Shown here piece after piece: positions 1-64,000 of a stretch of 64,000 bases of DNA; within the stretch, counting starts at the first letter, position 1; each line of letters begins with the position of its first letter. The position numbers and the translations under genes are program-made. Where the stretch lies: positions 62,001 to 126,000 of the forward strand of contig JAIXUS010000042.1 in NCBI GenBank assembly GCA_027483445.1, written 5' to 3'. Source of the stretch: Bacteroidota bacterium. Lineage in GTDB: Bacteria; Bacteroidota; Bacteroidia; M30B66. The notes beneath the pieces are model-generated. The model was not told the origin of the DNA and searched no databases. It saw only the letters and a program-made list of their open reading frames with translations.

Positions 1-551
1 GGAATGTTTCCGAAGATATCAACGGCATGAAAAACGCTCAAAGCACGTAGGAAGCGCGCTTCAGCACGGTAAATACGAATCTTGGCCTTATCAGCATCCG
101 AAAAACCACGCTCATCCAATAATTCATCTGTTGTTTGTTTGATGAACTCGTTGCAAGAAGTAATTTGGTAAAGGAAACGAAGGTAACCGCCTCGTACCCA
201 TTGATTTCCATCCGACCAGGTCCATTTGCCCAAATCAGGAATACCGGTATCGTTCCAACGGCACTTGGCTTCGTCGGTTGGAAGCTCTTGCAAATTCCAG
301 AACATCCGCAGGTACTGCGAAAATCCTTCATCTACAATGCTGGTCGCAATGTCGGCGTTACCGGCCGGCCCGGCCTGACCCGTAACGGCAAGTCCGGCGT
401 AAAGCTTAGCCAACACGTGAATGTAGTTCTTCGGATCTTTATAAATCGTTGCCGAAGTTTGCTCATAAAATGGCTCACGGTCCAGGTCTTTCAGGCAAGA
501 CGAGAGTAGGAAAGCTACTGTGAGACTAAAAATCAGTGATATTCTTTTCAT
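1..551 (-). CDS. SusD/RagB-family nutrient-binding surface lipoprotein (3' end outside window)
   Basis: This is the N-terminal part (about 183 residues) of a SusD-like lipoprotein that runs off the left edge of the window. The start ATG is at 551. A short hydrophobic signal ends in the lipobox LSSC with the lipidated Cys at residue 19. The early SusD pattern of helical TPR-like segments is visible, including FLYQITSCNEFIKQT and the strongly typical RAEARFLRALSVFHAVDIFG stretch near residues 160-180. SusD proteins form a lid on the SusC barrel and capture glycans at the cell surface. The gene lies 12 bp downstream of susC, so the two form a pair and are almost certainly co-transcribed. The ligand cannot be read directly, but the GH13 enzyme in the same operon suggests an alpha-glucan. 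Confidence 0.93.
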   Translation of the reverse strand, partial: MKRISLIFSLTVAFLLSSCLKDLDREPFYEQTSATIYKDPKNYIHVLAKLYAGLAVTGQAGPAGNADIATSIVDEGFSQYLRMFWNLQELPTDEAKCRWNDTGIPDLGKWTWSDGNQWVRGGYLRFLYQITSCNEFIKQTTDELLDERGFSDADKAKIRIYRAEARFLRALSVFHAVDIFGNI

Positions 552-563
552 GGTCTGCTTGAA

Positions 564-3500
564 TTAGAATTGGAAATTAGCACCTACAGAAATAGTTCTT
601 GGGCGAGGGTAGATGGCATTGTCGATTCCGCTGAAAATCTCCGGATCGATTCCGCTGTACCCCGAAATTACGGCTAAGTTCTGCACTGCTCCGAAAACAC
701 GCACGTTGATTTTCTTGTTCATTACCGGCCCAAAATTGTAGCCGATGGTAATGTTATCTAAGCGTAAGAAGCTGGCCTTCTCAACATAGTAATCAGATTG
801 CAGCTGACGACTTTGGAAATCAGTTTCTAGAACATTTACAGAACCGTTGTTTACGTTGCCTTGTGGCGAAATAATGTTCTCTACAACACCGGTATTCGAG
901 TTAAAGTTGTTGTAAACATAGTTTCCAAAGCTGGCTCGGGCAACCATGCTCATCGTCCAACGCTTGTAGCGTACCGAAGTATTAAATCCAAGCAACAACT
1001 GCGGCTGTGGATTTTTGTAGCGATAACGGTCCTGGTCGTTAATGATGCCGTCGGCATTCAAATCTTCGTAAGCATCAAGAAGCGTATATGGGTTTCCATC
1101 TGGACCTAGGTCGCCAGCTTCAATCGGCTTTCCGGCGGCATCATAGCGCTGCTTGTATACAAAGAAGGTATTGATGGGGAAACCAACTGTGTTCACCTGA
1201 ATAAAGCTACCCACGTTACCCGCAATGCCTCCGGTTTCTGTACCCAAATCGCTGGGGTCATCAAAGCGGTCGAGCGCCAAAACCTCATTGCGGTTGATGG
1301 TTGCATTCACACCCACTTGCAATTCGAAGTCTTTCTTCATCACCGGAACAGTATTCAAAACCACTTCCACACCGCGGTTTTCAATAGAACCTACGTTGGT
1401 TAACACGCGGGTCCCGAAATTAATCCCGGCAGGTATGGTAATTTCTGCGATAAGATCAGTGGTTTGCTTGTAATACACGTCAATGGCACCATTGATACGT
1501 CCATTGAAAAAGCCGAAGTCGAGACCTCCATTGTACGTGAAGGTTGATTCCCAACGGAACCGTGGATCGTAAACGTTCGGACGAAGGGTGTAAAACCACT
1601 GATTACCAAACTGGTACTGTGCGCTAAGCTCACCCTGAACATACAATGGAAGGAAATTGAAGTTGTTTCCAACATCTTGCTGACCAACCACACCGTATCC
1701 AATACGAAGTTTCAAGTCGCTCAGATTCTTCATTTTCTTGAAGACTTTCTCTTCTGCAATTCTCCAGGCCAAAGCAGCTGAAGGGAAGAAGCCCCAACGC
1801 TCTTCAGGCGCGAAACGCGATGAACCCTCATTGGCGAAGTTTACAGTTAACAAGTACTTCTGGTTAAAGGTGTAGTTTAAACGCCCATAAATCGAAATCA
1901 GGGTGTTTTGGGCTTTGGCAAAAGGGAATATCGGAGCCTGAGATCCAACAATGGTGTCGCCCTGCCCGTCTACCTCACGAATATTAGGCGATTCAAAATA
2001 CCAGTCCTGGTAGGCGTAACCAGCCGTGAAATCAACAACACTTTTGATTTTGGTGAACTCCTTCTTGTAATTCAGATAAAAGGCGAGCACCTGATTTCTA
2101 CGTCTTTGCTCATATTCACGGAATCGACCGGTGTTTTGTAAAGTGTATACCGAGGCGGCAGAATCCTGAATGGTTACCGAACCGCTACCATTCGAAATGT
2201 CATAGCCGGCATTGAGGTTAGCCCGTAATTCAGGGAGGAAATGAAATTTGTAATCAGCCTGAATGTTACCGATATGCCTTGTCACGTTGCTTACATCTTC
2301 CTGCATTTCAATTAAAGCTACAGGATTTCGTGGGGTAAGTACATTGGGAATTGGCCCCGATTGCCATTCGAAAAATCCGCCATAGCGGTCAGATTCTGTT
2401 CGCACTGGTTGTGTTGGATCAAAGGCTACCGCCGCTCCAATTGCTCCCTGATTGGCAAAAAAGCTGTTGCTCAGGGTCGATTTTTGATTGATGTCTAACC
2501 GAAGGTGATCCTTGAAAAAGCTTGGATTAAGGTTTAGATTCGCCGTTGTACGCTGCATGTTGTCTTTCATCAGGATACCGTTCTGATTGAGGTAACCCAG
2601 CGAAAGGCGGTAAGGCAATTTCTTTAAGCCGCCGGAGAAGGTTAACAAGTTATCGGATGAAATCGCATTGCGGAAAATCTCACGCTGCCAGTCGGTGTTG
2701 GCTGTACCTAAAGTTGGTGCCAGGGCCGGATTTACACGGTTAACAAAGTCACGCATCTCATCTCCGGTAAACACATCGGCATAACGTGCCACAGTAGAAA
2801 TTGAGTTTACGGTATTCAGCTCCACTTTGAATCTGGCATCGCTTTTCCCTTTTTTGGTGGTGATAATCACAACCCCATTTGCGCCCCGAGAACCGTAAAT
2901 GGCTGCAGCAGAAGCATCCTTCAAAATTGTGATATTCTCAATATCGTTTGGGTTAATCAAACTCAATGGGTTGGGCGAACCGGCAATCCCATCGTTGGCG
3001 ACCGGAACACCGTCAATCACGATGAGTGGATCGTTGGAGGCGTTCAACGAAGAACCACCACGAATACGAATGGTGCTTCCTGAGCCCGGATTTCCTCCAT
3101 TTGGCGTAATCTGCACACCTGCAGCCTTGCCCAGAATGAGTTGTTCAGGCGTATTAAGATTTCCTTGCTGGAAGTCTTTTGAATTCAACGATACTACCGA
3201 ACCGGTGAGGTCTTTTTTCTCGGTTGAACCATAACCTACCACAACCAGCTCCTGAAGGTCGTTTGCGATAGGCTTCAACTTGAGGTCTTTACTAACGGTT
3301 TGGCCTTTAGGAACATTCACCTTAAATACCTGCTTCTCATAACCGAGAAAACTGGCCTCCAGTGTGTATTCGCCTTCCTTGGTTAGCTTGATGGTGTACT
3401 TCCCGTCGAGGTTCGTAGTGGAGCCAATCGATGTAGATTGAACCCGAACCGCGACACCAATGAGTGATTGGTCGTTTTCATCTACCACATTTCCGGTAAT

Positions 3501-3578
3501 TACTTGAGCCATCGACCGCCCACCCAGCAATAAAAAACCGAGTATCAGCGGGATGTGTAGCATACTTCTCATAGGCAT
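564..3578 (-). CDS. SusC/RagA-family TonB-linked outer-membrane transporter
   Basis: A 1,004-residue TonB-dependent outer-membrane barrel of the SusC type, which imports oligosaccharides or peptides bound by its SusD partner. After a signal peptide (residues 1 to about 25) comes a carboxypeptidase-regulatory-like beta domain with the SusC feature VVDENDQSLIGVAV (about 30-105). The plug follows, with VVVGYG, LIVIDGVPV and the highly typical DASAAAIYGSRGANGVV (about 112-240). The rest is a long beta-barrel ending in an aromatic residue (NFQF). The ATG at 3578 is used here; in-frame ATGs at 3572 and 3563 would also leave a signal peptide. It lies 23 bp after the GH13 gene and 12 bp before susD. 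The length is normal for the family. Confidence 0.95.
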   Translation of the reverse strand: MPMRSMLHIPLILGFLLLGGRSMAQVITGNVVDENDQSLIGVAVRVQSTSIGSTTNLDGKYTIKLTKEGEYTLEASFLGYEKQVFKVNVPKGQTVSKDLKLKPIANDLQELVVVGYGSTEKKDLTGSVVSLNSKDFQQGNLNTPEQLILGKAAGVQITPNGGNPGSGSTIRIRGGSSLNASNDPLIVIDGVPVANDGIAGSPNPLSLINPNDIENITILKDASAAAIYGSRGANGVVIITTKKGKSDARFKVELNTVNSISTVARYADVFTGDEMRDFVNRVNPALAPTLGTANTDWQREIFRNAISSDNLLTFSGGLKKLPYRLSLGYLNQNGILMKDNMQRTTANLNLNPSFFKDHLRLDINQKSTLSNSFFANQGAIGAAVAFDPTQPVRTESDRYGGFFEWQSGPIPNVLTPRNPVALIEMQEDVSNVTRHIGNIQADYKFHFLPELRANLNAGYDISNGSGSVTIQDSAASVYTLQNTGRFREYEQRRRNQVLAFYLNYKKEFTKIKSVVDFTAGYAYQDWYFESPNIREVDGQGDTIVGSQAPIFPFAKAQNTLISIYGRLNYTFNQKYLLTVNFANEGSSRFAPEERWGFFPSAALAWRIAEEKVFKKMKNLSDLKLRIGYGVVGQQDVGNNFNFLPLYVQGELSAQYQFGNQWFYTLRPNVYDPRFRWESTFTYNGGLDFGFFNGRINGAIDVYYKQTTDLIAEITIPAGINFGTRVLTNVGSIENRGVEVVLNTVPVMKKDFELQVGVNATINRNEVLALDRFDDPSDLGTETGGIAGNVGSFIQVNTVGFPINTFFVYKQRYDAAGKPIEAGDLGPDGNPYTLLDAYEDLNADGIINDQDRYRYKNPQPQLLLGFNTSVRYKRWTMSMVARASFGNYVYNNFNSNTGVVENIISPQGNVNNGSVNVLETDFQSRQLQSDYYVEKASFLRLDNITIGYNFGPVMNKKINVRVFGAVQNLAVISGYSGIDPEIFSGIDNAIYPRPRTISVGANFQF

Positions 3579-3601
3579 GTATCGTTTGATTGAGTTTGAA
3601 A

Positions 3602-6481
3602 TTATGGTTGTTTGACAATTTTTGAGGTATAGATGCGTCCGCCTTGCTCAACGCGGCAGAGGTAAAGCCCGTTGGGCAGATGACCTGTTTCGATGCGAAT
3701 AAGTTCATCGCCATTGTTGGGACGCTGATAAACCTGCTTGCCCGAAATATCATACACGCTAATCATGGCGCTTCGACCACCCAATGGAAGCATAACATTC
3801 ACTTCGTTTTGGGTTGGATTTGGGAATACCAATATTTCAGCTTGTCCTTCAATATCCTCAATATTGTTGGGCTCTCCGCCGTAATCGTTTGAAGGAGGAA
3901 TAACACGTTGGTTCAGGTACACCCGGTATTCGCCGGCCTCAAGGTTGAATGTCCAATTGTTATTGGTGATGTTAATACTGTCGCCGCTTAGGTACTCGTA
4001 CCACTTGCCTGTTTGTGTGAAGTTCACATTGATGCTTCCACCTACCACGTCGAAATTCCCAACAATGATCGCATCGAGGTTGTTGCTGTCGAAACGCAGC
4101 GACTTCATATAACCACCTAAATCCATCCCCACCCCCAAATCGCGGAAAACCGGGAATGTGGTTTTTAGGTAATGCAGTTTACGGTAGGTATCGTACACTT
4201 TTCGGCGGTTAATGTTGTCGTAATACTGCCACAATACCGGTTTGGCCGCTGTTCGGCAGTTTTCGTTGATGGTGCCGTTAGGGCAACGGTTAATCGACTG
4301 GTCGTAGCCCACTTCACCAAATTGCCAGAGCATTTTGGGGCCCGGTAGCGGAATCAGGAAGCAAGCCACAAGCGACATGCGCTCAAGGGCTGTAGCCAAG
4401 TTGCGGGTGTTGTATGAGCCACTGCTGTTCCCGAAGTTCAGGTTTTTATACATCAAACGCTCCTCATCATGGCTTTCGGCATACTGAACCATTCCGTAGT
4501 TGTTCCAACCGCGGTGATTCGGAGTAGTGTGGTAAAGGTTCTGGTTATTGCCATTCAGCCAACCCATAGCGGCTTCATAATATTGGTTTGAACCTTTTGC
4601 CCAAACCATCATTCCGGCGTTGGCGAAAACTACTTCTTCGTCCCAATTGCCCAAGTGTTCCAAAATCATATACGGGTCGTCGGAAACAGAGCGACAGTGA
4701 TTTACATAGTCGAAGATGATGTTAACTCGGCTTTGGTCGTATTGGTTCCAGGCACCAACATTCGAGCCTGTGTTCACTTGTGTAAAGCCTTTACTGAGGT
4801 CAAAACGGAAACCATCGAGTTTGTATTCAGTTAGCCAGAATTCCATCACATCCTTGAAGAACTGACGTGTTGCAGGTGCTTCATGGTTAAAATCATAGCC
4901 CACAGAGAATGGGTGTGTAGCAATGGGATTCAGCCAGGGGTTGTCGGGTGTGGGCTGACCAAATTCTCCGGCGTTCGGGTCGAAATACATCTGCACCATC
5001 GGATTTTGTCCGAAGGCATGATTGTACACCACATCCACAATTACGGCCATGCCATGCTTGTGGCATGAATCAATCAGTTCCTTGAACTTGTCTTTGGTTC
5101 CATAAGCCTTGTCGAGGGCGAAAAAGAACGAAGGGTTATAACCCCAACTGTCGTTGCCTTCAAACTCACCCACAGGCATAAACTGCACCGCATTTACACC
5201 CAACGTTTTCAAGTACCCTAGGCGATCTAGCACTTCCTGATAGCTGCGTGTATTGGTAAAATCGCGCACATGGAGCTCGTAAATAATGAGGTCTTCTTTA
5301 ACGGGTTTATTCCAGGTGTAAGAGTTGTCCCACTCATATTCGCTTCGCTCTGTGGTGCGCAAAACACCTACAATGCCTTCAGCCTTCCCTTCCGGGTATG
5401 GAGGAAGGTTAGGGTAAACACTCTCCGGAATCCACTGGTCGTTCCATGGGTCGAGAATTTTCTCCACGTGGGCATCGGTAACTCTCAAACCTTGCCAGTC
5501 GATATGGTATTGGAATGCGTAATCGGTTGCCGGTTCAAGGTTGTTGATTTGTAACCAGAAAAACTGTCCATCGGCTGTTCTGTTCATGCGGTAAGCCGGA
5601 TCGTAAGTCCAGTTGTTGAAATCGCCCAGCACATAAACAAACTGCTTACCCGGCGCTCTAAGCTGAAGGTAAGCAGTAGAATCGTTTGGATAAACAATGC
5701 CTTCGCGTCCAAAGGATGGAATGGCGGCAATGTTTACCGGAAAATGAGGTGTAAAGCGAATGGTATCATGTACAATTTGAGCTCCATTGTTGGCCGTAAA
5801 CACCAACGTATGTAAGGCGTCGCTCAAGGTTGATGGATCGAGTGTGTAGTTAAGAATAGTGGTTCCTGCATCCGATAACACAGAGTTTCCGTCGAGGGTA
5901 AATTCCAGAATCGCGGCAGCCGAGCTTTGACCGGTAAAGGTGATGCTCTCGGTAGTTGGAATCAATAAACTGCCTTGGTTGTGTGAGGTGATGCCCGCCG
6001 CAAAAGATGTGGTCGGAAGGTCTACGAAAATATCACCGTTCGAGGAGGTTTTGCCTTCCAGACTACCCGTAGCGTTGCGGAAAACCATACAGAAGCGGGA
6101 GATTACCGCCGCTGTTGGTATGGTTGCATTGGAATTGTTGTTTTCATTAAACCAGGCTCTGATGTTTGGCGCAATGTCTAAAGTATAAGTGTCGCTGGTG
6201 CCCACTCGGGTCATTTCGACCCTTGTGTCTGCCGTTCCCCAGTTTCCAACTACGTATTGCCAATTATTTCCGTTAACCGTAAGGCCAATGTGGGCGTAAA
6301 CCTTCTGCGCCACTGGAAGTCCGGCCAAGCCGCCGTTCCCTTGAGTAGCATCAAAAGTGATGGTCACCGGACTGTTACTTCCGGGAAAAGGAGGATTTAA
6401 CGATACAAGTGTTTGGGCAACACCAACCGCCTGCGAAATCAACAACAGGCCAAGAAGAAATAGTAAGGATTTGCTTTTCAT
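3602..6481 (-). CDS. GH13 alpha-amylase-family glycosidase with T9SS sorting domain
   Basis: A 959-residue secreted glycoside hydrolase of family 13, expected to cleave alpha-glucosidic bonds in starch or related glucans. The ATG at 6481 (MKSKSLL) is preferred over an upstream in-frame GTG because it directly begins the signal peptide. Two N-terminal beta-sandwich modules follow; the second has a CBM48-like look (FVYVLGDFNNW). All four GH13 blocks are visible: DVVYNH (about 484), GFRFD with the nucleophile Asp (about 560), EHLG with the acid/base Glu (about 608) and SHDE (about 670). From about residue 884 a type A T9SS domain begins (LVFPNPTQNEV). It is the first gene of the operon with susC and susD. 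Export by T9SS differs from the lipoprotein amylases of Bacteroides. Confidence 0.93.
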   Translation of the reverse strand: MKSKSLLFLLGLLLISQAVGVAQTLVSLNPPFPGSNSPVTITFDATQGNGGLAGLPVAQKVYAHIGLTVNGNNWQYVVGNWGTADTRVEMTRVGTSDTYTLDIAPNIRAWFNENNNSNATIPTAAVISRFCMVFRNATGSLEGKTSSNGDIFVDLPTTSFAAGITSHNQGSLLIPTTESITFTGQSSAAAILEFTLDGNSVLSDAGTTILNYTLDPSTLSDALHTLVFTANNGAQIVHDTIRFTPHFPVNIAAIPSFGREGIVYPNDSTAYLQLRAPGKQFVYVLGDFNNWTYDPAYRMNRTADGQFFWLQINNLEPATDYAFQYHIDWQGLRVTDAHVEKILDPWNDQWIPESVYPNLPPYPEGKAEGIVGVLRTTERSEYEWDNSYTWNKPVKEDLIIYELHVRDFTNTRSYQEVLDRLGYLKTLGVNAVQFMPVGEFEGNDSWGYNPSFFFALDKAYGTKDKFKELIDSCHKHGMAVIVDVVYNHAFGQNPMVQMYFDPNAGEFGQPTPDNPWLNPIATHPFSVGYDFNHEAPATRQFFKDVMEFWLTEYKLDGFRFDLSKGFTQVNTGSNVGAWNQYDQSRVNIIFDYVNHCRSVSDDPYMILEHLGNWDEEVVFANAGMMVWAKGSNQYYEAAMGWLNGNNQNLYHTTPNHRGWNNYGMVQYAESHDEERLMYKNLNFGNSSGSYNTRNLATALERMSLVACFLIPLPGPKMLWQFGEVGYDQSINRCPNGTINENCRTAAKPVLWQYYDNINRRKVYDTYRKLHYLKTTFPVFRDLGVGMDLGGYMKSLRFDSNNLDAIIVGNFDVVGGSINVNFTQTGKWYEYLSGDSINITNNNWTFNLEAGEYRVYLNQRVIPPSNDYGGEPNNIEDIEGQAEILVFPNPTQNEVNVMLPLGGRSAMISVYDISGKQVYQRPNNGDELIRIETGHLPNGLYLCRVEQGGRIYTSKIVKQP

Positions 6482-6826
6482 AACGGGTCTCACACATCAA
6501 CAGTTTAAACCCCGAAATTAGCAAGTTAAGTGTTATTTATACACTATTCAATAAAATAAACCTGTTTAATAATTTAGCAAAACATTGAAAACCAATCAAT
6601 TAAAATTAACAGTTCGGTCCAATTTGCCGTTCAATTAGGTGTTCATATACACCTATTTCAAGCCCAAAAATCTTTTCCGGAAGAAGAGAAAGTACGCGTT
6701 TCGTTAAATTCTTTTCCTGTGTTACACAGAGGACATCAAGCCAAGCCTTAGGCTGGTTAACAAAGCTGCAAACCATTAAAGCTGCGATTATCCAGAATTT
6801 TGCAGGCTTAGCGGTCAACGCGCACC
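6482..6826. other. intergenic region with an operator-like inverted repeat
   Basis: This 345-bp gap lies between the C25 protease gene (ending at 6827) and the GH13 gene (starting at 6481), both on the minus strand. No convincing gene is present; a 70-codon minus-strand frame at 6606-6818 has only a TTG start and no recognisable features. The left part is AT-rich and carries the putative operon promoter. An inverted repeat with 7-bp perfect arms, TAGGTGT (6636-6642) and ACACCTA (6649-6655), separated by 6 bp, lies about 155 bp upstream of the GH13 start. It could be a regulator site. No clear terminator for the C25 gene was found. Confidence 0.5.
6549..6582 (-). promoter_or_regulatory. putative promoter of the GH13-susC-susD operon
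   Basis: On the minus strand TTTTG (6578-6582) is followed after 19 bases by TATTTTAT (6551-6558). This approximates the Bacteroidota housekeeping pattern TTTG - about 19 bases - TAnnTTTG. It lies about 70 bp upstream of the GH13 start in AT-rich DNA. The -7 element is imperfect, so this is a weak prediction. Confidence 0.3.
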
Positions 6827-9800
6827 TTAGCGCTGAAGAATAAGCTTTTGTGTTTCGAGCGAACCTTTGGTTAGGCGTTCAACGAGGTAAACTCCCGACT
6901 CAGCACCGGCAGGGAAAACAACGATCTGTAACTGTTGATTAATTGTATGCTCCGCAATTAATCGACCGCTAATGTCGCGAATGCGCAGCAAGGCTTGCTC
7001 GTCTGTATTGCTTTTTACGAAAAACGAGCCTTCATTTGGGTTAGGGAAAACCAACCAGTTATCCTCTACAGCCAATGCTTTACTCAATGTTACATCGGCT
7101 TGCGGAGGCAGACTAATAAAATCGACCCAGGCGGCGTCCTGCAAATCAGCAATCATCTCGTCCTTCATGTAAATCCAAGTCAAATCGTGTGTTCCTGCAT
7201 TGATTGGAAAACTGAATTCTTCCCAATCCTGAAAGCCTGTCCAGGAGGCTTGCTCAACGCCATCAATGTAAAACCGCAGAAAATCCCAGCCATCTTCGCA
7301 AGAAACGCGACGGAAAAATTTAACCTCTCCGGCTTCAGCCGATTCAAACGTGAGCGTGAGTTCCGACTGCTGGCTGTCGCCAATGCTCCCCGATTTCATC
7401 GAGGCAAAGCCTTCATACTTAATCAAACCATCTTGTGTCCAGGGATACACGCCATCTGCCACCCACGTCAATCCCGAATTGCCTTCCCAATCTTCCACCA
7501 ATTGGTTGATCCTTAGAGTTTTCGAAAGGGCATCACCATACATACCGTAACCAACTAAATAAAGTACAGGTAGCTCTGCGCCGGCTGGTATATTCGAATT
7601 TAAAACGAATGTGTAGCTGTGGGTTTGTGAATCGCCAATCAAGAGGTTAGATTGGCTCGCCGGGGCAGGCGGATTGCCAACATACGGCATCCCAAAATTG
7701 AGCGTTCCCTCTCCCGCTGATGTTGGGCTATGTCCGAGGTTGGCTACCGTAAAGCTTAAACTGAGCGTTTCGCCCTCGTCTGGACGGTTATTGCCATTGC
7801 CGCTAACTTCACTCAACGTGTAATTGAGAATTTCAACACGAGGGGCCAAAAGCTCAATTTGGAAATTAATGTTCCATTGGTTTCCGTTTTCATCCGACAG
7901 TTGCAATTGAAAACTAACCACTGTTTGATCGGGAACTGAGTTGCTAACCGAAAAACTAAAGCAACCCGACGAAGTGAAAATCGATTCGCTACCCGCATTG
8001 CTGAAAACGCAGGCTAATCCGGGATTATTCAGTACAACCCACTGCGAGTTCTCACTCAATATGCCGGTTACCAATCCATTGATGGGAGTTCCAATATTCT
8101 CCACCCTAACTTCAAGATCAACGGTTTCACTGTAGTCGGCTAACTGGTTATTGTTGCCTTGCGGGTCGCTAATCAACGCCGCAGTAAACACGAGGAACGG
8201 AGCCGAAGTGGCCTCTACACTGATGCTTCCACTGTATGGTGTGTAATTGAATGCTGTTGCTGTTACAACAATGGGTGAGGCGGAGGCCAAAGGAAGTATC
8301 GTAAAATCGGCCGTACCATTTGCGCTAAGCACCGAACCCAGCAAAAGGCCATCTTGAACCAGCGTTACCCGTGCTCCATCTACCGAACATTGCACCTGCA
8401 TGGTGGTTTGGCCAATATTGGCTATCGCCGGATGACTCACCGTCATGGTCATAGGCACCGTGGTGCGCAAAAGCAATGATGGATCTCCGAAAATATGCCA
8501 GGTATCGGTCATTTCATCGCCTGCGGCCCCGTACTCGTCATTCATTTTCATACAGCCATTCAGGCTGATGGCCCCAAACCTCCGACTGGAAGCATCGGGT
8601 ACCAAGCCGCTAAGAATATCGACCATCTCATCTTGCGCAGCCATTGGCGGATTCCAACTTTGGTTAATGCTCGACATCAGCACGGATGCCGCTCCGGTGG
8701 GCTGGCCATTGTAAGTGGCCCTCATCCAGGCTTCTGCGAAACAGGTTCCATTGTCAAACTCGCCGTTCACGCAGGCTACCGACCAAATCACAGGAAGTAT
8801 TCCGGGATTCTGGAGTTCGGCAATATCGCTATTGCTAAAGCCAGAGGTTCCAAATGAGCTCGACGAGCCATGCCCTGTATACAAAACCAAGCCAACGCCT
8901 TGTTCAAGCACCGATTTCAGATCGGCCGGCTCCGGCCATTCAGGAGCATCGTTACCACCCTGGTCGCCTTCATAAAGCTCATGTCCTGTTACATAGGTAA
9001 AGCCGAGTAGGTCTTCCAGCATCAATCTGGAATGCTCATAATCGAGCTCGCCATCGTCGCCAGGGCCTTCCTGCGAAGCAATACCAACAGCTGCCGAAAA
9101 GTGATTCCCCGCATTGGCCTGCTCGTATTGAACGAAACGCTGCAACTGGGTTTCTACGTGTGGAAGTGTCTCTGCCGAGATTCGTCCAACCATAACTTCC
9201 GGATACGCATCGCTACCAACCAGATAACCATAACTGGGGTCAGACTTGCCACCACTGAGCGTCGGAGAAGGTATTTGGGCAATGTCGCCCACCAGCAGCA
9301 CATATTGTAAACCCGAGCCTTCGTAACGCTCGCGTATCAAATCTCTGATGCTTGGAATCGTGGATACCTGTGAGGCCGGCACTACTTCGGTTTCAATGCC
9401 ACAGCGCAGTTTCCATAGTCTGAACTCATCCAAAGCCTCAATAAATGGGTCGTGTGCAATTATAAGCATGCGACTTCCTTCGGCCAATGCCTCATAGCGC
9501 TCTGAGCTGGCATTGATGAAATTCCGGAGTGCAATACTCTTCTCCTCCTGAGTAACGGCCGTGTGAACATTTAATGGATTCACTACAGGAATCCACTCAT
9601 TGGCCGATACACGAATCATGAGATTGCTGTAAATCCTGAGTGTTTGGGTTTGGGGGAAATATTGAAAAGGAGAAACTTCAACAACCTGTGCCCGTGTGTT
9701 GCGGAATACATACGGTGTTTTCAGGTTGGCCGGCGTGGCCGGATACCATTCCGGTGAGGTGTAAGCCTCGCCTTCAATAGAGGCAATGTCTGCGGGGTTT

Positions 9801-10156
9801 TGGTTTCGCTTGATGTTGCCTTTCGAAGGGGCAATATACACGGGACTAATTTCTTCAAATGCGGCCTCAATCACTTCGAGTTGCATTCCTTCCAAATCAG
9901 GTATTTGTAGGGAAGCATGAAAAACCGGCAAGTCAGGACTGCCCTTTTGGAGATGAGGAACAGAGCCCGGGGCAATGATTCGATTCGCTAAATTGCCATT
10001 TGCGCTGTAAGCTTCGATTGTGTAGCTGCTTAGCTGAAAACGAAGCAAGGTGTTGCGGCCTTGTTGGCTGGTTTCTAATACCTCGAAACGGTTGGATTGT
10101 GATTTAGAACCCAAACAAAGAAAAATCAGGAACAGCGAAAAAGAAAGACGAACCAT
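6827..10156 (-). CDS. gingipain-type (peptidase C25) secreted cysteine protease with T9SS sorting domain
   Basis: A 1,109-residue secreted protease of the C25 (gingipain) family. The ATG at 10156 (MVRLSFSLF) is chosen because it opens a clean signal peptide; a longer frame begins only with TTG. An N-terminal propeptide-like beta region (to about 220) is followed by the C25 domain, with LLVGDIAQIP, the catalytic His in YTGHGSSSS (about 428) and the catalytic Cys in SVACVNGEF (about 460). Ig-like beta domains and a probable carbohydrate-binding jelly-roll (EDWEGNSGLTWV onward) lead to a type A T9SS domain (LVFPNPNEGSF, from about 1035). Such enzymes are exported through T9SS and attached to the cell surface. 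Substrate specificity (Arg or Lys) cannot be read. It is a single-gene unit. Confidence 0.92.
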   Translation of the reverse strand: MVRLSFSLFLIFLCLGSKSQSNRFEVLETSQQGRNTLLRFQLSSYTIEAYSANGNLANRIIAPGSVPHLQKGSPDLPVFHASLQIPDLEGMQLEVIEAAFEEISPVYIAPSKGNIKRNQNPADIASIEGEAYTSPEWYPATPANLKTPYVFRNTRAQVVEVSPFQYFPQTQTLRIYSNLMIRVSANEWIPVVNPLNVHTAVTQEEKSIALRNFINASSERYEALAEGSRMLIIAHDPFIEALDEFRLWKLRCGIETEVVPASQVSTIPSIRDLIRERYEGSGLQYVLLVGDIAQIPSPTLSGGKSDPSYGYLVGSDAYPEVMVGRISAETLPHVETQLQRFVQYEQANAGNHFSAAVGIASQEGPGDDGELDYEHSRLMLEDLLGFTYVTGHELYEGDQGGNDAPEWPEPADLKSVLEQGVGLVLYTGHGSSSSFGTSGFSNSDIAELQNPGILPVIWSVACVNGEFDNGTCFAEAWMRATYNGQPTGAASVLMSSINQSWNPPMAAQDEMVDILSGLVPDASSRRFGAISLNGCMKMNDEYGAAGDEMTDTWHIFGDPSLLLRTTVPMTMTVSHPAIANIGQTTMQVQCSVDGARVTLVQDGLLLGSVLSANGTADFTILPLASASPIVVTATAFNYTPYSGSISVEATSAPFLVFTAALISDPQGNNNQLADYSETVDLEVRVENIGTPINGLVTGILSENSQWVVLNNPGLACVFSNAGSESIFTSSGCFSFSVSNSVPDQTVVSFQLQLSDENGNQWNINFQIELLAPRVEILNYTLSEVSGNGNNRPDEGETLSLSFTVANLGHSPTSAGEGTLNFGMPYVGNPPAPASQSNLLIGDSQTHSYTFVLNSNIPAGAELPVLYLVGYGMYGDALSKTLRINQLVEDWEGNSGLTWVADGVYPWTQDGLIKYEGFASMKSGSIGDSQQSELTLTFESAEAGEVKFFRRVSCEDGWDFLRFYIDGVEQASWTGFQDWEEFSFPINAGTHDLTWIYMKDEMIADLQDAAWVDFISLPPQADVTLSKALAVEDNWLVFPNPNEGSFFVKSNTDEQALLRIRDISGRLIAEHTINQQLQIVVFPAGAESGVYLVERLTKGSLETQKLILQR

Positions 10157-10295
10157 AAAAGTATGATGCAGTGAAGTGTAGCTTCTCAAAGGAAAGAAAA
10201 AATGATTAAAAAACCCTCTACAAGCTGAGATTTAACATTAGAATTTGGACAACCTCACCCTAATTGCTTCCGAAAACAGGGCTTTTGGGAGAAAA

Positions 10296-10332
10296 AAGGG
10301 AGCTGCGAAAGACGTTCTTCCATAGCTCCCTT
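10296..10332 (-). terminator. rho-independent terminator of the zinc peptidase gene
   Basis: The arms AAGGGAGCT (10296-10304) and AGCTCCCTT (10324-10332) form a perfect 9-bp stem. On the minus strand it is followed by a run of six T. It lies about 40 bp after the stop of the gene at 10375-11055. Confidence 0.8.
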
Positions 10333-10374
10333 CTTGGTATGGGCTTGAATTGCTTCATTGCCCGGCTTTGAGGC

Positions 10375-11055
10375 TTATTCGCGTCGACCAGCGAGTAATG
10401 ATGCGTAGTACAACAAGGTGGCAATTGAACCAATTGCGGCAACTACATACGTCATCGCAGCCCAATTGAGCGCATCTTTGGCTTGAGCCTGCTCTTCTCC
10501 ATAAGTCAAACGTGTAGAATCTAACCAGACCAAAGCGCGGCGCGAGGCATCGAATTCAACAGGAAGTGTAATAAGGCTGAAAAGGGTTGTCATCGCAAAC
10601 AGCACAACACCAATGAGCAGTAAAGCCGGGAATGTGTTAATTAGAAATACACCGGCCAGCAAAATCCACTGAACAATAGATGATGAAAACTGCACGATAG
10701 GCACCAATGCCGAGCGCATGCTTAGCCACGCATACGCTTTCGCATGCTGAATGGCATGTCCACATTCGTGAGCCGCAACAGCAGCAGCAGCCACAGTGCG
10801 CATGTTGTACACTTCAGGACTCAGATTTACTGTTTTTTCGAGCGGGTTGTAATGGTCGGAAAGAAAGCCTTCCACCGAAATCACTTTTACATCGTAAATT
10901 CCATTGTCGTGCAACATCTTCTGCGCAACCTCAGCTCCGGTAAGGCCCGAACTGAGATACACTTCGCTGTATTGTTTGAATTTGCTCTTAAGTCGGTACG
11001 AAACAAACCAGCTGGCCGCCATGACCAACAGGAGAATGATATAAATTCCAGGCAT
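10375..11055 (-). CDS. YugP-like membrane zinc metallopeptidase
   Basis: A 226-residue integral membrane protein of the neutral zinc metallopeptidase YugP family (COG2738 type). An N-terminal membrane segment (residues 3-20) precedes a cytosolic-looking region with the zinc motif HECGH at 96-100 in VAAHECGHAIQHA. Further hydrophobic segments occur around 115-160 and again near the C-terminus. The length fits the family (about 225). The physiological substrate is not established. It is monocistronic, with its own terminator, and is divergent from the small heat-shock gene, which might point to a shared stress role, though this is only inference. Confidence 0.88.
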   Translation of the reverse strand: MPGIYIILLLVMAASWFVSYRLKSKFKQYSEVYLSSGLTGAEVAQKMLHDNGIYDVKVISVEGFLSDHYNPLEKTVNLSPEVYNMRTVAAAAVAAHECGHAIQHAKAYAWLSMRSALVPIVQFSSSIVQWILLAGVFLINTFPALLLIGVVLFAMTTLFSLITLPVEFDASRRALVWLDSTRLTYGEEQAQAKDALNWAAMTYVVAAIGSIATLLYYASLLAGRRE

Positions 11056-11271
11056 TGGTGTTTAGTTTTTTCTGCGACTGTCAAACGCTATTCCATCCCT
11101 AAAATTGTACTGAAATGGCAGATTTTCTGCCAATTTGGTCGCCAAAACGCAGCCGATGACGTTGCTTAGCAAAGCGCCAAAATGACATCAAGTGTTAGTG
11201 AAAACTGACAATAAGTCTTATTTTTAGACTTGGAACGCCACTTGAAAAGCAGGTTGAAAAATTCAAACACC

Positions 11272-11715
11272 ATGACACTCATTAAATTTAAAAAACCACA
11301 GCACGCGTTTTCGCCCATGTTTCCTTCAATTTTCCAAGAAGTTTTCGAATCCGGTTTTCCCGAATTCAGAGCCGCAGGCAGCCATGCACACTTGCCTTCT
11401 GTGAACATTTCCGAAACCGACCAATTGTACCACATTGAGTTGAGTGCTCCTGGATTCGGAAAAGATGAAATCACCATCACCATCGAGGAAGGTCAACTGA
11501 GTGTGGCCGGCGAAAAACGGGTCGACAGCGAACTGAAAGAGAAACGCTACACCCGCAAAGAGTTCAGCTATCAAAACTTCAAACGCAGTTTCAGCTTGCC
11601 CGATACTGTTGAGGAAGGGCAAATTGCTGCCCGATTCGACAACGGAATCCTGCACATTGAAATTCCAAAAAAGGAAACTCCAACCCGTTTAGCTCGTAAA
11701 ATTGATCTCCAATAA
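11272..11715 (+). CDS. Hsp20/alpha-crystallin small heat-shock protein
   Basis: A 147-residue small heat-shock protein, an ATP-independent holdase that binds unfolding proteins in the cytoplasm. The ATG at 11272 (MTLIKFKK) is preferred over an upstream in-frame codon. The alpha-crystallin domain covers about residues 40-140, with the family landmarks VNISETDQLYHIELSAPGFG, IEEGQLSVAGEK and the closing FDNGILHIEIPKKE, which contains the GIL-type motif. It has its own terminator. A possible -7 element, TAGACTTG, lies about 40 bp upstream, but no CIRCE-type operator was seen. Confidence 0.95.
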   Translation: MTLIKFKKPQHAFSPMFPSIFQEVFESGFPEFRAAGSHAHLPSVNISETDQLYHIELSAPGFGKDEITITIEEGQLSVAGEKRVDSELKEKRYTRKEFSYQNFKRSFSLPDTVEEGQIAARFDNGILHIEIPKKETPTRLARKIDLQ

Positions 11716-11731
11716 ACCCCTTTTTCATCTC

Positions 11732-11772
11732 AAAGGCCCGTTACCTCCCCTGGAACGGGCCTTTGTTTTTTT
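11732..11772 (+). terminator. rho-independent terminator after the hsp20 gene
   Basis: The 11-bp perfect arms AAAGGCCCGTT (11732-11742) and AACGGGCCTTT (11753-11763) are followed by a G and seven to eight T. It is a strong classical terminator 17 bp after the stop codon. Confidence 0.92.
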
Positions 11773-11801
11773 GGCCAATTGCGTGCGGTAACTTATGTTT
11801 A
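11771..11801 (+). promoter_or_regulatory. putative promoter of the lipid kinase-Rieske operon
   Basis: TTG (11771-11773), 20 bases, then TATGTTTA (11794-11801) resembles the Bacteroidota promoter. It is placed directly after the terminator T-run. If it is used, transcription would begin about 1 nt before the ATG at 11806, giving a nearly leaderless message. Confidence 0.4.
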
Positions 11802-11805
11802 CCCA

Positions 11806-12708
11806 ATGCCAAATTGGTGCATCATTTTTAATCCGGCTGCTGCCGGCCACAAGTCGGGAAAAAAGTTAAAAGCGCTGTGTACCCGGCTCGATCAGGCGCA
11901 AATTGCTTACACCGTGAAGCAGACCCGGCAAGCGGGTGATGGCATCACGCGTTGCAAGGAAGCGCTCGACCAGCACTTTAGGCATTTTTTAGTGGTTGGT
12001 GGCGATGGCACACTCCACGAAGTAGTTAACGGCCTGATGCAAAGTGAATCAGCCTCAACCTCCGTACTGGCCTTGCTTCCGGCCGGAACGGGTAACGATT
12101 TTGCAAGAGGATGGCAGATTCCCAACGATTTAACCCGCCATATTCAGGCTTTGGAACGAAACGAGTCGGAACTGATTGATGTAGGGTATATTACAAATTC
12201 CCAATCCAGCTGTTATTTCATCAACATGGCCGGTGCCGGGTTTGATGCTGCCGTTGCCCTGAAAGCCAATCAGCTCAAGTCTGGCTGGCTCCCGGCTCAG
12301 GTAAGTTACCTGCTCGCACTGGGGCTTACGTTATTTCGATATCCACAAACTACCGTAAACCTAAACATTCAAGGACATAAGGAACAATTGCCATTGTTTT
12401 CGGTGTTGTGCGGCAATGGTGCATTTGCCGGCAATGGCATGAAACTCACTCCTGGTGCACAATTCAACGACGGACAGTTCTACATTACCCGAGTTTCGCG
12501 AATCTCGCCCTGGAAAGTGCTCTTTAACGTGCACCGACTGTTTGCCGGGAGCTTCCTTCGGTTCAAAGAGGTAGCAACGTTTAGTGGTCAGAGGGTTCAT
12601 ATTCAGGCCGATACGCCTGTTCCTCTGCAGGCCGACGGCGAACCCGTAGGTTTTAGTCCGGCCGAAATTCGCCTGATTCCCTCCGCCTTGCGTATTTTGC
12701 GCTACTAA
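11806..12708 (+). CDS. diacylglycerol kinase-family lipid kinase
   Basis: A 300-residue lipid kinase of the DAGK catalytic family (YegS/DgkB/BmrU type), which transfers phosphate from ATP to a diacylglycerol-like or sphingosine-like lipid on the inner membrane. The ATG at 11806 (MPNWCIIFNPAAAG) gives the family's usual N-terminus, IFNPxAG. The nucleotide-binding motif GGDGT is at 65-69, followed by LLPAGTGNDFARG, the second conserved block, and a C-terminal beta-sandwich ending QADGEPVGFSP, also typical. The lipid substrate is unknown. The stop overlaps the start of the Rieske gene (TAATG), so the two are translationally coupled. Confidence 0.92.
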   Translation: MPNWCIIFNPAAAGHKSGKKLKALCTRLDQAQIAYTVKQTRQAGDGITRCKEALDQHFRHFLVVGGDGTLHEVVNGLMQSESASTSVLALLPAGTGNDFARGWQIPNDLTRHIQALERNESELIDVGYITNSQSSCYFINMAGAGFDAAVALKANQLKSGWLPAQVSYLLALGLTLFRYPQTTVNLNIQGHKEQLPLFSVLCGNGAFAGNGMKLTPGAQFNDGQFYITRVSRISPWKVLFNVHRLFAGSFLRFKEVATFSGQRVHIQADTPVPLQADGEPVGFSPAEIRLIPSALRILRY

Positions 12709-13052
12709 TGTGGTTTAGAAAGGAAAAGAAAAAGCGTTGGTTCATGCTCTTTAGCAGCATGGAAAAAGCCGAAACCTGGATTCCGCTTAACAAAACTGTT
12801 CGTGTAGAAGCCGATGGTAAAATGCTTTGTATCACCCGCACGGCGGATGGTCTCTACGCAACCGATGAAAAGTGCCCACATCAAAAATTACCGCTTACCC
12901 ACGGTGGTTTTGTAGAAAATGGGGCCTTGGTTTGCCCTTTTCACCGTTACGCGTGGAACCTGAAAACCGGACGCGAAGTGGAACGCCGCTGCGATAACAT
13001 CACCCTTTACCCCATTGAATTGCGCCCTGATGGCGTGTTTGTGGGCCTCTAA
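12708..13052 (+). CDS. Rieske [2Fe-2S] ferredoxin-like protein
   Basis: A 114-residue soluble Rieske-fold protein. The 2Fe-2S ligands are visible as C56-P-H58 and C76-P-F-H79, separated by 17 residues as usual. No signal peptide or membrane anchor is present, so it resembles the cytoplasmic Rieske ferredoxins (NirD/BphF type) that pass electrons to oxygenases or reductases. The partner enzyme is not in the window. The start is fixed by the TAATG overlap with the lipid kinase. The coupling with a lipid kinase is unexplained. Confidence 0.9.
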   Translation: MWFRKEKKKRWFMLFSSMEKAETWIPLNKTVRVEADGKMLCITRTADGLYATDEKCPHQKLPLTHGGFVENGALVCPFHRYAWNLKTGREVERRCDNITLYPIELRPDGVFVGL

Positions 13053-13256
13053 GGCTTACTGAAAAAGTCGGAAATTCAACCAATACGAGTCGCCGGAAAC
13101 CAAGCAAAGACAGGGTTTCCGTAATCGAAAGTATTCAAAACCCGAAGGTCATCAACACTGTAATCGTTCAGCTTTCTCTAAGCCTTGCGCCAAAACAGCT
13201 AAGCTAATCGGTTGGCCCTGATAGTAAATCGAGCAGGTGTTTTTGTTCGCGTACTG

Positions 13257-14894
13257 CTATCTGCGCGGAGCGCCAATAACCTTCCATTCCTGCTCCAAAT
13301 CCCAATCCGCGCGCATGTTGAGCTCCTTGCCAAACAAAAACACGCGCTCAGGCTGCCTGCGCAATTTCCAGTCGCCGTTTGTCCACAAGCCGTTGGAATC
13401 GGTGTCTTCAATGAGTCGTGCCGAATATTGTCCGGGCAACAGTCCTTCGAAAACTAAGGTTCTCGGCTCCTGAATTGACACACGTTCAACCACATTGCCA
13501 TTCTTGTCAACCAACTCAAAAACGCAATTGCCATCCGGCAAGGCCGATAACTTGAAAATAAGTTTGCCCAAATCTTCCGGTGTAAAGTAGTTCACCGGTA
13601 CAGCCAGCGAGTCGTTTTTTCGTCCGAAGAGATCGATGAATGCACCTTTTAAAAACCGAATTGTTCCGGCTTTCCCCGTCGGTAATTGCCGCAGTTGAGC
13701 GCTCATACTGTCTGCAGCCCAAACCAGCCCTGTGTAAGGTATACTGTCGGTTCCAAAGAGGGCCCATGCGCGTGAAGTTTCCACCCGCGCAACCGGAGCA
13801 GAGAATCGGAGCTTTAAGGTGTCGCGTGGTCTAATTTTTAAGCCCGGCTCCAGTTTAACAACCAAAGTGGTATCTACAGTGCCTTTCGAGCGTGAGCGTC
13901 CACCACCGGCTTTGAGCACTCTTTTGGGCGAAAAAAGCAGTGTGTCGGTTCGGAATTGCTCCTTATATACAGCCCTTGTCACAAGTACCAAACTGTCGGC
14001 GGCCTCACCCGGAACCCAAAGACCAATCGAATCCTGGCCCGCTTTAAACTGAAACTGAAGCGCTTTGCCGTCGGTGGGTTTTATGCGTTCCACACGAAAC
14101 GAATCAAGCGCGATGGAGTACTTGATTTTCACTTTGCCCGGCGCTTCAAAGGCCTTTCTGAGCAATTTAAGCTTCCCGTTTTTCTCGGCAAACAGGCTCA
14201 ATTCCGGTAGGCTTGTCAATGCCGAGTCGATGCGAATCAGGTCGCTGGTAAAGGCCAGCTTTTCTTCCGGTAAAGTGAGCTTCAGGTCGTTGTTGAGGTC
14301 GCAAAAGGCCAAAATCCGGTATTCTCCGGCTTTCACATTTCTTAAGGTAAAGTTGCCCGATTCATCGCAACGCGCAAAATAGCGTGGCAGCTGCACTTGC
14401 GGAATACTGTCGGCCAACGATGTGTACATGGCCACCACCGTTTCTTTGAGGGGGGCTCTGGTAAAGGCATCTTTCACAGTTCCGGTAACTTTCAGCGTGT
14501 CAAGAATAGCCCCGGTCGAAAACACATAGGGGAAATCGACCAATGCATTTCCTTCGCTCAGGTCGGTTACCGATTTCCCGATTACCATAGTATATGTGGT
14601 ATTCGAATCGGGCTTCTCTTTAAATCGAATTTGTAAAGCCTTGCCTTTCAGGATGTATTCAGGGCTGGTGGCCAGTGGTGGAGAAATAAAGATTCCGCTG
14701 CCGCCATCCTTCAACTCAATAAACTCGTTAAATGTCAAAGTAATGCGATCACTTTGCATGTTCTTGCTCAAGTTTGCCGGCTCGGCATTTTGAATTTCAG
14801 GCGGCACTTTATCGACCTGACCACCATTGGGCGGAACTCTGCTGGCACAGGCGACCAGAATGCTACAGACGAACCACAGGGCAGCTTTTTTCAC
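13257..14894 (-). CDS. Ig-like-domain (BIG_5-type) lipoprotein of unknown function
   Basis: A 545-residue lipoprotein with the lipobox LVAC (Cys16). An Ig-like domain of the BIG_5 type occupies about residues 30-130; its hallmarks are DKVPPEI, NLSKNMQSDRITLTFNEFI and the VIGKSVTDLSEGN motif. A transthyretin/CNA-B-like domain follows (TGTVKDAFTRAPLKETVVAM to EYRILAFCDLNND, about 135-215), then further beta-rich segments. The protein closes with the family-typical NMRADWDLEQEW. It is widespread in Bacteroidota, and its role in the envelope is not known. It overlaps the preceding gene by 4 bp (ATGA). After its TAG stop the same frame stays open for 34 more codons. Confidence 0.85.
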   Translation of the reverse strand: MKKAALWFVCSILVACASRVPPNGGQVDKVPPEIQNAEPANLSKNMQSDRITLTFNEFIELKDGGSGIFISPPLATSPEYILKGKALQIRFKEKPDSNTTYTMVIGKSVTDLSEGNALVDFPYVFSTGAILDTLKVTGTVKDAFTRAPLKETVVAMYTSLADSIPQVQLPRYFARCDESGNFTLRNVKAGEYRILAFCDLNNDLKLTLPEEKLAFTSDLIRIDSALTSLPELSLFAEKNGKLKLLRKAFEAPGKVKIKYSIALDSFRVERIKPTDGKALQFQFKAGQDSIGLWVPGEAADSLVLVTRAVYKEQFRTDTLLFSPKRVLKAGGGRSRSKGTVDTTLVVKLEPGLKIRPRDTLKLRFSAPVARVETSRAWALFGTDSIPYTGLVWAADSMSAQLRQLPTGKAGTIRFLKGAFIDLFGRKNDSLAVPVNYFTPEDLGKLIFKLSALPDGNCVFELVDKNGNVVERVSIQEPRTLVFEGLLPGQYSARLIEDTDSNGLWTNGDWKLRRQPERVFLFGKELNMRADWDLEQEWKVIGAPRR

Positions 14895-15385
14895 CGATAT
14901 ACCTGAGCTGCCAAAATGTGAACCACGCGTTCAAGACCCGCTTTGTCGTGGGCGTTGAATGTGGCAAGGTATTCACTATCAATATCGAGTACCGCCTTAA
15001 CGTTTCCCTGGTGATCGACTACCGGCACCACAATTTCCGATTTCGATAGTGCGCTACAGGCAATGTGTCCGGGAAATGCATCCACATCATCCACAATCAT
15101 TGTTGACGCTTGTTGCCAGGCGGCGCCACATACGCCTTTCCCAAAGCCTATGCGTGTACAGGCCACCGGTCCTTGGAATGGACCAAGCACGAGTTCATCC
15201 CCGCGAACGCGGTAAAAACCCACCCAATGGTGACCAAATGCCTGGTGTAAAGCGGCCGCAACATTGGCCATAGCCGCAATTTCATCGGTTTCGCCCTGAA
15301 TCAGGCCTTCAATTTGGGGAACCAACTCGCTGTAAACCGCGGCTTTCTCCGAAGCATTGGCTTGTATTTGAATCTGTTCAGCCAT
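14891..15385 (-). CDS. msrC: free methionine-(R)-sulfoxide reductase (GAF domain)
   Basis: A 164-residue single GAF-domain enzyme that reduces free methionine-R-sulfoxide in the cytoplasm as part of oxidative damage repair. The three conserved cysteines of the fRMsr family are present: C76 (VACTRI), C86 (GKGVCGAAW) and C110 (GHIACSA). The terminal LDIDSEYLATFNAHD segment is also typical. The length matches the family (about 160). It sits 3 bp downstream of trpS and overlaps the lipoprotein gene by 4 bp, so trpS, msrC and the lipoprotein gene probably share a message. Confidence 0.9.
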   Translation of the reverse strand: MAEQIQIQANASEKAAVYSELVPQIEGLIQGETDEIAAMANVAAALHQAFGHHWVGFYRVRGDELVLGPFQGPVACTRIGFGKGVCGAAWQQASTMIVDDVDAFPGHIACSALSKSEIVVPVVDHQGNVKAVLDIDSEYLATFNAHDKAGLERVVHILAAQVYR

Positions 15386-15388
15386 ACT

Positions 15389-16381
15389 CTAACGGGAAAA
15401 TCCAATAACAGCGCGCACTTCGTCGAGGGTTTTTCGGGCCGACGCCCGAGCTTTCTCAGCACCATCTTCAATAACCGCCTTCAGATAGCTTTCGTTAGCC
15501 CCGATTTCTGCAATTTTTTCGCGAAGCGGTGCACAAAAAGCCACCATGTCTTCGGCCAACTGCTTTTTCAGGTCGCCATAACGGATGCTACAGGTGTTCC
15601 ATTGATGCTCAAAGTGCTCGATGGTATCGGCCTTGCTAACCAGGCCCATTAAACTAAAGAGGTTGCGGATTACCTCGGGCTTTTCTTGATTTGGTGCTGT
15701 TGGTCCACCATCTGTAACGGCTTTCATTACCTTTTTGCGGATGACATCAGGGCTGTCGTTGAGGAAAACAGCATTGCCTTCGCCCTCGCTTTTCCCCATT
15801 TTCCCTGATCCATCCAATCCCGGAACCTTGGTTAAAGCTTCGCCAAAATTGAAGGCGTAAGGCTCCGGAAACACCTCTTTTCCATACAAATGGTTGAAGC
15901 GATTGGCAAAGTTTCGGGCCATTTCAAGATGTTGCTCTTGGTCTTTTCCAACCGGTACCTTGGTGGCTTTGTGAATGATTATGTCGGCCGCCATGAGCAC
16001 CGGGTATGTAAGCAAACCGGCATTGATGTTATCGGGGTGCTTCCTGATTTTCTCCTTGAAGGAGGTACATCGCTCAAGCTCTCCAACGTAAGCCACCATA
16101 TTCATAAGCAGATACAGCTCTGAAATTTCGGGAACATCGCTTTGGATATAAATGGTGCTCACTTTAGGGTCGATGCCTGCAGCCAGATACTCAACCAGAA
16201 CGTTTCGCACGCTTTGCTTAAATTGATCAGATTTGGGATGGGTAGTTAAAGCATGCAAGTCGGCAATGAAGAAATAACAGCGGTGTTCGTGCTGCATTTT
16301 GATGAAATTCCGAATGGCACCGAAGTAATTCCCTAGATGCAAATTGCCTGTGCTGCGTATTCCGCTCACCACTGTTTCCAT
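15389..16381 (-). CDS. trpS: tryptophanyl-tRNA synthetase
   Basis: A 330-residue class I aminoacyl-tRNA synthetase that charges tRNA-Trp. The HIGH-equivalent motif is GNLHLGN (residues 12-18), and the KMSKS-equivalent is KMGKS in DGSGKMGKSEG near residue 195. The sequence begins METVVSGIRSTG, which is the normal N-terminus, so the ATG at 16379-16381 is secure. A perfect TAGTTTTG element lies only 4 bp upstream, implying an almost leaderless transcript. It is the first gene of a likely trpS-msrC-lipoprotein unit. Confidence 0.97.
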   Translation of the reverse strand: METVVSGIRSTGNLHLGNYFGAIRNFIKMQHEHRCYFFIADLHALTTHPKSDQFKQSVRNVLVEYLAAGIDPKVSTIYIQSDVPEISELYLLMNMVAYVGELERCTSFKEKIRKHPDNINAGLLTYPVLMAADIIIHKATKVPVGKDQEQHLEMARNFANRFNHLYGKEVFPEPYAFNFGEALTKVPGLDGSGKMGKSEGEGNAVFLNDSPDVIRKKVMKAVTDGGPTAPNQEKPEVIRNLFSLMGLVSKADTIEHFEHQWNTCSIRYGDLKKQLAEDMVAFCAPLREKIAEIGANESYLKAVIEDGAEKARASARKTLDEVRAVIGFSR

Positions 16382-16385
16382 GCGG

Positions 16386-16393
16386 CAAAACTA
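16386..16393 (-). promoter_or_regulatory. putative -7 promoter element of trpS
   Basis: The minus strand reads TAGTTTTG, a perfect TAnnTTTG match, 4 bp before the trpS ATG. The -33 element is not clear. Transcription would start within about 1 nt of the start codon. Confidence 0.45.
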
Positions 16394-16419
16394 AGGAATT
16401 CGGCGCGACCCTGAAATGG

Positions 16420-17181
16420 TTAACGAAAGCAGTTCAGCACAATCGCGCTGAATTCAGATGGCTTTTCAGCATGCAGCCAATGGCCCGCTTCTGCAATTGT
16501 TTCAAGGGTGGAGTTTGGAAATTGAGCCTGAATCGCGGGCCAGTCTTCCGGAAGAATGTATCGGCTTTTTTCGCCCCGCACAAAAAGGGTTTCTACCGTG
16601 CATTTTTCAGGAGGCACAGCTTTTCCAATATGCTCAATTTGCGAAGCTATGGCCGCCAAATGGAAGCGAAAGGCAAAGCCTCCATCCTCAGTTCGGTAAA
16701 GATTTTTCAGCAGAAATTGACGGGTGGAGGCCTCGGGCACAAAGTGGCTCAGGCGCTGTTCAGCCTCCGCTCTGCTGCTGAGGGTTTCGGGGGCGACAGA
16801 CTGTAAGCCCGAAATTATATCAGTATGGTGCGGACGATAGTACCGTGGACCGATATCGGCAACCAACATTTTTTCTATCCGATCAGGATGCTTGAGCGCA
16901 AAGAACATGGCGGTTTTCCCACCCATGGAGTGGCCGAGCAAATAGATTTTATCCAAACCAAGACTGTCGAGGGTTTCTCGAAGGTCCTCGGCCATCGATG
17001 GATAATCAAATGTTTCTGAATGCGGCGATTGACCATGGTTGCGTTGGTCGAGTACAAATACACGGTATTGTGTCGACCATGCCCTGGCCAGGGTTGTCCA
17101 GTTATCGCTTTGGCCAAACAAACCATGTAGAATTACCATGGGCATTCCGCTTTCTCCGTATTGGCGGTAGAACAGTTTCAT
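16420..17181 (-). CDS. alpha/beta-fold hydrolase (YbfF-like esterase)
   Basis: A 253-residue alpha/beta hydrolase with the oxyanion-hole motif [10 protein letters not shown] (19-28), a [11 protein letters not shown] segment and the nucleophile Ser85 in [10 protein letters not shown]-terminal catalytic His lies in [11 protein letters not shown] (about 235). These motifs match the YbfF/acyl-CoA-esterase-like group, whose natural substrates are poorly defined. No signal peptide is present, so it is cytoplasmic. It overlaps pdxJ by 4 bp (ATGA), so the two are co-translated. Confidence 0.9.
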
Positions 17182-17891
17182 TGCAACTGCTTTAAGTACA
17201 ACTGAATCGTTTTTTCGAGCCCAAGGTAAAGGGCTTCGGAGATGAGCGCATGCCCAATCGAAACTTCCAGTAGATGTGGAACTTCCAGTGCAAAAAACCG
17301 CAAATTGTCGCTGTTAAGATCGTGACCGGCATTGATTCCCAATCCAAGTTGATGCGCAACATACGCCGCTTCACGGTACGGCTTTACCGCGGCTTCAGGG
17401 TTTGTAGGGTACATCTTGGCGTAAGCCTCGGTGTAGAATTCAATGCGGTCGGTTCCGGTTTTCGCGGCGGCCTCCAGTTGTGCCGCATCAGTCTCCATAA
17501 ACAACGAAGTTCTGATTCCTTTTTCTTTAAGCCTCGATACAATGTCGCTCAGCATTGTGTGGTGTTTGATGGCATTCCAACCGGCATTGGAAGTTAAGGC
17601 GTCCGGAGCGTCGGGTACCAGAGTAACCTGATGTGGCCTTATTTCTTCCATCAGTTCCAGAAAGTCATCCGAAGGATAACCTTCCACATTAAACTCTGTT
17701 TTCACAACCGATTTAAGCAGTCGCACATCGGCATAGGTAATGTGGCGCTGATCGGGCCTTGGGTGCACTGTAATGCCTTGGGCACCAAACGTTTCGGCTT
17801 TTCGGGCAGCCTCTGCTACGTCTGGAACTTGCCCTCCGCGACCATTGCGGATCAAGGCTACTTTGTTGAGGTTAACGCTGAGTCGAACCAT
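17178..17891 (-). CDS. pdxJ: pyridoxine 5'-phosphate synthase
   Basis: A 237-residue TIM-barrel enzyme that condenses 1-deoxy-D-xylulose 5-phosphate with 3-amino-2-oxopropyl phosphate to form pyridoxine 5'-phosphate, the last step of DXP-dependent vitamin B6 synthesis. The N-terminal [19 protein letters not shown], the HPRPDQRHI motif and the [10 protein letters not shown] segment are diagnostic. The length is normal. It is the first gene of a two-gene unit with the alpha/beta hydrolase and is divergent from the CBS-nadK cluster. Confidence 0.97.
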
Positions 17892-18077
17892 GGAGAATAA
17901 AAAATCGGAACAAAACTATGGATAAACAGACTGTGCCCCGGCTTGTTTGCAAAAGGCCTTAAATCGGGCCATCAATGCAACATTTTTGAAGAAATTACGG
18001 TTAATTCTTGTAAATGATGCATGCAGTTCGGATTCATCTCCGTTATTTGCAGGGCATTGATGATTCAACAGGCAGCC

Positions 18078-18740
18078 ATGATTGCAGAACAGTTAATATC
18101 CGACACCATTCCACCACTCAAGACTTCCGATTCGGGCTTGACGGCTTTGAATTGGATGGATGAGTTCAAGGTCGCTCACCTGCCTATTGTTAACCATCAG
18201 GAGTTTTTGGGGCTCATAACCGATACCGACATTCTCGACCTCAATGCTCCGGAAGAACCTCTTGGCAATCACCCTCTAACCTTGATCAGGCCTTATGTTT
18301 ATGCTACCGAGCATTTGTACGAGGTTTTGAAAATGGTTTCTCGGATGAATTTAACGTTAGTGCCCGTTCTTGATGAGCAAAATCACTACCTCGGAAATAT
18401 CGGTCTGCGCTCACTGGTCGAGCATTTTGCAGGTTTGGTTTCGGTTCAGAATCCCGGTGCCATTCTGGTGTTGGAGCTCAATCAGAACGATTACAGTTTA
18501 AGTCAAATCGCCCGAATTGTTGAAGAAAACGATACCAAAATTCTAAGCCTGAGTATAGAAACCGCAGCCGAATCTACACGCATGGAGCTCACCCTCAAAT
18601 TGAGCCGCGAAGACATTCGCCCCATCATTGCCTCCTTTAACCGGTACAATTACCAGATCAAGGCCACCTTTCAGCAAGGCGAGTTTTCTGAAGATTTGCG
18701 CAATCGATTCGATCTTTTCATGAACTACATCAACATGTAA
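18078..18740 (+). CDS. CBS-domain protein with C-terminal ACT-like region
   Basis: About 220 residues from the ATG at 18078 (MIAEQLISD), preferred to an in-frame ATG at 18021 because the extra 19 residues do not resemble anything and relatives begin in this way (from memory). Two CBS motifs fill residues 1-125 (for example VAHLPIVNHQEFLGLITDTDIL and LTLVPVLDEQNHYLGNI). CBS pairs bind adenine nucleotides and usually regulate a partner. The last 80 residues (VLELNQNDYSLSQIARIVEENDTKILSL) look like an ACT-type fold. It stands alone before nadK, a linkage common in Bacteroidota, which may suggest a link to nucleotide state, though the function is not known. Confidence 0.85.
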   Translation: MIAEQLISDTIPPLKTSDSGLTALNWMDEFKVAHLPIVNHQEFLGLITDTDILDLNAPEEPLGNHPLTLIRPYVYATEHLYEVLKMVSRMNLTLVPVLDEQNHYLGNIGLRSLVEHFAGLVSVQNPGAILVLELNQNDYSLSQIARIVEENDTKILSLSIETAAESTRMELTLKLSREDIRPIIASFNRYNYQIKATFQQGEFSEDLRNRFDLFMNYINM

Positions 18741-18763
18741 GTCATGCTTACTACCTTCGTTCT

Positions 18764-19642
18764 ATGCGTATTGTAGTTTTTGGCAGATCACTGGGTGATG
18801 ACCGCGCAGCTTCGGTAAGCAATCTGTTTCGCCTGTTGGCGGGATGGTCAACACGCATTCAGGTGTATGAGCCTTTTTTAGGGCTTATTCAATCGGTGCT
18901 TCCCGAAAATTTGCCTATTGAACCCTACTTAAATCCTTCTGAGATTCGTGGCGCCGATGTGATGGTTACCCTGGGAGGAGATGGAACGCTTCTCGAAGCG
19001 GTTACGCATGTTGGAGCTTCAGGCATTCCGGTGTTAGGCATTAATACCGGGCGCTTGGGTTTCTTAACCGCTTACTCGGGCGAAGAACTGCCAGATGCTG
19101 CTGAACTTTTTAGAGCATCATTAGCCAAAACCGAATCGCGAATTCTACTCGAGCTTAAAACCTCACCCAATCCATTCGAACCCTTTCCGTTCGCCCTCAA
19201 CGAGCTTACGGTGCATAAGCGCGACACTTCGTCGATGATTAGCATTCAGGTGAAACGCAACCAAAAAATGCTAAACACCTACTGGGCCGATGGGCTTATT
19301 ATTTCGACGCCTACAGGCTCCACCGGGTATTCGCTTTCCTGCGGTGGTCCTATTCTTTTACCCGATGTGCCAAACCTAGTGCTAACGCCCATCGCGCCGC
19401 ACAATTTAAATGTTCGGCCACTTGTCATTTCGTCGAACGATCACCTATTAGTGCGTGCTGAGGCAAGAGGCAGAGCGAAAATCATGATTTCGCTCGATTC
19501 CCGTTCCGAACCGGTAGCCGCGGTTCAGGAACTGAGCATACAAAAAGCCGATTTTACCATTCAACTTGTTCGCCGGTCGGATCATGATTTTCTTGATACA
19601 CTGCGGGAAAAACTCATGTGGGGGAACGATAAAAGAAACTAA
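18764..19642 (+). CDS. nadK: NAD kinase
   Basis: A 292-residue NAD kinase that phosphorylates NAD to NADP in the cytoplasm. The GGDGT motif is at 71-75 within VTLGGDGTLLEA, followed by LGINTGRLGFLT and the ISTPTGSTGYSLSCGGP block, all diagnostic. The ATG at 18764 is 24 bp after the CBS gene. A TACCTTCG element lies just upstream of the start, so nadK may have its own promoter as well as read-through from the CBS gene. Confidence 0.97.
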   Translation: MRIVVFGRSLGDDRAASVSNLFRLLAGWSTRIQVYEPFLGLIQSVLPENLPIEPYLNPSEIRGADVMVTLGGDGTLLEAVTHVGASGIPVLGINTGRLGFLTAYSGEELPDAAELFRASLAKTESRILLELKTSPNPFEPFPFALNELTVHKRDTSSMISIQVKRNQKMLNTYWADGLIISTPTGSTGYSLSCGGPILLPDVPNLVLTPIAPHNLNVRPLVISSNDHLLVRAEARGRAKIMISLDSRSEPVAAVQELSIQKADFTIQLVRRSDHDFLDTLREKLMWGNDKRN

Positions 19643-19657
19643 GCAATAAATTTCATG

Positions 19658-19686
19658 TTGAACTTACATAGCTTTTGGTATATTTG
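19658..19686 (+). promoter_or_regulatory. putative promoter of the PorG-like/uppS/bamA cluster
   Basis: TTG (19658-19660), 18 bases, TATATTTG (19679-19686, a perfect TAnnTTTG). The start codon at 19696 is 10 bp after the element, so the leader would be only about 6 nt. This is one of the better matches to the Bacteroidota consensus in the window. Confidence 0.55.
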
Positions 19687-19695
19687 CCGGAAGCG

Positions 19696-20622
19696 ATGAA
19701 GAAGTACCTAAGCCTTACGATTTTATTCTTTTGTCTGGTATCTCTAGCTACGGCACAAAAGAAAAAAACGCGATTTCTTGACCGTAGCGAAACGGTCTAT
19801 GCAATCGGATTTTCCAACTTCCTGGGAGAACTTGGAGGTCGTGATATGATTGGCACTAATGGTATTCGCGACTTGGAATTGACCATGACGCGCCCTGCTG
19901 TTCATCTTGGCTTTAGATATAGAAAGAATCCTATACTTTCCTTTAAGCTCAACCTTACTTATGCGCGTGTAGCGGGTAGAGATTCATTAACCAAGGAAAT
20001 CTATCGCCGAAACAGAAACCTGAGCTTTCGCTCTCCCATTTTTGAAACTTCCCTTCAGGCGGAAATCTCAGTACTGCAGCTTAAGTCAACCAAATCGCGT
20101 TACGTTCTTCGCGGGGTGCGCGGGAAGAGTGGTGTCGACTTAAACGTATACGTTTTTGGTGGAATTGGTGCATTCTTCTTCAATCCGAAAGCCCAGCTCG
20201 GTGGAAAATGGTGGGCATTACAGCCTCTCGGAACCGAGGGTCAGGGCATTGCGGCCTCAAGAGACCCTTATCGCCGAATTCAGGCCTGTTTCCCTTTTGG
20301 TATCGGCTTCCGTTTGCCTTTGAATAACACTAAAAACTGGACTGTAGGGTTCGAGTATGGTGTTAGGCTTACTACTACCGATTACATTGACGATGTGAGT
20401 ACAACCTATTTCTCACCTACCCTTATCGCTCAAAAGTATGGCCCGGTGGCTGCTCAACTTTCTAACCGTGCCGATCCTTCCAGCGAAGGATTTATTCCTG
20501 GTTCAGCTGCAACTGGTCAACAAAGAGGCGACCCAACCGACCGCGATTCTTACATGATCGGGTTGATTACCTTCACCTATCGACTCAAGTCAGGAAGATC
20601 GGTGCTTCCAAAATTACGGTAA
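19696..20622 (+). CDS. PorG-like outer-membrane beta-barrel protein (DUF6089), copy 1
   Basis: A 308-residue outer-membrane protein of the DUF6089 family. The ATG at 19696 (MKKYLSLTILFF) starts a signal peptide cleaved near LATAQ. Beta-strand rich segments include FSNFLGELGGRDM, RPAVHLGFRYR and the shared block LQPLGTEGQG. Porphyromonas PorG, which anchors the T9SS PorK/N ring, belongs to this family and is encoded next to uppS, bamA and ompH, as here (recalled synteny). The neighbouring gene is a clear paralogue sharing LQPLGTEGQG, TDYxDDVSTTY and GxQRG. Which copy serves T9SS cannot be told from sequence alone. Confidence 0.8.
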   Translation: MKKYLSLTILFFCLVSLATAQKKKTRFLDRSETVYAIGFSNFLGELGGRDMIGTNGIRDLELTMTRPAVHLGFRYRKNPILSFKLNLTYARVAGRDSLTKEIYRRNRNLSFRSPIFETSLQAEISVLQLKSTKSRYVLRGVRGKSGVDLNVYVFGGIGAFFFNPKAQLGGKWWALQPLGTEGQGIAASRDPYRRIQACFPFGIGFRLPLNNTKNWTVGFEYGVRLTTTDYIDDVSTTYFSPTLIAQKYGPVAAQLSNRADPSSEGFIPGSAATGQQRGDPTDRDSYMIGLITFTYRLKSGRSVLPKLR

Positions 20623-20661
20623 CTTGCTTGCGTTATTGGAGGTATAAGTATCATTCCAACT

Positions 20662-21501
20662 ATGCAGCAAGCGTCAATTCGTCTTTTCATTCTCTTTTCT
20701 TTTTTTGCCCTACGGGCTGATGCACAGCCGTTTAGGCCATATAGTGAGCTCGGCCCGATGGGCGGTGTATCGTATTACATGGGTGAACTCAATCCAGGTC
20801 GGCAGTTTTTCATGCCTCGTGGTGGAGGCGGCTTGGTATTCCGCCATAGTCACAGCCCGCGTTGGACGTGGCGTGTTCATGCATTATACATGGGTGTTCA
20901 GGCCGATGATGCCCTTTCTGATGTTCCGGCTCAAATTCAGCGAAATCTCTCGTTCCGCTCTGTAGTGCTCGAATTTTCGCCCATGCTGGAGTTCAATTTT
21001 TTTCCCTACGAAGTAGGAAATCCCGAAACCCCGGCTACACCTTTCATCTTTGGTGGGTTCGCCTTGTTTCGGTTTAACCCCCAAGCCGAGTTGAACGGAG
21101 AGTGGATTCCCTTGCAGCCACTCGGTACCGAAGGTCAGGGCGCCTCGGCGTATCCCGACCGAAAGCCCTACAGCCTAATCAACGCTACATTTCCTTTTGG
21201 ATTTGGATTTAAATTCCACGCCTTCGGTCGCCTTGGTGTTTCAATGGAATGGGGGCTTCGACGCACCTTTACCGATTACCTCGACGACGTAAGCACTACG
21301 TATGCAGATCGGGACATTCTCTTTGCAACACACGGCGTTCAGTCGGCTTTGTTGGCCGATCGCTCACTGGTAAATCCCGGAGACATAAATACAGGTAGGC
21401 AACGTGGCAATCAAGCCAACAACGATTGGTACGGTTTTGCAGGGCTAACACTAAGCTACAAGCTCATGAAGCGAAAGCCTCAGTGTGCTGCATACCAATA
21501 A
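20662..21501 (+). CDS. PorG-like outer-membrane beta-barrel protein (DUF6089), copy 2
   Basis: A 279-residue paralogue of the preceding protein. It has a signal peptide (residues 1 to about 21, ending RADAQ), then SELGPMGGVSYYMGELNPG, which resembles the early glycine-rich PorG segment, the shared block LQPLGTEGQG, and FTDYLDDVSTTY near residue 210. It directly precedes uppS, the position occupied by porG in Porphyromonas as I recall it, so it is a slightly better candidate for the T9SS component. The 39-bp gap from copy 1 supports an operon. Identity between the copies is modest outside the shared blocks, so the duplication is old. Confidence 0.8.
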   Translation: MQQASIRLFILFSFFALRADAQPFRPYSELGPMGGVSYYMGELNPGRQFFMPRGGGGLVFRHSHSPRWTWRVHALYMGVQADDALSDVPAQIQRNLSFRSVVLEFSPMLEFNFFPYEVGNPETPATPFIFGGFALFRFNPQAELNGEWIPLQPLGTEGQGASAYPDRKPYSLINATFPFGFGFKFHAFGRLGVSMEWGLRRTFTDYLDDVSTTYADRDILFATHGVQSALLADRSLVNPGDINTGRQRGNQANNDWYGFAGLTLSYKLMKRKPQCAAYQ

Positions 21502-21538
21502 TGCATTACCTTTGGCGACCGCCGAAGAAGCTGCACCC

Positions 21539-22285
21539 ATGTCGGGAATAAAAAATCAAATCAACCTAAATACGTTACCCTCGCATATTGCCGTTATCAT
21601 GGACGGCAATGGACGTTGGGCAAAGATGAAAGGGAAACTCCGCACGTTCGGTCACGAAAACGGAGTGAAGTCGGTTCGCGAAACAGTCGAAGCCTGTGCT
21701 GAATTAGGTGTCAAGTACCTCACCCTGTATGCATTTTCGACTGAAAACTGGAATCGACCCAAGTTTGAAATCAACGCATTAATGTCATTGCTTGTTTCGA
21801 CCATTTCGAAAGAAGAGAAAACGTTGATGGAAAACAACATACGACTTCAAACTATCGGGAATACCGACTCGTTGCCCTCAAAGGTGCGCAAAGAGCTTCA
21901 GCAACTTACCCAGCGCACGGCTTCCAATACCCGAATGACACTGGTGCTGGCGTTAAGTTACAGTTCCCGCTGGGAGCTCACTGAGGCGGTTAAGGCCATC
22001 GCAACGCAGGTTGCCAATGGGAAACTCAAACCTGAGTCTATTTCTGAAGACATCATTAACCAAAACCTCCAAACCGTTGGCATGCCCGAGCCTGAGTTGC
22101 TAATTCGTACCTCTGGCGAGCATCGGATCAGTAACTTTTTATTGTGGCAAATCTCTTATGCCGAGTTGTATTTTACCGACGTACTTTGGCCTGACTTCAG
22201 AAAGGAGCATCTTTACGAAGCTATTCTCAGCTACCAACAGAGAGAACGTCGATTTGGAATGACTAGTGAACAAGTGAACGCATGA
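21539..22285 (+). CDS. uppS: isoprenyl transferase (undecaprenyl diphosphate synthase)
   Basis: A 248-residue cis-prenyltransferase that extends farnesyl diphosphate with isopentenyl diphosphate to undecaprenyl diphosphate, the lipid carrier for peptidoglycan and O-antigen synthesis. The catalytic block MDGNGRWAK (21-29) holds Asp22; LTLYAFSTENWNRP and the C-terminal LLIRTSGEHRISNFLLWQ are diagnostic. The ATG at 21539 is chosen over an upstream GTG that would overlap the previous gene. The stop overlaps the bamA start (ATGA). Confidence 0.97.
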   Translation: MSGIKNQINLNTLPSHIAVIMDGNGRWAKMKGKLRTFGHENGVKSVRETVEACAELGVKYLTLYAFSTENWNRPKFEINALMSLLVSTISKEEKTLMENNIRLQTIGNTDSLPSKVRKELQQLTQRTASNTRMTLVLALSYSSRWELTEAVKAIATQVANGKLKPESISEDIINQNLQTVGMPEPELLIRTSGEHRISNFLLWQISYAELYFTDVLWPDFRKEHLYEAILSYQQRERRFGMTSEQVNA

Positions 22286-24810
22286 GAAACGGCCTTTACC
22301 TGATTGGATTTCTTTGCCTGATCAACTTTAGCCCACTGAAGGCACAGGTTTTTTTAGGAGGTTCAAACCCTACAGAAATTTCTTATTCGGAGCCCAAGGA
22401 ATATACGATTTCGGGGGTTGAGTTTAGGACGGCTTCCGGGAGTACGCTCGATAACACCATCCTGAAAATGCTTACCGGTCTCAATGAGGGAGATAAAATT
22501 GTGGTTCCGGGTGATGCCATCTCCAAAGCCATCCAGGCTTTGTGGAAGCAAAATCTGTTTTCGGGTATTGAGGTGTCGGCATCGAGGATTGAGGGTGAAC
22601 GCATTTGGCTGCAAATCAGTTTAAAAGAGAAACCTCGCCTTTCGCGTTTTCGAATTACAGGCGTTAAAAAAAGCGACGCTGATGAACTTAGGGAATCGCT
22701 TGATTTGATGACGGGTAAAACCATCAGCGACAATTTATTGGTCAATTCCCGCAACACGGTTCGCAATTACTTCCTCGATAAAGGGTTTCTCGATGCCGAA
22801 GTTGAAGTAAGCACCTACGCCGACACTGCGAAAACAGGTGGTCAAGTGCTGCTGATTAAGGTTGATCGCAAAAAAAGGGTGAAGATTAAAGACATCCACT
22901 TTAGTGGCAATACCGCTGTAAAATCGGGTAAACTGAAGCGGAAAATGAAGAACACCAAAGAAAACCCTTGGTGGAGTGTATTTAGTACTTCGAAGTTTAT
23001 TGAAGACAATTATCGTGAGGATTTGGACAAAGTGCTTTCGGTTTACTACGACAAAGGTTTTAAAGACGCCCGAATTGTTAAGGATACAGTATACCGAGCC
23101 GACGATAAAAAACTCAACATTGATATTCAGATTGATGAAGGACAGCAGTACTTCTTCCGAAACATCACCTGGGTAGGAAATACCAAGTACACCTCAAAAG
23201 AGCTTTCGACACGACTCGGCATCAAAAAAGGTGAAATTTACAATCAGGCCAATCTGGAGCAAAACCTGTTCATGAATGCTTCAGAAACAGACATTACGTC
23301 GTTGTATATGAACGACGGTCACTTGTTTTTCCAGGTGACTCCTGCCGAGAGGATTGTAGGCGACTCGGTAGATATCGAAATGCGCATTTATGAAGGTAAG
23401 CAGGCCATAATAAATCGAGTTACAGTTGTTGGCAATGAGAAAACTTCCGATCACGTGGTGTTACGCGAAATCCGCACACGTCCGGGTCAGCTGTTTCGCC
23501 GTTCCGACATCATCCGCACCAACCGTGAACTTTCGCAATTGGGTTATTTTGATCCCGAAAAGATCGCGGTAAATCCGGTTCCCAATCCTCAGGATGGTAC
23601 TGTAGATATTGAATACAGGGTGGAGGAGAAGCCTTCCGACCAGCTGCAGCTTTCGGGCGGCTGGGGTGCAGGCCGGTTGATAGGAAATCTTGGTTTGGCC
23701 TTCAACAACTTTAGCGCACGTAAATTCTTCAAGAAAGGGGCTTGGCAACCTTTGCCATCGGGCGACGGGCAACGTTTATCGATTAATGCGTCATCAACCG
23801 GACGCGCTTTCCAAAGTTATAACTTGTCGTTTACGGAGCCCTGGTTGGGCGGGCGCCGTCCGAATTCATTAACAGTTACAGCCTTTCACTCGGTATTCGG
23901 AAACGGTGCGGCCAAAACAGACCCCAACCGTTCTGCCACTAAAACTACGGGTGTTGTAATTGGTTACGGTAGAAGGCTTCGTTGGCCGGATGACTTTTTC
24001 AGTCTAACTCACTCCTTAAATTATTCATACTATGAGCTGATTAACTCGACGGCTTTTGGTTCTTTCACCAACGGTTTTTCGAACAACTTCAGCTTTACCA
24101 CGGTGTTGTCGCGCAACTCAATCGACCAACCCATTTATCCATCATCAGGCTCTAATATCAGCTTTAGCATCCAGTTTACACCGCCCTATTCGTTGTTGCA
24201 GAATTTAACGGCAGCCGATCTGGTAACCGAGCAGCAGCGTTATAAGTGGATTGAATTTCACAAGTGGAAATTCGATGCACAATGGTTTACTCCGTTGAGT
24301 AAGAACAAAAAGCTTGTATTGATGTCGAGGGCTAATTTTGGTTTCATCGGCTTGTACAATCCGGCAAAGGGAATTTCACCGTTTGAGCGGTTTAGGTTTG
24401 GCGGAACAGGTTTGACAGGTTTAACTTGGGGTGCTCAGTTTTTGGGTGCTGAGATTGTTGGTTTGCGTGGCTATGAGGATGGTTCTATTTCAAACCAAAC
24501 CGGTAATCCAGCGGTTGGAGATGCTCCAATTTATAATCGCTTAACCATGGAGCTCCGCTACCCGGTTTCGTTAAACCCTTCGGCCACAGTATTTGGAATC
24601 GCCTTCCTGGAAGGTGGAAATGCATGGCATAACTTCCGTGATTTCGATCCATTCACGCTCAAGAGAGCAGCGGGTGTAGGTGTGCGTGTGTTTTTGCCAA
24701 TGTTTGGTTTGTTAGGGCTGGATTACGGCTATCGTTTCGACAATCTTGTGGGCTTTCCGAACATGCAGCGTGGAATCTTCCACTTTATCATCGGTCAGAA
24801 CTTTAACTAA
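22282..24810 (+). CDS. bamA: outer-membrane protein assembly factor BamA (Omp85)
   Basis: An 842-residue Omp85-family protein that inserts beta-barrel proteins into the outer membrane. A signal peptide (to about 21) is followed by a run of POTRA repeats (about 40-440; for example FRITGVKKSDADELRE, IHFSGNTAVKSGKLK, VTVVGNEKTSDHVVLREIRTRPG) and a C-terminal 16-strand-type barrel with LRGYEDGSIS, corresponding to the (V/I)RG(F/Y) motif of loop 6. The last residue is Asn after Phe (QNFN), instead of a terminal aromatic residue. It is coupled to uppS by a 4-bp overlap and followed by two skp genes whose products escort its clients. Confidence 0.96.
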   Translation: MRNGLYLIGFLCLINFSPLKAQVFLGGSNPTEISYSEPKEYTISGVEFRTASGSTLDNTILKMLTGLNEGDKIVVPGDAISKAIQALWKQNLFSGIEVSASRIEGERIWLQISLKEKPRLSRFRITGVKKSDADELRESLDLMTGKTISDNLLVNSRNTVRNYFLDKGFLDAEVEVSTYADTAKTGGQVLLIKVDRKKRVKIKDIHFSGNTAVKSGKLKRKMKNTKENPWWSVFSTSKFIEDNYREDLDKVLSVYYDKGFKDARIVKDTVYRADDKKLNIDIQIDEGQQYFFRNITWVGNTKYTSKELSTRLGIKKGEIYNQANLEQNLFMNASETDITSLYMNDGHLFFQVTPAERIVGDSVDIEMRIYEGKQAIINRVTVVGNEKTSDHVVLREIRTRPGQLFRRSDIIRTNRELSQLGYFDPEKIAVNPVPNPQDGTVDIEYRVEEKPSDQLQLSGGWGAGRLIGNLGLAFNNFSARKFFKKGAWQPLPSGDGQRLSINASSTGRAFQSYNLSFTEPWLGGRRPNSLTVTAFHSVFGNGAAKTDPNRSATKTTGVVIGYGRRLRWPDDFFSLTHSLNYSYYELINSTAFGSFTNGFSNNFSFTTVLSRNSIDQPIYPSSGSNISFSIQFTPPYSLLQNLTAADLVTEQQRYKWIEFHKWKFDAQWFTPLSKNKKLVLMSRANFGFIGLYNPAKGISPFERFRFGGTGLTGLTWGAQFLGAEIVGLRGYEDGSISNQTGNPAVGDAPIYNRLTMELRYPVSLNPSATVFGIAFLEGGNAWHNFRDFDPFTLKRAAGVGVRVFLPMFGLLGLDYGYRFDNLVGFPNMQRGIFHFIIGQNFN

Positions 24811-24892
24811 TCAACAGGTTTTGCATGATTCTTGAGTCGAGGCCCGAAAACTCCACAAAATGTTTATTTTCGCACCCTCAATTAAGCCGGCC

Positions 24893-25459
24893 ATGAAAAA
24901 GCTACTGCTTTCCATTGTTACTGTATTTGCACTCACTGCGAGTGCGTCGGCACAACGCTTTGCCTTTATTGACTCTGAATACATTTTGGAAAATGTTCCT
25001 GAGTACAAATCGGCCCAACAACAACTCGACAAGATTTCGCTTCAGTGGCAGAAAGAAATTGAAGCCAAGTTTGCAGAGATTGACCGGATGTACAAGGATT
25101 TTCAGGCTGAGTCGGTATTGCTTAGCGACGACATGAAGAAAAAACGTGAAGAGGAAATCATCGATAAGGAAAAAGAAGCCAAAGAACTACAAAAGCAGCG
25201 ATTTGGTAAGGGTGGTGATTTACTCAAGCGTCGTCAGGAATTGATTAAACCCATTCAGGACAAAGTATACAACGCCCTGAAAGAGATTTCAACCACAAAA
25301 AATTATGCTGCGGTTTTCGATAAATCCAGCGACCTCACCATTTTATTTGTCAACCCTAAATTCGACATTAGCGACCAGGTGTTGGAAGAGATGGGCTACA
25401 CACCAATCAAAGGCGCCGATGATGCCGGTGGTGGAGGAACAAAAGACACCGATAAATAG
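24893..25459 (+). CDS. OmpH/Skp-family periplasmic chaperone, copy 1
   Basis: A 188-residue periplasmic chaperone that carries unfolded outer-membrane proteins to BamA. The ATG at 24893 (MKKLLLS) starts a signal peptide cleaved near SASAQ. The hallmark opening FAFIDSEYILENVPEYKSAQQ is followed by a long charged coiled coil (about 45-125) that forms the tentacles of the trimer, and the closing IKPIQDKVYNALKEI and YAAVFDKSSD segments. A Gly/Asp/Lys-rich tail ends the protein. A TATTTTCG element about 20 bp upstream might give it its own promoter. It is followed after 11 bp by a paralogue. Confidence 0.93.
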   Translation: MKKLLLSIVTVFALTASASAQRFAFIDSEYILENVPEYKSAQQQLDKISLQWQKEIEAKFAEIDRMYKDFQAESVLLSDDMKKKREEEIIDKEKEAKELQKQRFGKGGDLLKRRQELIKPIQDKVYNALKEISTTKNYAAVFDKSSDLTILFVNPKFDISDQVLEEMGYTPIKGADDAGGGGTKDTDK

Positions 25460-25470
25460 GATTAACTCTA

Positions 25471-25983
25471 ATGAAGTACATGCGTTTGTTTTTGGCCATT
25501 GCGGCCTTCGTTTTCGCGGGAAGTCTTTCCGCACAAAAAGCCCCTAAATTCGGGCATATTAATTCTGCCGAACTCCTCAGCTTAATGCCAGAGCGCAAAG
25601 CCGCGGCTGCTAAGATGGATTCTATTGCCAAGCAGGCTGAAAAACACCTTCAGGAAATGATGGTGGAGTATCGCGCCGAACAAGAGAAGCTTTCTGCCGA
25701 AGGACCGAAAATGTCGGAGCTCGTTCGAAAAGATGCTGAAGAAAAACTCAATGGATTGGCTACCCGCATCCAGAATTTCCAGCAGCAAGCGCAGGAATCA
25801 CTGCAGGAAGATGAGAATAAGCTCATCGAGCCGATTGTAAACAAAGCCAAGAAGGCCATTGAGCAGGTAGCCAAGGAAAATGGGTATACTTATATTCTCG
25901 ACACTTCGGGTGGAGCTGTGCTGTATTGGGAAGAAAGCGACAATATCCTCAGCATGGTTAAGAAAAAGCTTGGTTTGCCTTGA
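25471..25983 (+). CDS. OmpH/Skp-family periplasmic chaperone, copy 2
   Basis: A 170-residue paralogue of the preceding chaperone, with a signal peptide (to about 22, ending SLSAQ) and the family opening FGHINSAELLSLMPERKAAAAK. A central coiled coil follows, then IEPIVNKAKKAIEQVAKENGYTYILD at the end. Tandem skp genes after bamA are common in Bacteroidota. The two copies may form hetero- or homotrimers, which cannot be told here. A terminator follows the stop. Confidence 0.93.
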   Translation: MKYMRLFLAIAAFVFAGSLSAQKAPKFGHINSAELLSLMPERKAAAAKMDSIAKQAEKHLQEMMVEYRAEQEKLSAEGPKMSELVRKDAEEKLNGLATRIQNFQQQAQESLQEDENKLIEPIVNKAKKAIEQVAKENGYTYILDTSGGAVLYWEESDNILSMVKKKLGLP

Positions 25984-26004
25984 TTTGTAATAAAAACGTA
26001 TTTG

Positions 26005-26038
26005 AAAGCCCTATCCAACGATGGGGCTTTTATTTTTG
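26005..26038 (+). terminator. terminator after the skp pair
   Basis: The stem arms AAAGCCC (26005-26011) and GGGCTTT (26024-26030) are followed by TATTTTTG. It closes the uppS-bamA-skp unit just before murI. Confidence 0.8.
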
Positions 26039-26044
26039 TCTGCA

Positions 26045-26860
26045 ATGAAGCCTACTCCTGAATCACCAATTGGGATTTTCGACTCCGGAATCGGAGGACT
26101 CACCGTTGCCTCGGCAATACACCACCAATTGCCTCACGAAAACCTCATTTATTTTGGCGATACAGCCCATTTCCCTTACGGCGACAAATCGGCCGGACTT
26201 ATAGAAAGTTACGGAGTGGGAATCGCGCAGTTCCTGCTTTCGCGCCATTGTAAGATGATTGTTATTGCTTGTAATACCGCGTCTGCCTATGCTTTTAAAG
26301 CGGTGAGGGCCAAGGTTGATTCATCTGTTGAGGTACTCAATGTGATTGATCCGGCAGCAAGAGCCATTGCCCGAAATTATCCAACCGGGCGCATTGGCGT
26401 GATCGCCACGCGAGGAACCGTAAATTCATCCATCTACCCCCGAAAAATCAAAAAATTAAGCCCCCAAACAGAGGTTACCTCCTTGGCAACACCCTTGTTG
26501 GCACCCATGATTGAAGAGGGATTCTTCAACAATAAAATATCGCGAACAATCATTCATTCCTACCTCAGCAAAAAATCTTTGCAGGAAATCGAAGCACTGA
26601 TTCTGGGCTGCACACATTACCCCCTGATACGGTCTGAAATAGAAGAGTACTACAAAGGGAAAGTGGCTGTTTTTGATTCGGCTGAATTGGTGGCCCTCGC
26701 CGTTCAAGAGAGCCTTCAAAAATCCTCTTTACTCAATCTAGGCGAATCGATAGGCAATCGGGAGTTCTATGTTTCTGACCTTACCGACTCTTTTAGTTCA
26801 TCAGCGGCACATTTCTTCACCGGTGAAGTGGCTTTACAAAAGCTCGACATCTGGACATGA
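26045..26860 (+). CDS. murI: glutamate racemase
   Basis: A 271-residue cofactor-independent racemase producing D-glutamate for peptidoglycan. The ATG at 26045 (MKPTPESPIGIFDSG) is preferred over an earlier in-frame codon that overlaps the terminator. The conserved Asp13-Ser14 (FDSGIGGLT), Cys76 (ACNTAS) and the second catalytic Cys in ILGCTHYPL (about 186) are all present. The position after bamA-skp is typical for Bacteroidota. A bidirectional terminator follows. Confidence 0.96.
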   Translation: MKPTPESPIGIFDSGIGGLTVASAIHHQLPHENLIYFGDTAHFPYGDKSAGLIESYGVGIAQFLLSRHCKMIVIACNTASAYAFKAVRAKVDSSVEVLNVIDPAARAIARNYPTGRIGVIATRGTVNSSIYPRKIKKLSPQTEVTSLATPLLAPMIEEGFFNNKISRTIIHSYLSKKSLQEIEALILGCTHYPLIRSEIEEYYKGKVAVFDSAELVALAVQESLQKSSLLNLGESIGNREFYVSDLTDSFSSSAAHFFTGEVALQKLDIWT

Positions 26861-26892
26861 AAAAGCCGGATTGTTGATGCAATCCGGCTTTT
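26861..26892. terminator. bidirectional terminator between murI and the M16 protease gene
   Basis: The perfect 12-bp arms AAAAGCCGGATT (26861-26872) and AATCCGGCTTTT (26881-26892) are flanked by A and T runs on either side. It can stop transcription of both convergent genes. The murI stop codon abuts it. Confidence 0.9.
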
Positions 26893-26907
26893 TAAATGTC
26901 TAACAGC

Positions 26908-29748
26908 TTATTTTACAGGGTTTCCGTCGATGTCGAGTTCCACGACTTCGTAGCCTAAAGCTTTTACTTTATCGAAATTCGTGGCCTTGTCGCCAACCAC
27001 TACAACAATCATTTTGTCGGTGGGTAAGTGGCGCTTGGCCAAGCCATTGATGTCGTTTGCGGTGATTGATTTGAGGATTTCGTTTTGCGTATTGGTGAAT
27101 GAGCGATCGAGGTTATACTCCAGAATTCTTTGCAGAAACAAGGCCTTTTGAAAAGGTGTTTCATATTTCAACGCATCGCGTTGACCCAGCGATGATTTGG
27201 TAAAGCTAAGCTCGTCGGTGGTGATGCCCTTATCGCGGAACAGGTTGATTTCGCTGAAGAAATCCATCAATGAGCTGTCGGTTTTTTCGGCTTTTACGCC
27301 TGCTGAGGCTGTGAATGGACCGATATATTTGGAGCCATTGAAACCTGAGCGCGCGCCATAGGTGTAGCCTTTTTTCTCACGAAGGGTAATGTTGATGCGG
27401 CTATTGAAGTTGCCTCCAAGCACATAGTTCATGATTCCACTGCGGTAAAATTCTCCCGTTGCATCGTAAGGCATGGCGAGGTATCCAATTCGGATTTCAG
27501 ACTGAGGTGCTTTGTCTTTGTTGACAAAGTAGATTGTGGTCTTTTCGATGAGTGGCTTGGCTGGTTGAGCGGCCAGTCCTGGCGCTGCTTTGCCGTTCCA
27601 TGCGGCTAAAAAGCCTAAAGCGCGTGTTACCTCTGGTTGTTTTACCGCTCCTACCATAACCACTTTGGCTTGGCCGGGTTGAATGTATGCGTTATAGAAT
27701 GCCCGAACGTCATCAATAGTGATACGCTCAACACTTTCTTTGGCGCCCATTTCCGGTTGACTCATGATATGGTTACCGTACAATAACTTGTTATAAACCT
27801 TATCGGCAATTGCTGTTGCTCTTGTGGTGCTGTTGGTGATGGCTGCAAGCTGCTGACTTTTTACATTGCTAAAGTCGGCTGTATCGAACTTAGGTCTGAA
27901 GATTCGTTCTTCGAGCAAGCGAAGGGTTTGATCGAGATTTTTCTTTAAGCCCGAAACATTGAAGTAGATGTATTCGCGATCTGAAGAAACCGAAATGTCA
28001 GAACCTAACTTACCCAATGCTTCCGTCATTGCTTCTGCACTGTAACCCATGGTACTTTCGCCCAACATTGAAGCTGTGATTGATGCCAATCCGGCCTTTT
28101 CGGGTGTTTCGGCAACTTGCCCAGCCGGAAAACTCAAGACTAGGGAGAACATCGGCAAATCGAAATCTTCGGTTCCGATGAGTTTGATGCCATTTTTGAA
28201 GGTCTCAGTATAGTAAGCCGGAACGTTAATCACCGGCGAAGGCCCTGGTTGTGGTTTTTTGCTACGGTCGAAGTTGTCTTTGGCTTTGGTGTAGCTTAGG
28301 TTTTTGTATTCTGCACCTTCACCGGCGGGCATTTCCCAAGACTTTTTCTGGAAGTAATTGTCTTCACGCGCAATAACTTCCTTTTGTCCCTTTGGATAAA
28401 CGCTCAGGATAACGGCCGGCTTGTTTTTGATATACTGGTTGTAAACGCGCATCACATCAGCAGCAGTGATGTTTTTTACCATTTCGAGTTCTTTACCAAT
28501 GCGGTTTGCGTCGCCAAAGAAGGTGTAGAATGAGGCCAATCGCGAGGCTTTGCCTGAAATGCTGGCCAGTTGGCTAATGGTGGATGACTCACGGGTATTT
28601 TTGAAGCGAATCAGGTCGTCGTTGGTAACTCCTCTTTGCTCAAACTTTGCAATGGCCTCACGAATCAGCTTTTCCATTTCAGCCAGATTTTTCCCGGGAA
28701 ACGGGAGAACGTTAATTTGGAACATGCCAGCCAATTCAAAGGCAGGATTCATGGCGCGGGCCTGCACGGCTATTTGGGTTTTTACCAAATCCTGATACAG
28801 TATTGAGGTGTTGTCTCCCCCAAGAATTTCGGCCAGTAAATCAAGCGGTGCTTCATCAGGATGCCCTGACGGTACACCCGGGAAGGCAAACTGAAGCATA
28901 GGGAATCGGATATTGTCTTCGTAAGAGATGTATCGATCGGCATCGAGTGTTACCGGCATTTTGGGAGCGGCCTTCACTTCAGGCCCACGCGGAATGCTGC
29001 CAAAATACTTTTCAGCCATCTTCAAAACCTCTTCCGTTTTCACATCACCTGCTACGGTGAGTACGGCATTGTTCGGACCATACCAGCGCATGAAGAACCG
29101 CTTAAGGTCATCCACATTTACCCTATCGAGATCAATTAAATAACCGATAGTAGGCCATGAGTATGGGTGGCCTACTGGATACAAAGCCTCAATTGTTTTT
29201 TCGTTAACCAGACCATAGGGGCGGTTGTCGTAATTCTGGCCGCGTTCGTTTTTAACCGTAGCTCGCTGGATTTCAAATTTTTGCTGTGTTACAGCATCCA
29301 GTAGGAACCCCATACGATCGGCCTCGAGCCATAAGGCCACCTCTAATTGGTTGGCTGGTAAGGTTTCGAAATAATTGGTACGGTCGAGGTTTGTGGTGCC
29401 ATTGAGCGTACCTCCGGCCTCGGTAACGGTCGAGAAGTGCTCTTCATCAGCCACGTTGTCGGAGCCCTGAAACATCATGTGCTCAAAAAAGTGCGCAAAG
29501 CCTGAACGCCCCAGCTCTTCACGCGCTGAGCCCACATGGTATGTAACATCTACATGCACCATGGGGTCGCTGTTGTCTTCATGAATGAGAATCGTGAGCC
29601 CATTGGGTAGTTCATAGCGAGAATAGGGGATGACAATTTCGTCTCCCTTACGTTCTACCTTTTCGATTAGGCGGGGCTGGGCATAAAGGGCTGTAAAGCC
29701 ACAAATACAAAGCGTTAGGCTTAGAAAATGCCTGAATGTAATTTGCAT
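26908..29748 (-). CDS. M16-family (insulinase-like) zinc metalloprotease, two-domain periplasmic form
   Basis: A 946-residue M16 protease. The ATG at 29748 (MQITFRHFLSL) is chosen because it opens a signal peptide ending ALYAQ; a longer frame has no signal. The N-terminal half carries the inverted zinc motif HFFEH near residue 86 (SGFAHFFEHMMFQGS) and the downstream Glu in the VKNERGQNYDNRP region. The C-terminal half repeats the M16 fold without a zinc motif, as in the usual active/inactive pair. Such proteins are periplasmic or outer-membrane-associated peptidases; the substrate is unknown. It is a single gene, convergent with murI and divergent from the cobalamin riboswitch. Confidence 0.93.
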   Translation of the reverse strand: MQITFRHFLSLTLCICGFTALYAQPRLIEKVERKGDEIVIPYSRYELPNGLTILIHEDNSDPMVHVDVTYHVGSAREELGRSGFAHFFEHMMFQGSDNVADEEHFSTVTEAGGTLNGTTNLDRTNYFETLPANQLEVALWLEADRMGFLLDAVTQQKFEIQRATVKNERGQNYDNRPYGLVNEKTIEALYPVGHPYSWPTIGYLIDLDRVNVDDLKRFFMRWYGPNNAVLTVAGDVKTEEVLKMAEKYFGSIPRGPEVKAAPKMPVTLDADRYISYEDNIRFPMLQFAFPGVPSGHPDEAPLDLLAEILGGDNTSILYQDLVKTQIAVQARAMNPAFELAGMFQINVLPFPGKNLAEMEKLIREAIAKFEQRGVTNDDLIRFKNTRESSTISQLASISGKASRLASFYTFFGDANRIGKELEMVKNITAADVMRVYNQYIKNKPAVILSVYPKGQKEVIAREDNYFQKKSWEMPAGEGAEYKNLSYTKAKDNFDRSKKPQPGPSPVINVPAYYTETFKNGIKLIGTEDFDLPMFSLVLSFPAGQVAETPEKAGLASITASMLGESTMGYSAEAMTEALGKLGSDISVSSDREYIYFNVSGLKKNLDQTLRLLEERIFRPKFDTADFSNVKSQQLAAITNSTTRATAIADKVYNKLLYGNHIMSQPEMGAKESVERITIDDVRAFYNAYIQPGQAKVVMVGAVKQPEVTRALGFLAAWNGKAAPGLAAQPAKPLIEKTTIYFVNKDKAPQSEIRIGYLAMPYDATGEFYRSGIMNYVLGGNFNSRINITLREKKGYTYGARSGFNGSKYIGPFTASAGVKAEKTDSSLMDFFSEINLFRDKGITTDELSFTKSSLGQRDALKYETPFQKALFLQRILEYNLDRSFTNTQNEILKSITANDINGLAKRHLPTDKMIVVVVGDKATNFDKVKALGYEVVELDIDGNPVK

Positions 29749-29849
29749 TATTCGATGAATTTGGAGTGCAATGATAGGACATTTATAGCAGTAATGGGCT
29801 GATTTACCCTTGAGCGTTGGTTGGATTGAAAAACCCATTAACTTTGAAG

Positions 29850-30015
29850 CGCTCTAAGGTTCATTCGCCTTTCGCGGAATGATGAAAAGGGAATCCTGTG
29901 TAAATCAGGAACAGTACCCGCTGCTGTAAGCCCAAGAAAAAGAGCCGAACAATATGCCACTGTGAAAATGGGAAGGCGTTCGGCTGGGACGAGTCAGAAG
30001 ACCTGCCTTAAAGCA
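29850..30015 (+). promoter_or_regulatory. cobalamin (B12) riboswitch aptamer
   Basis: The conserved core of the cobalamin riboswitch is visible in order: AAAAGGGAA (29885-29893), GTG and ACAGTACCCGC (29910-29920), CTGTAAG, GCCACTG (29956-29962), GGGAAGGC (about 29970-29977) and the B12 box, AGTCAGAAGACCTGCC at 29992-30007. A P1 helix pairs 29851-29859 with 30006-30014 with one mismatch. A peripheral helix pairs AGCCGAAC (29943-29950) with GTTCGGCT (29978-29985). It directly precedes a BtuB-like receptor gene. Known members repress vitamin B12 uptake genes when cobalamin is bound. Confidence 0.96.
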
Positions 30016-30047
30016 ATACGGTTCAACGCCTTCGGGAAGAGAGGCAG

Positions 30048-30138
30048 GAACAGCAAACACACTAGGCAGACTATGCTTTGCCGTGTGCTTACTGTATCAT
30101 TCCCAAAGTGCTGTTAGCCAATTTTTTGAGGAATGATG
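30048..30138 (+). promoter_or_regulatory. riboswitch expression platform with start-codon-sequestering hairpin
   Basis: Downstream of the aptamer an irregular hairpin spans about 30048-30095; it includes CACAC/GTGTG and GGCA/TGCC pairs and probably supplies the kissing loop. Then ATCATTCC (30096-30103) is perfectly complementary to GGAATGAT (30130-30137), which contains the btuB start ATG at 30133. Pairing would hide the start codon. The same GGAATGAT occurs in the aptamer at 29876-29883, an alternative partner. No T-run terminator is seen, so translational control is favoured. Confidence 0.7.
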
Positions 30139-32055
30139 CGACGTTTGATACTCGGTTTGTCTTTTTTGCTGTGCAAGTCTGGAATACAGGCTCAGAGCGA
30201 TACTATGCGCCGTGCCGAGCTTCATATTGTTGAGGTTTCTGATTTAAGGAGTTCTGAAGCCCATTCGCCTTTACTCCAAACCACCATTTCAACCACTGAG
30301 CGTAAAAGTCGAGCGGGATTTTCGCTTGCCGAATTACTCCAACGCCACAGTACTGCCTTCATTCGTCAATATGGCCCCGGAATGCTGGCCAGTCCCGGAT
30401 TACGCGGAACCGGCGCTGCTCATACCGCCTTGGTTTGGAATGGCTTCAATTTGCAAAGTAGCATGAATGGGCAGCTCGATTTAAGTCTGATCTCGGGTAT
30501 GCTATACAGCGGATTTACGCTGAGCGAAGGGGCTTCTAACACCCGTTGGGGCAGTGGAGCCATTGGCGGCGTTATAGCCTTGCAGAATGAGGTGGAAAGC
30601 GGGCTTCAACTCCACCTCGAAGGGGGAAGCTTTCAATACCGCAATTTGGGGCTTTCGGCTGGTTTTGTAACCAAGAAAAGCCGCTTCTCTATTGGCCTGC
30701 AGCATGCTGCTTCGCAAAACGATTTTAGGTTTCGAAACACCGCCGTTGCCGGATTTCCCTTACAATCACAGTCAAATGCACGCTGGCAAAATGGTGGTTT
30801 GCAGATGCAGTGGCAAATCAAGTTGGCCAAAGGGCAAAGTGTAGAGCTCGCTTTTTGGCTTCAGGAGGCCCATCGGCATATTCCGCCCATTATGAGCATT
30901 CCGTTGGCGGTTGCTCATCAGTTCGACAATGCTCTACGCAGCGCTGCCACGTGGAGAATTCAACGAAACAAATGGCATTTAAATGTGAGGACGGGTTACT
31001 TCCGTGAAAGCATCACCTTTAACGATTCTTTAAGCCATATTCACTCGGGAAATACCGCCCATACCGGCAATACCGAAGTTGAGTATATCCGTTTTTTCGG
31101 CAACCGCCATACTCTGCAGTTGGGCGCCTTTGGAGGATACAGCACAGCGTTTTCGCCGGGTTATAATCACCAGTGGGCCACTCAGCAGCGCATGGCCTTG
31201 TTTGCCTTGTGGAAATCGTGGTTGAAGCTCGACCGTGTAAATGTTCAGGCCGGTTTGAGGAAAGAATGGGCCAATGTAGCCGATGGACCATTAACACCAT
31301 CGGCAGCGATTCAATGGCAGGTAAAGAAAAACCTACAGATCAATACGCAGTTCAGCGGCACCTATCGAATTCCAACGCTAAACGACCTGTATTGGATGCC
31401 GGGTGGCAACATCAATTTGCAGCCAGAGCATGGCTGGTCTGCTGAGGCCAATGTTCGCCTTGGTAACAAGCCGGCCAAAAATGGACTGTATTTCGACGGC
31501 GGCCTTTTTCAAAACCGAATCCAAAACTGGATTGTTTGGGTGCCTTCAAGCCTTTTCTGGACGCCGCACAATGTGCACACCGTTGAAAGTCGTGGTCTCC
31601 AGTCGCGGCTGCATTCCCATTTCACGCTGGGTAAACTTGAATTTGTTACCTCACATGGCTTGCAATGGGTGAACGCCAGTCCGGTGAAAACTAGCAATCC
31701 CGACGTGTTTCAAACCGGTCGTCAATTGTTATATATGCCCCGACACACCCAAATGCATACGTTGGGTCTCCACTACAGAAAGTGGGTGTTTGAATGGTTG
31801 GTGCAGTACACCGGGTTGCGATACACGAGCACCGACAATTCATCTAGCCTTCCCGGTTTTTGGCTTGTGAATTTTCAGGTCGACTACAGTTTTTCAAAAA
31901 AGTGGGGGAATGTCCACTGCTTTGGAAGGGTCAACAATCTTTTGGGTGCAGAGTATCAGGTGCTTTCCTGGAGGCCAATGCCTCTTCAGAATGCACAGTT
32001 GGGAATCCGCATACAATTCAAGCCATCTGAATCTAAAATCAACAAACAATCATGA
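30133..32055 (+). CDS. btuB: BtuB-like TonB-dependent cobalamin receptor
   Basis: A 640-residue TonB-dependent outer-membrane receptor, assigned to cobalamin import by the riboswitch just upstream and by its operon partners. A signal peptide ends near IQAQS (residue 21). The plug domain follows, with LAELLQRHSTAFIRQYGPGMLASPGLRGTG, ALVWNGF and GSGAIGGVIALQ (to about 155), then a 22-strand-type barrel with the late receptor motif YRIPTLNDLYW. It lacks the N-terminal carboxypeptidase-like domain of SusC proteins. Tandem ATG codons at 30133 and 30136 lie in the sequestered hairpin. The stop overlaps the next start (ATGA). The identity as BtuB rests mainly on context. Confidence 0.85.
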   Translation: MMRRLILGLSFLLCKSGIQAQSDTMRRAELHIVEVSDLRSSEAHSPLLQTTISTTERKSRAGFSLAELLQRHSTAFIRQYGPGMLASPGLRGTGAAHTALVWNGFNLQSSMNGQLDLSLISGMLYSGFTLSEGASNTRWGSGAIGGVIALQNEVESGLQLHLEGGSFQYRNLGLSAGFVTKKSRFSIGLQHAASQNDFRFRNTAVAGFPLQSQSNARWQNGGLQMQWQIKLAKGQSVELAFWLQEAHRHIPPIMSIPLAVAHQFDNALRSAATWRIQRNKWHLNVRTGYFRESITFNDSLSHIHSGNTAHTGNTEVEYIRFFGNRHTLQLGAFGGYSTAFSPGYNHQWATQQRMALFALWKSWLKLDRVNVQAGLRKEWANVADGPLTPSAAIQWQVKKNLQINTQFSGTYRIPTLNDLYWMPGGNINLQPEHGWSAEANVRLGNKPAKNGLYFDGGLFQNRIQNWIVWVPSSLFWTPHNVHTVESRGLQSRLHSHFTLGKLEFVTSHGLQWVNASPVKTSNPDVFQTGRQLLYMPRHTQMHTLGLHYRKWVFEWLVQYTGLRYTSTDNSSSLPGFWLVNFQVDYSFSKKWGNVHCFGRVNNLLGAEYQVLSWRPMPLQNAQLGIRIQFKPSESKINKQS

Positions 32056-33014
32056 AAAAGACCTTTACTATTATTGCATTTACACTGCTTAGTCTTGCTG
32101 GCCTGCGTGCACAAATTGGTTTTGAAGAGTTTCCATTGGCTCCGGAAAGCGAATGGAACGGAAGCGATTTGACATCGAATAACATCACTGTTGACCCCCT
32201 TATTTTTCCCACAAATTGGGATACTGCATTTGGGGGATATTGGTCTGGAGGATTCGCGCTAAGCAACCATACAGATACAGTTACAAGTGGTTTTACCAAT
32301 ATGTATTCCGCCAAAGCCGGATCGGGTTTCGATGGGTCTTCGAACTATTTGGTAGCTTACGGAGAAACGTATTTTAAGTCTTATTCAGGTTGGCCGTTCG
32401 ACTTGTCAAGTTTTTACATCACCAATACAACTTATGCCTACAACAGCATGCGCGATGGTGACCAGTTTGCAAAGAAGTTTGGAGGCCCGGATGGTACCGA
32501 TCCTGATTTTTTCAGTGTGACATTTCACTGCTTTTGGAACGATGTTCTACAAGATTCGCTCATTGTTTACTTAGCCGATTTTCGCTCAAGCGATCCTGCC
32601 GAAGATTATATAATTCGTGACTGGACTTTGGTGGACTTTACAAATCCAGGAGCTTCCTTTGCCGATAGTGTTCATATTACTTTTGCTTCTTCAGATACGG
32701 GCATGTTCGGCATCAATACACCCCTGTATTTTGCCCTTGATTTAATTACAGCGATTACCTATATCAATGCAACGGATTATGCAGAGGATAATGATGTTGT
32801 ATTTTATCCAAATCCTGCAAACGACTATGTTCAATTGGCAACCAAAGCATCTATCAATTCGGCTGAGTTACTTAGCCTCGACGGCAAGGTCATCCGCCGT
32901 GCGGACAAGCAAAACACATTAGAAACCAGCGATTTAGCCAATGGGTTGTATTGGATTAGAACGGTATTGAATAATGGCAGCATCCGAACCAACAAAGTGG
33001 TGATTCAACATTGA
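32052..33014 (+). CDS. DUF4465-like secreted protein with T9SS sorting domain, B12 operon
   Basis: A 320-residue exported protein with a signal peptide (to about 20, GLRAQ). A beta-sandwich of the DUF4465 type follows, recognisable from FEEFPLAPESEWNGSD, the YWSGGFALSNHTDT segment and the SVTFHCFWNDVLQDSL region. A type A T9SS domain starts near residue 250 (VFYPNPANDYVQ). DUF4465-like proteins recur next to B12 receptors in Bacteroidota, and I recall that the surface cobalamin binder BtuH is related, but this needs checking. Here the protein is sorted by T9SS, not lipidated. It is coupled to btuB and to the next gene by 4-bp overlaps. Confidence 0.82.
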   Translation: MKKTFTIIAFTLLSLAGLRAQIGFEEFPLAPESEWNGSDLTSNNITVDPLIFPTNWDTAFGGYWSGGFALSNHTDTVTSGFTNMYSAKAGSGFDGSSNYLVAYGETYFKSYSGWPFDLSSFYITNTTYAYNSMRDGDQFAKKFGGPDGTDPDFFSVTFHCFWNDVLQDSLIVYLADFRSSDPAEDYIIRDWTLVDFTNPGASFADSVHITFASSDTGMFGINTPLYFALDLITAITYINATDYAEDNDVVFYPNPANDYVQLATKASINSAELLSLDGKVIRRADKQNTLETSDLANGLYWIRTVLNNGSIRTNKVVIQH

Positions 33015-33997
33015 AAGCCGTATCAATTTTTACTTTTCTGAGCGTTCTTTTGGCCGGGCCCACCTGGTCGCAATTTGCGCCTGCACTGGGCTTGCCGGGG
33101 CATATTGCGATGTACAAAGACAGCTCGGCCTTTGTAGCCTGGGCTTCAGGTATTGTGTTGGAACGCGGCCCTATGCAAGTTGGGGTCGATTCGCTGGGTG
33201 ATGCCTGGGTGGGCAATGAGCCGGAAGGCCTTGGGAAAGCCGGAAGCAATGGGGTTATCTGCCTTGGCGATGGCGGGAAGGCTACGGCCACCTTTGATTT
33301 GCCAATAGCCAATGGGCCGAGCTTCGATTTTGCCGTATTCGAAAACAGCTTTGATGGTCAGTTTCTGGAATTGGCCTTCGTGGAGGTGAGTTCGGACGGC
33401 TTGAATTTCGTGCGTTTCCCTTGTTTTTCGAACAGCGATACGCTACCGGGAACCGGAACATTCGGCTACACGCAGCCGGAGAAAATTCACAATCTGGCCG
33501 GGAAATACCCTGTTTTTTATGGAACACCCTTCGATTTACAGGAGCTTTCTGGCACACCCGGGCTCGACATCAACCGGATTACCCATGTTCGGGTGGTAGA
33601 TGTAATTGGCACGATGAATCCCGTTTGGGCCAGCAGAGATGTAACTGGAAGAAAGGTGGCCGACCCATGGCCAACTCCTTTTCCTTCAGGAGGCTTTGAT
33701 TTAGATGCGATTGGTGTGATTCATCAAATGCCCGCGGGCTTTGTTTGGCACGAGGAGCAATCAAATTATGTGGTTTTTCCGCAACCGGCTGAGGATCATT
33801 TGTATATACGAAGTTTAGCGCCTGATGACAGGCCCTTGAGCTACAGTCTTATCGATCTTTCCGGACGAATTTTGCAAACGACCGAACTCCCCGGCGATGG
33901 TCGTGTTATATTGCCTCAGATAACATCAGGGCTATATATGCTTCAGGTTCGGGGTAGTTCCGGGTATTTCAACAGGCCAATTGTAATTAGTAGATGA
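33011..33997 (+). CDS. secreted cell-surface protein with T9SS sorting domain, B12 operon
   Basis: A 328-residue exported protein. It starts with TTG at 33011, overlapping the previous stop as TTGA; no ATG exists before the end of its signal peptide (KAVSIFTFLSVLLAG, to about 21), so the TTG is credible. The body is a single beta-rich domain with SNGVICLGDGGKATATFD, FAVFENSFDG and the acidic-flanked GGFDLDAIGVIHQ, a pattern seen in hypothetical cell-surface proteins of Bacteroidota B12 loci. A T9SS domain follows (VVFPQPAEDHLY, from about 255). The function is unknown; a role in capturing or handing over cobalamin is inferred only from the operon. Confidence 0.8.
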   Translation: MKAVSIFTFLSVLLAGPTWSQFAPALGLPGHIAMYKDSSAFVAWASGIVLERGPMQVGVDSLGDAWVGNEPEGLGKAGSNGVICLGDGGKATATFDLPIANGPSFDFAVFENSFDGQFLELAFVEVSSDGLNFVRFPCFSNSDTLPGTGTFGYTQPEKIHNLAGKYPVFYGTPFDLQELSGTPGLDINRITHVRVVDVIGTMNPVWASRDVTGRKVADPWPTPFPSGGFDLDAIGVIHQMPAGFVWHEEQSNYVVFPQPAEDHLYIRSLAPDDRPLSYSLIDLSGRILQTTELPGDGRVILPQITSGLYMLQVRGSSGYFNRPIVISR

Positions 33998-35013
33998 GGT
34001 GGTTTTGCGGGCTTTTATTGCTTTTTGCGCTTTCCTGTAAGAAAGACAAACCTACGCAGCCGGAAACGGAGGTGTTGAAGGGGCAGAGTGTTTTTGTGCT
34101 TAACGAAGGCAACTTCATGTGGGGCAATGCTTCTCTTTCGCACATTAACCTCAGCACTTCGCAAATTCGTGAAGATGTATTCAGTGCGCACAATCAGCGT
34201 CCGGTGGGCGATGTGCTTAATTCATCGCTGAGTGTAAACGGTCAGCTTTGGTTGATTGTGAACAACTCTCAAAAAATTGAACGGCTTAACGAAACTACCT
34301 TACAGGCACTTGAGCCCATTTCGGGTTTGCATTCGCCACGCTTTGCCGCCCATGTAGCAGCCGGCAAGGTTTACGTTACCGATTTGTATGCCAACAAGAT
34401 TCACATTATCAATGAAACTTCAGCTACTCTTACCGGGCATATTCCGGTAAGTGGCTGGACGGAAGGGATTGTGGTTTCGCAAGGTTGGGTTTGGGTGTGC
34501 AATACCGGAGCTGATGTGGTGTATAAAATCGATCCGTCGGAAGATCGCATTGTCGACTCGATTGAGGTAGGCGACAATCCAAGGAATATTGTGGCCGACG
34601 CTTCCGGCAAAATTTGGGTGTTGTGCGAAGGCAATATTCCTCCACAAGAAAGTGCCGGAAGCCTGTGGAAGATTGACCCGACAAATCTCGACAGTGTGCT
34701 TTCGTTTGCCCATGCTCAAATAAGCGATCACCCTTCGCGGCTTTGTATTTCACCACAGGGCGATTTTCTGTATTGGATTAAAGATGGGGTTTTCAGGATG
34801 GCCATTCAGCAAACAGCGTTGCCAACCGGACCGTTTATTCCAGCCGACGGTCGCCTGTTTTATGGCTTGGGAATTAGTCCGATTCATGATATTTTTGTAA
34901 GCGACGCTAAAGATTACGTACAAAAAGGTAAAGTATACCGTTATTCGGCTGATGGATTATCTAAAGGAAGTTGGGATGCAGGAATCATTCCCGGCGGATT
35001 TCATTTCTACTGA
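33994..35013 (+). CDS. BtuG-like beta-propeller surface lipoprotein
   Basis: A 339-residue lipoprotein with the lipobox ALSC (Cys15) followed by a Lys/Asp-rich stretch. The rest is a YncE/DUF5074-type beta-propeller; repeated blades are visible in QSVFVLNEGNFMWG, GKVYVTDLYANKIHII, GWVWVCNTGADVVYKID and GKIWVLCEGN. This is the architecture of Bacteroides BtuG, a surface lipoprotein that binds cobalamin very tightly and caps BtuB. The location four genes after a cobalamin riboswitch and btuB makes that role likely. It overlaps the previous gene by 4 bp (ATGA) and the next by 38 bp. Confidence 0.86.
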   Translation: MRWFCGLLLLFALSCKKDKPTQPETEVLKGQSVFVLNEGNFMWGNASLSHINLSTSQIREDVFSAHNQRPVGDVLNSSLSVNGQLWLIVNNSQKIERLNETTLQALEPISGLHSPRFAAHVAAGKVYVTDLYANKIHIINETSATLTGHIPVSGWTEGIVVSQGWVWVCNTGADVVYKIDPSEDRIVDSIEVGDNPRNIVADASGKIWVLCEGNIPPQESAGSLWKIDPTNLDSVLSFAHAQISDHPSRLCISPQGDFLYWIKDGVFRMAIQQTALPTGPFIPADGRLFYGLGISPIHDIFVSDAKDYVQKGKVYRYSADGLSKGSWDAGIIPGGFHFY

Positions 35014-35668
35014 TTCAGCAAAACCCTTTGTGGCTCGTCCATGGAGCCCCCTCTACATTGGTGTTATTGCTTATTTCTGTTTGTTGCTTCCAGGCGTGCT
35101 GCTTATGAGCCTCAATTACAGGCGAATGCAGTTTTTAACCAAGGCGCGGTATGCTTTGCTTATTGGTGTGCCGCTTTCGCTGGTTTATCTGGGTTTGTTG
35201 GTGTATTTACCAGAGTCGGCCGATTGGGGGCTTAAGGCTGCGCAGATGGCTTTGGCGTTTTGTGTCGCAGCTATACCTTACAACGATTATCGCCACTACC
35301 ATACAAAGCACCCTGGCTTGGTCAATGCCTCGCTGATAAAGCCTGCTGTATTTAGCTTGATATTCCCATTAACAATTTTAGGAGGTGATTATTTGTACAG
35401 TCGGCACCGGGAGCACGAAAAGCAGCAAATGCTCAGTACAGCACTTGAAGCCTACCGCAATGCACGTTACCGCGAGGCGCTAAACACCTTAAAGGCCATC
35501 CGTCGGGAGTTTCCGGCTGAGCGTCTTGGCTACATTAATTCTGCCATTGCTTACGAAGCGGTAGGACAGAAAGACTCCGCCAGAATACTTGTTGTGGATT
35601 GGTTAAAACAGGCTCCGAACGATGAAGATGCGCGCGCCTTACTTCGTCAGTTTAATTCAGGAAGCTGA
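34976..35668 (+). CDS. membrane protein with C-terminal TPR-like region, end of B12 operon
   Basis: About 230 residues from the ATG at 34976 (MQESFPADF). It has four likely membrane segments (around 20-45, 60-80, 85-110 and 130-150) and a soluble helical tail with TPR-like periodicity (ALEAYRNARYREALNTLKAI, IAYEAVGQKDSARILV). I do not recognise the family. It overlaps the BtuG-like gene by 38 bp and so belongs to the riboswitch-controlled operon. A part in transport is possible but unsupported. Its end overlaps the end of hutH on the other strand by 22 bp. Confidence 0.72.
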   Translation: MQESFPADFISTDSAKPFVARPWSPLYIGVIAYFCLLLPGVLLMSLNYRRMQFLTKARYALLIGVPLSLVYLGLLVYLPESADWGLKAAQMALAFCVAAIPYNDYRHYHTKHPGLVNASLIKPAVFSLIFPLTILGGDYLYSRHREHEKQQMLSTALEAYRNARYREALNTLKAIRREFPAERLGYINSAIAYEAVGQKDSARILVVDWLKQAPNDEDARALLRQFNSGS

Positions 35669-37146
35669 TATTCACGCATGAACTGAACAGTGGCCTTGAT
35701 TTCGGGATGCATGTAACGGTCGTTCGATTGGTAGGGATTGGCTTTCCGATAGGCCTGCAGCAGATTCTCCAGGTATGGTGATGACTGCATTGGTCGCCGG
35801 AATTCAATGGCTTGAGCCGCCGATAAAAGTTCGATGCCCAGTATTTGCTCAAGGTTACTCATCACCGTCCAGGCCTTGGTGGCGGCATTGGCACCCATGC
35901 TTACATGGTCTTCTTGTCCGGCCGACGAATCAATGGTATCGGCCGAAGCCGGGGTGCACAATTGCTTATTTCGGCTTACCAAAGAAGCCGCACTGTATTG
36001 AGCAATCATTAACCCAGAGTGTAAGCCGGCATCTCCGGCTAAAAATGGAGGCAATCCACGTTTCCCCGAAACGAGTTGGTAGGTTCGCCGTTCCGAAAAG
36101 CTTCCGGCTTCATGCAGGGCTAAACACAAGTAGTCGAGCGCCATGGCCAGGGTTTGCCCATGGAAATTGCCGCCGGAGAGAATAAGGTCATCCTCCGGAA
36201 AAATATTCGGATTATCGGTAACGGCATTTAATTCAGTTTCGAAAACGCCTTGTACATGTTTGATGACATCAAGCGTAGCGCCCAGAACCTGCGGAATACA
36301 ACGGAAAGAGTAGGGGTCTTGCACATGGGCTTTTGGCTGCATCGACATTGGCGAGCCGTTCAACAGCGCGCGCATGGCTTTGGCAATCTCGATTTGCCCC
36401 TGGTGAGGACGAATGGCCTGAAGCTTTTCGTGGAAAGGCTCTGTTCTACCGTCGTAGGCATCAACACTAAGGGCCGCAATTGTAGTTGCCCAGCGCATGA
36501 GCCTTTGCCCTTCCTTTACCAATTCGACTCCGTATGCCGACATAAACTGAGTGCCGTTCAAGAGGGCCAAACCCTCTTTGGAGGCCAGCTCCAGCGACTC
36601 CCAGCCCAGCACTTCGTGCACCTGTGCAGCCGAAGTTTTAACCCCATTCACATACACTTCGCCCAAGCCAATGAGTGGAAGCGATAGATGAGCCAGCGGC
36701 GCCAGATCGCCAGAGGCGCCCAGCGATCCGTACTCGTACACCACCGGGAAAATACCCTCATTGTACATTTGCACCAAGCGCTCAACCGTTTCGAGGCGTA
36801 CACCTGAATGCCCTTTGGCCAGTGCTAGAATTTTGAGGAGCAGCATGGTTTTCACCACCCTTACGGGGATGGCATCACCGATTCCGCAGGCATGCGAAAC
36901 CACCAGATTGTGCTGAAGTTCAGTGAGTTTTGAGGCTTCTATTTTTACGTCGCACAAAGCACCAAATCCGGTATTGATGCCATAAACCGGAGCTTCACGC
37001 TGCTGAAGAGTTTCGTCGAGATACCTGCGGCAATGAGCAATGCGTTGGATGGCCTCCTCGGAGAGCACAATGGGCTGGTCAGATTGAGTGATTTTGGCAA
37101 TTTCGCCAATGCTCAATGCGGCGTTGTTGATGGTAAAATGGTCCAC
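35647..37146 (-). CDS. hutH: histidine ammonia-lyase
   Basis: A 499-residue enzyme that removes ammonia from L-histidine to give urocanate, the first step of histidine degradation. The self-forming MIO cofactor triad Ala144-Ser145-Gly146 lies in the diagnostic GSLGASGDLAPL. The N-terminal INTGFGALCDVKI and QDPYSFRCIPQVLGA segments also match. The length is normal (about 500). hutU and hutI are not in the window, though ftcD, a later step of a histidine route, is 8 kb away. It is a single gene, convergent with the B12 operon. Confidence 0.97.
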   Translation of the reverse strand: MDHFTINNAALSIGEIAKITQSDQPIVLSEEAIQRIAHCRRYLDETLQQREAPVYGINTGFGALCDVKIEASKLTELQHNLVVSHACGIGDAIPVRVVKTMLLLKILALAKGHSGVRLETVERLVQMYNEGIFPVVYEYGSLGASGDLAPLAHLSLPLIGLGEVYVNGVKTSAAQVHEVLGWESLELASKEGLALLNGTQFMSAYGVELVKEGQRLMRWATTIAALSVDAYDGRTEPFHEKLQAIRPHQGQIEIAKAMRALLNGSPMSMQPKAHVQDPYSFRCIPQVLGATLDVIKHVQGVFETELNAVTDNPNIFPEDDLILSGGNFHGQTLAMALDYLCLALHEAGSFSERRTYQLVSGKRGLPPFLAGDAGLHSGLMIAQYSAASLVSRNKQLCTPASADTIDSSAGQEDHVSMGANAATKAWTVMSNLEQILGIELLSAAQAIEFRRPMQSSPYLENLLQAYRKANPYQSNDRYMHPEIKATVQFMREYQLPELN

Positions 37147-37189
37147 TCAGTTGGTCGATTTTGGGAAGACGAAAATGGGAAAAATGCAC

Positions 37190-38575
37190 TTAGCTTTCTT
37201 CCTCAAAATAGGATTCAATTTCATGGATAGCCTCCAACGGTACATTGACCTGTTTACCTGAGCTTAGCTTTTTCAGGTTTACTACGCCCGATTTTACCTC
37301 ATCAGGCCCGTAAAGTGCCAGGTATGGAATCCCTTTCTTTTCGGCATATTCGAACTGTTTACGCAGCTTGGTTGGTTCCGGAAAAATTTCTGCAGCAATG
37401 CCCGCATTTCTGAGCTGTTGAAGCAGCACTAAGCCATCGTTTCTTTCCGAAATTTCTAGCGAGGCAATCAGAATGCGCGTGCCGGTTGTTTGGCTGGCTG
37501 GGAAAAGGTTTTGATCGAGCAGAATGTCGTAAATGCGGTCGGCGCCGAAAGAAATGCCAACGCCCGGAACGCCTTGAAGACCGAAAATACCGGTAAGGTC
37601 ATCATAACGCCCACCGCCACCAATACTCCCAAAGGCGATATTGCGGGCCTTTACTTCGAGAATAGTTCCGGTGTAGTAATTCAGTCCGCGGGCGAGGCTA
37701 AGGTCGAGGTCAATTTTTGCATTCAACAGTTCCAATTTGCCCTCCGGGCCGAAGAACGAGAGTAGTTCGCGCAATTCGCGGATTCCGGCAAGCCCAATCG
37801 TGGAGCCTTGAAGCAACTGTTCGAGCTGTTGAAGCTTCCCGGTATTGCTGCCTGAGAGGCGGGTGATGGGCTCGATGGTTTTCAGGGCATTTTCGGGGAT
37901 GCCTTTTTGCTGCATTTCCTCTACCACTTTTTCCCAGCCAATTTTGTCGAGTTTGTCGAGCGCTACGGTAAGCTCAGTTAACCGCTCCGGAACGCCAGCA
38001 ACTTCGGCCATTCCACTGAGTATTTTGCGGTTGTTAACGAGGATGTTTACTGGTAAGCCAAGCTGATGGAAAACCCGATCATAGATTTGTATCAATTCGG
38101 CTTCATTGAGCAATGAGGCACTTCCCACCACGTCGGCATCGCATTGCCAGAATTCGCGGTAACGACCTTTTTGAGGACGGTCGGCGCGCCACACAGGCTG
38201 CATTTGGTAACGCTTAAACGGAAAAGCCAGCTTTTCGCGGTTCATCACCACAAAGCGCGCAAAGGGAACGGTGAGGTCGTAGCGAAGCGCCTTTTCGGAA
38301 ATCATGGGCAGAATGGCCGAAGGGGCATCCAGCGAAGCATTCTTTTCCCGAACCTCTTGAAGGAAATCGCCTGAATTTAAAATCTTGAAAATCAACCTGT
38401 CGCCTTCGTCGCCGTATTTACCGGTGAGCGTGGTAAGGTTCTCCATGGCAGGTGTCTCCAGGGCTTGATAACCGAAAAGCTCAAACTGGTTGCGGATGGT
38501 TTCAAAGATGTATCGTCGGCGCGCCGTTTCGAGCGGACCAAAATCGCGAGTGCCTTTGGGTAAAGCGGGTTTCAT
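37190..38575 (-). CDS. hisS: histidyl-tRNA synthetase
   Basis: A 461-residue class II synthetase. The ATG at 38575 (MKPALPKGTRDFGP) gives the standard start, PKGTRDF; an upstream in-frame start would overlap the promoter element. Motif 2 lies around YQMQPVWRADRPQKGRYREF, the histidine-specific loop is LARGLNYYTG, and a C-terminal anticodon-binding domain follows (about 365-461). A perfect TACCTTTG element 6 bp before the ATG implies a very short leader. The gene lies 43 bp downstream of hutH's start, on the same strand but with hisS upstream. Confidence 0.97.
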   Translation of the reverse strand: MKPALPKGTRDFGPLETARRRYIFETIRNQFELFGYQALETPAMENLTTLTGKYGDEGDRLIFKILNSGDFLQEVREKNASLDAPSAILPMISEKALRYDLTVPFARFVVMNREKLAFPFKRYQMQPVWRADRPQKGRYREFWQCDADVVGSASLLNEAELIQIYDRVFHQLGLPVNILVNNRKILSGMAEVAGVPERLTELTVALDKLDKIGWEKVVEEMQQKGIPENALKTIEPITRLSGSNTGKLQQLEQLLQGSTIGLAGIRELRELLSFFGPEGKLELLNAKIDLDLSLARGLNYYTGTILEVKARNIAFGSIGGGGRYDDLTGIFGLQGVPGVGISFGADRIYDILLDQNLFPASQTTGTRILIASLEISERNDGLVLLQQLRNAGIAAEIFPEPTKLRKQFEYAEKKGIPYLALYGPDEVKSGVVNLKKLSSGKQVNVPLEAIHEIESYFEEES

Positions 38576-38581
38576 AGCCCG

Positions 38582-38589
38582 CAAAGGTA
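38582..38589 (-). promoter_or_regulatory. putative -7 promoter element of hisS
   Basis: The minus strand reads TACCTTTG, a perfect TAnnTTTG match, 6 bp before the ATG at 38575. Transcription would start about 3 nt before the start codon. The -33 element is unclear. Confidence 0.45.
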
Positions 38590-38634
38590 GCAAAGGGAAG
38601 CGCAGCCATAGTCTGTTATTCTAAGCTGAATTTC

Positions 38635-38642
38635 TATTTTTG
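38635..38642 (+). promoter_or_regulatory. putative -7 promoter element of the trypsin-like protease gene
   Basis: TATTTTTG is a perfect TAnnTTTG match, ending 19 bp before the ATG at 38662. It is divergent from the hisS element 46 bp away. The -33 region (around 38612) is weak. Confidence 0.45.
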
Positions 38643-38661
38643 CAGAAACCATCACAAATCC

Positions 38662-40884
38662 ATGAAGAAATTTTTATCCGTCCTGTGGGGCGTAATGTTG
38701 GCGTTAGCCATTCATGCTCAGCCCTCTACAGGAGGTTACCCATTAGGTCTGGGCGGGAAACTCAGCGGGAAGGCTCCAATCATCGAACTGCCACAAGTAA
38801 GTAATGCCGAATTGCTCGAGCAAGACCGTTTGAATGCGCTTTCCGGCGAAAAGTCGCTTCGCTTTGGGCTCGATTTCCCGGTAAACTACACACTCGAAAA
38901 CAGCGGTCATTGGCAAACTGCAGCCAACGGCCGATTGGTGTGGAGGCTTGAGGTGCGCTCTGCCTCAGCCCGCAACCTCAATTTCGTGTTCGACCAGTTT
39001 CGGCTTCCCGCCGGAGCCCGCTTCTTCGTTTATGCAGCTGATGGTACACACATTCTAGGCGCCTTCACTGAGGCCAATAACAATCGTTTGCACAATTTCG
39101 CGACACTGCCTGTGAAGGGCAATCGCGTGGTGTTGGAGCTTTCCGTGCCCGAAGAATTGCGCTCTGAGCTCGTGTTTCGCTTAAGTTCGATAGTACATGG
39201 TTATCGCGATTTTTACAAGGAGTTGAAGGATTTCGAAGACTCCGGCGAATGCAACAACAACGTAGTATGTCCGGAAGGCGAGCCCTGGCAAGACCAAATA
39301 CGCTCCTCGGTGATGCTGCTCTCCGGGAATTTTCGTTTTTGTTCCGGTGCGGCCATCAACAATACCAGCAACGATGGAACTCCGTATATCCTAACAGCCG
39401 ACCACTGTGAGCCATCGCCCACAGATATTTTTATGTTCAACTACTTCAGTCCGGTGTGTACCCCCAACCAGGATGGCAATACCACCGATGTGATGCAGGG
39501 TTGTATTATTCGTGCCCGAAATCCGGCCTCCGATTTTGCTTTGGTTGAGCTGTTGGAGCCTTTTGAGCCTGCGTACAATGTGTTCCTCTCGGGCTGGTCG
39601 CGCCAAAATGATCCCCCCGATTCAACCACCGGCATCCACCACCCGCGCGGCGATGTGATGAAGATTAGCTTTAACATCGATGGAAACGGCGTGGAAAATT
39701 GGGGCGGCGCCGATTGCTGGCATGTATTCGATTGGGAAGACGGTACAACCGAACCCGGCTCCTCCGGTTCGCCTTTGTACAACGAGCAAAAGCAAATTAT
39801 TGGGCAGTTGTATGGTGGTACTGCCAATTGCGACAATAACATCGACGATTATTACGGTCGTTTGGTGGCTTCTTGGGATGGCAACAGTGCCGATGAACGT
39901 TTACGCGACTGGCTCGACCCGGAAAACACCGACTTAGCCTCGCTGGACGGTGTTGAATCGGGCGTTCCTCAGTTTTCGGTCGATGCCCGCTTAAGTGCGA
40001 TTGATGTTCCACTGGAAAGCTATTGCAGCCAATCGACCATTATTCCTGCCGTGAAGGTGCGCAATTCGGGCTCTGATACCTTGTTTAGCTTCACGCTGAG
40101 CTATGGGTTTGGCACCGATTTGCAAAACTTCGACTGGAATGGTGCTTTGGCAACCAATGCTCAAATTACGCTCACCTTACCTGAGTTGGCCTTGCCATTG
40201 GGGGCGAACCTGAGCTTCAGCGCCAACATTTTAAATCCGAACAATGCTGTTGATGCGGTTCCGGCTAACAATGTGCTACAGCGCAATGTCGACAGCCGCG
40301 AAGGGCGCATGTACCGGTTGAATCTAAACACAGACTTTTACCCGGAAGAGACCGGATTCAGCATTGAAAATGTAGAGAACGACAGCATTTTGTTCGAAAC
40401 CGCAACCGGTGCCGTTCCCGAAGGGCAGAATGTGTATCGCTTCTGCATGCCTGATGGGTGCTACCGTTTTGTGATTACCGATGAAGCCGGCGATGGCATT
40501 TGTTGTGGCTTCTCAGGCAATGGCTCGTTCATGTTACAGAATAACCTCAATCAGCCTATTGGTTCTGGCGGTCAGTTTCAAGATTCCGATACGGTTTTAT
40601 TCTGTGTAGGGAATGTTGGTATTGAGCAGCTCTGGAGCCAATCGGCAGCGATTCGTGTGTTTCCCAATCCGGCGGCAACCCAACTAAATCTTCAACTTCA
40701 GTCCGATTTACTGGGCCATGTATCGCGCTACACGGTTTTCGATATTACCGGCAAAGCCGTGATGACAGAACGCATTCAAGATGCATTGCAGTTGATTGAT
40801 ATAGCTCAGCTAAGTTCCGGCCTGTATCTCCTTCGCGTAGATAGCGATTTGGGTCCGAAAACGATACGCTTCGTGAAGCAGTAA
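38662..40884 (+). CDS. trypsin-like (lysyl endopeptidase-type) secreted serine protease with T9SS sorting domain
   Basis: A 740-residue secreted protease. A signal peptide (to about 19, AIHAQ) and a propeptide-like beta region (to about 190) precede a chymotrypsin-fold domain. Its catalytic residues are the His in TADHCEP (about 247), the Asp in ASDFALVEL (about 291) and the Ser in GSSGSPLYN (about 367). The many cysteines and the CSGAAINNT opening resemble Lysobacter/Achromobacter lysyl endopeptidase. Beta domains follow, then a type A T9SS domain (VFPNPAATQLN, from about 664). Cleavage specificity is not proven. It is a single gene with its own promoter and terminator. Confidence 0.9.
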   Translation: MKKFLSVLWGVMLALAIHAQPSTGGYPLGLGGKLSGKAPIIELPQVSNAELLEQDRLNALSGEKSLRFGLDFPVNYTLENSGHWQTAANGRLVWRLEVRSASARNLNFVFDQFRLPAGARFFVYAADGTHILGAFTEANNNRLHNFATLPVKGNRVVLELSVPEELRSELVFRLSSIVHGYRDFYKELKDFEDSGECNNNVVCPEGEPWQDQIRSSVMLLSGNFRFCSGAAINNTSNDGTPYILTADHCEPSPTDIFMFNYFSPVCTPNQDGNTTDVMQGCIIRARNPASDFALVELLEPFEPAYNVFLSGWSRQNDPPDSTTGIHHPRGDVMKISFNIDGNGVENWGGADCWHVFDWEDGTTEPGSSGSPLYNEQKQIIGQLYGGTANCDNNIDDYYGRLVASWDGNSADERLRDWLDPENTDLASLDGVESGVPQFSVDARLSAIDVPLESYCSQSTIIPAVKVRNSGSDTLFSFTLSYGFGTDLQNFDWNGALATNAQITLTLPELALPLGANLSFSANILNPNNAVDAVPANNVLQRNVDSREGRMYRLNLNTDFYPEETGFSIENVENDSILFETATGAVPEGQNVYRFCMPDGCYRFVITDEAGDGICCGFSGNGSFMLQNNLNQPIGSGGQFQDSDTVLFCVGNVGIEQLWSQSAAIRVFPNPAATQLNLQLQSDLLGHVSRYTVFDITGKAVMTERIQDALQLIDIAQLSSGLYLLRVDSDLGPKTIRFVKQ

Positions 40885-40887
40885 AGG

Positions 40888-40926
40888 AAAGCCCCAATCA
40901 TTCAAAGCAGAAGATTGGGGCTTTTT
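40888..40926 (+). terminator. terminator after the trypsin-like protease gene
   Basis: The 12-bp perfect arms AAAGCCCCAATC (40888-40899) and GATTGGGGCTTT (40913-40924) are followed by further T residues. Confidence 0.92.
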
Positions 40927-41236
40927 TGCATTACACCGTTTGAGTTCCGGGTAATTAGGTGTGCAGCAGTGGTTTCGGGTGTTGCATAAATGCGATGACT
41001 TGCCCTTTAGCAGGTGGCTGCGGTGTTTGCGCCAGCAATTGGAGCGGATACCCCGCAGCTCCGGTTGGGCGGGCCAAGTGCGCCGGTTGACGGAGCGAGG
41101 AGTATGAGCGGAAAGTGCGGTGCCTGAACGTGATGCTTAATGGGAACGCAAAGCCATAACAGGCAGGCGCCCCAAGCATCAGAACCTCAAAGGCTATTGA
41201 GAATTAATCAGGATTGAGGGTGTTGGGTGTGCGGAA
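40927..41236. other. GC-richer intergenic segment without a recognisable gene
   Basis: These 310 bp separate the protease terminator from the end of uvrA. The central part (about 40990-41140) is visibly richer in G and C than other gaps. A 74-codon minus-strand frame (40955-41179) translates to a Pro/Arg/Leu-rich sequence with no signal peptide or family resemblance. Short direct repeats occur (CCGGTTG twice within 41061-41093, GGGTGTTG at both ends). It could be a dispersed repeat, a decayed element or a structured RNA. I cannot decide between these. Confidence 0.4.
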
Positions 41237-44059
41237 TTAGGCTTTGAACTTCTCCTTCAGGTGCTTCCCGGTAACCGACTTTTTATCCTTGGCCAGATCT
41301 TTCGGAGTGCCGGAAAAAACAATATTTCCGCCTTCTTCGCCACCGTCGGGGCCCAAATCAATCACCCAATCGGCGCATTTAATGACGTCCATATTGTGTT
41401 CAATAACCAACATGGAGTGTCCTTGCCGGATTAAAGCTTCGAAGGCGCCAAGCAATCTGCGGATGTCGTGAAAGTGAAGACCTGTAGTTGGTTCATCGAA
41501 GATGAATAAGGTATGTTCCTGGGCGTTTCCTTTGGTGAGGAAGGATGCCAGTTTAATGCGTTGCGCCTCGCCACCCGAAAGGGTCGAAGAGGCTTGCCCA
41601 AGATGCACATAGCCGAGGCCAACATCAGCCAGGGGCTGCAACTTGGCTACAATGCGCTTTTCAGTGGTGCCCGATTGCTCGGAGAAGAAGGTGATGGCCT
41701 CATCGACGGTTAGCTCCAGAATGTCGAAAATATTTTTGCCACGGTACTCCACTTCCAACACTTCTTCTTTGAAACGTTTTCCGCCGCAAACATCACATTG
41801 AAGCTTGATGTCGGCCATAAACTGCATTGAAATGTTCACGAAACCTTCGCCTTCGCATTCTTCGCACCGGCCGCCCTCCACATTGAAGGAGAACATGGAA
41901 GGTTTGTAATTGCGGGTTTTGGCCAAGGGCTGAACCGAATACAAGGCCCTGATTTCGTCGTAAGCCTTTACGTAGGTTACCGGGTTAGATCTCGACGATT
42001 TCCCAATCGGATTTTGGTCAATATACTCCACCGCCCCAAGCACCTTGTAGTCGCCCTCGAGCCGGTCGAATTGTCCGGTTTGCTCGCCGTATCCTTCAAA
42101 TTGCTTTTTGAGCGCGGGATAAAGGATTTTATTCACCAATGTGCTTTTCCCCGAGCCGCTCACCCCGGTAACTACAGTAAGGACGTTCAGGGGGAATTCA
42201 ACATCGATATTTTTTAGGTTGTTATGCCTTGCGCCGCTAATGCGGATGGCTGATTTCCAGCTCCTTACTTTTTTCGGGATTTCAATTTCCTTCTTTCCGG
42301 TTAGGTAGTCAGCTGTGAGTGATCCTCCGGCATCTACAAGGTGGGCATGTGTTCCGCTAAACACCACCTTTCCTCCATTTGAGCCGGCTTCCGGACCCAT
42401 ATCTATGAGCAGGTCGGCGGCCTTCATCATGTCTTCGTCGTGCTCCACAACAACCACTGTGTTGCCGAGGTCGCGCAGGTTTTTCAATACCGAAATCAGC
42501 CGCTCTGTGTCGCGCGAGTGGAGGCCAATGCTGGGCTCATCCAACACATATAAGGAGCCTTCGAGGCTGGAACCAATAGAGGTGGCAAGGTTGATTCGCT
42601 GACTTTCGCCTCCCGAAAGTGTCGATGAAAGCCGGTTGAGCGTAAGGTAGCCAAGGCCCACCTCGCAGAGGAAGCCCAGTCGGGCACGGATTTCCAATAA
42701 AATACGTCGCGCCACGTGGTTTTCATACTCGCTCAGTTCGAGCGCGTTGAAGAAATCACGGGCATTTTGAACCGGCATCAAGACCAGCTCAGAAATGTTC
42801 TTCCCGCCCACTTTTACATAACCGGCATCTTTGCGCAAACGGGTGCCCTTGCAGTCAGGGCAGGTGGTCTTCCCGCGGTAGCGCGATAACATTACCCGGT
42901 ATTGTATTTTGTAGGTTTGCTCTTCAACATGACGAAAGAAGGCATTGATGCCCTCTGCGTACTTGGTGCCTTCCCACAACTGCGACTTCTGCTTTTCGTC
43001 GAGGTCGTAATAGGCGCGGTGGACAGGAAAGTCGACCTTCATGGCATACTTCACGAACTGGTCTTTCCATTCGCTCATTTTTTCACCTCGCCAGGGCGCT
43101 ACGCAACCTTCATAAACCGACATGCTTTTGTCGGGTATCACCAAGTCTTCGTCGATACCGATTACTGTTCCAAAGCCTTCGCAGGTTTTACAAGCCCCGA
43201 AAGGATTGTTAAAGCTAAACAAGTGCACTGAAGGCTCTTCGAAAACCATTCCGTCGGCTTCGAAGCGATTAGAGAGCTTTCGGGTAAGGGTTTCGCCTTC
43301 GGCTTTGATGACTTCTACGATGCACTCATCTTTACCTTCGTAAAAGGCGGTTTGAATAGAGTCGGCCAGTCGGCTGTTGTTTTCTTCGCTTTCAGGGTCA
43401 ACCGCCAGACGGTCGATGAGCAGCTCCAATGTTTTTCCTTTGAGGGCTCCACTGTTTTCCCACTCTTCAATTCGTTTTAGTGTGCCATCAATTCGCATTC
43501 TCGAAAAACCCAGCTGGCGAAGCAGTGAGAGATTAGCGGCTTTGCCGTCGAAGCGTGCCATGTCGAGCGGTGCAAACAAACTTACCCGGTCGCCCGGCGC
43601 AAAGCTGTTTACATAATCAACCACATCGCTCGGCGTGGAGCGTTTTACTTCCTGACCGCTAATGGGGGAAATGGTCTTTCCGATTCGGGCAAAGAGTAGT
43701 TTCAGGTAATCGTAGATTTCTGTTGATGTACCTACGGTTGAACGGGTATTCGTTGAATTGACTTTCTGTTCGATGGCCACGGCAGGCGAGATTCCGGTGA
43801 TTGAATCGACCTCCGGCTTGTTAATTCTTCCCAAAAACTGTCGTGCGTAAGCACTAAGCGATTCTACGTAACGCCGTTGTCCCTCAGCATATAAGGTGTC
43901 GAATGCCAGCGATGACTTTCCGGAGCCCGATAGCCCTGTGATGACCACCAGTTTATTGCGTGGAATCTGAACATCGACGTTTTTTAGGTTGTGAACCCGT
44001 GCTCCGCGTATATCGATGATATCGGTAGCTCGGCTAGGTTCCTTGATTTTTGGGGCCAT
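41237..44059 (-). CDS. uvrA: excinuclease ABC subunit A
   Basis: A 940-residue DNA-damage recognition ATPase of nucleotide excision repair, working with UvrB and UvrC. Two ABC modules are present: the first Walker A is [17 protein letters not shown] (about 40), the second [14 protein letters not shown] (about 630), with signatures LSGGESQRI and LSGGEAQRI. The C-terminal zinc finger is CEECEGEG...CDVCGG, and an N-terminal one is CKTCEGFG...CPDCKG. The length is normal. It is divergent from the sigma factor gene, with a perfect -7 element 14 bp upstream of the ATG. Confidence 0.98.
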
Positions 44060-44073
44060 GTGTAAGAATCTTG

Positions 44074-44081
44074 CAAAATTA
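44074..44081 (-). promoter_or_regulatory. putative -7 promoter element of uvrA
   Basis: The minus strand reads TAATTTTG, a perfect TAnnTTTG match, ending 14 bp before the uvrA ATG (44059). No LexA-type box was recognised. Confidence 0.5.
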
Positions 44082-44235
44082 GCAAATACCTGTTGCTTTT
44101 TTCAGAAATACTACTTTACTTTGCTTGTATCATCAGAACAAGTATCCTTTGGTGAGGTTCTTGGTTCGGTGTTTTTTTAAACAGAACTGCCTATAGCACA
44201 CACTTCTACTCTTTAAAACAAAAACCACAGTTTTA

Positions 44236-44243
44236 AAAGGAGG
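44236..44243 (+). promoter_or_regulatory. perfect Shine-Dalgarno sequence of the sigma factor gene
   Basis: AAAGGAGG lies 4 nt before the ATG at 44248 and is fully complementary to the canonical 16S 3' end. No other gene start I inspected in this window has such a match, in keeping with the rarity of Shine-Dalgarno sequences in Bacteroidota. It supports the chosen start. Confidence 0.85.
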
Positions 44244-44247
44244 AAGT

Positions 44248-44844
44248 ATGTCTGCTACACAACTCACGGATCAGGTTCTGGTTCACAATTACCTTAATGG
44301 AGATGAGAGTGCGCTCTCAGTACTGATTCAACGGCATCAGCAAAAGGTGTTTTCATACATCAGAATGCTGGTCAAAGACAGTCAGCTTGCCGAAGACATC
44401 TTTCAGGATGTGTTTGTGAAGGTGATTCACACGTTAAAATCCGGCAATTACAACGAAGAGGGAAAGTTTCTGCCCTGGATTATGCGCATTGCACACAACC
44501 TGAGCATTGACCATTTCAGACGTGCCAAGAGAATGCCTTTGGTGCAAAATTCCAGGGCCGACGGCGAAGAGTTTGACGTATTTCGCACACTGCGCATCAT
44601 GGACGATAACGTGGAGGACAAAATGGTGAAGACCCAAATTTTGAAGGATGTAAAGCGTCTTATTCAGGAGTTGCCTCCGGAGCAACAGGAAGTACTGATA
44701 CTTCGTCATTACGCCGATCTGAGTTTTCAGGAAATTGCCGAAATGACCAATGTGAGCATCAATACCGCTTTGGGTCGAATGCGTTACGCGCTAATCAATT
44801 TGAGAAAAATCATCAAGAACAAAGAAATCATACTCAGCGTTTGA
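44248..44844 (+). CDS. ECF-type sigma-70 family RNA polymerase sigma factor
   Basis: A 198-residue sigma factor with region 2 (about 20-95; LVKDSQLAEDIFQDVFVKVI and IMRIAHNLSIDHFRR) and region 4 (about 130-190; ELPPEQQEVLILRHYADLSFQEIAEM with a helix-turn-helix ending INTALGRMRYAL). It lacks regions 1.1 and 3, as ECF factors do. No anti-sigma gene follows; a terminator and ftcD come next. The start is fixed by a perfect Shine-Dalgarno sequence. The regulon is unknown. The 188-bp gap to uvrA gives it a long leader of about 100 nt or more, where control may act. Confidence 0.93.
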   Translation: MSATQLTDQVLVHNYLNGDESALSVLIQRHQQKVFSYIRMLVKDSQLAEDIFQDVFVKVIHTLKSGNYNEEGKFLPWIMRIAHNLSIDHFRRAKRMPLVQNSRADGEEFDVFRTLRIMDDNVEDKMVKTQILKDVKRLIQELPPEQQEVLILRHYADLSFQEIAEMTNVSINTALGRMRYALINLRKIIKNKEIILSV

Positions 44845-44869
44845 GTTTTTCCAATCGCGCTGAATATTC

Positions 44870-44900
44870 AAAGCCCTGCTCCGGTGGGGCTTTTGATTTT
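44870..44900 (+). terminator. terminator after the sigma factor gene
   Basis: The arms AAAGCCC (44870-44876) and GGGCTTT (44887-44893) are followed by TGATTTTT, 25 bp after the stop codon. Confidence 0.8.
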
Positions 44901-44971
44901 TCCAAGACCAGCAATCGGGTCGTTTTTCTTCGTACAATTTCTTTTTAGGTTTGTGCTCCAAAATTTAAACT

Positions 44972-46660
44972 GTGAGCCAGCTTATTGAATGTGTTCCCAA
45001 CTTCTCAGAAGGGGTGAACATGCAGGTAATCGACCAAATAACCCGCGAAATCGAATCGGTAGAAGGCGTTCGACTCCTCAATGTTGATCCGGGTAAAGCC
45101 ACGAACCGAACAGTAGTCACTTTTGTTGGGGCCCCGGAGCCTGTTATTGAGGCGGCCTACAGAGCCATCCGCAAAGCGGCCGAGCTTATCGATATGCGCA
45201 AGCACAAAGGCGAACACCCACGCATGGGAGCCACCGATGTTTGCCCATTAATACCGATTTCAGGAACCAGCATGGAAGAAACGGCCGAATATGCCCGCAA
45301 ACTGGCCAAAAGAGTGGGCAAGGAGCTCCAAATTCCAGTATACCTTTACGAAGCTGCCGCGGTAATTCCGGGACGAACAAATCTCAGTGAAATTCGCGCC
45401 GGAGAGTATGAAGGATTCTTCAAGAAAATCCAGGAGCCCGAATGGAAACCCGATTTTGGTCCGGCTGTTATGCACGAAAAAGCCGGGGCAACCGTAATTG
45501 GAGCCCGCGATTTTCTCATCGCTTACAATGTAAACCTCAATACTACCTCGGTTCGAAGGGCCAATTCTATTGCATTTGATGTTCGCGAAAGAGGCCGCGT
45601 AAAGCGGGATGGCGATCCGGTTACCGGCAAAATTGTGAAAGATGAACAGGGAAATCCGGTGCACATTCCGGGTTCTCTCAAAGCCGTTAAAGCCATAGGA
45701 TGGTTCATCGAAGAATATGGAGTGGCTCAGATTTCCATGAACCTCACCAATATTCGGGTTACGCCTGTGCATATTGCATTTGATGAAGTTTGCAAGAAAG
45801 CTGATGCCCGCGGAATCAGGGTTACTGGTTCAGAATTGGTTGGACTTATTCCGCTTCAGTGTATGCTCGATGCAGGCCGGTATTTCTTGGAGAAACAGCA
45901 GCGTTCTACCGGTGTTTCGGAGGCTGAGCTGATAAAAATCGCGGTGAAGTCGATGGGACTCGATGAACTTGGTCCATTTGAACCGGAAAAACGCATTATC
46001 GAATATCTGCTCAAAGAGGCCTCACAGGAGAAGCTGGTGAGCATGACTCTGAAAGGATTCATGGAAGAAACCCACTCGGAGTCTCCTGCGCCCGGTGGTG
46101 GTTCGATTTCGGCATATGTAGGTGCTTTAGGCGTTGCCCTCGGAGGCATGGTTGCCAACCTGAGCGCCCACAAAAGAGGTTGGGACGCCCGATGGAAAGA
46201 GTTTTCGGCAGTGGCCGAAAGGGCTGTAATCCTCGAAAAAGAGTTGCTCAGATTGGTCGATGAAGATACACGAGCCTTCAATCGAATCATGGAAGCTTTT
46301 GGATTGGCCAACGGTTCGCCCGAAGAGAAAGCCATACGCAAAAAGGCCATTCAGGAGGCAACCCGCAAAGCCATCGAAACCCCTCTTCAGGTTATGCGCC
46401 TTTCGCTCGAAAGCATGGAGATTGTCGCGCAAATGGCTGAATTCGGAAACCCTAATTCGGTGTCTGACGCCGGTGTTGGAGCCTTGTGTGCCCGCACCGC
46501 TGTGTTGGGAGCCGGACTAAACGTGAAAATCAATTGTGCAGGGTACGAAGATTCGACCTTTGTTGAGCAAACACTTTCGGAGGTTCAGCAGCTCATTAGC
46601 AGTGCTAACCAACGAGAGGCTGAGGTGCTGGCCATTGTTGAACGGGTGATGGCTTCCTGA
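44972..46660 (+). CDS. ftcD: glutamate formimidoyltransferase / formimidoyltetrahydrofolate cyclodeaminase fusion
   Basis: A 562-residue bifunctional enzyme. Residues 1 to about 325 are the formimidoyltransferase domain, which moves the formimino group of N-formimino-L-glutamate to tetrahydrofolate; residues about 350-562 are the cyclodeaminase, which releases ammonia to give methenyl-THF. The start is a GTG at 44972, and the product begins SQLIECVPNFSEG, the standard N-terminus, so the GTG is secure. KHKGEHPRMGATDVCP and the SPAPGGGSISAYVGALG motif of the second domain are diagnostic. It completes histidine degradation with hutH, 8 kb away. Confidence 0.96.
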   Translation: MSQLIECVPNFSEGVNMQVIDQITREIESVEGVRLLNVDPGKATNRTVVTFVGAPEPVIEAAYRAIRKAAELIDMRKHKGEHPRMGATDVCPLIPISGTSMEETAEYARKLAKRVGKELQIPVYLYEAAAVIPGRTNLSEIRAGEYEGFFKKIQEPEWKPDFGPAVMHEKAGATVIGARDFLIAYNVNLNTTSVRRANSIAFDVRERGRVKRDGDPVTGKIVKDEQGNPVHIPGSLKAVKAIGWFIEEYGVAQISMNLTNIRVTPVHIAFDEVCKKADARGIRVTGSELVGLIPLQCMLDAGRYFLEKQQRSTGVSEAELIKIAVKSMGLDELGPFEPEKRIIEYLLKEASQEKLVSMTLKGFMEETHSESPAPGGGSISAYVGALGVALGGMVANLSAHKRGWDARWKEFSAVAERAVILEKELLRLVDEDTRAFNRIMEAFGLANGSPEEKAIRKKAIQEATRKAIETPLQVMRLSLESMEIVAQMAEFGNPNSVSDAGVGALCARTAVLGAGLNVKINCAGYEDSTFVEQTLSEVQQLISSANQREAEVLAIVERVMAS

Positions 46661-46665
46661 AAGCC

Positions 46666-49600
46666 TTACTCAATCACGCTAACCCTTCCAATAAGCTCAT
46701 GCTGTTTGTGTAGTGCGTTGGTAACGTAAGCTTTCCACACATACACGTCCGACTGCACGTCGCGGCCTTTGTAGGTGCCGTCCCAGCCTTCGTCCGGATT
46801 GGTACTGGTGTGAATCAGCTCACCCCAACGGTCATAAATTTCCAAACGGAACTCTGTGGCATAAGTCACTACGATTTTGAAGCGTTCGTTTTTGCCGTCC
46901 TGGTTCGGGGTAAAAACATTAGGGGCATAGATTGTTGGAAAAGGTGCCACTTTTAGAGGCTGACAAACGGTGTCGCTGCAACCAAAGCCACTGCTAACCC
47001 TCAAACAAACGGTGTAGTTGCCGGTGTCGGCATATATGTGCTGCGGGTTTTCCTCAAACGAAATGGCTCCATCGCCAAAAGCCCATCTGTATTGGGTTGC
47101 ATCGCTACTTTCGTTGTAAAACTGAACCCGCGGCTCAACCACGTCGGGTTTGTCGGGTGTGTAACTGAAATCAGCGTACGGAATCGGGTAAACCGTTACC
47201 GTACCAGTGGCATCCAGCCGATTGGTGCAACCATACTGATTGCGAATTTCAACTTCAATCTCCGGATTCCCGCTTTGTGTAAAACAAATCTTCTGGTTGA
47301 CCTGGTTGCCGATACCGGCATAGCCAAAGTTCCAGTTATAACTCACAATGCTATCGCCCGGTGGGAAAAGCACGCTGAAGTCGATGCACAATGGTGAACA
47401 GCCTTCCTGATTTGTTGCAGTAACTGTTCCTGTTGGTCTTTGGCGAAGGTGAACGAAAACACTATCGTTCGAGGCGCAACCGTTGGCATCATTTACCCTC
47501 GCTCTGTAATGCCGGCTCTCAATCGGTAAAACATGCAATGAGTCGCCACTGTGGCTGAAATCGGGCCAGGTGATATCCAAGTGACCGGTACCGCCATCGG
47601 CATTTGCCCACAGCCAAATACTATCGCCTTCGCACACTTGTTCTGGACCATTCGCCCACACCTGTAGTGGAGCAGGATTGCTCACTTCAACAGAATAAGA
47701 CACCAAGCACTCGTTACTGTCGCGAACCGTTACAGTGTACATTCCGGCACTTAACGAATCGGCCTGAACACCCATATCGCCGTTCGACCAAGTGATTTCA
47801 AATGGAGGGTAACCGCTGATGACATTCGCCTGAGCGGCTCCATTGCTTCCGTTGTGACACAATACAGGCTGAACAACAAAAGCGTTGGCGCTCACATTCT
47901 CAAGTGCCGCTAAAGTACTTAGGGTATCAAGTAAACAGCCATTGCTATCGCGCACTGCAATGGTGTATGCTCCTGGAGCGAGTCCATTCCAACTGGTATT
48001 TGTGGCAAATGGTCCGTTGTTTAGGCTGTAACTTAACGGCCCGGTTCCTCCCTGCGTAGCAGAAACAGCCAGCTCGCCATTGTTCAAATCGCAGGTTGCA
48101 GCTTCAGTGCTCAGGCTCATTTGCGAGGGCCCCGGGAATTGCAGAATTACTTGCTGTGAATCAATTACGCAGCCATTGGCATCCCGAATGTTGATGTTGT
48201 AGTTGCCTTCTGGCAATTGCGTGAACTCGACCGGGAAACCGGCGATTGTGCTATCTCCTGTGTTGTTGAAATTCACCGTAAATGGCGCTACACCACCCGC
48301 TACCGATTGAAGCAATACTTGTCCATTGGCTTCGCTACATACCGCATCTACATGGTTCAATTGCATGAGCGTTGGTATTGATGGCATCACAAGCAACACA
48401 TTGCGAGAAGTGCTGCATTGATGCGCATCGGTTATGGTGATTGTCCAGCTGCCATCGGGCAGGCCCGAAAACGTTCCGCTACTGTTGGATGGAAACCCGG
48501 GCAAACCAAAAAGATAAGGCTCAAGTCCTCCTTGTGCATTCATCACCGAAAGGGAACCATTACTCTGGTTACACACAGGATTAATCGAGTTTATCTCAAA
48601 GTGCAGAGAATCAGGTTGAGAAATTACAACTGTATGTTCATTGGTGCAACCCACCGAGTCGCTCACCTGCACAGTGTACTGTCCGGCACTGAGCGAATCG
48701 GCCAATGCCGTTGCTTGCCCGGAACTCCACAGAATGTTGAACGGGGCCGAGCCACTGGTAATGTTCAACTCGGCACTTGCATTGTTTCCCCCAAAACAAA
48801 GCACATCGGCCACCACTACTGCAGTACTTGTGAGGTTTGGCAGGGCATTGATGGTAATTGTTGTATCGTAATGGCATCCGTTTGCATCGCTAACCGTTAC
48901 CGGGTAACTACCGGGTGTAAGGTTGGTGTATTGGGTGATGGCTGAAGGCGGTAGATTGTTGAATGAGAATAAAAATCCCGGACTGCCGCCCACCACCGAG
49001 TCAATGTTCATACTGGCATTGCTGTTTCCGCAGGTTGCCGGGGCTGTAATCAGGTTGAGTTGCGAAGGCCCTTCGATTCTGGGAATCATCAAACTTGTGT
49101 CTAATGTACAGCCACTTGCGTCGGTAACAAGTAGCGTGTAGATGCTATCGGTAAGCGACTCAAAGCTAAGGTTGGGATTAAAGGTTACAGGCGTGGCGCC
49201 GTTCAATGCAACCACAAACGGCGACATTCCACCCGTAACTTGAGCAAGCTCAATACTTGCGTTCGAGCTGTCGCAGGTTGCCGGGTTAAGTGAGAATTGA
49301 ATTTCTGTGGGAAAGCTCAAGGCTTCCACTTGCAGCGTTTGTTGCGCAGTGCAGCCTAATGAATCGATAACGGTTAGTGTGTAGGTGCCAGATAGCAGGT
49401 TGCTGAACTGCTCCTGTGTTTGTGCAGCCAAGGCGTTTAGTGAGTACTGGTAAGCGGGTGTTCCTCCCGATACCGATATTACTTCCAGCACGCCATTGTT
49501 GAGGTTGCAGGTGCTGGGTGTGCTTAGCGCCAGAAAAAGGAGCGAATCGGGTTCAATTAACGTGAAGAATGTGTCGCGTAGGCAACCAAAACGATCCTTC

Positions 49601-51606
49601 ACAGTGAGTTGATAGTCGCCCGCTGGTAGATTGTCGAGTTGTGGATCGTTGCTTCCATCTAACCATTGGTATGAAAAGGGCGAGTAACCCACAGGGTTCG
49701 GATTAATGCTACCATCGGTATTCCCGAAGCATGTTGGATGTTGCAGGGTGGATTGGAAAACCGGACCTGTTGACAGCGTAACCTGAGCGGTATCTGTACT
49801 TACATCGCCCAAAGCATCGGTAACAGTTAAGCTGTATATTGTGGTTGTTGATGGGCATACGGTCCTGGTGCTGTCTGTGCTTCCATCAGACCAGAGGTAA
49901 GTGTAGGGCGGTATACCATACGACATTTGGGGGATTAGCGGCAAGCACTGCCCCGCGCAAATGGTATCGCCGCTAATGGCAACCCTAAACTCACATGGAG
50001 GAACTACCACATTTTGTGAAACCTGAGCAGTACATCCTGCATTGCTGGTTACCTGAAGGGTTACCGGGTAGGTTCCTGGGCCTGGGCCGGGGAATTGCAC
50101 ATTCACTACGCTTTGGGAAGCGGTGGCTGGCGTTCCGTTTGGAATATTCCAGTTGGTTGATGCGATTGATCCTGAGCTTACTGTTGAGGTAGATTGCAAT
50201 TGTACTGGAAGGTCGCAAGCCGGAGCCTGCCAGCTAAACGATACTTGTGGATTGGGTGCTACGGTGATCGGAATTTGAAACTGTGAGGTGCAACCGTTAA
50301 ATGCGACCAGGTTGAGCGTGTAGGTTGTGCTTGTTGTTGGACTTACAGTTATGGTTTGACCGGCAATGTTGCCCGGATTCCAATTGTATGATTGATAACC
50401 TGTTGGTGCGGTGAGCGTTACGCTTTCTCCGGGGCAAATCGTATCGGCCAGCGCGGCTAAGGTTGAAGGGGCGCAAGCTGCATCAATATAGGCGTAACCG
50501 AAGTGTCCGCCCTGACTACAATCGCCTGCCGTGAACTCTACAGTTACCTGTTGCCCAAGGTAGTTGGAAAGGTCTACGTTAACAGAACTCCAAGGCTTGA
50601 AACGTACTCCTGAGCAACTTGCAGAGTTAAAGAATCCGGGCAGATTGGCGGCTGCCGATACGATGAATTCTGAACACGGAATGATATCTCCATTTTGGTC
50701 TCTCAATAAAGCTTTGAAGAAAGGCTGTTCCTGCGAGTTGTGTCCCGGATCTTCGAACACCACAGCATAGCGATAGGTGAAGCTTGAGTTTGTTGGGCTC
50801 ACCATGAATGTTTGCAAAAGCTGTTCGGCCTCACCGCCTGTATTGTTGTTTCCAAGGCGAACCGAAAATGGTCCTCCGGCCGGGTCTACCCGAGGGAAGC
50901 CGCCGCATGGATCGTTGCCTCCATTCATAATGGTTTGCCTTCCGTTGGTGATAGCCAATGCAGTGGCATTGTAGGTTGGCGTTAACGCACCGGTCGGACC
51001 GGTAACTGCCAATCCTGTAGTTCCCATCCATCCTGAAAAATTGCCTGAACCGAAGCCCATATTGGTACAAGAAGGCTGAACCGTAATCGAGCTTAATGAA
51101 ACATTGATGTCGAATTGAAAGCACGAGGCATAAAAATTCGACATGGTAAAGGCATCTACAACAATGTAGTAGGTTGTTCCTGCCGAAACAGGCTGGAGCA
51201 GGGTTGCGGAGCCTAGCCAAGTACTTCCTTGCCCCCAGGCTACGCAGGCTCCGGGTGTTCCCGGGCAGCCATCAAACAAACCAATGGTCGGAAAAACCCA
51301 ACCTGAAGCTTGAAAGTCGTTTAATGTAATGCTCAGATAACCATTCACGTTTGGCGTAAAGGCGTAAATCCAGTCGGCTCCTCCAAAGTTGTTACCGAAA
51401 GAATTGGGCACACAGGCGTTGTTTCCGTTGTAATCGTTGCCATCGCCACATGTGGATTGATTGAGCGCGCTGAATGGCAAGCTTATTTGAGCCGCTGCGG
51501 CGCCAGAACAGGTGTTGCTGCCTTGTGCCCATAGCGATTTCGCTGATAGTGTGAGAGCTATCAACGAGACGTGCAACAAGTACAAAAGAATCTTACTTCT
51601 TAACAT
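46666..51606 (-). CDS. giant SprB-repeat/PKD cell-surface protein with gliding-type (type B) T9SS sorting domain
   Basis: A 1,646-residue exported protein; the ATG at 51606 (MLRSKILLYLL) opens a signal peptide ending SLWAQ. An N-terminal pre-peptidase-like beta domain (about 40-165) precedes a jelly-roll region, two PKD/Ig-like segments (about 400-610) and nine SprB-like repeats (about 615-1312). An Ig-like module and a PKD domain (WAFGDGAISFEENPQHIY, about 1500) follow. The C-terminal gliding-motility-associated type B domain begins PNVFTPNQDGKNERF and ends with WDGTYKGRDVQSDVYVW. Such proteins are adhesins exported by T9SS. Whether this one takes part in gliding is not known. It is a single gene. 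Confidence 0.92.
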   Translation of the reverse strand: MLRSKILLYLLHVSLIALTLSAKSLWAQGSNTCSGAAAAQISLPFSALNQSTCGDGNDYNGNNACVPNSFGNNFGGADWIYAFTPNVNGYLSITLNDFQASGWVFPTIGLFDGCPGTPGACVAWGQGSTWLGSATLLQPVSAGTTYYIVVDAFTMSNFYASCFQFDINVSLSSITVQPSCTNMGFGSGNFSGWMGTTGLAVTGPTGALTPTYNATALAITNGRQTIMNGGNDPCGGFPRVDPAGGPFSVRLGNNNTGGEAEQLLQTFMVSPTNSSFTYRYAVVFEDPGHNSQEQPFFKALLRDQNGDIIPCSEFIVSAAANLPGFFNSASCSGVRFKPWSSVNVDLSNYLGQQVTVEFTAGDCSQGGHFGYAYIDAACAPSTLAALADTICPGESVTLTAPTGYQSYNWNPGNIAGQTITVSPTTSTTYTLNLVAFNGCTSQFQIPITVAPNPQVSFSWQAPACDLPVQLQSTSTVSSGSIASTNWNIPNGTPATASQSVVNVQFPGPGPGTYPVTLQVTSNAGCTAQVSQNVVVPPCEFRVAISGDTICAGQCLPLIPQMSYGIPPYTYLWSDGSTDSTRTVCPSTTTIYSLTVTDALGDVSTDTAQVTLSTGPVFQSTLQHPTCFGNTDGSINPNPVGYSPFSYQWLDGSNDPQLDNLPAGDYQLTVKDRFGCLRDTFFTLIEPDSLLFLALSTPSTCNLNNGVLEVISVSGGTPAYQYSLNALAAQTQEQFSNLLSGTYTLTVIDSLGCTAQQTLQVEALSFPTEIQFSLNPATCDSSNASIELAQVTGGMSPFVVALNGATPVTFNPNLSFESLTDSIYTLLVTDASGCTLDTSLMIPRIEGPSQLNLITAPATCGNSNASMNIDSVVGGSPGFLFSFNNLPPSAITQYTNLTPGSYPVTVSDANGCHYDTTITINALPNLTSTAVVVADVLCFGGNNASAELNITSGSAPFNILWSSGQATALADSLSAGQYTVQVSDSVGCTNEHTVVISQPDSLHFEINSINPVCNQSNGSLSVMNAQGGLEPYLFGLPGFPSNSSGTFSGLPDGSWTITITDAHQCSTSRNVLLVMPSIPTLMQLNHVDAVCSEANGQVLLQSVAGGVAPFTVNFNNTGDSTIAGFPVEFTQLPEGNYNINIRDANGCVIDSQQVILQFPGPSQMSLSTEAATCDLNNGELAVSATQGGTGPLSYSLNNGPFATNTSWNGLAPGAYTIAVRDSNGCLLDTLSTLAALENVSANAFVVQPVLCHNGSNGAAQANVISGYPPFEITWSNGDMGVQADSLSAGMYTVTVRDSNECLVSYSVEVSNPAPLQVWANGPEQVCEGDSIWLWANADGGTGHLDITWPDFSHSGDSLHVLPIESRHYRARVNDANGCASNDSVFVHLRQRPTGTVTATNQEGCSPLCIDFSVLFPPGDSIVSYNWNFGYAGIGNQVNQKICFTQSGNPEIEVEIRNQYGCTNRLDATGTVTVYPIPYADFSYTPDKPDVVEPRVQFYNESSDATQYRWAFGDGAISFEENPQHIYADTGNYTVCLRVSSGFGCSDTVCQPLKVAPFPTIYAPNVFTPNQDGKNERFKIVVTYATEFRLEIYDRWGELIHTSTNPDEGWDGTYKGRDVQSDVYVWKAYVTNALHKQHELIGRVSVIE
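47665..49760 (-). repeat. nine tandem SprB-like repeats inside the giant surface protein
   Basis: Nine units of about 70-85 residues each follow the pattern C..(S/N)NG or CFG at the start, a central GG..P(F/Y), then (L/S)..G.Y.(I/V)TV.D..GC at the end. Examples of unit starts are HPTCFGNTDGS, TPSTCNLNNGV, APATCGNSNAS, VADVLCFGGNNA, VDAVCSEANGQ and VQPVLCHNGSNG. The units differ clearly in DNA sequence, so they are old and not prone to slippage. Confidence 0.85.
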
Positions 51607-51957
51607 TCCTGTGTTTTGATGCTCCTCTGCAGCAGAGAAGTACACAAGAAGTTACGCGTTGACTGAAGCCTCAGTTACCGGTTCGCATGGTGGGTGTAAG
51701 CTTGGTAAACAGATTTTTATTGTGGGATGACTTGGAGTGGTCTGTTTTGTGCTTAGTGTTTGAATGTTAGCTCTTTATGAAATTCGAGAAGTTATTCAGG
51801 GGGCTGTTAGTTTTTAAGTGAATCTGTTTACGGTTTGTTGTATGTATTTGTTTATAAGCTAATTATATATAATTGCCCAGGCTTGTCGTTCTTCGATAAA
51901 CTGCACTTTTAGTTGAGTTCTAAAAGTTAAACGTAAGGTTAGTCCGCTGGCTTTAGA
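51607..51957. other. AT-rich intergenic region with two inverted repeats
   Basis: A 351-bp gap between the giant surface protein gene and the glycosyltransferase gene, both on the minus strand. No reading frame of interest is present. It carries a perfect 14-bp palindrome, AATTATATATAATT (51861-51874), and a hairpin with 8-bp perfect arms ACTTTTAG (51905-51912) and CTAAAAGT (51920-51927). The hairpin is about 30 bp after the glycosyltransferase stop but lacks a T-run. A promoter for the surface protein must lie here; no perfect TAnnTTTG was found near its start. Confidence 0.6.
51905..51927. repeat. perfect inverted repeat (possible operator or weak terminator)
   Basis: ACTTTTAG, 7-nt loop, CTAAAAGT. 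The stem is AT-rich and no T-run follows on the minus strand, so an operator or an mRNA 3'-end hairpin are both possible. Confidence 0.6.
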
Positions 51958-52683
51958 TTAAGCCGCACGGAAGAGCCCGTATTTTAGGATACAATAGATA
52001 GCCCTGAATCCGTCTTTCCAGCCGATTTTCTTACCTTCTTCGTAGGTTCGCCCATAATAGGAGATACCCACCTCGTAAATTCTCACACCTTTTATGCGTG
52101 CTACCTTTTGTGTTACTTCGGGTTCGAAGCCGAAGCGTTGCTCTTTGAGTGGGATTGATTTGATTAAATCGGCACGGAATAGCTTGTAGCACGTTTCCAT
52201 GTCGGTAAGGTTGAGGTTTGAGAAAACGTTGCTAAGAAATGTGAGAAACTTATTTCCGATAGTATGCCAAAAAAACAAGATTCGATGTGGGTTTCCGCCC
52301 ATGAATCGTGAGCCATACACAACATCGGCCTGGCCACTGAGTACGGGGCGAAGTAGTAATTCGTACTCTTCAGGGTCATATTCGAGGTCGGCGTCCTGGA
52401 TAATAATTAAATCGCCTTGTGCCCCATTTATTCCGGTATGCAAGGCTGCCCCTTTACCTTTATTCACTGCATGTTTAAGGTAGTTAATGGGCAATTCGGG
52501 GTTTTCGGCCTTGTATTTTAAAATGGCTTCCTCAGTACCATCTTTGGAGCAATCGTTAACAATAATCACCTCTTTTCGGAGCCCCATAGGTAGCGTAACT
52601 GCTTTCACCTTATTTAAAATGAGGTGAATTGTTTTGGCTTCATTGTAAGCCGGTATAACTATGGAGAGGGTCTGAAAAGACAT
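51958..52683 (-). CDS. family 2 glycosyltransferase (dolichol-phosphate mannosyltransferase-like)
   Basis: A 241-residue GT2 enzyme without membrane segments, close in type to polyprenol-phosphate mannose or glucose synthases. The motifs are [13 protein letters not shown] (7-19), [23 protein letters not shown], the metal-binding DADLEYDP (about 117) and the [15 protein letters not shown] block. It probably loads a sugar onto a polyprenyl phosphate on the inner membrane for use in glycoprotein or cell-wall polymers. A promoter-like TACCTTCG lies upstream, so it is separate from the dcw cluster although on the same strand. Confidence 0.92.
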
Positions 52684-52700
52684 TGTGCGTTATTGCGGCG

Positions 52701-52708
52701 CGAAGGTA
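52701..52708 (-). promoter_or_regulatory. putative -7 promoter element of the glycosyltransferase gene
   Basis: The minus strand reads TACCTTCG, one mismatch to TAnnTTTG, 17 bp before the start. It lies just downstream of the yqeY terminator, consistent with a new transcription unit. Confidence 0.35.
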
Positions 52709-52739
52709 ATACTTCATTGTGTAAAACTCCCAAAAACAG

Positions 52740-52766
52740 CAGAAGCCCCGAAATTCGGAGCTTCTG
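52740..52766 (-). terminator. terminator at the end of the dcw-yqeY operon
   Basis: A 13-bp stem with one mismatch (CAGAAGC.CCGAA and TTCGG.GCTTCTG), followed on the minus strand by CTGTTTTTG. It lies about 20 bp after the yqeY stop. Confidence 0.75.
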
Positions 52767-52787
52767 AGTTAACAACAACCTGCATTT

Positions 52788-53234
52788 TTATCCCAATAGC
52801 TGCTTTACAAGGTTTGCAATCAGCTTTCCATCGGCTTTTCCAGCCAGCCGCTGATTGGCTAAGCCCATCACCTTCCCCATATCTTTAGGTGATGTGGCGC
52901 CAGCTTCAGCAATGATAGACTTCAACGCTTCAGCGACTTCTGCTTCCGACAGTTGGGCTGGAAGGTACGCTTCAATAATTGTGGCCTGGAAGATTTCAAC
53001 CTCTGCCATATCCTCGCGTTTCTGCGAGCGGTAGATTTCGGCTGCTTCTTTCCTTTGCTTGACCATCTTTTGTAGCATCCTGATTTCGCTCTCCTCATCA
53101 AGACTTGCCCCCGCCTTTTCAGTCTTGGCCAACAATACAGCCGACTTTATGGCTCTCAGGGCTTCCAGCTTCTCTTTCTCACGAGCAAGCATGGCCGCCT
53201 TGATGTCATCATTAATCTTTTGCTCTAAGCTCAT
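52788..53234 (-). CDS. yqeY: GatB/YqeY-domain protein
   Basis: A 148-residue all-helical protein of the YqeY family, related to the tail domain of GatB of the tRNA amidotransferase. The hallmarks are an N-terminal KINDDIKAAMLAREKEKL, EIRMLQKMVKQRKEAAEIY and the C-terminal TSPKDMGKVMGLANQRLAGKADG. Its role is not established, though tRNA binding has been proposed for the domain. It lies 11 bp after ftsZ, an association common in Bacteroidota, and ends the operon. Confidence 0.94.
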   Translation of the reverse strand: MSLEQKINDDIKAAMLAREKEKLEALRAIKSAVLLAKTEKAGASLDEESEIRMLQKMVKQRKEAAEIYRSQKREDMAEVEIFQATIIEAYLPAQLSEAEVAEALKSIIAEAGATSPKDMGKVMGLANQRLAGKADGKLIANLVKQLLG

Positions 53235-53245
53235 TCAGCGTGTGA

Positions 53246-54727
53246 TTAGTCGTTTTGATCGTGAAGGTAGCCGTTCTCGCCTTTGCGAAATGCAAGGGCA
53301 TTCGTTTGTGGATCCTTCCACATTTCCCAACGCGAGATTACATTTTCGTTCGATGGTGGAACATCATCCAACTTCAAGCCTTTTCTACGAAAGGCAGGTA
53401 CTGTTTCCATGTCGGAGACCGGAATTGGACGAATTTTCTCCCTGATGTTTTTTAAATGGGTTACTCGTTCGTTTTGGCGACGAAGATTCTCTTCATTAGT
53501 GCTGGTTTGCTGAATGGGAACTTCGTTTGGGTCTTTGATTGTAACCGTAAAGTCGAGCAGCGATTTCGGATCTTGAATGATGTCTTTCTTCTCCTCTGTA
53601 GACTTTGGCGATTGCTCATTGTTGGGAGTGCTATCCAACAAATACGTTAGCACTTGTTTATTGGAGTTCGGCTCCACTGGTTTTGGGGCTTCATTCTGCT
53701 TTTCTACTGCAGTTTCCAGCGCCATCACAATTCGTTTTTCTTCTTTTCCGCCTTCAAAGCCAGTCGCAATAATTGTAACATTGATTTTTTCACCGAGATT
53801 CTCGTCGGTACCCATACCAAAAATCACATTGGCCTCATGGCCGGCTTCAGCTTGCACGTACTCTGTAATTTGATCCATCTCGTCGAACATCACCTCTCGT
53901 GTGCCTCCGGTAATGTTAATCAGCACATGCTTGGCGCCGGTTATGCGGTTGTCGTTTAGCAACGGCGAGGCCAAAGCCAACTCAACGGCACGGCGTGCGC
54001 GGCCATCACCTTCAGCAGCAGCCGAACCCATAATTGCAGCTCCACCGTTCTTCATTACTGTTTGCACATCGGCAAAGTCGACGTTAATGTATCCCGTAAC
54101 AGTAATGATCTCAGCAATGCCTTTTGCTGCAATAGTTAATACATTGTCGGCCTCTGCAAATGCTTCAATTACGGAGCGTGCACCGCTACTTTCGCGGAGT
54201 TTATCGTTCGAAATTACCAGTATAGTATCTACCGATTTACGAAGTTCCTCAAGTCCGCTGTCGGCAAAACGTTTCCTGTGTGGGCCCTCAAAACGGAAAG
54301 GTACCGTAACAATGCCCACCGTGAGAATACCCATCTCGCGCGCAGCATCGGCAATAATTGGTGCAGCCCCCGTTCCTGTTCCTCCACCCATTCCGGCGGT
54401 AACAAATACCATCTTGGTATCTTTAGCCAACAGCGACTTGATTTCTTCGATGTTTTCAATTGCGGCATTGCGGCCTACCTCAGGATTCGCTCCAGCTCCA
54501 CGACCTTCTGTAAGTGTGCTCCCTAGTTGAACTTTTGTAGGAACCGGACTCGTTTCCAAGGCTTGCTCATCGGTGTTACACACGATGAATTCTACACCCC
54601 TGATTCCTTGGCGAAACATGTGGTTTACAGCATTGCTTCCGCCGCCGCCAACTCCGATTACCTTGATAATCGAGCTCTGATTCTTAGGTAGGGTAAATGT
54701 CATGTTGATTTCTCTTTTCTCTGTCAT
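53246..54727 (-). CDS. ftsZ: cell division protein FtsZ
   Basis: A 493-residue tubulin-like GTPase that forms the Z-ring. The ATG at 54727 (MTEKREINMTF) is preferred: an upstream frame would run into ftsA, whereas this start leaves a 37-bp gap; an internal ATG at 54703 is possible. The GTP-binding loop GGGTGTGAAP is near residue 117, and IKVIGVGGGGSNAV opens the domain. The long C-terminal tail (about 370-493) is typical of Bacteroidota FtsZ and ends with a positively and negatively charged stretch (SRWEMWKDPQTNALAF). Confidence 0.97.
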   Translation of the reverse strand: MTEKREINMTFTLPKNQSSIIKVIGVGGGGSNAVNHMFRQGIRGVEFIVCNTDEQALETSPVPTKVQLGSTLTEGRGAGANPEVGRNAAIENIEEIKSLLAKDTKMVFVTAGMGGGTGTGAAPIIADAAREMGILTVGIVTVPFRFEGPHRKRFADSGLEELRKSVDTILVISNDKLRESSGARSVIEAFAEADNVLTIAAKGIAEIITVTGYINVDFADVQTVMKNGGAAIMGSAAAEGDGRARRAVELALASPLLNDNRITGAKHVLINITGGTREVMFDEMDQITEYVQAEAGHEANVIFGMGTDENLGEKINVTIIATGFEGGKEEKRIVMALETAVEKQNEAPKPVEPNSNKQVLTYLLDSTPNNEQSPKSTEEKKDIIQDPKSLLDFTVTIKDPNEVPIQQTSTNEENLRRQNERVTHLKNIREKIRPIPVSDMETVPAFRRKGLKLDDVPPSNENVISRWEMWKDPQTNALAFRKGENGYLHDQND

Positions 54728-54764
54728 GGCTGTTGTTGTTGAGAGGTTGTTGTATATGGGGATG

Positions 54765-56057
54765 TTAATTGTTCTTTTCGTTGTCGTCTTCAAAAAAGCC
54801 CTTCGTTTTCGCGAAAATTGCATCGAAGATGCTCCCTCGTTGGCTTGCAATAGGCTTTGCTGGGCTCACATGCTGACTGTTTTCAGCTTGCTTTTTGGCG
54901 AGTTGCAAATCAAGGTTTTCGAAACCCTTGATCACCAATCCAACAGATGTAGCATACATTGGCGAGGCCACTTCATCGGCGCCTTTCGCCAAATGCTCAT
55001 TAGGATATCCGATTCGGGTGTCTAATCCGGTGATATACTCAATAAGCTGCGCAACGTGGCTGAGCTTTGCACCTCCGCCTGTAACCACAATGCCGCCAAT
55101 GAGCTTTTTGGCATATCCCGAATTCTTAATTTCATAAAAAATGTGCTCCACGATGTCTTCCATCCGCGCCTGAATAATGTTGGCCAGATTTTTCAGACTA
55201 ATCTCCTTAGGGTCTCTTCCGCGTAAACCCGGTATAGAAACAATCTCATTATCACGGCTTTCAGATGCCAGGGCCGAGCCAAAACGAATCTTGAGCATTT
55301 CTGCCTGGTCTTTAATGATTGAGCAACCCTCTTTGATATCCTCCGTAATGATATCGCCTCCAAGAGCAATAACTGCCGTATGGCGAATGATTCCTTCATG
55401 GAAAATCGCAATATCGGTTGTTCCTCCACCAATGTCTACCAGTGCAACACCGGCTTCTTTCTCCTCGGGGCTCAGTACGGCTTCGGCCGAAGCCAGCGGC
55501 TCGAGAATAAGGCTGGAGGTCTCCAGATTTGCCCGTGAAACACACTTGTAAATGTTCTTCGCCGCCGCAATTTGTCCGGTAATAATGTGGTAATTGGCCT
55601 CCATCCTTCGGCCGCACATACCCACCGGATCTTTAATTCCACGCTCATTATCAATGTTGTATTCTTGTGGAAGGGCATGAATAATCTCCTCACCGGGAAG
55701 CATAACCAGCTTGTACATTTCTTGAGTGAGGTTATCAATGTCTTTTTGGGTGATTTCTGTCTCGTAATCCTCCCGCGAAATCACGCCGTGGTGTTGGAGG
55801 CTTTTGATGTGCTGACCTGCAATTCCAACATGGACGTGGGAAATCACCACCTCGGCATTTTTTTCCGCTTCTTCAATGGCCGTTTTGATGCTTTGAACGG
55901 TTCTGTCGATATTGGCTACAACACCGCGTTTTACGCCCAGCGATGAAGCTTTCCCGTAACCGAGAATTTCGATTTTTCCGTGTTCGTTGCGTTTTCCGAC
56001 CATCGCCACAATTTTGGTTGTGCCGATATCCAGTCCGACGATGATGTCTGATTCCAT
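54765..56057 (-). CDS. ftsA: cell division protein FtsA
   Basis: A 430-residue actin-like ATPase that tethers FtsZ to the membrane. The phosphate-binding motifs are VGLDIGTTKIVAMVG (8-22), VDIGGGTTDIAIFHEG (about 205) and VVTGGGAKLS (about 325). The C-terminus carries an amphipathic segment (GSIFDAIFAKTKGFF) that serves as the membrane-targeting sequence. It lies 1 bp after ftsQ and 37 bp before ftsZ. Confidence 0.97.
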   Translation of the reverse strand: MESDIIVGLDIGTTKIVAMVGKRNEHGKIEILGYGKASSLGVKRGVVANIDRTVQSIKTAIEEAEKNAEVVISHVHVGIAGQHIKSLQHHGVISREDYETEITQKDIDNLTQEMYKLVMLPGEEIIHALPQEYNIDNERGIKDPVGMCGRRMEANYHIITGQIAAAKNIYKCVSRANLETSSLILEPLASAEAVLSPEEKEAGVALVDIGGGTTDIAIFHEGIIRHTAVIALGGDIITEDIKEGCSIIKDQAEMLKIRFGSALASESRDNEIVSIPGLRGRDPKEISLKNLANIIQARMEDIVEHIFYEIKNSGYAKKLIGGIVVTGGGAKLSHVAQLIEYITGLDTRIGYPNEHLAKGADEVASPMYATSVGLVIKGFENLDLQLAKKQAENSQHVSPAKPIASQRGSIFDAIFAKTKGFFEDDNEKNN

Positions 56058-56058
56058 G

Positions 56059-56862
56059 TTAAATTGTTTTTTTGGTGCAAATAATTTGGTTGCGGAGGGT
56101 GAGGTTTATACTTTCATAGGCATCCAAACCAACCGTTGGAATAGCCTGAGTATAGAAGAGTTTCAGTTTCATCATTTTCATAGGCGCATCGTCCGACTTC
56201 CCAAGAAGTACCGTCTTTGGGCCCCATTTGGTAACCAATTCAATATCGCCATTCGGATCCACATACATCTGTTCAGTAAGTGCCTGTAAAAGCGCATCTC
56301 TGTTGATAAGTCTGATAAATGCGAATAAATCATCAGTTTCAGAAACCGCCAGAATAGAGTCTTGATCGGCAATTTCCGGTAAGCTTATATTTTGGTGGTG
56401 GAAACGGTCGGCAATAAACCCGGTAGCCACCGGAACCCGGGCAGTATATTCCTCCGAAACAGGCATAAATCCTCCCTGGTCATCAATATAGTAGCTGTCA
56501 TTCAGCAAATCGATCACTCTCAAAACCGGCTTTCTTTGTTCAACTTGTAAATGAAGGGTTCCGTCTTGCGTTGTCCAGGCCTCAACCGATCGAACAGCTG
56601 GGTGTTCAAGGATAACTTCCTCCGCCCTTTTCAACTCCAATTCTCCGTAAGAAACTCCTTTAAATGGAACGTTCTTCTCTTCGAGCAGCTGTAGGATATC
56701 GTTTTCATGTATAAACCGAACCTCACCTTTGTTCATAATGTCAATTTCGGTTTTCCCTATGCTCGATTCGTGCCTGCGATAACTAACAAAGCCGAACATA
56801 GTTACAATTGTAACCACAGTCAGTATGCGTAAAATCAAACGAAAGACTCCTTTTCTGTTCAT
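56059..56862 (-). CDS. ftsQ: cell division protein FtsQ (DivIB-like)
   Basis: A 267-residue bitopic protein with a single membrane segment (about 8-27) and a periplasmic POTRA domain (IDIMNKGEVRFIHENDILQLL, about 38-105), then a beta domain with YYIDDQGGFMPVSEEYTARVPV. Sequence conservation of FtsQ is low, so the call rests on topology, POTRA pattern and the position between murC and ftsA. It overlaps murC by 4 bp (ATGA). Confidence 0.92.
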   Translation of the reverse strand: MNRKGVFRLILRILTVVTIVTMFGFVSYRRHESSIGKTEIDIMNKGEVRFIHENDILQLLEEKNVPFKGVSYGELELKRAEEVILEHPAVRSVEAWTTQDGTLHLQVEQRKPVLRVIDLLNDSYYIDDQGGFMPVSEEYTARVPVATGFIADRFHHQNISLPEIADQDSILAVSETDDLFAFIRLINRDALLQALTEQMYVDPNGDIELVTKWGPKTVLLGKSDDAPMKMMKLKLFYTQAIPTVGLDAYESINLTLRNQIICTKKTI

Positions 56863-58247
56863 GGTTCAAGCAGGGTTAAGAGTTCTTTTTTCAGGGGTTC
56901 CACACAAGCATCAATATCGCCGGCACCGAGGGTTAGCAAAACTTCTGGTTTACTGGCTTTGATAAGGCTTGCAAGGGCCTCTTTTGTGCATAGCCTTGCT
57001 GCAGGATGACTCATTTTTTCAAGCAAAGCTGCCGAGCTCACACCGGGAATTGGTACCTCCCGAGCCGGATAGATGTCGAGTAAAAACAGCTCATCCAGTA
57101 ACGACAGACTTTTTGCAAATCCTTCGTAAAAGTCTCGTGTACGGGAATAAAGATGAGGCTGAAACACCCCACTGATGCGCTTTTGAGGGTACAATGCTTT
57201 TACAGATTCAATGCACGCCTTTAATTCCTCCGGATGGTGAGCGTAGTCGTCAATGAAAATCAGTTCAGGCCTGCGAATAATGTATTCAAACCTTCGTTTA
57301 ACGCCCTTAAAGGTTTGGCAAGCTTCGCGGATGGCTTCCTCCTTCACGCCGGCCAGCCAACAAATGCTTGCAGCTGCAATGGCATTCTCTAGATTGTGTA
57401 AGCCCGGTAGTCCCAAACTGAAGTTCTTCCACCGTTGGCCTTGCATTATTAGGCTAAAGTGATAGGTGTCGCCTTCCAGGCGGATGTCTTCAGCAAAAGC
57501 ATCAGCCGGCGCATGCAGGTTGTACCGAAAAGCATTAGCTGTAACAGAGTCGGGCAGCGCGAGCCCCGTTTTCAAGACTCTCTTTGCAGGGTCAATTACG
57601 CGTGAAGCGAATTCGGTAAATGAGTTTATCAAAGCCGCAGAGTCCCCATAAATATCCAAATGGTCAGGATCAACAGAAGTAATGATGGCCGATTGTGGAT
57701 GCAACTGTAAAAACGAACGGTCGTATTCATCTGCTTCTGCCACCAAGAAAGCCCCGGTGCTTCCTTCTAAGTAGTTTGTTTGATAGTTGGTAGAGATTCC
57801 ACCTAGAAAAGCAACAGGTTCAAGACCTGCGGTTTGTAATATGTGTGCAACCAGCGTCGACGTCGTAGTTTTTCCGTGTGTCCCGGCAACCGCCAATGTA
57901 GGATGCATCGCGCTAATCAGTCCAAGCACAGCAGCTCGCTTATGCAGAGCTATACCTTTTCCCCGAAGAAACTGCAATTGCTTGTGTGTGGATGGAATTG
58001 CAGGGGTGTAAATAACCAACAGACTTTCACTTTGCGACTCCTTCAGCCAGCTTTCCGGAATGTGATCGGGATTGTCGTTGTAAGTTATATCAATACCCTC
58101 TGATTCCAGTTGTTCTGTAAGGGCAACTCGGCTTCTGTCGTACCCTCTCACCTGCGCTCCCCGGCGCAAGAAGTATCGAGCAAGAGCACTCATTCCGATG
58201 CCTCCAACACCCAGCAAATACACGTATTTTATTGCTTGCGGGTTCAT
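56859..58247 (-). CDS. murC: UDP-N-acetylmuramate-L-alanine ligase
   Basis: A 462-residue Mur ligase that adds L-alanine to UDP-MurNAc using ATP. The Rossmann start LLGVGGIGMSALARYF, the ATP loop GTHGKTTTSTLVA (about 120), EADEYDRSFL and FIDDYAHHPEEL are the MurC signatures. It overlaps both murG (4 bp) and ftsQ (4 bp), so translation is coupled. Confidence 0.98.
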   Translation of the reverse strand: MNPQAIKYVYLLGVGGIGMSALARYFLRRGAQVRGYDRSRVALTEQLESEGIDITYNDNPDHIPESWLKESQSESLLVIYTPAIPSTHKQLQFLRGKGIALHKRAAVLGLISAMHPTLAVAGTHGKTTTSTLVAHILQTAGLEPVAFLGGISTNYQTNYLEGSTGAFLVAEADEYDRSFLQLHPQSAIITSVDPDHLDIYGDSAALINSFTEFASRVIDPAKRVLKTGLALPDSVTANAFRYNLHAPADAFAEDIRLEGDTYHFSLIMQGQRWKNFSLGLPGLHNLENAIAAASICWLAGVKEEAIREACQTFKGVKRRFEYIIRRPELIFIDDYAHHPEELKACIESVKALYPQKRISGVFQPHLYSRTRDFYEGFAKSLSLLDELFLLDIYPAREVPIPGVSSAALLEKMSHPAARLCTKEALASLIKASKPEVLLTLGAGDIDACVEPLKKELLTLLEP

Positions 58248-59347
58248 GCGGCATCAACGAGTTTAAAAATTTCGTCAACAATGTGTTTTGTCGCATCAGG
58301 CTTGGCCAAACCAGCCATAACCAACGCCATGGAATTGCGGCGTTGTTCATCATTTCGTAGCTCTAACACGGCTGCACTCAGTTTCAACGACGCTTCTGAA
58401 TCTGGAATTAACACCGCAGCTCCTTTATCGTTTAAAGCTCTTGCATTGCTGGTTTGATGGTCTTCTGCGGCAAAAGGAAAAGGCACCAGAATAGCCGGCT
58501 TGTGAACCAAGCACAACTCCGAAACGGCTAAAGCGCCTGCTCTAGAAACTACAAGATCGGCTACGGCATAAGCCTGATCCATGTGTTGAATGAATTCGTA
58601 AACTTTCACCGAATCGCCGTAGGGTTCAGCTTGCGTCCGGGCCTCGTCGGCGTTGCCTTTTCCGGTTTGCCAAAGTATTTGCATACCACCATCAACAAGC
58701 TGACTGAGCGATTCCCCAATGGCCTTGTTAATCGATCGGGCCCCCAAACTTCCACCAACTACCAAAAGCGTGAAGCACTGGTCCTTCAAACCAAAGGTCG
58801 AAAGTCCTCTCCTTTTCCCATCTACAGTTCCTGCAATTTCACTCCTTACAGGGTTACCGGTAAGTAAAATGCGCTGAGCCGGGAAGTATTTTTCCATACC
58901 CTCATACGCTACACAGATCTTAAGGGCACGTTTTGCCAGAATCTTGTTTGTTATTCCGGCGTGCGAGTTCTGCTCTTGAATCAAGGTGGGTATTCCCATC
59001 TGCGAAGCTGCATAAAGCACTGCCGATGAAGCATAACCACCAACACCAATAACCACTTGAGGTTTGTGGGTTTTAATGATGTTTCTTGCCTTGAGTAAAG
59101 CGCCAAACAAGCGAAATGGTAACAGCAAATTCGATAGACTAAGCGAACGGCGAATCCCTGCGATTTTAAGCCCTACGATTCGATACCCGGCAGCAGGAAC
59201 TTTTTCCATTTCCATTTTCCCCAAGGCTCCCACAAACAGAATATCGGCTTCCGGCTCACGGCGCTTGATTTCGTTGGCAATCGCTATAGCCGGAAAAATG
59301 TGGCCTCCAGTGCCACCACCGCTGATGATAAAACGTTTAGGCTGCAT
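58244..59347 (-). CDS. murG: UDP-N-acetylglucosamine-N-acetylmuramyl-(pentapeptide) pyrophosphoryl-undecaprenol GlcNAc transferase
   Basis: A 367-residue GT28 enzyme that makes lipid II from lipid I at the inner membrane. The ATG at 59347 (MQPKRFIISGGGTGGHIFPA) gives the standard glycine-rich start; it overlaps the ftsW end by 11 bp. LLVVGGSLGARSINKA and the YAVADLVVSRAGALAVSEL donor-binding block are diagnostic. Confidence 0.97.
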   Translation of the reverse strand: MQPKRFIISGGGTGGHIFPAIAIANEIKRREPEADILFVGALGKMEMEKVPAAGYRIVGLKIAGIRRSLSLSNLLLPFRLFGALLKARNIIKTHKPQVVIGVGGYASSAVLYAASQMGIPTLIQEQNSHAGITNKILAKRALKICVAYEGMEKYFPAQRILLTGNPVRSEIAGTVDGKRRGLSTFGLKDQCFTLLVVGGSLGARSINKAIGESLSQLVDGGMQILWQTGKGNADEARTQAEPYGDSVKVYEFIQHMDQAYAVADLVVSRAGALAVSELCLVHKPAILVPFPFAAEDHQTSNARALNDKGAAVLIPDSEASLKLSAAVLELRNDEQRRNSMALVMAGLAKPDATKHIVDEIFKLVDAA

Positions 59348-60551
59348 TTGCGACCTCCTTTCCTTTAAGTTTATCATCTTTCACGCAATGGCGGCTGATG
59401 CTTAGTATGATGCCAATTGCGCAGCTTGTGGCTAAGGTCGATGTTCCGCCCATACTTACCAATGGAAGCGCCTGCCCGGTAACAGGAAAAAGGTTAACGG
59501 CCACGGCCATATTAATAAACGCCTGAAAAAGCAGAAGCAGCGTACAGCCAATGGCTAGAAAGGTAGCGAATAGCTGAGGGCTGTATTTTACCATCCTTAC
59601 CACCCGATAGAAAAGTATTAGGTACATTAACACCACTATTGCACCTCCAATAATTCCTCCTTCTTCAATAATGATGGCGAAAATAAAGTCGGAGTAGGGG
59701 TGTGGAAGAATGTTTCGTTGCTCGCTTTGACCTGGCCCCATGCCAAATAGCCCTCCATTGGCTATGGCCACTTTGGCTTGTGTCGACTGGTAATTGAGGT
59801 CGCTCTTTTTATCTTTTTTGGGGCTTGCCCCATTCACTTCTTTTCGTCCTTTTTCAGCTGCATCAATGTTTAGGTAGTTTTCAACCCTTGATTTCCAAGT
59901 TTTGATACGGCCCGGCATATCAAAGTTTAGCATGATTACGATAAACAACACCAGCGAAGCGATGCCAATTCCCATCATGGCCATCAAATACTTGATGTTA
60001 ACTCCCCCTATAAACAGCAAAATGAAACAGGTTCCGAACAACAATGCAGCCGTAGAGAAGTTGGCCGGAAGGATTAAGCCACAAATGATTAAGATGGGAA
60101 TTACCAGCGGGAGAAATGCCGACTTGAAATCCTTGATGTTTTCCTGCTTTCTGGAAAGAAGGCGAGAGAGATACATCACCAATCCCAACTTCGCCAGATC
60201 TGAGGTTTGAAAGGAAAGGTTGATGAACGGAATCGTGAGCCAACGACTTGCGCTGTTCACCTCTGCAGTGGTAAGCGTTAAGGCCAGCAATGGAACCGAA
60301 ATAATCATGAGTACTTGCCCAATTCTCGAGAATACGCCATAATAAACGAGATGAACGGAGTACATCAGAGCAAGCCCAAGCGTAACCAAAGCGACTTGCT
60401 TGATAAGGTAAAACTCGGTATTGCCCCCTTTCATTTTGTGGGCTAGTTGACCCGTCGACGAATACACCGCCAGCACGGAAACCAGGCTAAGGACGATAAC
60501 CACCGCCCAGATTACGCGGTCGCCCTTGGCATGTATTGCTGGCAATTTCAT
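59337..60551 (-). CDS. ftsW: SEDS-family peptidoglycan polymerase FtsW
   Basis: A 404-residue polytopic protein with about ten membrane segments that polymerises septal peptidoglycan from lipid II. The SEDS features are PHPYSDFIFAIIIEEGG (about 285), the ANGGLFGMGPGQSEQ loop and the C-terminal NLFPVTGQALPLVSMGGTS. A somewhat long cytoplasmic, charged loop (KGRKEVNGASPKKDKKSDL) is present before the AKVAIANGG motif. It lies between murD and murG. Confidence 0.96.
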   Translation of the reverse strand: MKLPAIHAKGDRVIWAVVIVLSLVSVLAVYSSTGQLAHKMKGGNTEFYLIKQVALVTLGLALMYSVHLVYYGVFSRIGQVLMIISVPLLALTLTTAEVNSASRWLTIPFINLSFQTSDLAKLGLVMYLSRLLSRKQENIKDFKSAFLPLVIPILIICGLILPANFSTAALLFGTCFILLFIGGVNIKYLMAMMGIGIASLVLFIVIMLNFDMPGRIKTWKSRVENYLNIDAAEKGRKEVNGASPKKDKKSDLNYQSTQAKVAIANGGLFGMGPGQSEQRNILPHPYSDFIFAIIIEEGGIIGGAIVVLMYLILFYRVVRMVKYSPQLFATFLAIGCTLLLLFQAFINMAVAVNLFPVTGQALPLVSMGGTSTLATSCAIGIILSISRHCVKDDKLKGKEVANAA

Positions 60552-60586
60552 GGTGAATTGTTCTTGGATGTGTGATTGGTGAGGGC

Positions 60587-61936
60587 CTACAGTTCTCTTA
60601 CGGCTGCTTTAAATTGTCTTCCGCGGTCTTCGTAGTTTTCGAACAAGTCGAAAGATGCGCAGGCCGGCGAAAGCAGCACGGTGTCGCCTTTTTTACCCAT
60701 AAGATAGGCCGCCTTTACAGCATCTTTGGCCGAAGCGGTATCTATAATCTGCTCTACGAGATGCCCAAATGCCGAGTGGATTTTACCATTGTCCTTACCC
60801 ATACAAACAATAGCTTTTACCCGCGTTTTTACTAAGTCTTCGAGCATGCTGTAGTCGTTGCCTTTGTCAACTCCGCCTACAATCCATACCACTGGATTGC
60901 TCATTGATTCCAACGCATACCAGGTAGAGTTTACATTAGTCGCTTTAGAGTCGTTGATGAATTCAATGCCATGAACCTTGGCTACAAATTCGAGGCGATG
61001 CTCGATGTTTTCAAAGTCCATCAAAGATTCCCGAACGATATCCTTGCGAATTTCAAATACGCGGGCGGCAATTCCAGCGGCCATGGAATTGAATTGGTTG
61101 TGTTTACCCTGAAGGGCGAGGTCGAAAATGGACATAGAAAAGGGATCTGGTTTTAGGGTAAAATGAATCTGGTTATCGGAAACGAAGGCGCCTTGAGCCG
61201 GCGCTTCAATAGGTTTCAGTGAAAAGGGGTATAGCTTTATTGGAAGGGATTTGTGCCCTATGGCTTCAGCAATTATTGGGTCGTCGGCGCAATACACAAA
61301 TGCATCATCCGGCCCCATGTTTTGGAGAATCCTGAACTTGGAAAACACGTAGTTGCCCAGCTGATAGTCGTACCGATCCAAATGGTCGGGTGTAATATTG
61401 AGAAGTACCGCAACATCAGCCTTGAATTCGAAGAGGCCATCGAGTTGGAAGCTCGACAACTCCAAAACGTAGTAGTCAAAGTTTTCGAGCGCAACCTGAC
61501 GGGCAAAGCTCTTCCCAACATTACCGGCCAAGCCTACATTTAAGCCGGCTTTCTTTAAAATGTGATAGGTGAGAAGGGTCGTGGTTGTTTTCCCATTTGT
61601 TCCGGTAATCGCCACCTTCTTGGCCTTCGTGTATCGTGCTGCAAACTCTATTTCAGAGATTACCGGAATACCACGTTTATGAGCTTCAACTACAAGAGGT
61701 GCTTTATCGGGAATTCCTGGGCTTTTAATCATGAGCTCTGCTTCCAGGATTCGTTCTTCTGAGTGTGTATGTTCTTCAAAATCAATCCTGTGTCGCTCAA
61801 GCTCTTCTTTGTACTGAGTTGCAATTGCCCCTTTGTCTGAAACAAATACTTTCCAGCCCTTGCTGTTCGCAAGGATGGCCGCCCCGGTTCCACTTTCTCC
61901 GGCGCCCAAAATGCTGATGTATTTGTTGGTTTTCAA
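60587..61936 (-). CDS. murD: UDP-N-acetylmuramoylalanine-D-glutamate ligase
   Basis: A 449-residue Mur ligase adding D-glutamate, which MurI (26 kb position) supplies. Its ATP loop is GTNGKTTTTLLTYHI (about 113). The start ISILGAGESGTGAAIL, LELSSFQLDG and the FINDSKATNVNSTWYALES block match MurD. It lies 4 bp after mraY. Confidence 0.98.
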   Translation of the reverse strand: MKTNKYISILGAGESGTGAAILANSKGWKVFVSDKGAIATQYKEELERHRIDFEEHTHSEERILEAELMIKSPGIPDKAPLVVEAHKRGIPVISEIEFAARYTKAKKVAITGTNGKTTTTLLTYHILKKAGLNVGLAGNVGKSFARQVALENFDYYVLELSSFQLDGLFEFKADVAVLLNITPDHLDRYDYQLGNYVFSKFRILQNMGPDDAFVYCADDPIIAEAIGHKSLPIKLYPFSLKPIEAPAQGAFVSDNQIHFTLKPDPFSMSIFDLALQGKHNQFNSMAAGIAARVFEIRKDIVRESLMDFENIEHRLEFVAKVHGIEFINDSKATNVNSTWYALESMSNPVVWIVGGVDKGNDYSMLEDLVKTRVKAIVCMGKDNGKIHSAFGHLVEQIIDTASAKDAVKAAYLMGKKGDTVLLSPACASFDLFENYEDRGRQFKAAVREL

Positions 61937-61940
61937 GAGT

Positions 61941-63191
61941 TTAACGAAGTTTTAAGGTAACAATGGTTAATACCGCAAGGGCAACACCTACAATCCAGAA
62001 CCGACTTACAATTTTGGCTTCGTGCCAACCAAGCTTTTGATAGTGGTGGTGCAGTGGGGCCATTTTGAAAATGCGTCGGCCTTCTCCAAATCGTTTTTTG
62101 GTATATTTGAAATAGCTCACCTGAAGCATTACACTAAGGTTCTCAACCAAATAGATTCCGCAGAAAATTGGAATGAGTAATTCCTTGCGCAGCGCAATAG
62201 CTACAACGGCCACAATGCCTCCAATAGCTAAAGAGCCTGTGTCTCCCATGAAAATTTGAGCCGGAAAGGAGTTGTACCAGAGAAAACCGACACATGCGCC
62301 TACAAATGCGCTCATGTAAACCACAATTTCACCCGAATCGGGTATGTACATCACATTGAGATAGTCGGCAAAAAAGATGTTTCCTGAGATGTATGCGAAA
62401 ACAGCCAATACAAACCCGATAATAGCAGTTGTTCCAGCCGCTAGGCCATCAAGGCCATCGGTCATATTGGCGCCATTCGAAACAGCGGTGATGATAAAAA
62501 TCACAACTGGAATAAAAATCAACCAAGCATAATCCTGAAGGCCATCCCCAAAAACACTTAAGAGTTTAGCATAATTGAATTCGTGGTTCTTCACGAAAGG
62601 AATCGTGGTAATGGGGGCTTTCGCATCAACATACCGTGCCGAAGGACCTGGATTGTAGCTCAATTCTACATTTTGGTAGGTTGCCGTTGCTTCACTCTTT
62701 CCAATGATTTCGCGACGAATCGTAACATCAGGGTGGAAGTATAGCGCTGCGCCAACAATCAACCCAATCCCCACTTGTCCAACTATCTTAAATCTTCCGG
62801 CTAAACCTTCTTTGTTCTTTTTAAACACCTTAATGTAGTCGTCTAAGAAGCCAATCAAGCCTAACCAAACAGTTGCAATGAGCAGAATAACGACATATAC
62901 GTTGTGCAGCTTTGCAAACAGCAGGGTCGGAATGATAATACAAGCCAGAATAATGAGGCCACCCATTGTAGGTGTTCCCTGCTTGCTTAATTGTCCGGCA
63001 AGACCAAGGTCGCGGATGATTTCGCCCACTTGCTTCAATTGGAGATAACGGATAATGCGTTTACCGAGCACCAGCGAAATCAACAGTGAGGTAATCAAGG
63101 CCATGGCCGCCCTGAAAGAGATATAATTGAATACACCTGCACCTGGAAAGTCGAAGGCTGAATCGAGGTAGCTGAAGAGGTAGTAGAGCAT
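61941..63191 (-). CDS. mraY: phospho-N-acetylmuramoyl-pentapeptide transferase
   Basis: A 416-residue polytopic enzyme that links UDP-MurNAc-pentapeptide to undecaprenyl phosphate, forming lipid I. About ten membrane segments are visible. The motifs are [42 protein letters not shown] and the cytoplasmic [15 protein letters not shown]. An insert of about 60 residues ([12 protein letters not shown] to [13 protein letters not shown]) is larger than in E. coli but usual in Bacteroidota. Its ATG overlaps the murE stop by 1 bp (TGATG). Confidence 0.98.
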
Positions 63192-64000
63192 CAGGCCTTG
63201 GATTGATTAAACAATTGACGGAGTTCCTCCATGTCGTCAAAAGGGTGTTTCACCCCTTTGATTTCCTGGTAGTTTTCATGGCCCTTTCCGGCCACGAGAA
63301 TGATATCGCCCGGCGAAGCCATCAAGCACGCAGTGCGAATAGCCTCTCTGCGGTCTGTTATGCTAATGACCTTTCGGGTATCTGCCGGATCTATGCCTTC
63401 CCGCATTTCTGCAATGATGTTTTCAGGCTCCTCGGAGCGAGGATTGTCTGAAGTGAGAATGACTTTATTACTCAAGGCTGCAGCAATACGGGCCATTTCA
63501 GGGCGTTTAGCCTTGTCGCGATCTCCTCCGCAACCTACTACTGTGATTACCTGTTCATTGCCTGTTCGGATGTCGGTAATCGTTTGAAGTACATTCCTTA
63601 AGGCATCTGGCGTGTGAGCATAGTCGACAATAGCCGTTAGGTTTTCTGATGACCTTACGTATTCGAATCGACCTTCAACCGCACCTAGATTGCTTAGTGC
63701 CGTTAACACTGATATAGAGTCCTCACCCAACAAGACTGCAGCGCCATATACTGCCAGTAAATTGTAGGCATTGAAGGTTCCAATCAGCCTTGTCCAGCAT
63801 TCCTGATCATTAATGCGGAGCAACATGCCGCTGAGTTGCTTCTCTAAAATCCGTACAACAAAATCTGCGGCTTGCATCATGCCGTAGGTGTGTACTTTAG
63901 GACGAAGCTCAGCGCACATCTGCTCGCTATGCTCATCGTCCATGTTGATTAAAGCAAAGGCCTCTGAGCTTAGTGCAGTAAAAAAGCGATGCTTGGCTTC
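63191..64000 (-). CDS. murE: UDP-N-acetylmuramoyl-tripeptide synthetase (5' end outside window)
   Basis: The C-terminal 269 residues of MurE, which adds the third stem-peptide residue. The frame is open to the right edge; an internal ATG at 63943 is not the start, because the codons before it read [18 protein letters not shown], typical MurE sequence. The C-terminal domain carries [29 protein letters not shown] and DNPRSEEP. The DNPR motif is the known marker for meso-diaminopimelate specificity, so the wall is of the mDAP type. The ATP loop lies outside the window. Confidence 0.96.

Follow-up and report, generated by a model that had tools for sequence, protein, structure and literature searches.

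We have identified what we read as a B12-repressed operon for surface uptake of the vitamin, in which a BtuB-BtuG import pair would work with two capture proteins, one of BtuJ type and one of BtuH type, that are predicted to be exported by the type IX secretion system (T9SS). We put the probability of this reading at about 0.8. An earlier note on this DNA had proposed that the operon captures B12 and that two of its accessory proteins are exported by T9SS, and the gene identities, the sorting domains, the SprA encoded in the genome and the riboswitch all fit that proposal. The analysis covered a 64,000-nucleotide stretch of the genome of an environmental Bacteroidota bacterium (the window), together with the rest of the genome and related loci from other Bacteroidota.

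A riboswitch-led operon

The operon lies on a single strand in the order riboswitch, btuB, DUF4465 gene, P3 (our name for the third gene and its product), btuG and P5, a small membrane/TPR gene (Table 1). The riboswitch matches the Cobalamin family RF00174 with 108.9 bits (E 2.4e-26; gathering score 31.5 bits) and is the only one found in a genome-wide RF00174 search of the 4.26-Mb genome. Overlaps of 4 bp join the first four genes, and P5 comes after btuG. The riboswitch, the 4-bp overlaps, a BtuB-like receptor, a DUF4465-like protein, a BtuG-like propeller lipoprotein and a membrane/TPR-like last protein had all been put forward in the earlier note, and the coordinates and the matches given here bear out each of them. 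Riboswitches are followed by this same set of genes in many genomes, so, judged by gene order, a chance arrangement is ruled out. On the opposite strand, the upstream neighbor is an M16-peptidase-like gene (named by eye).

Table 1. Features of the B12 uptake operon (positions in the window)
Feature	Position	Strand	Basis
Candidate Bacteroidota-type promoter, TTG-N19-TAACTTTG	29817..29846	+	Exact pattern match
Cobalamin riboswitch aptamer (RF00174)	29840..30024	+	Covariance model
Predicted hairpin pairing the btuB start codon region, AUCAUUCC with GGAAUGAU	30093..30140	+	RNAfold
btuB-like TonB-dependent receptor	30133..32055	+	PF00593/PF07715; PDB match
btuJ-like DUF4465 protein, T9SS sorting domain aa 252-319	32052..33014	+	PF14717, TIGR04183
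NTPLYF (aa 222-227), B12-binding motif conserved in the HI loop of DUF4465 proteins	32715..32732	+	Sequence
P3, BtuH-superfamily protein, T9SS sorting domain aa 255-326	33011..33997	+	Fold match; reciprocal profiles; TIGR04183
P3 BtuH-type domain (aa 21-242), region modelled	33071..33736	+	AlphaFold2 pLDDT 93.8, pTM 0.92
ENSF of P3 (Asn112, Phe114), counterpart of BtuH2 Asn399/Phe401	33341..33352	+	Combined alignment
btuG-like beta-propeller lipoprotein	33994..35013	+	PF16819 E 5.6e-17; PDB BtuG
P5, membrane protein with C-terminal TPR; start uncertain	34952..35668	+	TPR_19 E 1.7e-5

Right at the start of the aptamer sits a promoter-like site, the sole exact match to TTG-N19-TANNTTTG within the window. 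Since 0.92 matches would be expected by chance over the whole window, this promoter position is suggestive only. A scan for sigma-70-type promoters returned sites that were rarer than chance. The hairpin over the btuB start codon could possibly serve as an expression platform, but it is a weak candidate because the folding z-score of the whole leader is only -1.55 and the form is not conserved. The leaders of relatives adopt different structures, some of them terminator-like, and for this reason we claim no mode of riboswitch control.

The import pair

The closest PDB matches of the first protein are Bacteroides BtuB chains from BtuB-BtuG complexes (E 5.5e-49), and it is by PDB match only that we name it a putative Bacteroides-type BtuB-like receptor. 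It has diverged from the E. coli-type BtuB model, scoring 83.8 bits against the equivalog TIGR01779, far under the cut-off of 599.7. The BtuG-like protein matches PDB BtuG 8p97 (E 1.7e-54), and its N-terminus, MRWFCGLLLLFALSCKKD, contains the lipobox ALSC (by eye). As in the known BtuB-BtuG complexes (PDB 8bmx, 8p97, 8p98), both partners are encoded and BtuG is a lipoprotein; here, however, the two genes are split by those of the two T9SS proteins.

A BtuJ-type protein with a T9SS sorting domain

The second protein is a clear DUF4465 member (PF14717, E 5.1e-43; 147.9 bits against a cut-off of 25). It matches PDB entries 9hmu (E 5.6e-20) and 9i2l (E 2.3e-9), and its closest solved structures are those of B12-bound D5EK51 and BtuJ2. 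It shares with D5EK51, BtuJ1 and BtuJ2 (DUF4465, IPR027828) the domain itself, the NTPxYF loop, the tyrosine region of the DE helix (here YAYNSM at aa 128) and a place in a B12 locus. The NTPxY motif of the HI loop has been described for DUF4465 proteins (PMC12751083, PMC13398666). Tight binding of cobalamin has been shown for BtuJ1 and BtuJ2 (PMC12751083), and B12 binding in six further diverse members, one of them from Fluviicola taffensis, brings the proven DUF4465 binders to eight diverse proteins in all (PMC13398666). Unlike BtuJ1 and BtuJ2, the protein has a T9SS sorting domain in place of the lipobox, a combination known in many DUF4465 members: 38% of 824 carry C-terminal extracellular targeting motifs, 229 of them IPR026444 (PMC12751083). 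Because of that report, a T9SS-exported DUF4465 B12 binder is not new.

Both middle proteins score above the curated cut-off of 23 bits for the T9SS type A sorting domain (TIGR04183), the DUF4465 protein with 36.9 bits and P3 with 33.7 bits, and the genome encodes SprA (2535 bits). The signal peptide of P3 ends in ..TWSQ, with no lipobox Cys. Sorting domains are likewise present in 20 of the 22 P3 proteins tested, and a lipobox is absent almost throughout the family. Both proteins are thus predicted to be exported by T9SS and then either anchored to the surface or released.

P3 is a distant relative of BtuH

Standard searches say little about P3. Searched against Pfam, P3 and 75 relatives yield the sorting domain only, and a P3 profile search of the PDB returned sorting domains as its only significant matches; P3 matches nothing among plasmids. 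In NCBIfam, 17 of 22 members weakly match NF033170 (LIC_13355 lipoproteins; best 7.8e-7), a model that BtuH domains do not match. The structure model of the N-terminal domain is more informative. Its top fold match is Bacteroides thetaiotaomicron BtuH2 (7biz; Z 12.8, 158 aligned residues, chain residues 318-593), and the matched portion is the B12-binding C-terminal domain. The BtuH part of BtuGH (8blw_B) follows with Z 11.2, and carbohydrate-binding modules come next (Z 9.6 and lower).

Profile comparisons in both directions point the same way. Among B12 loci from Bacteroidales genomes, two (L195 and L200) encode a recognizable BtuGH right after btuB and ahead of the DUF4465 gene, and in a third (L196) the gene between DUF4465 and btuG encodes a BtuH2-like lipoprotein. 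The P3 profile finds the two BtuGH proteins with E values of 5e-5 and 1e-5 and the BtuH2-like lipoprotein with 2e-3. Conversely, a profile of nine BtuH domains, searched against 2611 ORFs, recovers 79 of 102 P3 ORFs at E≤0.1 (best 4.7e-7) and, at that threshold, no ORF that is unrelated. An hhalign comparison of P3 with BtuH gives a probability of 89%, over only 51 columns. A phylum-wide search also turned up an intermediate family whose best matches are at 3e-20 to P3 and at 3e-9 to BtuH; of the 16 members examined, 15 adjoin btuB or btuG, and many lie behind riboswitches. A quick tree built on 164 columns separates P3, the intermediates and BtuH into three groups, of which the first two have modest support.

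Residues shared by all three groups include L85, G86, G89, D106, F107, N112, E120 and D129 (P3 numbering). In the combined alignment, N112 of P3 corresponds to Asn399 of BtuH2 and Phe114 to Phe401, with the Asn399 numbering transferred to a B. theta-like sequence by means of the N-x-F motif and the spacing to His476. In BtuH2 both residues contact B12, Asn399 at the phosphate of the vitamin (PMC8941943). Other contact residues are harder to trace: for His476, Trp577 and Leu578 no clear counterpart could be made out in P3, and Gln333 probably corresponds to Leu28. P3 thus resembles BtuH2 (BT_1956; 7biz) in the predicted fold of the B12-binding C-terminal domain, in the LGxGG, DF and Asn399/Phe401 motifs and in its location in a B12 operon. 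It differs in that it has no PKD domains and no Asp/Asn-rich DxNxNGxxDD loop, in its diverged second half and in its T9SS sorting domain. By predicted fold and reciprocal profiles, P3 is a distant, probably secreted relative of BtuH, and we place it in the BtuH superfamily rather than among lipoprotein BtuH orthologs because it has a sorting domain and no lipobox Cys. This bears on a doubt that the earlier note had raised, namely that the two T9SS proteins might have no relation to proteins of B12 loci; one turns out to be of BtuJ type and the other a member of the BtuH superfamily.

P3 probably belongs to the B12 regulon

How consistently does P3 keep company with B12 genes? We collected strong P3 loci from 60 related genomes; 18 could be assessed and five others were cut by contig ends. 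A Cobalamin riboswitch lies upstream on the same strand in 16 of the 18 (none at L066 and L070), and in some of these loci P3 is the sole B12 gene. The usual gene orders are riboswitch-btuB-btuJ-P3-btuG and riboswitch-btuJ-P3-btuB-btuG.

The P3 family is widespread and occurs throughout the phylum. A wider scan of public collections confirmed at least 541 P3 relatives, and we looked at the loci of the best 80, picked by P3 similarity alone. A B12 marker lies nearby in 67 of these 80. In 54 it is btuB, btuG or DUF4465 within 4.5 kb, and in 13 it is a riboswitch only, with no btuB, btuG or btuJ alongside. The other 13 have no marker; seven of these have less than 2.5 kb of upstream sequence, and six have ample upstream flank. 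Riboswitches were called with Rfam for 19 of the loci without btuB and btuG and with a B12-box regular expression for the others; the riboswitch counts in the 80 loci are lower bounds, since that expression recovers only 11 of 20 known riboswitches. Since nothing but similarity to P3 entered the choice of loci, this co-occurrence is strong evidence, as far as gene neighborhoods can tell, that P3 belongs to the B12 regulon.

Proposed mechanism and alternatives

When B12 is scarce, the riboswitch would permit expression of the operon, a direction of regulation that we presume. BtuB would form the TonB-dependent channel in the outer membrane and BtuG, a surface lipoprotein, its lid. The BtuJ-type protein (DUF4465) and the BtuH-type protein (P3), both soluble and with signal peptides, would cross the outer membrane via T9SS and end up anchored to the surface or released. 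There they would bind B12 and probably hand it over to BtuG and BtuB, filling the role that lipoprotein BtuJ and BtuH have in gut Bacteroides.

That P3 itself binds B12 is presumed from its kinship with BtuH. It may instead have kept the BtuH fold and lost B12 binding, and serve as a scaffold or docking partner or in a vesicle or surface role, as BtuL does. Several BtuH contact residues are without a clear counterpart in P3, and there is precedent in BtuL and BtuK2 of B. theta, which are encoded in B12 operons yet do not bind cobalamin (PMC12751083). However, Asn112 and the LGxGG/DF core are conserved in all three clades, and P3 stands alone behind riboswitches in 13 of the best 80 public loci, a setting that suits a binder better than a scaffold. 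We therefore consider loss of binding unlikely.

The operon might mainly collect a cobamide precursor or analogue, such as cobinamide, rather than complete B12. BtuB-type receptors of Bacteroides differ in corrinoid preference. The contacts of BtuH are with the ring and the nucleotide loop, and there are hardly any with the lower ligand (PMC8941943). However, the sequence gives no hint of a precursor, and we give this alternative a similarly small chance. It is very improbable that P3 is a generic carbohydrate-binding T9SS protein (CBM32/F5-8 type C) with only the beta-sandwich in common with BtuH: CBM32 domains come second to BtuH in the fold ranking and the BtuH fold is itself modestly similar to AlyQ (PMC8941943), but BtuH ranks first with a gap, profiles tie P3 to BtuH specifically, none of 75 P3 domains matches CBM32 or F5/8 in Pfam, and the riboswitch link would be left unexplained.

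Comparison with gut Bacteroides and wider significance

The B12 uptake operon described here resembles those of B. thetaiotaomicron (btuB, btuG, btuH, btuJ, btuK, btuL; BT_1486-1491 and BT_1949-1957) in bringing together a riboswitch, BtuB, BtuG, DUF4465 and a BtuH-type domain. In contrast to those operons, T9SS sorting domains take the place of the lipobox in its BtuJ- and BtuH-type proteins, btuFCD, btuK and btuL are absent, and there is an extra TPR membrane gene; P3, moreover, belongs to a short, separate clade within the BtuH superfamily.

BtuH has been described as a class of B12-binding proteins of gut Bacteroidetes, and the paper on it reported no structural homologs of the domain. Within a limited literature search, we found no paper that treats BtuH and T9SS together, and there seems to be no earlier description of BtuH-superfamily proteins exported by T9SS, of how widely they occur or of their control by riboswitches as stand-alone genes. 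The P3 family would be a large, previously unlabelled sister family of BtuH in environmental Bacteroidota, linked to B12 by riboswitches, and a candidate function can now be named for at least 541 proteins that so far had no assigned domain. It is tempting to go further and see the BtuH domain as an old, phylum-wide B12-binding module of Bacteroidota, mostly exported by T9SS and often standing alone behind a cobalamin riboswitch, with the lipoprotein BtuH of gut Bacteroides as one derived branch. We hold this view tentatively, at somewhat less than even odds. If it is true, the BtuH domain would itself scavenge B12, either secreted or anchored at the surface. This opens the question of whether T9SS-bearing bacteria capture B12 by means of proteins that are released or LPS-anchored. 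Such a strategy would be siderophore-like, and gut Bacteroides have been proposed to achieve it via vesicles.

A probable need for B12, and the last gene

Three proteins of the genome contain a B12-binding domain above cut-off. Their sizes would fit methylmalonyl-CoA mutase, MetH and a fused mutase, and their presence suggests a need for the vitamin. For the inner-membrane step, we found no clear BtuC in the genome, where the only FecCD matches belong to a metal-type ABC-3 transporter, and only one BtuF-type protein. We considered P5 as a stand-in for the missing BtuC, and nothing supports it in that role.

P5 has three clear hydrophobic helices, perhaps a fourth, ahead of its TPR match. Its start is doubtful, with GTG 35030 and ATG 34976 as alternatives, because its relatives start just after the btuG stop; similarity to them begins near residue 31. 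The structure model (pLDDT 67) was too poor for a fold search. P5 follows btuG in the operons of six other genomes of its own family and was found in just one of 296 genomes across the phylum, that of the window. By this distribution, P5 is specific to its lineage and occurs as an operon member in this family of genomes only. Its 3' end overlaps that of the downstream neighbor, a histidine-ammonia-lyase-like gene on the opposite strand (named by eye).

Variation among putative T9SS-exported proteins and neighboring genes

In one Bacteroidales operon carrying P3, the BtuH-superfamily protein with a T9SS sorting domain, the first gene after the riboswitch encodes a T9SS protein with DUF4430 (PF14478, 1.3e-7; locus L124:6811-8001, +), a transcobalamin-like domain. 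In two further Bacteroidales P3 operons, L114 and L154, the gene in this position encodes a protein that resembles it at the N-terminus. These proteins may represent a third class of B12 binder sent out through T9SS. Elsewhere, the DUF4465 slot after the riboswitch is occupied by another T9SS-tailed, propeller-looking protein with no Pfam domain of its own (see table).

T9SS tails on BtuH-type proteins may extend beyond the P3 clade, because a canonical BtuH-domain protein adjoining btuB (L214:5832-7256, -) has a C-terminal stretch resembling a T9SS sorting domain. In addition, 17 of 22 P3 domains tested match NF033170, the NCBIfam model for the Leptospira lipoprotein LIC_13355 (best 7.8e-7), hinting at P3 relatives outside Bacteroidota.

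The sole FecCD-type matches in the genome containing the window (G000) are an ABC-3 metal transporter pair (C86:81292-83168; L221:961-2253, -), in which one member also carries the C-terminal domain of an iron-dependent repressor. A clear BtuC for the inner-membrane step of B12 uptake was thus not found in this genome.

In several P3-type operons, btuG is followed by an ORF with an SGGKDS/SGGKDA motif, judged by eye to be a probable Dph6-like ATP pyrophosphatase. In the window, the last operon gene and an opposite-strand histidine-ammonia-lyase-like gene overlap by 22 bp, 3' end on 3' end (35647-35668).

Table. Propeller-looking proteins in the DUF4465 slot and motif-bearing ORFs after btuG
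Feature	Position	Strand
Propeller-looking T9SS-tailed protein	L068:8852-10129	-
Propeller-looking T9SS-tailed protein	L075:6518-7996	+
Propeller-looking T9SS-tailed protein	L128:6535-7836	+
Propeller-looking T9SS-tailed protein	L151:6673-7941	+
SGGKDS/SGGKDA ORF	L067:9612-10322	-
SGGKDS/SGGKDA ORF	L068:3355-4107	-
SGGKDS/SGGKDA ORF	L073:9062-9745	+
SGGKDS/SGGKDA ORF	L075:11852-12532	+
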